A DNA stretch of 23,553 nt. It comes from a virus. Below are positions 1 to 23,553 of the stretch, piece after piece; position 1 is the stretch's first letter; each line of letters opens with the position of its first letter. The stretch covers positions 1 through 23,553 of IMG/VR virus record IMGVR_UViG_3300017724_000086, one strand, 5' to 3'. The notes beneath the pieces are model-generated. The model saw only the letters and a program-made list of their open reading frames with translations. It searched no databases and was not told the origin of the DNA. The translations under genes were made by a program, and so were the position numbers.

Positions 1-203
1 ATGCCTTGGGCATGAGTTCCGGGAACCTCTTTCTGTCGCTCTATTGAATGCAGTGTCGGGTGTCTGTATCCACTAGTAATGACGAAAGGAAATCCACAGT
101 ATGCCCTTAACTCGTCTAACTTCTCTAGGAACTCTTGTTCCATGTTGTTGGTGCCTGATTCCTGACAAGAGAATTCTTCTCTGGTGAAGTACTTAAGAGC
201 CAT
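1..203 (-). CDS. Peptidase M15-like protein, endolysin candidate (3' part missing at window edge)
   Basis: Reading the minus strand from the ATG at 203-201 gives an open frame of 67 codons that runs off the left edge, so only the N-terminus is present. It starts MALKYFTREEFSCQESGTNN, continues through an LDELRAYCGFPF segment to VITSGYRHP, and ends near GTHAQG. A Cys/Gly-rich start, an LDxLR helix, the ITSGYR strand and a later (S/T)H followed by G is the pattern of the Peptidase_M15_3 group (zinc D,D-carboxypeptidase/endolysin-like). The GTH histidine would be a zinc ligand; the C-terminal catalytic residues are outside the window. The start overlaps the upstream AT-hook gene by 11 bases, so the two are probably translated together. 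Such enzymes cleave peptide bonds in peptidoglycan, so lysis is the likely role. The family call rests on short motifs. Confidence 0.7.
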   Translation of the reverse strand, partial: MALKYFTREEFSCQESGTNNMEQEFLEKLDELRAYCGFPFVITSGYRHPTLHSIERQKEVPGTHAQG

Positions 204-588
204 CTACTATTTCTCCTTCAATAATGTCAGGTGTTGACACTTCAGCAGTACCTACTCCACTAATGTTGATCTGTATAGCGTTTCTACCGTTGTCTTTTAC
301 TACGTCTTTTTCAAAAGCACCTACAGGTAGTATACGGTCCATCACAAGTTTCCAAGCAGCAGCTTGATTCTTATGGTCATCGTCTAAAGCAGCATCAAAA
401 ATAGTCTCTAGCACTCTACGTGACTTAGGAGAAGCCAACATACGTGCCTTGTATTCGTTGATTATCGCTGCGTCACCTTTTGGACGACCTACTACACCCT
501 TGTTACCTGGCTTTACAGCAGCAACTTCTGACTTACGGGGTCGTCCTCGACCTCTTTTTTTAACAACTTCGGTCAAATCGTACCTCAC
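193..588 (-). CDS. AT-hook DNA-binding protein; small terminase subunit is possible
   Basis: The 131-aa product opens with a basic segment containing a classic AT-hook, GRGRPRK (residues about 13-19), and a second weaker one, GRPKG (about 34-38). A helical part with RVLETIFDAALDDD and AAWKLVMDRILP follows, then an acidic, beta-prone tail (INISGVG). The reading frame starts with GTG at 588-586; no in-frame ATG lies upstream before a stop at 618-616. A TTGACT/TATACT promoter on the same strand would start transcription about 30 bases upstream, so this is the first gene of the leftward transcript. AT-hooks bind the minor groove of AT-rich DNA. The size, position ahead of lysis and presumably packaging genes, and fold outline make a small terminase (packaging recognition) role plausible, but I see no diagnostic motif. 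A late regulator or nucleoid-binding protein is the alternative. Confidence 0.7.
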   Translation of the reverse strand: MRYDLTEVVKKRGRGRPRKSEVAAVKPGNKGVVGRPKGDAAIINEYKARMLASPKSRRVLETIFDAALDDDHKNQAAAWKLVMDRILPVGAFEKDVVKDNGRNAIQINISGVGTAEVSTPDIIEGEIVDGS

Positions 589-625
589 GACGGCTATAAC
601 ATAAATTATACCTAATTACAACTAT

Positions 626-654
626 AGTATAACATAAGTTTACACAAAAGTCAA
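626..654 (-). promoter_or_regulatory. Sigma-70-type promoter for the leftward arm
   Basis: On the minus strand, TTGACT (654-649) and TATACT (631-626) are separated by exactly 17 bases, each matching the sigma-70 consensus at 5 of 6 positions. The expected start near 619 leaves a leader of about 30 bases before the GTG at 588. No sequencing or mapping evidence; called from sequence only. Confidence 0.65.
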
Positions 655-751
655 GTTATTTTTTAGTTAATTTACAAAGTAGTAGTTTTACTAGTGTAAA
701 CAACAGGTTACATGAGCAGTAATTACCCTTCTTTTTTCTAATTTTGACCTA

Positions 752-780
752 TTTTGTACATGGGTGGCTACTACTATAAT
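752..780 (+). promoter_or_regulatory. Possible rightward promoter with a perfect -10
   Basis: A perfect TATAAT stands at 775-780. The -35 is poor: TTTTGT at 17-base spacing (752-757) or TTGTAC at 15-base spacing (754-759). Transcription from here would give a leader of about 340 bases before the first plus-strand gene. It could be an early promoter or simply an AT-rich coincidence. Confidence 0.3.
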
Positions 781-854
781 AATCATAGCGCAACAGGGGC
801 CCCCTCCTTGAGTTTACAATAGCAAACCAAAGAAGTCAAGTGGTAGTTTTTACA

Positions 855-1075
855 GTTGACACGGGTTGCAACTCATGTTAACCACTGGAGTTGGCACGGT
901 TATTGCATGAGGTGCCACACGGGAAACCTGGCATGGAGTTTGCATGGGTTGACAAGTGTGTGAGCTTATGTTGGTCCCTCTAGTTGCTACCTTTGTTTAT
1001 GTGCGCGTGTGCGAATACAATAGTTACCAGGTGTTGTCAATGTGAAATAATACCACAAATGATATGTTGACACGA
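855..1075 (+). repeat. Iteron-like GTTGNCA cluster
   Basis: Five copies in the same orientation: GTTGACACGG (855-864), GTTGGCACGG (890-899), GTTGACAAGT (948-957), GTTGTCAATG (1033-1042) and GTTGACACGA (1066-1075). Three share GTTG(A/G)CACG(G/A). Most lack a good -10 at the right distance, so they are not simply a row of promoters. They could be sites for a phage regulator or replication initiator. Confidence 0.5.
993..1021 (+). promoter_or_regulatory. Candidate early rightward promoter
   Basis: TTGTTT (993-998), a 17-base spacer and TACAAT (1016-1021). The predicted start near 1028 lies about 100 bases before the ATG at 1130. Together with the TTGACA at 1067 it is one of two candidates for driving the small-gene cluster. 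Confidence 0.45.
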
Positions 1076-1095
1076 GTGACAGATTCGGGCCTAAT
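1067..1095 (+). promoter_or_regulatory. Weak candidate early promoter (perfect -35)
   Basis: A perfect TTGACA (1067-1072) is followed after 17 bases by CCTAAT (1090-1095), which keeps only the last four consensus bases. The resulting leader of about 28 bases fits the first gene well, but the -10 is poor and the TTGACA is also part of the iteron-like cluster. Confidence 0.3.
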
Positions 1096-1129
1096 GAAGT
1101 CATCAGCAACCAAGACGGAGTAACACAAC

Positions 1130-1540
1130 ATGACAAAGAATCAAATTAAAAGCATCATCAACGGCGCAATGAGTGAACTGTATCCACTGCGTCACCTTGG
1201 CAACTATGACGTACTTGAAGAAATGTTTGAGTATGAGAAGAAACAGCAGCGCATCATGAACAGCGCCGCACCTTATGGAATCAAACCTGATCCGGTCGCG
1301 TTAGTTGCAAAGTATTTTGTTGTTAAGCATTTAATCAATGCGGTAGAGAATCCGCAACACTTCAGGCCACGCGACATACTACACTGCAAAAAGTCTTACC
1401 TGTTAGCTCATGCACTAGTTGACTCATATCCTGAAAGCGTGACAGCGAAGGTTCGCCAGATGTGCCGACACGTTGACTTGTCAGAACTTGAGTACACATG
1501 CGGTGAGATTATCCAACGAGAAAAGGAGTACGCAGCATGA
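1130..1540 (+). CDS. Hypothetical protein, first gene of the rightward arm
   Basis: The 136-aa product is not recognised. It is mostly helical and mixed-charge, with a KYFVVKHLINAV helix near the middle and a Cys/His-bearing second half (ILHCKKSYLL, RQMCRHVD, YTCGE); the cysteines are not spaced as a standard zinc finger. GGAG at 1117-1120 sits 9 bases before the ATG, which fixes the start. Its stop overlaps the next start (ATGA at 1537-1540). As the first gene behind the early promoter region it is a candidate early host-takeover or regulatory protein, but nothing in the sequence names a function. Confidence 0.75.
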   Translation: MTKNQIKSIINGAMSELYPLRHLGNYDVLEEMFEYEKKQQRIMNSAAPYGIKPDPVALVAKYFVVKHLINAVENPQHFRPRDILHCKKSYLLAHALVDSYPESVTAKVRQMCRHVDLSELEYTCGEIIQREKEYAA

Positions 1541-1674
1541 CACTAAAAGAAATTCTAGAGGCGTCAAGGCGTCTTGATAACATGACCGACTCTAACGATG
1601 TTCTAAAGGAACTTAGTAAGGTTGTCACTGATGACAATAAAGAGAAAGAAAAAGAAGAGGTTAACAATGATTAA
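1537..1674 (+). CDS. 45-aa micro-ORF, charged C-terminus
   Basis: An ATG inside the ATGA overlap with the preceding gene opens a 45-aa frame beginning MTLKEILEASRRLDN. It ends in a run of Lys/Glu, and its last codons overlap the next ATG. AAGGAG at 1523-1528 supports the start. The peptide is probably an amphipathic helix followed by an acidic/basic tail. Support is the operon pattern and ribosome site only; no family is recognised. Confidence 0.55.
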   Translation: MTLKEILEASRRLDNMTDSNDVLKELSKVVTDDNKEKEKEEVNND

Positions 1675-1765
1675 ACTCTTATTTATCAACGGAATTATCT
1701 TAGCGTTTAATGTCGTAGCAATAGGCGCATGGTCAATCTTAATCACATTGGAGGGTATAGCATGA
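1667..1765 (+). CDS. 32-aa single-pass membrane micropeptide
   Basis: The ATG at 1667 lies behind an AAGAAGAGG ribosome site (1652-1660) and overlaps the previous stop. The product MIKLLFINGIILAFNVVAIG continues with AWSILITLEGIA, almost entirely hydrophobic, so a single membrane helix is expected. It ends in the ATGA that starts the next membrane protein, which suggests coupled translation of two small inner-membrane peptides. The function is unknown; an accessory to lysis or to host membrane takeover is possible. Confidence 0.55.
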   Translation: MIKLLFINGIILAFNVVAIGAWSILITLEGIA

Positions 1766-1938
1766 ACCCAACACTAGTAGACATACTGATCTTATTTAGC
1801 TTTGTCCCTATATGGTTCCTTATCTTTGACGCTTACGAACGTTGGAACGATCCAAGGGCAAGACGTAAGAGACAACGCAAGGCACGACGTAAGGAGCTGC
1901 AGAAGACACTAGAGAAGCAAGGGAGGTTTATACAATGA
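1762..1938 (+). CDS. Small membrane protein with basic cytoplasmic tail
   Basis: The start at 1762 is preferred over the upstream in-frame ATG at 1729 because TTGGAGGGT (1748-1756) lies at the right distance and the start forms an ATGA overlap with the 32-aa peptide. The 58-aa product has one hydrophobic helix (about residues 5-24, VDILILFSFVPIWFLIF) and then a strongly basic segment, DPRARRKRQRKARRKELQK. By the positive-inside rule the tail is cytoplasmic, where it could contact nucleic acid or acidic partners. No family is recognised. Confidence 0.65.
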   Translation: MNPTLVDILILFSFVPIWFLIFDAYERWNDPRARRKRQRKARRKELQKTLEKQGRFIQ

Positions 1939-2162
1939 AAGACGTAGTTGATTGCTTCACTAGCTTTGACATGAACAAAGGTCAAACAAAGGTATTCTGT
2001 GGCTTCTCAGGCATTAACAATGCGCACATAGTGTGGAGACAGGACGGAGACTTTACCACCAACACACTCATATACAGTGACGCTGAAGACGCCTTAGAGG
2101 ACTTTAACACACGTAAGGAGTTCGCTCAGTCAATGGGAGTGTTAGACAGTGAAAAAGCGTAG
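1935..2162 (+). CDS. Hypothetical 75-aa protein
   Basis: It starts in an ATGA overlap with the preceding membrane-protein gene. The product is soluble, with a beta-prone first half (KVFCGFSGINNAHIVW) and an acidic helical second half (DAEDALEDFNTRKEFAQ). AGGGAGG at 1919-1925 precedes the start. No recognisable domain. The next gene starts 14 bases before this stop. Confidence 0.65.
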   Translation: MKDVVDCFTSFDMNKGQTKVFCGFSGINNAHIVWRQDGDFTTNTLIYSDAEDALEDFNTRKEFAQSMGVLDSEKA

Positions 2163-2343
2163 ACAGTACAGCGATTACCACATGTCGCAAACAGAGATTG
2201 CAAAGGTGTTAAACATGACACGGGCAGAAGTACAACACACGGAATATATAGCATTGAAAAAGCTAAAGCAATCTGGTAAGCTTAAGAAATTCTTTAATGC
2301 TAAAGACGACAAAGGGGACACAACGTGGCAAGAGATCAAATAG
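2149..2343 (+). CDS. Small helix-turn-helix protein resembling sigma factor region 4
   Basis: GTG start with GGGAG at 2135-2139, nine bases upstream. The 64-aa basic product contains MSQTEIAKVLNMTRAEVQHT followed by EYIALKKLKQSG. This has the shape of sigma-70 region 4.2: the bacterial form is approximately LEEIGxxLxVTRERVRQIExxALxKLR. The shared features are the first helix (TEIAKVL), the turn (NMT), the recognition helix (RAEVQHTE) and the trailing AL-KL-K. Region 4 normally binds the -35 element and the beta-flap. With only this module present, the protein may be a transcription regulator that acts on host RNA polymerase. It could also be an ordinary HTH repressor. The resemblance was seen by eye only. 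Confidence 0.65.
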   Translation: MKKRRQYSDYHMSQTEIAKVLNMTRAEVQHTEYIALKKLKQSGKLKKFFNAKDDKGDTTWQEIK

Positions 2344-2576
2344 ACATCTGGCAAGATGATTACGATGATATGGTAGAAGGTAAAGGCATTTATAGGGAGT
2401 ACGTAGAACCTGACGTAGAGCCTGATTATGGACGTATGAACGCCATCGTGGAAAAGATGGCTTTTACACTGGTAGACTTAAACCACCAGGAACACTTAAA
2501 GAAGCAACGCATGGAACAACTAGGTGAAGCAATAGATCACTGGAAGTACTTAACAAGAGGTGTAAAGAATGGTTGA
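2325..2576 (+). CDS. Hypothetical acidic 83-aa protein
   Basis: GTG start behind AAAGGGGAC (2311-2319), overlapping the previous gene by 19 bases. The N-terminal half is very acidic and Tyr-rich (IWQDDYDDMVEG, EYVEPDVEPDYG), and the C-terminal half is helical (MAFTLVDLNHQEHLKKQRME). The acidic face resembles DNA-mimic or adaptor proteins of phages only in general charge; there is no specific match. Confidence 0.65.
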   Translation: MARDQIDIWQDDYDDMVEGKGIYREYVEPDVEPDYGRMNAIVEKMAFTLVDLNHQEHLKKQRMEQLGEAIDHWKYLTRGVKNG

Positions 2577-2766
2577 ACAAATGTTACCAGCGCATCCTTT
2601 AGACTACTTTAGCGAAGCTGAGGCGGACTACATGATGGCAATGATTGAGGACTATGAGGTTGAAATGTTTAGACTTCAGGTTAAACAGAGGCTAAAAGAG
2701 TTAAACAGAGCCGAACTTGAGCGTAACATGCTCGATATTTACGGGGACGACTGGAAGAACTTATGA
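2569..2766 (+). CDS. Hypothetical 65-aa helical protein
   Basis: The ATG at 2569 overlaps the preceding stop by 8 bases, and its own stop forms an ATGA overlap with the next gene. The product is acidic and predicted all-helical (FSEAEADYMMAMIEDYEVEMF, then RLQVKQRLKELNRAELE). It has no cysteine cluster or membrane helix. Unknown function. Confidence 0.65.
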   Translation: MVEQMLPAHPLDYFSEAEADYMMAMIEDYEVEMFRLQVKQRLKELNRAELERNMLDIYGDDWKNL

Positions 2767-2951
2767 GATGTAAAGCATGCGACAGAATCTTGGAAGAAAA
2801 AGAAATGTTAAAGAAAGACAACCACGGAGAGTTTCTAGACCTATGCAATTACTGTTTATTTTCTTCTATTGATATTAATGTTGATAGTTTTGGTACTATT
2901 ACTGAAGATTTATTCTTGACAAATGATGATGATTCTGATACCCTCTACTAA
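2763..2951 (+). CDS. Small zinc-ribbon protein
   Basis: The 62-aa product has two Cys pairs, CKAC (residues 3-6) and CNYC (residues 28-31), separated by 21 residues. This is the arrangement of a treble-clef or zinc-ribbon knuckle, so one zinc ion is probably bound. An acidic tail (TNDDDSDTLY) follows. It is the last gene of the tightly overlapping cluster; the gene-free repeat array begins right after it. The second half is more AT-rich than its neighbours. The role is unknown; such ribbons usually contact nucleic acid or protein. Confidence 0.65.
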   Translation: MRCKACDRILEEKEMLKKDNHGEFLDLCNYCLFSSIDINVDSFGTITEDLFLTNDDDSDTLY

Positions 2952-3020
2952 AGTAGTACATAAGTATTAATTAAGTAGTAAACAGAAGTAGTTAAACTAA
3001 AGTAGTAAAACATAGTAGTA
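2951..3020 (+). repeat. AAGTAGTA direct-repeat array
   Basis: Five near-identical octamers: AAGTAGTA (2951), AAGTAGTA (2973), AAGTAGTT (2986), AAGTAGTA (3000) and TAGTAGTA (3013). Start-to-start spacings are 22, 13, 14 and 13 bases. The array is AT-rich and lies in a 124-base gap between genes (2952-3075); the first copy overlaps the last base of the preceding stop codon. A further copy occurs at 677-684 in the divergent control region. The same octamer also occurs by chance within coding DNA, so it is the spacing, not the word, that is notable. Confidence 0.55.
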
Positions 3021-3028
3021 AACTACAT

Positions 3029-3047
3029 AAGTACTCCTGAAGTACTT
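3029..3047 (+). promoter_or_regulatory. Hairpin in the leader of the 3076 gene
   Basis: AAGTACT (3029-3035), loop CCTGA, AGTACTT (3041-3047): a perfect 7-base-pair stem. The overlapping GAAGTACTTC (3039-3048) is a perfect 10-base palindrome, so the DNA could also be a dimer binding site. No T-run follows, so it is not an intrinsic terminator. The ribosome site CCAGGAG begins 11 bases downstream of the stem. Confidence 0.45.
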
Positions 3048-3075
3048 CTGTAGTACACCAGGAGATAACTTAAGT

Positions 3076-3330
3076 ATGATTAGAGACGAGTTTAGTGTGT
3101 ACGAAATAACCGGTGGTGACTACTCCATCTATCGCCTTGGCTACAGTGAGGCTAGAGACGTCGCTAACGAGATTATAAAGGCAGACCCTTATGGTGGTAT
3201 ACCTTTTGTTTTAAAGCTCGAGATGGACACTAGAGAGGCTCCTAACGACAGTGTGAGACTAAGTAGGTCTGACTTTGAACTGTTCCTGGAGAAAGCTAGT
3301 GATCCTTTCCCAACACCAGAGGACGACTAA
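3076..3330 (+). CDS. Hypothetical 84-aa protein
   Basis: CAGGAG (3059-3064) precedes the ATG. The product MIRDEFSVYEITGGDYSIYR continues with an ARDVANEIIKADP helix and a FVLKLEMDTRE strand, ending acidic (PFPTPEDD). It is soluble with a mixed alpha/beta outline. No family recognised. It begins a two-gene unit behind the AAGTAGTA array, and the next gene starts immediately after its stop. Confidence 0.65.
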   Translation: MIRDEFSVYEITGGDYSIYRLGYSEARDVANEIIKADPYGGIPFVLKLEMDTREAPNDSVRLSRSDFELFLEKASDPFPTPEDD

Positions 3331-3609
3331 ATGAAACAACCGGAGAACAACCATACTAAAATGTTTGGTAACGACGGACCCATAGGTAATGACGCAGAGA
3401 TCATTCTGTACTACGAACAACACGGACCAGCAGAGCCTGTCTTGCGTATTCCCTTTTGGTACTGCAAGGACGAATTAGGGATGTACGAGAACTTCGAGGC
3501 GTCAGTACATCGAACAGCCAAGGCACTCAAAGAGTCCTATACGTACTGGCCTGAAGGGTACGTTCATGTTCAAACCCTTATTAACGACGAATACGTAAAT
3601 ATGATTTGA
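3331..3609 (+). CDS. Hypothetical 92-aa protein
   Basis: The ATG follows the previous TAA with no gap; CAGAGGA (3316-3322) can serve as ribosome site. The product is aromatic-rich and soluble (EIILYYEQHGPAEPVLRIPF, then WYCKDELGMYENF), without a recognised domain. The -35 element of the ssb promoter overlaps its last codons. Confidence 0.65.
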   Translation: MKQPENNHTKMFGNDGPIGNDAEIILYYEQHGPAEPVLRIPFWYCKDELGMYENFEASVHRTAKALKESYTYWPEGYVHVQTLINDEYVNMI

Positions 3610-3635
3610 CTGTAAAAATATTAGTGTGGTATAAT
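3606..3635 (+). promoter_or_regulatory. Strong extended -10 promoter for the replication module
   Basis: TTGACT (3606-3611), an 18-base spacer and a perfect TATAAT (3630-3635) preceded by TGG, i.e. an extended -10 (TGn). This is the best sigma-70 match in the window. Transcription would begin near 3642, about 50 bases before ssb, and can continue through the replication genes to the terminator at 11143. Confidence 0.75.
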
Positions 3636-3644
3636 ATTAGTATG

Positions 3645-3669
3645 ACTAGACATGATCTAGTTGCAACCC
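3645..3669 (+). promoter_or_regulatory. Dyad and shared GTTGCAAC element at the ssb transcription start
   Basis: ACTAGA (3645-3650), spacer CATGA, TCTAGT (3656-3661) is a perfect 6-base inverted repeat at the predicted +1 region. It overlaps AGTTGCAACCC (3659-3669), the exact reverse complement of GGGTTGCAACT at 863-873 in the divergent control region. Placement just downstream of the -10 suits a repressor operator; the dyad could also act as an RNA hairpin. Confidence 0.45.
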
Positions 3670-3691
3670 AAGTAAAGCGGAGACTATTCCA

Positions 3692-4063
3692 ATGGCAGTA
3701 ATCGAAGGTATTTGTAACTTTAGCAACATTACACAGCACGACGTGTTCAACGGACAAGACACTGGTCAATTCTCTATGACCATTACAATGGACGAAAGTG
3801 ACGCCAGTGAGTTAGCAGCACACGGTGTTAAGATTAAGGACTACCAAGGTGCTAAGCAGCGTAAGTTCAAGAGTCGTTATGACGTAAAGACATTTGACGC
3901 TGAGGGTAATCCTTATGCAGGTGAGATTCCTTACAACTCTAAGGTGCGACTGAAGTACAAGCTAGGTCAACCACATCCTGTTCATGGTGTGGCAACGTAT
4001 TTAGAAGCAGTGAAAGTTTTAGAAGAAGCAGAGATGGAACTTGGTGAAATTGCTGACTTCTAA
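3692..4063 (+). CDS. ssb: Single-stranded DNA-binding protein (phage type)
   Basis: The 123-aa protein has an OB-fold-like strand pattern: VIEGICNFSNI, QFSMTITMDE, KRKFKSRYDVKTFDA-type strands, VRLKYKLGQ and a hydrophobic TYLEAVKVLE strand. The C-terminus is acidic and ends in Phe (EEAEMELGEIADF), as in T7 gp2.5, where the acidic, aromatic-terminated tail binds polymerase and helicase. Small DUF2815-like phage SSBs share this architecture. It should coat single-stranded DNA at the fork. It is directly upstream of the primase-helicase and is the first gene after the strongest promoter. No exact family motif exists for this group, so the call combines fold outline, tail and position. Confidence 0.75.
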   Translation: MAVIEGICNFSNITQHDVFNGQDTGQFSMTITMDESDASELAAHGVKIKDYQGAKQRKFKSRYDVKTFDAEGNPYAGEIPYNSKVRLKYKLGQPHPVHGVATYLEAVKVLEEAEMELGEIADF

Positions 4064-4065
4064 AC

Positions 4066-5673
4066 ATGGCTAACTTCCTAAGACATGAAGGGTGTCCCAA
4101 GTGTAATTCTTCGGACGCCCTTGCTATTTACGACGACGGTTCTACGCATTGCTTTAGTGCCGTTTGTGACTACCATACACACGGTGACGGTGACATGCCT
4201 GAAGTTATCCCTATAGCAAAAGCAAAGCCTCTACAGATGTTTGGTACAGTGGCAGCAATACCCAACAGAAGAATCTCTAAAGAAACCTGTATGCGCTTTG
4301 GCGTAACCGTTGAGTACGGTTCTACAGGTGAAATAGAAAAACACTACTACCCTCTTTACGACGTCAACACTGGTGAAGTGTGTTCAGCTAAAGTTAGGGA
4401 AGTAAAGACTAAAAACTTCTTTAGTAACGGAGACCCAAAGACAGCTGGGTTTTTCGGACAACAACAGTGCACGACTAACAAATTCATAACTATCACTGAA
4501 GGTGAACTTGACGCCTTAGCAGTGTACGAAATGTTTAACAAGCAGTACGACGTCGTGTCCTTACGAACAGGTGCGTCCGGTGCTACGAAAGAAATCAAAG
4601 AGCAGTTAGAGTGGCTCGAAGGTTACGACACGGTGGTCCTTTGCTTTGATAATGACAAAGCTGGTGACGCCGCTTTGGAACAAGTCAAAGACCTCTTTAG
4701 TCCTAACAAGTTGAAGATCTGTAAGTTACCCTTGAAAGACGCTAGTGACATGCTTATGGCGAACAGGGTTAAGGACTTCACGCAAGCATGGTGGAATGCA
4801 AAGGTTTACCGCCCAGATGGTATTGTGGCAGGAACTGAAACATGGGACACACTGGTGCAGAAACGCCAAGTGAAGTCCATACCGTATCCTTGGAACGGCC
4901 TCAATGAGATAACAAGAGGACATCGACCGTATGAGTTGGTCACGATTACAAGCGGCAGTGGTATGGGAAAGTCCCAATTTATCAGAGAAATCGAATATGA
5001 TTTACTACGCCGATGCGAAGGCAATATTGGAGTCTTGGCGCTTGAGGAAGATTTGGCCCGAACATCGCTTGGTATCATGTCGGTGGCAGCGAACAGGCCC
5101 TTACATCTGGAAGAGGACACGCCAGTGGACGAGCTTCGGCCATTCTGGGAAGCCACATTGGGAACAGGACGTTACTACTTATTTGACCATTGGGGGTCAA
5201 CTTCAGCAGACAACTTGCTCGCCCGTGTTCGCTACATGGCAAAAGCACTTGACTGCAGGTACGTCGTATTGGACCACTTGTCTATCGTCGTCTCTTCCCA
5301 AGAGTCCGGAGACGAGAGAAAAGCCATTGACGAGATTATGACGCGTTTGCGTACGCTTGTGGCAGAAACAGGCATCTGCTTGTTCCTCGTGTCACACTTA
5401 CGCAGGTCACAAGGCAAAGCGCACGAGGACGGAGCGCAGATCAGCTTAGGTGAATTACGTGGTTCACAAGCTATCGCTCAGTTGTCGGACATTGTCATTG
5501 GTATGGAACGTGACCAGCAGAATGAAAACGAAGACATTAGAAATACTACTACTGTACGAGTCCTTAAAAACAGATATACAGGTGAAACTGGACCCGCTTG
5601 TTGGCTGCAGTACGAGAAACAAACAGGGAGGTTACAGGAAGTCGCAAATCCTAATGTTGGCGAGGACTTTTAA
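4066..5673 (+). CDS. Bifunctional DNA primase-helicase (T7 gp4-like)
   Basis: The 535-aa protein has the full T7 gp4 domain order. An N-terminal zinc-binding domain uses C10, C13, C29 and C34. The TOPRIM primase core carries TEGELDA (E145) and CFDNDKAGD (D195/D197). A DnaB/RecA-like helicase follows, with Walker A SGSGMGKS (297-303, K302), a catalytic EED near 327-329, Walker B VVLDH (D403), the LVSHLRR motif (441-447) and KNRYTGETG (501-509) carrying the likely arginine finger. It should unwind DNA 5'-3' as a ring and lay down RNA primers for the polymerase encoded two genes later. Only two bases separate it from ssb, and its stop codon overlaps the HNH gene start by one base. Length and motifs look complete. 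Confidence 0.95.
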   Translation: MANFLRHEGCPKCNSSDALAIYDDGSTHCFSAVCDYHTHGDGDMPEVIPIAKAKPLQMFGTVAAIPNRRISKETCMRFGVTVEYGSTGEIEKHYYPLYDVNTGEVCSAKVREVKTKNFFSNGDPKTAGFFGQQQCTTNKFITITEGELDALAVYEMFNKQYDVVSLRTGASGATKEIKEQLEWLEGYDTVVLCFDNDKAGDAALEQVKDLFSPNKLKICKLPLKDASDMLMANRVKDFTQAWWNAKVYRPDGIVAGTETWDTLVQKRQVKSIPYPWNGLNEITRGHRPYELVTITSGSGMGKSQFIREIEYDLLRRCEGNIGVLALEEDLARTSLGIMSVAANRPLHLEEDTPVDELRPFWEATLGTGRYYLFDHWGSTSADNLLARVRYMAKALDCRYVVLDHLSIVVSSQESGDERKAIDEIMTRLRTLVAETGICLFLVSHLRRSQGKAHEDGAQISLGELRGSQAIAQLSDIVIGMERDQQNENEDIRNTTTVRVLKNRYTGETGPACWLQYEKQTGRLQEVANPNVGEDF

Positions 5674-5990
5674 TGCGGACAAGAAGAAGAATAGATGCAT
5701 TAATCAAGAAAAAGCATATTAGGGATTTTAAAGTTAACAAAGGGTGTCAAGAGTGTGGTTACAATGAGATACCTGAAGCATTAGAACTGGACCACGTCGA
5801 CAGAACAAAGAAAAACTTTAAGATGTCAAAGGGACATCATTATTCGTGGGAAAGAATACATAGAGAATTAGAAAACTGTGTTGTTCTTTGCTCTAACTGT
5901 CATAGAAAAAAGACAACGGAAGAAAAAGACTACTTAGAAACCGACTACGTGGAGCCTGAAGAACTACAGTATGATTTATTTGGATCTTGA
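5673..5990 (+). CDS. HNH endonuclease, possibly homing-type
   Basis: The 105-aa protein shows the zinc-bound HNH signature: CQEC (25-28) for the first knuckle, ELDHVDRTKKNF with the catalytic His in DH (about 41), then ENCVVLCSNCHRKK, which supplies the second CxxC and the final His. The N-terminus is highly basic (MRTRRRIDALIKKK). It is squeezed between primase-helicase and polymerase, with a 1-base overlap upstream and 20 bases downstream. It is visibly more AT-rich than both neighbours, which suggests later arrival. Free-standing HNH genes beside replication genes are often homing endonucleases; a recombination or packaging nickase is the alternative. All expected active-site residues appear intact. 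Confidence 0.9.
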   Translation: MRTRRRIDALIKKKHIRDFKVNKGCQECGYNEIPEALELDHVDRTKKNFKMSKGHHYSWERIHRELENCVVLCSNCHRKKTTEEKDYLETDYVEPEELQYDLFGS

Positions 5991-7605
5991 AGCTGACGGT
6001 TTTAACCCAACAACCATTTGGTGCGTAGTAACCAGGGAAAATGGTGTTGATACCGTGCATACTACTCCAGATAGCCTCTGTAAGGCTCTAGAAGGCTCTG
6101 TAAGCGTTTGTGGACACAACCTAATAGGTTATGACCTACCCGTGCTAAAACGCCTCTGGAGCGTTTCTGTGGCCTCTGAGCGTATAGTCGATACTTTAGT
6201 ACTTTCACGTCTTTTTGACCCTAGCAAGTCAGGTGGTCATTCTTTGAGAAATTGGGGGAATGAGTTGGGCTTTCCCAAAGGTGACCACTCTGACTTTTCT
6301 TGTCTGTCACAAGAGATGATTGATTACTGTATACAGGACGTAGCAGTCACAGAAGCAGTACATCAAAAGTTAGTCAAAAGCATGGCTGCATTTTTACCTG
6401 AGTCCCTTGACTTGGAACATAAGGTTCAGTGGATCGTACAACAGCAGGAAACCAATGGTTGGATTCTGGACCAGCAATTAGCTAACGAACTTTGCGCTAC
6501 GTTCAAGGAAGGTATGAATGACATACAAGCCGAATTACAAGAGATGTTTCCACCCGTTGTCGAAGAAAGGTTCTCTGAGAAAACCAAGAAGCGCCTTAAG
6601 GATAAAGTTACGGTTTTTAACGTTGGGTCACGACAACAAGTTGCAGAGAGACTTAAAACAAAAGGCGCTGTGTGGACAGAAGTCACGCCAAGTGGAAAGC
6701 CTGTTGTCGATGAGAAGACGCTTAAGCAGAACAATCATGTCCCTGAAGCGGCAAAAGTTCTGGAATATCTGTTGCTTCAGAAGAGGCATGCACAGGTACT
6801 CTCCTGGTTGGAAGCTGTCAAGGAGGACGGTAGAGTACACGGAAGAGTCATTAGCAACGGTGCTGTTACTGGAAGGATGACACACCAGCAGCCTAATATG
6901 GCTCAAGTACCAGCTGGACATAGTCCTTATGGTAAAGAGTGTCGCTCCTGTTGGACTGTACCAGAAGGTAAAAAACTCGTAGGTTTTGACGCTAGTGGCC
7001 TTGAACTACGCATGTTAGCCCACTACATGAACGACAAGGAGTTTACCAATGTCCTCCTCACCGAAGACATACACACAAGAAACCAAATGGCTGCAGGGCT
7101 GGAAACAAGACCTCAAGCTAAGACTTTCATCTATGCTTTCCTCTACGGAGCCGGAGACGCAAAAATTGGAAGTATCGTCGGAGGAAGCTCACATGATGGC
7201 GCAGAGCTTAAACAACGATTTCTATCAAATACACCTGCTCTTGAAAGCTTACGAGAACGAACTATTAGAGCGTCTCAACGAGGCTATCTCAGAGGACTTG
7301 ATGGTAGACATCTCAGAGTTCGATCTGAGCATGCTGCATTAAATACACTGCTTCAAGCTGCAGGTGCTATAGTAATGAAGAAGGCTTTAGTCATCCTAGA
7401 CGACTACGCACAACAGTGGAAACTAGACTATAAGTTTATAGGCAACGTACATGATGAAGTACAGTCGGAAGTGGTTACAGAACAAGCAGAGAAATTCGGT
7501 TGGCTTGCAGTCGAATGTCTCAAGGCGTCAGGCGTACACTTTAAACTCCGATGTCCGCTCGACGGAGAGTACCAAGTCGGAACAACATGGGCAGAAACCC
7601 ACTAA
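5971..7605 (+). CDS. Family A DNA polymerase with 3'-5' exonuclease, Tyr762 type
   Basis: The 544-aa protein has an intact proofreading domain: DLE (D5, E7), HNLIGYD (D55) and YCIQD (Y119, D123). The polymerase domain follows: motif A GFDASGLELRMLAHY (D340), motif B RPQAKTFIYAFLYGAG (R380, K384) and motif C VHDEVQ (H494, D495, E496). The residue equivalent to E. coli Pol I F762 is Tyr (Y388), as in T7 polymerase; in studied enzymes Tyr here reduces discrimination against dideoxynucleotides and goes with fast synthesis. At 544 aa it is much shorter than T7 gp5 (704 aa) yet complete in motifs. I see no obvious thioredoxin-binding insertion, so the processivity factor is unclear. It overlaps the HNH gene by 20 bases. 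Confidence 0.95.
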   Translation: MIYLDLEADGFNPTTIWCVVTRENGVDTVHTTPDSLCKALEGSVSVCGHNLIGYDLPVLKRLWSVSVASERIVDTLVLSRLFDPSKSGGHSLRNWGNELGFPKGDHSDFSCLSQEMIDYCIQDVAVTEAVHQKLVKSMAAFLPESLDLEHKVQWIVQQQETNGWILDQQLANELCATFKEGMNDIQAELQEMFPPVVEERFSEKTKKRLKDKVTVFNVGSRQQVAERLKTKGAVWTEVTPSGKPVVDEKTLKQNNHVPEAAKVLEYLLLQKRHAQVLSWLEAVKEDGRVHGRVISNGAVTGRMTHQQPNMAQVPAGHSPYGKECRSCWTVPEGKKLVGFDASGLELRMLAHYMNDKEFTNVLLTEDIHTRNQMAAGLETRPQAKTFIYAFLYGAGDAKIGSIVGGSSHDGAELKQRFLSNTPALESLRERTIRASQRGYLRGLDGRHLRVRSEHAALNTLLQAAGAIVMKKALVILDDYAQQWKLDYKFIGNVHDEVQSEVVTEQAEKFGWLAVECLKASGVHFKLRCPLDGEYQVGTTWAETH

Positions 7606-7614
7606 GGATAAGAT

Positions 7615-8478
7615 ATGAAAAATATTCATACACTTATAAGTGACATCTACAAACTGGTTGAAACTAAAGACGTGCCGGAAGGTGTTGATATTGAGAGTTG
7701 TATTGAAGAGTTTGGCGAGGGCGTTAAGAGTCTTATGCGCCAAGAGTTCACACAAAAGCGTGACAACTCTCGTAAACTACGCATGTCCAACATAGGACGC
7801 AGTGATCGCTTCTTGTGGAATGTGTACAACGACGTAGAAAAGCTGGACGACATGCAGCCTAGTACTTACGTTAAGTTCCTTTACGGACATTTGATTGAAG
7901 AGATGTTACTTTTCCTTTCACGCGCAGCAGGACATGAGGTTACAGATGAACAGAAGAAGTGTGAAGTTAACGGTATTACTGGCTCTATGGACTGCAAGAT
8001 TGACGGTGTTGTCACGGACGTCAAGTCTGTTTCAACATTTGGGTTTAGGAAATTCAAAGACGGCTCTATGGCTTATGACGACCCGTTTGGCTACGTGGCG
8101 CAAATTAAGGGATATGCGAATGCAGAAGGCGCTACTAAGTTCGGATGGTTAGCAATGGACAAACAGAACGGGCATTTGACGTACCTCATGTACGACGAAG
8201 AAGATACTCAAGCGCCTGTACATGAGAAGATTGGTTATGACATCGGTGAACACGTTGACCACGTTAAGCAGATGGTGTTGAAACCGGAGCCGCCTGAACA
8301 CTGCCACCAGCCTAAAGCAGACGGTAAGAGTGGCAACATGAAGTTGGACATAGGGTGTTCCTACTGTTCCTATAAGAAGAATTGTTGGCCTGATGTAAGA
8401 GCTTTTGCTTACTCTTCAGGACCACGCTATTTAGTAGAGGTACACAATGAGCCGAAAGTCCAAGAAATCACCATTTAG
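7615..8478 (+). CDS. PD-(D/E)XK exonuclease with a C-terminal Cys cluster
   Basis: The 287-aa protein carries a PD-(D/E)XK core: GHLIEE (91-96), GSMDCKIDG (123-131; D126/D130), TDVKSVS (D135, K137) and the QIKGY helix motif (163-167). Near the C-terminus lies CSYCSYKKNC (C248, C251, C257), with other Cys at 116, 127 and 230. This spacing resembles the iron-sulfur clusters of Cas4/AddB/RecB-like nucleases. In T7-like genomes the gene at this position (gp6) degrades host DNA, removes primers and aids recombination, so the same job is likely. AAGGATAAG precedes the ATG. The 3' end overlaps the resolvase gene by 32 bases in another frame. Confidence 0.85.
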   Translation: MKNIHTLISDIYKLVETKDVPEGVDIESCIEEFGEGVKSLMRQEFTQKRDNSRKLRMSNIGRSDRFLWNVYNDVEKLDDMQPSTYVKFLYGHLIEEMLLFLSRAAGHEVTDEQKKCEVNGITGSMDCKIDGVVTDVKSVSTFGFRKFKDGSMAYDDPFGYVAQIKGYANAEGATKFGWLAMDKQNGHLTYLMYDEEDTQAPVHEKIGYDIGEHVDHVKQMVLKPEPPEHCHQPKADGKSGNMKLDIGCSYCSYKKNCWPDVRAFAYSSGPRYLVEVHNEPKVQEITI

Positions 8479-8836
8479 AAGCACGTTTGAAGAAGATGTC
8501 GCCAAAATACTACAGGAGTTTAATTATGAGCCTTTCACTATTCCTTACACTATCTCTAGGAGCTACCGTCCTGACTTCGTTGATGTTAGCGGTTTATATC
8601 TTATTGAGTGCAAAGGATATTTCAGAGATGGAGACACCAAGAAATACACCAGCATCAGAGACAGCCTCCCAAAAGAACAAGAGTTAATATTTGTTCTCAT
8701 GCAGCCTAACAAAAAGATACGTAAGGGTGCTAAGATGACTATGTCTGAGTGGTGTGACAAAGAAGGAATACTTTGGTACAGCATCAATACGTTACAGGAG
8801 CTTACTGACTATGTCGCTAACTCTGGAGGAAATTAA
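8447..8836 (+). CDS. T7 endonuclease I-like Holliday junction resolvase
   Basis: The 129-aa protein follows T7 gp3 along its length. FEEDVAKIL (E15/E16) is followed by YRPDFV (D43), LIECKGYF (E54, K56) and a KYTSIRDSLP helix. The second half, KKIRKGAKMTMSEWCDKEGI, parallels the T7 KLYKG...SYGEFCEKHGI stretch. The four catalytic acidic/lysine positions are present. The enzyme resolves branched DNA made during replication and recombination, before packaging, and helps to degrade host DNA. AGAGG at 8436-8440 supports the ATG at 8447 inside the exonuclease gene. T7 has a comparable set of resolvase, polymerase and exonuclease. Confidence 0.92.
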   Translation: MSRKSKKSPFRSTFEEDVAKILQEFNYEPFTIPYTISRSYRPDFVDVSGLYLIECKGYFRDGDTKKYTSIRDSLPKEQELIFVLMQPNKKIRKGAKMTMSEWCDKEGILWYSINTLQELTDYVANSGGN

Positions 8837-8990
8837 AGAAAAGCTTTTGAAGTTCTATGATCCTGACGACTTACTGGAGGCATTAGAGATTACTTCAGAA
8901 GAACTTATTGACAGGTTTGAAGACAAGTTAATAAACAGATTTGACGCTTTTGATGAGGAGTTTAAAGAGGAAGAAGTTTATGAGCATTGA
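8811..8990 (+). CDS. Small acidic hypothetical protein
   Basis: The start at 8811 is preferred over an in-frame ATG at 8754, because AGGAG (8796-8800) lies 10 bases before it and the shorter form has only a 26-base overlap with the resolvase gene. The 59-aa product MSLTLEEIKEKLLKFYDPDD continues with LLEALEITSEELIDRFEDKL and ends very acidic. Short proteins of this LEE...LLEXLEITSEEL...RFEDK type recur among marine phages and their role is not known to me. It is all-helical and is coupled to the DUF3310 gene (11-base overlap). Confidence 0.75.
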   Translation: MSLTLEEIKEKLLKFYDPDDLLEALEITSEELIDRFEDKLINRFDAFDEEFKEEEVYEH

Positions 8991-9267
8991 TAACGCAACA
9001 CCAGCTGATTGGGACGCCTTAACAGCACTGAATAAACTATCAATTAGAAAAACACCAGACCCTGTTGAACAACCCGACCACTACAACAACGGAGCAATAG
9101 AAGCTATCGAAGCTATCAAAGCGTCTATGCCTGAGAACGAGTTTAGAGGCTATCTTAAGGGTAACGCTTTAAAGTACCTTTGGCGTTATGACTACAAAGG
9201 TAAACCAGTAGAAGATTTACGTAAGTGTAAATGGTACATTGAACGACTAATCAAGGAAATTAATTAA
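8980..9267 (+). CDS. DUF3310 protein (T7 gp1.7-related)
   Basis: The start at 8980 has AAGAGGAAG (8965-8973) just upstream and removes a basic, implausible N-terminus read from 8941. The 95-aa product contains VEQPDHYNNGAIEAIEAIKA, then FRGYLKGNALKYLWRYDYKG and VEDLRKCKWYIERLI. This HY-gxiE...GN-KYlwR-KG-l-DL-Ka--Y---l pattern is the DUF3310 signature. T7 gp1.7, a nucleotide kinase involved in dTMP/dGMP handling and ddT sensitivity, contains this domain, so a nucleotide-metabolism role fits the neighbouring reductase. The last base of its stop is the first base of the reductase start. Confidence 0.88.
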   Translation: MSIDNATPADWDALTALNKLSIRKTPDPVEQPDHYNNGAIEAIEAIKASMPENEFRGYLKGNALKYLWRYDYKGKPVEDLRKCKWYIERLIKEIN

Positions 9268-11138
9268 TGGACGCATATCAACAGTACATACATAAGTCGC
9301 GCTATGCTCGTTACTTGCCTAACGAACAGCGTCGTGAGACTTGGGAAGAAACTATCGACCGTTACCTTAACTTTTGGATTGAAAAGGGTAAGTTAACACT
9401 AGAACAAGCTAATGGTATTTTTGCAGACATTCATGACATGGGCGTTATGCCTTCTATGCGAGCATTGATGACTGCAGGAGAAGCTCTTGACCGTGACAAC
9501 GTAGCTGGCTTCAACTGTAGCTACCTACCTATTGACCACCCTAAAGCGTTTGACGAGATGATGTACGTACTCATGTGCGGTACAGGAGTAGGCTACAGCG
9601 TCGAACGACAATACGTAAGCAAGCTACCAGACGTAGCAGAGGAGTTTCATGACACAGATACCGTTATACACGTCGCTGACAGCAAAATTGGATGGGCTAA
9701 AGCCTACAGAGAACTTATTAGCTTGCTCTATTCTGGTCAGCTTCCAAAGTGGGACGTCAGTGGAGTACGACCTGCAGGGTCAGCCCTTAAAACTTTCGGA
9801 GGTAGAGCGTCTGGTGCGGATCCTCTTGTTGACCTCTTTAAATTTACCACAGAGGTCTTTAGGGAAGCTGCTGGATGTAAACTTTCCTCCATCGAGTGTC
9901 ATGATATCTGCTGTAAGATTGCACAAATCGTCGTCGTCGGTGGAGTTAGAAGGTCCGCTCTCATCAGTCTCAGTAACCTCACTGACGATAGACTCCGACG
10001 GTGTAAGTCAGGACAATGGTGGCAAGACAATCCTCAACGTGGACTAGCAAACAACAGTGCTTGTTATACAGAGAAGCCAGACTTTGAGGCATTTTTAAAT
10101 GAGTGGAAAAGTTTATACGAGTCCCGTTCAGGAGAGCGAGGTATGTTCTCTAGAGTCGCAAGTCAAAAGCAAGCTGCAAAGAACGAGCGACGAGATGCTA
10201 CCTATGATTTTGGAACTAATCCATGTAGCGAAATCATCCTCAGACCTAACCAATTCTGCAATCTATCAGAAGTTGTTGTCAGGTCATCCGATACGCTCTC
10301 AGACCTTAAACGAAAAGTACGTGTTGCGGCTATCCTTGGAAGCTTACAGGCTACGTTAACTGACTTTCGTTACTTACGTAAGATATGGCAGAAGAACACT
10401 GAAGAAGAAGCACTTCTTGGTGTTAGCTTAACGGGTATTATGGATCACCCTACGTTATCAGGAAGGAGGGACAAAGGTGTTCTCAAGACTTGGCTCACTG
10501 AGCTTAAAGAAGAAGCTATTAAAACTAACGCAGAGTGGTCTAACAATCTTGGTATCAATGTTTCTACTGCCATTACTGCTGTTAAACCTTCCGGTACTGT
10601 TAGTCAGCTGGTTGATTCTGCAAGCGGTATCCATCCTAGATACTCAGATCAGTACATTAGACGAGTCAGAGCAGACGCAAGAGACCCGCTCTGTCAAGTC
10701 TTAGAATCGGCAGGAGTGCCTGTAGAGGACGACGTAATGTCACCCACTACTAAGGTATTCTCCTTCCCGATAAAGTCGCCTGAAGGAGCTGTAGTGGCTT
10801 CTGAGATGGGTGCAATGGAGCAACTTGAGTTGTGGGAAATATACCAGGACTTCTGGTGTGAACATAAGCCGTCTATGACATGCTACTACCGTGATGATGA
10901 GTTCCTGGAAGTAGGTCAATGGTTGTACAACAAGTTCGATAAGATAAGCGGAGTTAGTTTCCTCCCTTATTCCGAACATACGTATCAACAAGCGCCTTAT
11001 GAACCCATAGACTCAGAGACCTATGAGAAGCTGAAGGAGGAATTCCCAGAGACGATCGAATGGAACATCTCTGAGAACTCCGACATGACGGAAGGGTCTC
11101 AACAGTTAGCCTGCACTGGTAATAACTGTGAGTTGTAA
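9267..11138 (+). CDS. nrdJ: Class II (adenosylcobalamin-dependent) monomeric ribonucleotide reductase
   Basis: The 623-aa enzyme resembles Lactobacillus leichmannii ribonucleoside-triphosphate reductase (739 aa). All five functional cysteines are visible: C84 (FNCSYLP) and C331 (FCNL) as the reducing pair, C320 in NPCSE as the thiyl-radical cysteine exactly 11 residues before C331, and C616/C621 in the C-terminal CTGNNC swinging tail. N318 and E322 flank the radical Cys as expected, and KPSGTVSQL supplies the phosphate-binding loop. It reduces ribonucleotides to deoxyribonucleotides without oxygen dependence but needs vitamin B12 from the host. It is shorter than the bacterial enzyme. It ends the rightward module, 4 bases before the terminator stem region begins. 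Confidence 0.95.
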   Translation: MDAYQQYIHKSRYARYLPNEQRRETWEETIDRYLNFWIEKGKLTLEQANGIFADIHDMGVMPSMRALMTAGEALDRDNVAGFNCSYLPIDHPKAFDEMMYVLMCGTGVGYSVERQYVSKLPDVAEEFHDTDTVIHVADSKIGWAKAYRELISLLYSGQLPKWDVSGVRPAGSALKTFGGRASGADPLVDLFKFTTEVFREAAGCKLSSIECHDICCKIAQIVVVGGVRRSALISLSNLTDDRLRRCKSGQWWQDNPQRGLANNSACYTEKPDFEAFLNEWKSLYESRSGERGMFSRVASQKQAAKNERRDATYDFGTNPCSEIILRPNQFCNLSEVVVRSSDTLSDLKRKVRVAAILGSLQATLTDFRYLRKIWQKNTEEEALLGVSLTGIMDHPTLSGRRDKGVLKTWLTELKEEAIKTNAEWSNNLGINVSTAITAVKPSGTVSQLVDSASGIHPRYSDQYIRRVRADARDPLCQVLESAGVPVEDDVMSPTTKVFSFPIKSPEGAVVASEMGAMEQLELWEIYQDFWCEHKPSMTCYYRDDEFLEVGQWLYNKFDKISGVSFLPYSEHTYQQAPYEPIDSETYEKLKEEFPETIEWNISENSDMTEGSQQLACTGNNCEL

Positions 11139-11142
11139 ACTT

Positions 11143-11168
11143 AAGGGGGACTTCGGTCCCTTTTTTTA
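11143..11168 (+). terminator. Intrinsic terminator with UUCG tetraloop
   Basis: GGGAC (11147-11151), loop TTCG, GTCCC (11156-11160), followed by seven T (11161-11167). The stem can be extended by G-T and A-T pairs to 11143. It directly follows the reductase stop. The stop codon of the converging leftward gene (11166-11168) lies in the T-run. On the minus strand there is no comparable T-run, so termination of the late transcript here would be weaker. Confidence 0.93.
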
Positions 11169-13901
11169 TTTATCGTGTAAAAGCCTATATAGCTCAGGTT
11201 CTTGTGCTTTTATTAAAGCCATTTTACCGGAGCGTTCTAAGGTAATTTTTACCCTCTGTCTTTGTGAATAAGACATCTTCTTAATTCTTTCTACAGCTGA
11301 TTTATCAAGTACTTTTTCTGAAGTAGTACTAACAAAAGGAGTTGTAGCAGCTACAGAAGGTGACCTAATTCCTGCTTCTCGTAAAGGAACAGTGGCTTGC
11401 TGTGCTCTATCGACAAAACCAGAGATTCCTTTTTGTAGTCCTGTCTGTTTAGCAAAGATACGTTGAGCAGTTTCTGTGGCTAACAGACGAGAACCAACAA
11501 TACCAGAACTTATTGTGGCGCTCAAAGACGGTGAAGTTGCGGTCATAACTTGACCTACCAAAGCAGTATTAAATAAACGTTCAAAAACAGAAGCATCAAA
11601 AGACTTAGGAGCAAACCTAGCTAATTCTTTTTCTTTATTATTTAAGTTTTTAGCCTGTTGCTCTAAGTTTGCAAGCTGAACCCTATGATTTTCTCTTGCT
11701 TCAGTTACAAGATCCTTTACTCTAGCTTTAACTTCAGCTGTTTGACTAAGACCAGAAAAGCGGCCTCTAACGTCTTTTATATTTTGAGTAAGTTCAACTG
11801 CTGCGTTATCTTTAGCCTTACTTAATGCTTTTCTTTCTGCTTTTATTTGAGACTTCAAGTCAGAAGCAATATTGTTTACGTCTGTATTAGCCTTTTGTAT
11901 AATAGTGGCGTTTCTTTCCCTAGCTAGTTTTGCAACACCTTGCGCTTCTCTTTGTAAGTTTACATTACCCCTTGCAGACATATATTGACTAAAACCTTTA
12001 GAGGTTTCAATCCAATCTTCAGCAGTAAACGCTCCTTGTACTACAGCTTTTCCTCCAGTAGCTCTTCTAGTAGATTCTTGGACTAGCCTCTTGGTTGCCC
12101 ACAAACCATTCTCTGCGTCAAACGCCTGCCTTTCAGCAGAAGTAAGATTACTTTTAATAATTGTGTCAAAGTAGTCTTTAATTGAGTCAACATAGTTCCT
12201 AGTTAAAGGATCATTTTCAGTAACGCGATTAACTACAGTACCTATACGAGACCTAAGATTAACTAAGTCTTCTCCTGTAATTTTACCTTTAGTAGTTAGT
12301 TTGTTTAAACTTACTTCGGCGTACTCTAATACTTCATCTAGCTGTCTACCTACTAGTACAACATCTGGATCAGTCTCATGTAATTTCTTAAGATTAGCTA
12401 TTATTTGTGCGGGGTTTACTTCATAGGTTTTAGATTTAGCTGTAACATAACCATACTTTTTCCACAGATCATCTAAAGCCTTTAAGGCATCTTGAGGATC
12501 TAAAGTGGTTATTGCAGTTACTTCGTCTTTAGGAGCAGCGCCAGGTGCAGCCATTGTCAACGCATCAGATCTAAATTGACCTTGAACAGCATTAACCGCC
12601 TCGTCTGCTTCTCTTATTGCAATAGCTTTTAAATCATCTCCAGAAGCGTTTTTAATAGCTGTAAGACGTTCTACCTCATCTTCTGTTAATCTTTTAGCAG
12701 AATTAGTTTCAAGTTTGTCGTTTAGACGTAATCTTTCTATTGCGTCTTCCTTCATTTCGTTTAAAGAACTTCTAGATAAAGAAAGCTCAAGTGCGTTTGC
12801 TTTTTTAGCTCTAGATACTTTATTAGCTGCTTCTTGCTTTAAGTTTACAGCGGCTTTACGCATTATGTAAGAAGGAGCTATCTTTGAAGCAACAGCCCTA
12901 ACTTGTTGTTCAGTAAGTGTCATACCACCATAGGCTTTAGAAACAACAGATCTATAAAAAGGAGCAACAGGATGTTCAGTAAACATCAAGTTAATAAAAT
13001 CTTTGTTTTGTCCTAACTGTTGTGCCATTTTATTGTTTACAGCACCAGAATAAACTTTCTTTACGCCCTCAAAACCAAAAGGAATTATAGCACCCGCTGC
13101 AAAACTTAATGCAGCATTGTTTAAAGCTTGATCTGGATTTTCTCCTTCAAACCCAGCTACAGCAGCAAGAGGAGCGCCAACAGCAGCAGAAACAACAGGT
13201 GTTTTGTAAGGAGCAACAGCAACACCAGCTTTATTAAGAACTCGTTCTAAAGGTTTTATAGCGCTTGAAATAATAGGAATAGAAGACCTTGTAGGTGCTT
13301 GTACGGCATAGTGGGCCGACATTTTACTTAATGTAGCAGCATCGTCAGCAGATAAACCAACTTGCCCTCCTATAGCAGATCTTACACCTTGACCGCCTTT
13401 AATTGCGGCCTGTCCTTGCCTTAATCTAGCCGCTGTTGTTAATAGAGCACCACCAGCAATAGAGACAGGAGATAACATATTACCTGTTATTTGACCTATA
13501 GTTCCTGCAATAGGTTTTCTTTCCATAAACTCTGCTGTTTCCGTTTCTAAATCAGACAGCATTTCCTCACGGATAGTAGTAACGTCTTTACCTTGAGAAA
13601 GTTCTGGATAAAAGGTTTTAAAAGCAGCGGCAGAAACCCAACTACCTACCTCTTCACTTTTGTTTAGCCACAGTCCATCAACAACTAAACGAGCAACCAT
13701 TGCTAGATCATTAGAAGTCCATTCTTCTTCCCTATCTAATTCTTCATATAAACCTTTAGCAACTCTTTCTTCTGTTTGTTGCTCTGCGGTAATAGCATAG
13801 TCTCTAAACCTATTTACAGAAGATGGTTTTCCTGTAACAAAACGGGAATAACGGTTGTTTGGAGATATCTCTTCTCCAGTAACAATATTTTGTTCTGCCA
13901 T
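11166..13901 (-). CDS. Large internal virion / ejection-type protein (T7 gp16 position)
   Basis: This 911-aa protein ends the leftward late cluster. Seen in sequence: a charged N-terminal region (EQQTEERVAKGLYEELDREE); a Gly/Ala/Ile-rich stretch around residues 125-150 (AGTIGQITGNMLSPVSIAGG) and another near 225-260 (VVSAAVGAPLAAVAGF, NAALSFAAGAIIPFGF) that could insert in or cross membranes; long helical, coiled-coil-prone segments around 340-450 and 660-770; and a basic C-terminus. There is no transglycosylase or protease motif. The order connector, nozzle, three proteins of increasing size matches T7 gp11-gp12-gp14-gp15-gp16, so ejection with the DNA is inferred. It has an AT-rich base composition compared with genes upstream in the operon. 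GATGAGG lies 7 bases before its ATG. Confidence 0.65.
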   Translation of the reverse strand: MAEQNIVTGEEISPNNRYSRFVTGKPSSVNRFRDYAITAEQQTEERVAKGLYEELDREEEWTSNDLAMVARLVVDGLWLNKSEEVGSWVSAAAFKTFYPELSQGKDVTTIREEMLSDLETETAEFMERKPIAGTIGQITGNMLSPVSIAGGALLTTAARLRQGQAAIKGGQGVRSAIGGQVGLSADDAATLSKMSAHYAVQAPTRSSIPIISSAIKPLERVLNKAGVAVAPYKTPVVSAAVGAPLAAVAGFEGENPDQALNNAALSFAAGAIIPFGFEGVKKVYSGAVNNKMAQQLGQNKDFINLMFTEHPVAPFYRSVVSKAYGGMTLTEQQVRAVASKIAPSYIMRKAAVNLKQEAANKVSRAKKANALELSLSRSSLNEMKEDAIERLRLNDKLETNSAKRLTEDEVERLTAIKNASGDDLKAIAIREADEAVNAVQGQFRSDALTMAAPGAAPKDEVTAITTLDPQDALKALDDLWKKYGYVTAKSKTYEVNPAQIIANLKKLHETDPDVVLVGRQLDEVLEYAEVSLNKLTTKGKITGEDLVNLRSRIGTVVNRVTENDPLTRNYVDSIKDYFDTIIKSNLTSAERQAFDAENGLWATKRLVQESTRRATGGKAVVQGAFTAEDWIETSKGFSQYMSARGNVNLQREAQGVAKLARERNATIIQKANTDVNNIASDLKSQIKAERKALSKAKDNAAVELTQNIKDVRGRFSGLSQTAEVKARVKDLVTEARENHRVQLANLEQQAKNLNNKEKELARFAPKSFDASVFERLFNTALVGQVMTATSPSLSATISSGIVGSRLLATETAQRIFAKQTGLQKGISGFVDRAQQATVPLREAGIRSPSVAATTPFVSTTSEKVLDKSAVERIKKMSYSQRQRVKITLERSGKMALIKAQEPELYRLLHDK

Positions 13902-13910
13902 GATTAAACC

Positions 13911-15173
13911 TCATCTGTACTTAGCAGGAAAGATTTTAAACGCTTCTTCAAACTCAGCTAAAATCTGTTGTCTTTCTTGATCTGTTTTAGCGTTTTGGAT
14001 ATCTATATCAAGCTGCTCTGCTGCTCGACTGTATCCGTTAGCTATCCTAGTAAAGCCAACAAAAGTAGGCGCCCGAACTTGATTTGGACCCATTTGTTGT
14101 TCTATAAAATTTTCTGAAAGAAGGCCAATGTCGATAGTAGCCGTTAATATTCTTCGTTCGGCGTCTAAATAATCTTGTATTTCTTGTCGACCGGCGCTTG
14201 ATGGAGGAAACCCATCAGAAAAGATAGCAATGTCTGTATCAGAAGCTACACCAGGAGGAAGACTATCAATAATTTTAGTATTTTTCTCTCTTATGAATGC
14301 AGTTTTAGCTTGCTCTGATTCATCTCTTACTCCAGCGGCAGTGTAAAAAGCAGTTCTAACAGTCCCTAATAAACCAGAAGTAATATCTTCTGTCAATAAT
14401 TTATTACTTAAAGTTGTGTTTGACTGTAGAGAAACATTTGCTTTACCTGTTGCGTCTTGGTACTCATAAAACTTGTCATAAGTTTGAGGAGCCATGTCTT
14501 CTGGTTTAAAATCCTTTGCAGGATCTAAAGGTATAAGATCAGCTCTATTTCTGCTTTGAGCATAGTTGTTTATAGACTTTGTAGTGTATTTTCTTTGCTC
14601 TACAAGAGTTTGTAAATGGTTACTAAACTTATCATCGGGTGCATTAGCATATAACTCTACACCTTCAGGACTAACTAAAGCAGACCCTTCAGCAACAACA
14701 ACAGGTTTTTCAGGTTCTGGTTTGGTGGCTATATAGTTTCTAAGAAAAGCAACGTCAGCACCCTCTAATGCTGCAACCATCTCAGCATCCTTTCTTTCTT
14801 CCGCTATTTTAATAGCTCTACCTTCTAATGCTTTCCTGTTCCTTTCTTTTCTTTCTACTTCTTGTTGAGCAATAGTAGATTGACGCTTAACTTGCCCACG
14901 CTGTTCTGCTTGTGCAATTTGCTCAGGTGTAGCACCCAAGCCAACAAGAGAACCAATAGCGTCTTGTGTGTCAGCACCTTCAGCTACTGCCTGTTCCATA
15001 CCAAACAGACCGCCAGTAATACCACGCTGAGTTTGCTCACGCTGCTCCTTCATGCGTTGTGACGCACTTGTCATAGCAGGACCAGCTGCTGCAGCTCTAC
15101 CTACTTGATATAGGTTCTGACCGAATGCAGGTTGCATAAGACCCTGTAGTAATCCTTGTGAAAACCTAGCCAT
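13911..15173 (-). CDS. Internal virion protein (T7 gp15 position)
   Basis: The 420-aa protein starts MARFSQGLLQGLMQPAFGQN behind a near-perfect AGGAGGT. Residues 20-150 are Gln/Ala/Glu/Arg-rich helix (QRMKEQREQTQRG, QAEQRGQVKRQ, ERKERNRKALEGRA); the rest is mixed alpha/beta without a recognised enzyme motif. The C-terminus ends EEAFKIFPAKYR. Its place between the two other internal-type genes suggests a middle component of the ejectosome. The base composition drops sharply about 300 bases into the gene, which could mark a recombination joint. The function is inferred from synteny with T7 only; no homologous motif was identified. Confidence 0.6.
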   Translation of the reverse strand: MARFSQGLLQGLMQPAFGQNLYQVGRAAAAGPAMTSASQRMKEQREQTQRGITGGLFGMEQAVAEGADTQDAIGSLVGLGATPEQIAQAEQRGQVKRQSTIAQQEVERKERNRKALEGRAIKIAEERKDAEMVAALEGADVAFLRNYIATKPEPEKPVVVAEGSALVSPEGVELYANAPDDKFSNHLQTLVEQRKYTTKSINNYAQSRNRADLIPLDPAKDFKPEDMAPQTYDKFYEYQDATGKANVSLQSNTTLSNKLLTEDITSGLLGTVRTAFYTAAGVRDESEQAKTAFIREKNTKIIDSLPPGVASDTDIAIFSDGFPPSSAGRQEIQDYLDAERRILTATIDIGLLSENFIEQQMGPNQVRAPTFVGFTRIANGYSRAAEQLDIDIQNAKTDQERQQILAEFEEAFKIFPAKYR

Positions 15174-15174
15174 C

Positions 15175-16026
15175 TTAACCTCCTATACCTAGTAGTTCAA
15201 AGAAGGGGTTAACAATCTTAGTTATACCACCGCCCATACCAACTGATTGTGGTGTCAACAGCCCTGACAAGAGACCTGTACCAAGTTGACCATAAAGGTT
15301 AGCTTGTCCAAGACCTGAACCAAGCAGTGCCTCAAGTCCACCCATTTCTGCTTCACCAAACAAACCAGCGCCGTACAGCTGACCACGTTGTGCCATCTGT
15401 GCAGCTGGTAGACCTGCTTGTAGGACGTTCAATGCTTGCGCTTGAGGTGTATAACCAGCACCCATGAACTGACCGCCTAGTTGCGCCTGTTGCATTTGCT
15501 CTTGCTGTGCCTGTTGCATAGCACTAAGCATGGCCTGGTTACGTGATTCTTCTTGAGCCTTAGCCAAAGCAAACTGCTCAGGAGCGCCTCCGAATTGCGC
15601 TGTACGCAAACCTAAGCGTCCTTGTGAAGCTAGACGCTCTTCAGTAGCAAGCCTCTGACGCTCCTCTTCAGGACGCTGTGCTTGCCTAATGCGTTCAAAC
15701 ACGGCTTGCTCACGTTCCTGCGTAGGTTGCATGGCTTGACCATAGAACTGACCAGCACCTCCAAACATCTGTTGTTGGAATGCTTGTTCTTGAGGAGACA
15801 AACCTACAGTAAGACCGCCTTCAGGAGTAGTACTTAGTGCTCCTCCTGTTCCTGTCGTTACTGTAAAGGGACGGAATTGTGACTGCTCCATTCCTGTCTC
15901 AGCAAGCTCACTAGATTCCCTACGCGCTTGTTCACCTATGTCTCCTAGACGCTGATAAGCTTTACCTGTAAGTAAACCACCAGCGCCAAGAGTACCTAAA
16001 CCTAATAATTGCGGTAAGCTCAGCAT
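15175..16026 (-). CDS. Gln/Ala/Gly-rich internal virion protein (T7 gp14 position)
   Basis: The 283-aa product opens with a hydrophobic, Gly-rich helix (LPQLLGLGTLGAGGLLTG, residues 4-21), then long Gln-rich helices (AMLSAMQQAQQEQMQQAQLG; FERIRQAQRPEEERQR). It ends in a Gly/Leu-rich region with NPFFELLGIGG. Low complexity, a membrane-active N-terminus and position behind the tail nozzle gene are typical of the smallest ejection protein in podoviruses, which forms the outer-membrane part of the DNA conduit in T7. A strong GAGGAGA ribosome site precedes it. It is separated by 1 base from the next gene. Confidence 0.6.
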   Translation of the reverse strand: MLSLPQLLGLGTLGAGGLLTGKAYQRLGDIGEQARRESSELAETGMEQSQFRPFTVTTGTGGALSTTPEGGLTVGLSPQEQAFQQQMFGGAGQFYGQAMQPTQEREQAVFERIRQAQRPEEERQRLATEERLASQGRLGLRTAQFGGAPEQFALAKAQEESRNQAMLSAMQQAQQEQMQQAQLGGQFMGAGYTPQAQALNVLQAGLPAAQMAQRGQLYGAGLFGEAEMGGLEALLGSGLGQANLYGQLGTGLLSGLLTPQSVGMGGGITKIVNPFFELLGIGG

Positions 16027-16039
16027 GATTTAATTCTCC

Positions 16040-17548
16040 TCATAGTAATTTACCCATTAAAGCCATTACGTTAATCTCCTGTAGTGACAGCTGTGAGCCG
16101 TCAATCTCCGCTTCTAAACCTACAACAACACTAGTTCCGTAGCCTGTTGCATTTAAACTTCTTTGGTTGGTCAAAGCACCACCTGTGAATTCCACAACGG
16201 TGTACTCACTCTCACCGAAGAAACCAGTAATTTGGTCTCCTACTGTAAACTCTGCTGTTGAGTAAGTACCCTTAAAGTCATAAGCCCACTTCATGAATAC
16301 TGTTGCGTTGTTAGCACCTACTAACGTTGGCTTAAGCTTCTTAAGAATCTTTACTCTAGAGCTATCACCAAATGTCAAACTTGGGCTATAGTATTTAAAA
16401 CGGTAGCCTAAACCGTTGTCCTGATAACCAGCGTACTCACTAATACCTTCAGAAGTACCTATGTAAAAGTCACCGTTGTCTAAACGTGCGTAACAAGCAA
16501 AGCCTGTAGACGGCCACCGTGTGACACGATAGGAACCATTTTCTGTTGTTCCTCGTACGTCAAAACAATAAGTGTTATTCTGACCTACAAAAGTTAGTAA
16601 GTAGAAACCTTCTTCAGGGCTATAAGCGGACCTAAAGAATGAAGTTTCTGTCTGAAGTGAATTAATTATGTCCTTAGTAATGTTTCCTGACAGACTGCTA
16701 ACAGGCATGGACTTTTGTTGTATTGTGCGTCCAAAGCTCTTAAGACCGGTATGTGACAAAAACAGTACGTCAGTGCCTGTATACTGCACAGTGTCTCTGT
16801 CTACACAACCAACGCCAGCTACAGTATCTTGAAGAACCATAGTTGCTGGTGCTTCTGCTCCTTGGTATACAATAATGCTATGCTTACCAAAGATAATTAA
16901 GAAACCATTGTGTGCAGCCAGTGCGACAATCTCGTCATAACCATCGGGCCATACTTTAGATACATCAATAGAACCACTAGTACCACCTGAGAAGTTATGA
17001 CCAATTAAAAGGTCAGACCAGTAAACAACAGAAGGGTTTGAACTAAGTCCTGTTACCCAAAGACGACCATAAGCTGACAGTACTTCGTTGCCTTGTACAA
17101 CGCCGGCAGAACCAGAGACTGCATCTAAACGTACTACAGACGAACCGTCGTACACCAAAGGTGCATGAGAAGCTTGAAACAAGTAAGCCTTGTCATTAAA
17201 GTTAACAATCTTCCAGTTGTCAGCAGTGATTGTATAACCGCCAGGCGTAGCGTCTGTAAGAGTAGTAGTTCCTGTGAATACTTTATTGTTACCTACAGAT
17301 AAAACTACACTACTACCGCTACTTCTTTCAAACTCCTTTATAGCTCTAATTGTTCCTGAGCCTAAAGCTGTCTTGTTAGTTGTAATAACAGCATGGCCCT
17401 TACGTGCAGCAATACGACCACGTTTGTCAATCACAGCATTGTCTGCAATCTCTGCAAACGACGGATCTTGAGCAAGTGGCGAGTCCTCAGTGTTAATACC
17501 TTTGAACGCTGGTGCTACAAGATTAATACTCTTTAGTTCTTGAGCCAT
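16040..17548 (-). CDS. Tail nozzle protein (T7 gp12 / tail tubular protein B-like)
   Basis: The 502-aa protein begins with a pattern typical of podovirus nozzle proteins: an N-terminal strand, then GINTEDSPLAQDP, DNAVIDKRGRIAARKGHAVI, comparable in layout to the GIS-QQP...N-----GL-KRP start of T7 gp12. The body is rich in beta strands spaced as propeller blades (VVLSVGNNKVFTG, AYLFQASHAPLVYDG, LWVTGLSSNPSVVYWSD, FLIIFGKHSIIVYQG, DFYIGTSEGISEYAG). It would form the distal hexameric tube of the short tail. It follows the connector gene by one base. The assignment rests on fold outline and order; P22-type stabilisation proteins are the other possibility within the same functional class. Confidence 0.75.
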   Translation of the reverse strand: MAQELKSINLVAPAFKGINTEDSPLAQDPSFAEIADNAVIDKRGRIAARKGHAVITTNKTALGSGTIRAIKEFERSSGSSVVLSVGNNKVFTGTTTLTDATPGGYTITADNWKIVNFNDKAYLFQASHAPLVYDGSSVVRLDAVSGSAGVVQGNEVLSAYGRLWVTGLSSNPSVVYWSDLLIGHNFSGGTSGSIDVSKVWPDGYDEIVALAAHNGFLIIFGKHSIIVYQGAEAPATMVLQDTVAGVGCVDRDTVQYTGTDVLFLSHTGLKSFGRTIQQKSMPVSSLSGNITKDIINSLQTETSFFRSAYSPEEGFYLLTFVGQNNTYCFDVRGTTENGSYRVTRWPSTGFACYARLDNGDFYIGTSEGISEYAGYQDNGLGYRFKYYSPSLTFGDSSRVKILKKLKPTLVGANNATVFMKWAYDFKGTYSTAEFTVGDQITGFFGESEYTVVEFTGGALTNQRSLNATGYGTSVVVGLEAEIDGSQLSLQEINVMALMGKLL

Positions 17549-17549
17549 A

Positions 17550-18197
17550 TCAGATAGTCCTAAAGTACATCTCTTCTGGATGCTTGGCTGCGTCTATTGC
17601 GATAGCGTCAGACAAATACCTATCAGCAATACCAAAGTACTCAGCAGTAGAAGTGCCTCCTGTCTCACCACGTTCACGGGCTAACAAAGCAACAGCAAGG
17701 TGTATCACGGGTTGAGTAGGTATTAACAACGTGTCCGTGTTAGCACTTAAGTCACCTTGTCGTTTAACTACATCAAACCGCAAGCTATATACACCATCTG
17801 GTGTTGGTCCTGCGAGAACTTGTGTGTCACCGCTGGCGTCTAAACCGTTGTACGTGTAGTACATAGGTGCGCCTGTAGCGGCGCTATTGATGTACAACTG
17901 CTCGTTAAACCAGTCTTTACTTTGGTACTGCATAAAGACGTTACTAGTATCGTTAAGCACACACATGACCTTTACGTTGTCACCACAGTCAGTCAATGAG
18001 TACGTGTTGTCGTCAGCTGTAGTAGAAACAGTAATAGTGCTTCTCAAGGCAGACCAGTCATTGGACTCCTCTACTAACTTCTTAGCGTCGTTAATAAAGT
18101 CACCAACCATTTTATTGTAAGTAGTACTAGTAACTGACGTGGTTTCTTCTTCACGTAACCTACGTAGCACACTGTTCATAAGGTTTAAATATGTCAT
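17550..18197 (-). CDS. Head-tail connector / adaptor (T7 gp11 or P22 gp4-like)
   Basis: The 215-aa protein starts with a helical bundle segment (LMNSVLRRLREEETTSV, YNKMVGDFINDAKKLVEES) ending in DWSALR. A beta-sandwich-like centre follows (TITVSTTADDNTYSL, VKVMCVLND, YSLRFDVVKRQGDL), then C-terminal helices (PVIHLAVALLARERGE, ADRYLSDAIAIDA). This helix-sandwich-helix layout and the W-x-L/F signature after the N-terminal helices are shared by podovirus adaptor proteins, which ring the portal and receive the nozzle. It overlaps the giant gene by 4 bases (ATGA) and is followed by the nozzle gene, as in T7 gp11-gp12. AAGGA lies about 10 bases before the start. Confidence 0.75.
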   Translation of the reverse strand: MTYLNLMNSVLRRLREEETTSVTSTTYNKMVGDFINDAKKLVEESNDWSALRSTITVSTTADDNTYSLTDCGDNVKVMCVLNDTSNVFMQYQSKDWFNEQLYINSAATGAPMYYTYNGLDASGDTQVLAGPTPDGVYSLRFDVVKRQGDLSANTDTLLIPTQPVIHLAVALLARERGETGGTSTAEYFGIADRYLSDAIAIDAAKHPEEMYFRTI

Positions 18198-21100
18198 CCA
18201 ATATATTCCTTAAACAAACTGCTTGTTATTGAACCTGGTAATTCCTCTAAAGAGGCTACGTAGTCAACTTGAGGTGCTTGACCTATTTCTTCCAAAGTAG
18301 GTAACTCGTAATTAATACCTGACATAAAGGGACTAAAGTCAGTCTTTTTAGGAGCAGTAGCCATCATACCTGTACCACTGCCAAAGCCAGGTCCAGTACC
18401 ATCACCAGTACCAGTCCCTGTTCCAGCACCTGAACCACCTCCAGTTCCAGAACCGTCACCTACACCTGTTCCAGTACCAGTACCGTCTCCTGTACCGTCT
18501 CCAATTCCAGTAGTGTCCTTACCTTGTGTTTCTGCATCCTTACGTTCTTGCTCAGAAGACTCAAGATCTTTCTCTAGCTGTTCGTCAGCAGCATCTTTAG
18601 TTGTTTGTTCAGCATCCTTAGCTCCTACCTCAGCACCCGTGTCTTTCTGAGCATTCTCGTCCTTAGTAGCTTCCTCAGCAGCCTGTTGTTCCTTAGCGGC
18701 TTCCTCAGCTGCTTGCTGCTCTTTAGCTTGCTCTTCAGCAGCTTGTTCCTTAACGGCTTCCTCTGCTGCTTGTTCTTCCTTACGAGTTTGCTCTGCTTCT
18801 TCCTTACGTGCTTGCTCAGCTTCTTCCTTTTGCTGTGTTTCCGCAACAGCTTCCTTTTCTGACCTTTCAGAAGCAGCTTCTTCCTTTTCCTGAGTCTCAG
18901 CCTCAGCGTCCTTTTGAGCTTCTTCAGCGTCCTTAGCTTCGTCCTCAGCTTCTTTTTCTTCGGTCTCTGCTTGTGCGTCTTTCTGAGCTTCTTCTGCAGC
19001 TACCTCTTCTTTTTCTTGAGTTTCAGCAGCAGCATCCTTAGCCGTTTCTTCCGCGTCCTTATCAGCCTCTTCAGCCGCCTGTTGTTCCTTCTCTTCGTTC
19101 TCAGTGTCTTTCTCTGCAGTTTCGGCAGCCGCTTCTTCTTTACGCTGCTCTTCAGCAACTACTTCTTTGTCTTCCTGTTCAGCAGCAATGTCCTTTTCTT
19201 CGTTTTCAGCATCTTTATCAGCTTGTTCAGCAGCAATGTCCTTTTCTTCGTTTTCAGCATCTTTAGCTTGCTCTTCGGCAGCTTGCTCATCTTTATCTTG
19301 TTGCTCAGCCTGTTGGTCTTTTTCTTCTTTTTCTGCTTCTTCTTTCTGTACTTCTTCAGCAGCTTCTTTTGTTATTTCCTCAGCCTCTTCCTTTCTTAGT
19401 TCTTCGGCTTGCTCCTTCTGTTCAGTCTCTGCTTGTGCGTCTTTCTCTGCGTTTTCTGCAGCTACCTCTTCTTTTTCCTCAGTCTCAGCTTGAGCATCTT
19501 TTTCTGCAGTCTCTGCATCTTTAGATTCAGTTTCAGCATCAGCTTCTTTTTTAGCTTCTTCTGCAGCTACCTCTTCTTTTTCCTGAGTTTCTGCAACGGC
19601 GTCCTTCTGAGTTTGCTCAGCGTCCTTAGCAGATTCTTCTGCGGCTATGTCTTCTTTTTCTTGGTTCTCTTCTTCTTTAGTAGCTTGCTCAGCCGCCTGT
19701 TGCTCTTTAGCTTGATTCTCAGCTTCTTTATCGGCTTGTTCCGCAGCCGTCTCTTCTTTCTGTTGAGTCTCTGCCTCTTTATCTTGTTGCTCAGCTTGAG
19801 TTTCTTTTGTTTCTTTTTCTGCGTCTTTTTCTTGTTGCTCAGCTACGTCCTTTTCTTGAGTCTCAGCATCAGCATCTTTCTGAGCTTGTTCCGCTGCTTG
19901 AGCCTCTTTTTCCTCAGTCTCAGCTTCAGCGTCCTTTTGAGCTTCTTCAGCAGCTTGCTGTTCTTTATCTTCAGTCTCTGCGTCAGCTTCTTTCTTAGCC
20001 TCTTCGGCTGCTTGCTCTTCTTTCTCTTGAGTCTCAGCCTCAGCGTCCTTCTGAGCTTCCTCAGCAGCCTGTTGTTCCTTTTCCTCAGTTTCAGCCTGAG
20101 CGTCCTTCTCAGACTGTTCAGCAGCAGTATCCTTATCTTCCTGCTCAGCCTGACGATCCTTTTCAGTTTCTTCAGCGTCCTTCTGAGTCTCTTCAGCGTC
20201 TTTATTTTCTTCTTCGGCTTGACGTTCTTTTTCAAGCTTCTCTGCTATTCTTTCTTCTTTGTCTTCAGTTTCTGCCTGAGCGTCTTTCTTAGCCTCTTCA
20301 GCAGCTACTTCTTCTTTTTTCTGAGTCTCAGCCTGAGCTTCCTTATCAGCGCGTTCAGCCGCTTCAGCTTCTTTTTGTTCAGTTTCAGCAGTAGCTTCCT
20401 TATCAGCACGTTCAGCCGCTTCAGCTTCCTTCTGTTCGGTTTCAGCAGTAGCTTCCTTTTGTGCTTCCTCAGCAGCCTGTTGCTCCTTCTGCTGTGTTTC
20501 CGCAGCTGCTTCCTTTTCCCCTTCTTCTGCCGTTTCTTTATCAGAGCGTTCAGCAGCGTCCTTAGAGGCACGTTCAGCAGCTTCCTTAGAAGCACGTTCG
20601 GCAGCAGAGTCTGCCTCTTTTTGAGTTTGCTCTGCCGCTTGAGTATCTTTCTGTTGTCGTTCTGCCGCGGCTGCTTCTTGTTCTTTCCCTGTCTGTTCTG
20701 CAGCAGCCCTGTCTTGATCCTTTTGTATTTCTTCTGCAGTGTCGTCAGCAGTAGGAATAGTGCTTGCTAATGGGTCGTCTTCGTCAGTAGGAGTAGTAGA
20801 ATCACCACCGCCTCCACCTCCGCCACGAATTTCGTTTAAAATATCTTCTACCGTTTCTGGATCTTCTGGATCTGGATCAGGATCATAATTTACATAACTA
20901 GGATCTCTTGGTCCATCAGGCTCACCTTCAAAGTAAGGAGTATTGGGCGTGTCTCCCCAATCAGTAACTCCGCCAGCATCTCCTTCCCAGTTTCCTTGCT
21001 CATCAGTGTTTCTACCGCCTACTCCTTGATTAGTATCGATAACAAGAGTGTTTCCAGAACGTTCAATATAGTAACCTTGTTCTGCTAAAGCATGTGCCAA

Positions 21101-23128
21101 CTCTGCCCTGGTTTCTACACCAAAAGCGTCCATTAATTTTTCTTCGGTGTTTAAATCTATAGTTGCATAGCCACGTTCATCAACAGAATATAAAGGCTCT
21201 GTTTCCCTTAAAAAAGAAAATAACTCCTCAATATCCCCAGTTTCGTGCGCCCTTGTTGCAGCATCGTAAAAATCTTGGTCGTATTCAGCTCTGTAATCAA
21301 CACCACCAACAGTAGTCATTAATGCTTCAGAAAGACGAAGTTCATTAACAGTAGGATCTGAATTTGGGTCGTACCCTGCTTCACGCCATGCTCTATTGAC
21401 AGAATCAAACTCGTAACTATTTCCGTCTGCGTCAATAATTAATGTAGGGTTATTGTCCACATCATAAAAAATAGAGTTGCCACTAGAATCAACATGTATT
21501 TCTGCATAATCAACAATTTCTCCTGTTGATTCGACTCTGTACACGCCTTCTTCACTATCGTACTCAATGTCGTTACGGTCGTAAATATTCCCCTGTTCGT
21601 CAATATAAACTTGGTTTATTGATTCAGCAGCAAAATTAGATAAAGAAGCAGCAAGCAACTCTTCTCTTGTTTTTTCGTCTTCATCAACAACATCTCCAAC
21701 ACCTTCTACAGCGTCTGCAATGCCTCGTGCAATTTCATCAAATTGGTCTAAGTAGTCAGGAATGTCTACCTGGAACAAGTCCCGTTGTTCAGACAAGAAG
21801 TCTTCAATAGCACTTATGTCAGGAAGATAACCACCAAAGAACTCTCGTAGTTCATCGGCAGTAGAACTTGCCATTTCTTCTAGGTTTTCTAAGTAGCCTC
21901 TAAACTGCTCCGAAAGACCGGCGCGAACCATAGCTTCAGCAAGTTGCTGAGGATCTAAGTCACCGCTTGTTGCTAACTGAGTAACTGAGTTAATAACACC
22001 TGCTTGAATAACAGCGTCTGCTAATTCATTACCTGTCTCTAGTGCCTTAAGAATGTCTTGTGCTGTATCTGTATCTAGCAACCCACCAGAAATAGCAGAC
22101 TGTACAATGCTTTCTAGTGTTATGTCTATGTCTTCACCGGTTAAAACCGAAGAACCTACTGTAGAAACTACTGAGTTAACCGCAGCGGATAAAGCAGCAG
22201 CTGAAGAACCACTTAAGTTTAAAAGCGCAGCAACGTCTTTACCAATACCAGCACCACCTAAAAAAGAACCAGCAGCAATCTGCATTCCTATTTTTACGTA
22301 GTCAGTAAGACCTGCATGACTTACGTCTACGGTCTTTACATAAGCAGATCCATTCCACCGGAACTTGTCACCTGACTCACTGTAGACTGTATCGTTGATG
22401 CCGTACTTTGCTAGTAGTGCTTGGTTTTCTTCAGAGTTAACCCAACGGTTATACGCTGACGCTTGGTTTTGTGTACGTTGGCCGTACAGTTCTTCATACG
22501 TTAAGTTAGCATCGTCACCGTACTGAGTTAGATCCTCGCCCTCAAGGATCATTAAATCGTCTTCAGACAAGCTACCAGTGTACTCGTCCCAGTTACCTAC
22601 GTCGTAATCACCAGACTGAATTAACTCTTCACGTTCAGTCATGTAAGCAAGGTAGTTGTCAAACGTACCAAAGACTTCTGGTAGCCTGTTTACGGTGTCA
22701 CCTTCAAAGTACTCACGCAGTTCTGCTTCAGTTAACTGCTCAGCTTCTCTACTTCCGTACAAAGAGTCTGGACTAGCGGTACCACGCTCAGCACCTCTAA
22801 AGAATGTAAAAGTCATTTCAGCAGGTTCTTCTACTGACTCATCACCTTTAACATCACGCGCTGGTTTAACGCCACCAGTATCTGGAGCTGTAGTAGGCGT
22901 AGAAAGACCACCTACAGGTCCACCAGCAGGATCAAAAGGGTCTGATTCTCCTGGTGCTCGTTTAGTAGGAGAAGACGTAAACATTCCATTGTTGGTTGAC
23001 GACGGAACTTTAATAATAGTTTTATTAGATATGTCTCTTTTGGGGCTTACAGGCATATACCCAACAGGAGTAAACTCAACAAGTTTTCCGTCTATCTCTA
23101 AGATGTCGCCGTATCTTGGAGCCGCCAT
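18194..23128 (-). CDS. Giant 1644-aa late protein with a ~743-residue Glu/Lys helical repeat shaft
   Basis: Not recognised as a known family. Layout: residues 1-30 beta-like (RYGDILEIDGKLVEFTPVGY); 50-100 Pro/Gly/Ser linker; 120-270 globular acidic; 278-350 Ala/Gly/Ser/Val-rich, possibly membrane-active (MQIAAGSFLGGAGIGKDV); 360-500 helical; 505-580 beta units of the DxxGN type; 590-700 globular; 735-795 Asp/Pro and Gly linker with a six-Gly run; 796-1538 a polar helix of Ala/Glu/Lys/Gln repeats; 1539-1587 Gly/Thr/Asp tract; 1588-1644 a short unique tail. GGAAGAAG precedes the ATG, and holin and connector genes flank it at -1 and +4 spacing, so it belongs to the late structural operon. No enzyme motif was seen. 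A virion fibre shaft or an ejected periplasm-spanning protein (TolA-like in composition) are the leading guesses. The frame is open throughout. Confidence 0.85.
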   Translation of the reverse strand: MAAPRYGDILEIDGKLVEFTPVGYMPVSPKRDISNKTIIKVPSSTNNGMFTSSPTKRAPGESDPFDPAGGPVGGLSTPTTAPDTGGVKPARDVKGDESVEEPAEMTFTFFRGAERGTASPDSLYGSREAEQLTEAELREYFEGDTVNRLPEVFGTFDNYLAYMTEREELIQSGDYDVGNWDEYTGSLSEDDLMILEGEDLTQYGDDANLTYEELYGQRTQNQASAYNRWVNSEENQALLAKYGINDTVYSESGDKFRWNGSAYVKTVDVSHAGLTDYVKIGMQIAAGSFLGGAGIGKDVAALLNLSGSSAAALSAAVNSVVSTVGSSVLTGEDIDITLESIVQSAISGGLLDTDTAQDILKALETGNELADAVIQAGVINSVTQLATSGDLDPQQLAEAMVRAGLSEQFRGYLENLEEMASSTADELREFFGGYLPDISAIEDFLSEQRDLFQVDIPDYLDQFDEIARGIADAVEGVGDVVDEDEKTREELLAASLSNFAAESINQVYIDEQGNIYDRNDIEYDSEEGVYRVESTGEIVDYAEIHVDSSGNSIFYDVDNNPTLIIDADGNSYEFDSVNRAWREAGYDPNSDPTVNELRLSEALMTTVGGVDYRAEYDQDFYDAATRAHETGDIEELFSFLRETEPLYSVDERGYATIDLNTEEKLMDAFGVETRAELAHALAEQGYYIERSGNTLVIDTNQGVGGRNTDEQGNWEGDAGGVTDWGDTPNTPYFEGEPDGPRDPSYVNYDPDPDPEDPETVEDILNEIRGGGGGGGDSTTPTDEDDPLASTIPTADDTAEEIQKDQDRAAAEQTGKEQEAAAAERQQKDTQAAEQTQKEADSAAERASKEAAERASKDAAERSDKETAEEGEKEAAAETQQKEQQAAEEAQKEATAETEQKEAEAAERADKEATAETEQKEAEAAERADKEAQAETQKKEEVAAEEAKKDAQAETEDKEERIAEKLEKERQAEEENKDAEETQKDAEETEKDRQAEQEDKDTAAEQSEKDAQAETEEKEQQAAEEAQKDAEAETQEKEEQAAEEAKKEADAETEDKEQQAAEEAQKDAEAETEEKEAQAAEQAQKDADAETQEKDVAEQQEKDAEKETKETQAEQQDKEAETQQKEETAAEQADKEAENQAKEQQAAEQATKEEENQEKEDIAAEESAKDAEQTQKDAVAETQEKEEVAAEEAKKEADAETESKDAETAEKDAQAETEEKEEVAAENAEKDAQAETEQKEQAEELRKEEAEEITKEAAEEVQKEEAEKEEKDQQAEQQDKDEQAAEEQAKDAENEEKDIAAEQADKDAENEEKDIAAEQEDKEVVAEEQRKEEAAAETAEKDTENEEKEQQAAEEADKDAEETAKDAAAETQEKEEVAAEEAQKDAQAETEEKEAEDEAKDAEEAQKDAEAETQEKEEAASERSEKEAVAETQQKEEAEQARKEEAEQTRKEEQAAEEAVKEQAAEEQAKEQQAAEEAAKEQQAAEEATKDENAQKDTGAEVGAKDAEQTTKDAADEQLEKDLESSEQERKDAETQGKDTTGIGDGTGDGTGTGTGVGDGSGTGGGSGAGTGTGTGDGTGPGFGSGTGMMATAPKKTDFSPFMSGINYELPTLEEIGQAPQVDYVASLEELPGSITSSLFKEYIG
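18368..18514 (-). repeat. Gly/Thr/Asp tract in the giant protein
   Basis: Residues 1539-1587 are almost entirely Gly alternating with Thr, Asp or Ser (GTGTGTGVGDGSGTGGGSGA and similar), encoded by degenerate CCAGTACC-type hexamers on the plus strand. It links the helical shaft to the 57-residue C-terminal tail and is probably a flexible tether. Confidence 0.9.
18515..20743 (-). repeat. Coding tandem repeats: 16-19 residue Glu/Lys/Ala/Gln units
   Basis: Within the giant gene, residues 796-1538 repeat a unit best described as AETEEKEQQAAEEAQKDAE (19 residues, 57 bases) with variants of 16-18. Glu precedes Lys by 3-4 residues throughout, the salt-bridge pattern of stable single alpha-helices; there is no heptad of hydrophobic residues, so a classic coiled coil is less likely. 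Exact repeats at the DNA level are few: 42 bases at 19176-19217 recur identically at 19224-19265. Two adjacent 57-base units starting at 20337 and 20394 encode the same 19 residues but differ at four silent sites. Confidence 0.9.
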
Positions 23129-23129
23129 A

Positions 23130-23474
23130 TTACTTCTTCCAGTTAGCTAAACCACGTAGCCCAAACGAAGCCGCAACAGCAGCACCCAAGAAACCTTTGT
23201 ACCACTCAGGCATAGAATCTAATGCTTCAAAGCCAGACATTACTACAGGAACCATGCTAGGAAAGAACGCAAGAATACAAGGTACTGAAAACAAAATTGT
23301 AAACCACTCGTCTTTCCATGAGTTAGCCGCATTGTTCGCATGTATGTTTTCCCAGTTAGCGTCCTGCTGTATAGCTACCATCTTACGCTCATGGACAGCC
23401 TTCTTTTCTTCTGACTTGCGCTGAAGATGTCCACCAACAAGGTTAACAATAGGTCCAATAAGCTGTTGTATCAT
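23130..23474 (-). CDS. Holin-like membrane protein (GTA-holin 3TM-type)
   Basis: The ATG at 23474 is chosen over a TTG at 23492 because AGGA lies upstream and the start forms an ATGA overlap with the preceding gene. The 114-aa product has a weakly hydrophobic N-terminal helix (IQQLIGPIVNLVGGH), a charged helical linker (RKSEEKKAVHERKM), an SWKDEWFTI entry, a strong membrane helix (ILFSVPCILAFFPSMVPVV), then FEALDSMPEWYKGFLGAAVAASFGLRGLA as the second. The W-K-DE-(F/W)-T....P.....F..L...P.WY.......ASFG-R pattern recurs in holin-like proteins of marine phages and in the GTA_holin_3TM group. It would permeabilise the inner membrane at lysis, releasing the endolysin. Function inferred. Confidence 0.65.
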   Translation of the reverse strand: MIQQLIGPIVNLVGGHLQRKSEEKKAVHERKMVAIQQDANWENIHANNAANSWKDEWFTILFSVPCILAFFPSMVPVVMSGFEALDSMPEWYKGFLGAAVAASFGLRGLANWKK

Positions 23475-23553
23475 TCTGTATCCTGATCCCAAAGAGCTTC
23501 GATAGTTCCAATACGAATTGTTAACTCGTGAACCTCTTCTTCTATCTGACGTA
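23471..23553 (-). CDS. C-terminal fragment of an upstream late gene
   Basis: From the right edge leftwards, a frame reading RQIEEEVHELTIRIGTIEAL then WDQDTE stops at TGA (23473-23471) in an ATGA overlap with the holin-like gene. The 26 visible residues form an acidic amphipathic helix. Too little remains to name it. Confidence 0.6.
   Translation of the reverse strand, partial: RQIEEEVHELTIRIGTIEALWDQDTE

Follow-up and report, generated by a model that had tools for sequence, protein, structure and literature searches.

In ordinary phage fibres, the N-terminus binds the tail and is seldom replaced, while the C-terminus is swapped (PMC10386132). Phage SU10 carries long and short tail fibres on its adaptor and nozzle, with the long fibres docking on the adaptor via their N-termini (PMC9509320). 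The collagen-like fibres of EHEC prophages (EPcl) have an extended stalk in which the end domains are joined by collagen-like modules and by helical ones of low hydrophobicity; a phage fibre coil with hardly any Leu, Val or Ile is a trimer (PMC3368898). Single alpha-helix (SAH) domains contain up to 80% of E+K+R, with Asp being rare (PMC5812594), and the spacer of TolA and TonB (domain II) alternates between helical and proline-rich forms (PMC12204202). The window, i.e. the whole stretch of DNA analysed here, is a linear virus record of 23,553 bases, of an uncultured, probably marine, short-tailed phage. It encodes a giant late protein which is compared to these systems below.

Gene context of the giant gene

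An initial annotation of the window had reported a single open frame of 1644 codons between holin and connector genes. The frame was confirmed, with an ATG start (Table 1), and its position also holds, as the upstream slot contains a PHROG holin in relatives and an SU10-type adaptor (PF24175) lies downstream in the window. The minus-strand late genes of the window are ordered as holin-like gene, giant gene, SU10-type adaptor, nozzle-like gene and three ejection-like genes, the last three being without a family match in the window itself. Longer relative contigs have the late order small-terminase-like gene, endolysin, large terminase, portal-like, scaffold-like and capsid-like genes (portal, scaffold and capsid being named from position and sequence character), followed by a tail fibre, small genes, holin, giant, adaptor, nozzle and ejection-like genes. 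Across the relative contigs compared, the giant keeps this place between holin and adaptor, and the tail-fibre gene lies at another point of that operon. This separate tail fibre has matches in PHROG tail-fibre families (E=5.5e-39), and each of the eight contigs contains its gene cluster. Therefore, the giant is not the sole fibre candidate.

Table 1. Features of the giant gene and its neighbours (positions in the window)
Feature	Position	Strand	Basis or remark
Giant late protein gene, 1644 aa	18194..23128	-	ORF and relatives
Leader, residues 1-105, Pro/Gly-rich	22814..23128	-	AlphaFold confidence low
GMFT motif, residues 48-51	22976..22987	-	GM[LFM] near N-terminus in family
Conserved head domain, residues 106-266	22331..22813	-	AlphaFold; without structural match
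Ala/Gly-rich, then helical segment, residues 267-480	21689..22330	-	
Swapped middle module, residues 481-760	20849..21688	-	About 30-35% identity to relatives
Acidic and Gly-rich linker, residues 761-795	20744..20848	-	
E/K/A/Q shaft, residues 796-1538	18515..20743	-	Composition, periodicity, dN/dS
Gly/Thr-rich stretch, residues 1539-1587	18368..18514	-	
C-terminal tail type T1, residues 1588-1644	18197..18367	-	
SU10-type adaptor gene	17550..18197	-	PF24175, E=3.7e-15; start overlaps giant stop by 4 nt (ATGA)
Nozzle-like tail gene	16040..17548	-	
Three ejection-like genes (283, 420 and 911 aa)	11166..16026	-	Position and sequence character
Holin-like gene	23130..23552	-	Slot holds PHROG holin phrog_3427 in relatives

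The locus shares with SU10 (PMC9509320) the adaptor family PF24175, to whose gene the giant gene is coupled. Unlike the SU10 fibres, the giant has no detectable fibre-domain similarity (Pfam, PHROGs, PDB) and is encoded next to a separate fibre gene in the operon. The ATGA overlap between giant stop and adaptor start is found in 68/68 distinct genes with a recognised adaptor start, out of 77. A late protein outside the virion, such as a tail-assembly chaperone or scaffold, a lysis-stage protein beside the holin or a released decoy, would explain the position directly after the holin-like gene and the lack of a known virion domain. Such a role is improbable, given that the giant gene invariably overlaps the adaptor gene, that no signal peptide or lipobox is recognised by eye at the N-terminus, and that a protein of this size and conservation would be costly to discard.

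Elsewhere in the window, a B12-dependent ribonucleotide reductase (9267-11138) is closest to those of Roseobacter/Lentibacter cobavirus-type phages (about 62%), a hint at the host rather than proof of it. An HNH-type gene (5673-5990), recognised by eye, lies between the primase-helicase and DNA polymerase genes.

A family with interchangeable parts

The giant belongs to an undescribed family with swappable parts, in which the E/K rod is one of several interchangeable spacers; relatives are encoded by 196 IMG/VR contigs. That the protein was undescribed, as first supposed, is supported by the absence of matches in Pfam, PHROGs, NCBIfam, PDB, BFVD and cultured phages. Scans of the giant (PHROGs, Pfam, NCBIfam) and of 27 relatives (PHROGs, Pfam) gave no convincing match, and tblastn against cultured phages with the N-terminal half, the head consensus and the middle module returned nothing usable. 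A conserved-peptide scan of bacterial genomes found no giant relative; a nozzle relative is present in one Oceanospirillaceae MAG contig, which stops short of the giant-gene region. Among cultured podoviruses whose terminase, nozzle or reductase genes are related, none has an equivalent giant annotated in its tail region. AlphaFold models of residues 1-795 (mean pLDDT 53.5) and 100-440 (61.7) had no Foldseek match at E <= 0.001. The head (residues 106-266) was modelled with moderate confidence on 48 relatives, with a pLDDT of mostly 66-92 and a dip near 50 around residues 200-209, and has no significant match in PDB or BFVD.

Like tail fibres, the giant has an elongated, repetitive shaft, while neither its N-terminal part nor the protein as a whole shows a confident family or fold match to them (PHROGs, Pfam, NCBIfam, PDB, BFVD). 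Its gene accompanies the adaptor, nozzle and ejection genes, as for ejection or internal virion proteins, again with no sequence or fold match to these. Similarity to tape measures is weak and limited to a few members (best E 0.005), and no major-tail-protein gene was recognised in the relative contigs. The window member also lacks the Gly-X-X repeats of collagen-like phage proteins.

Distinct complete members measure 758 to 2042 aa. They have a GM[LF]T leader and a short tail at the ends, and between these a head, an Ala/Gly-rich helical segment and a spacer, which is E/K helix-like, collagen-like (25/63 distinct relatives), proline-rich or coiled-coil-like. GM[LFM] occurs near the N-terminus in 62/62 distinct complete members and near the C-terminus in 57/62. 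The tail of the window member does have 57 aa, preceded by the predicted 49 Gly/Thr-rich residues; it is, however, not unique as first proposed, being encoded by 32 IMG/VR contigs. It carries the motif FxPFxxG...SLFKEYIG, and proteins with this T1 tail have E/K shafts in every case with enough upstream sequence. The initial annotation suggested a search for syntenic long E/K proteins: E/K shafts occur in many IMG/VR contigs, and in the relative contigs compared the giants lie in the same holin-adaptor slot. Among them, two E/K-shaft giants with the same tail have kept the GM[LF]T leader, one with an unrelated head (L165:113-4300) and one with no head (L184:2296-6177).

Parts are exchanged along the gene. 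Compared to the close relative L001, identity is about 95% over residues 1-480, about 30-35% over residues 481-760 and about 94% in the shaft. The middle module had no relative in scans of viral contigs and cultured phages; the closest relatives share a different middle module among themselves. On the adaptor tree, proteins with an E/K shaft plus T1 tail form one clade (1 change, 100% of bootstraps), whereas the head-domain tree needs 3 changes, so the E/K shaft and tail belong with the tail genes. The genomes with E/K shafts are 94-97% identical to the window in their adaptors, 93-94% in their nozzles and 86-98% in their first ejection-like proteins, while their heads are as low as 63-69% identical, which places recombination junctions inside the giant gene. 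As adjacency in the genome is a simple null explanation of this co-inheritance, binding of the C-terminal tail to the adaptor does not follow from it alone.

The GM[LF][TSV] motif also recurs in the last ejection-like proteins (classes ej3/ej4/ejX), several times at the extreme C-terminus, with 8 occurrences against 0.8 expected, while none of 55 adaptors and 62 nozzles contains GM[LF]T. Since this comparison was chosen post hoc, once the motif had been noticed, the sharing is a lead and not a test. A GMLT-type motif like those at the termini of the giants closes the last ejection-like protein of L089, L078, L079, L042 and L110. From the sequences, the motif could possibly be a docking or targeting signal common to giants and ejection-like proteins.

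Composition and conservation of the E/K shaft

The shaft consists for 92% of the six residue types noticed at first reading (A/E/K/Q/D/T), with 222 E, 174 A, 91 K, 90 Q, 59 D and 45 T among 743 residues. The autocorrelation of K peaks at 19, 9, 10, 35 and 16 residues and thereby bears out the proposed units of 16-19 residues. The pairing described at i+3/i+4 stands for i+4 only, where acidic-to-basic pairs are enriched twofold (90 vs 41+-5 in shuffles); at i+3, they are at chance (40 vs 40). As stated before, a heptad core is absent. Instead, a stripe of Ala/Val/Ile/Leu/Met/Thr repeats every 3.8 residues, with a period of 3.82-3.84 in the window and in the eight other E/K members tested.

An extended, helix-like shaft agrees with these observations; its singleness, as claimed in the initial annotation, is not equally supported. 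The shaft resembles SAH domains in its E(i)->K(i+4) pairs, few hydrophobic residues without a hydrophobic seam, absence of Pro and length. It differs from them (PMC5812594) in an E+K+R content of 44%, a strongly negative charge (281 acidic and 107 basic residues, net -174 per chain) and common Asp (8%), Gln and Thr; charged residues plus N/Q reach 65%, below the level of about 80% with rare Asp that marks SAH domains. A single alpha-helix is therefore plausible but still a hypothesis, because the composition lies outside the typical SAH range and the phage coil poor in Leu, Val and Ile is trimeric.

The repeats do not come from misassembly. E/K shafts recur in the contigs of many IMG/VR relatives, with lengths of about 700-1150 residues. 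Between lineages they are 80-94% identical in register, compared to 33% when the shaft is shifted internally by a single unit without gaps and about 59% when its two halves are aligned with gaps. With dS at 0.5-1.9, a dN/dS of 0.06-0.09 indicates strong purifying selection. Together with the unit-by-unit collinearity, this implies that the rod is functional and not junk. An artefact of assembly or slippage, to which the tandem repeats and two contigs with frameshifts inside the shaft might point, is refuted by this recurrence across contigs and lineages, the collinearity and the low dN/dS. The frameshifts split the giant gene of E/K contigs at L077:5695-5713 (also L172) and L079:4020-4063 (also L177); that of L077 sits at an A-rich codon run, and both may be sequencing errors or real slippage. 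Differences in length are found mainly at shaft positions of about 484 to 646, between which L001 has a 390-residue expansion (the records L001 and L002 are identical and may represent one sample assembled twice).

Possible place in the virion

The initial annotation had left two readings, an extended fibre shaft or an ejected protein that bridges the host envelope, and both stay live. With about even confidence, an estimate that includes the canonical N-anchored version, we regard the giant as a late virion component, namely an extended accessory fibre associated with the tail and separate from the ordinary tail fibre, which is encoded upstream. A very long spacer would carry an N-terminal head and a variable middle module at one of its ends, and docking-like short peptides at both ends of the protein, the leader and the tail motif, may attach it. 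In the lineage of the window, the spacer would be an alpha-helical E/K/A/Q rod of about 743 residues, reaching about 110 nm if continuous; in other members, a collagen-like, proline-rich or coiled-coil-like spacer would take the equivalent position. An external fibre is favoured by the spacer types seen across the family and by the swapping of heads and middle modules. Collagen-like GXX repeats and coiled coils are spacer types known from phage fibres (PMC3368898), and exchanged heads and 280-residue middle modules are expected of surface-exposed parts in contact with the host. The giant shares with EPcl (PMC3368898) the extended stalk and the module types between end domains. It differs in showing no homology to it, in lacking PfN/PfC domains (no Pfam match), and in a far longer E/K shaft with the 3.8-residue stripe. 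Against a fibre speak the failure to match any fibre family by sequence or structure, the bona fide tail fibre already encoded, the motif common to ejection-like proteins, and the swapping of the head while the C-terminal half stays with the adaptor, which genome adjacency alone could cause. Nor does the giant follow the known fibre plan of a conserved N-terminal anchor with an exchangeable C-terminal tip, the universal GM[LF]T leader being the counter-sign.

This leader bears on which end would dock. Judged from sequence, its universality argues for the N-terminus and the co-inheritance with the adaptor for the C-terminus. One version of the favoured fibre is a homotrimeric side fibre with its leader on the adaptor and the E/K region as an Ala-rich trimeric coiled coil. 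It has the universal leader and the SU10 and trimeric-coil precedents on its side. The stripe period of 3.82 instead of 3.5, the net charge on each chain and a C-terminal tail type that tracks the adaptor better than the head does make this version rather doubtful. The opposite polarity, with the C-terminal tail on the adaptor or nozzle, would define a new class of tail cable with a single alpha-helix of 110-170 nm. This proposal, which also takes in docking peptides at both ends, the exchangeable N-terminal head, interchangeable spacers and residue-level selection, is a long shot.

An ejected, envelope-spanning protein, the main rival reading, would be packaged and released at infection, its rod passing through the channel and across the periplasm and its Ala/Gly segment contacting the membrane. 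We consider this unlikely, albeit kept alive by three features in which the giant resembles podovirus ejection proteins: its coupling to the adaptor, nozzle and ejection-like genes, a motif in common and an Ala/Gly-rich segment. The C-terminal half is inherited together with the adaptor, in genomes whose nozzles and first ejection proteins are also highly identical, and the weak tape-measure similarity would also fit. The Ala/Gly segment was at first taken to favour ejection; with a moderate peak hydropathy of 1.53 in the window, and more than 1.6 in only 23/62 members, it leaves the matter undecided. TolA and TonB (PMC12204202) likewise alternate helical and proline-rich spacers within one family; unlike them, the giant is a phage late gene product without a TolA/TonB domain match or a recognised N-terminal transmembrane anchor, and the likeness is consistent with a spacer role without placing the giant in the periplasm. 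Further, the weakness of the tape-measure similarities, the exchangeable head and middle module, which suggest surface exposure, and the spacers of other members speak against ejection. These collagen-like and coiled-coil-like, fibre-type spacers, which together with the lack of a family match set the giant apart from ejection proteins, are hard to fit through a tail channel.

A low-complexity rod conserved residue by residue across near-saturated synonymous divergence is unexpected of a mere spacer. Should the helix run unbroken through the rod, its length as a helical spacer would be exceptional for a phage protein. The family offers a natural series of helix-like, collagen-like, proline-rich and coiled-coil-like spacers in one position, and this swapping makes the function of spacers in phage adsorption or DNA delivery testable.
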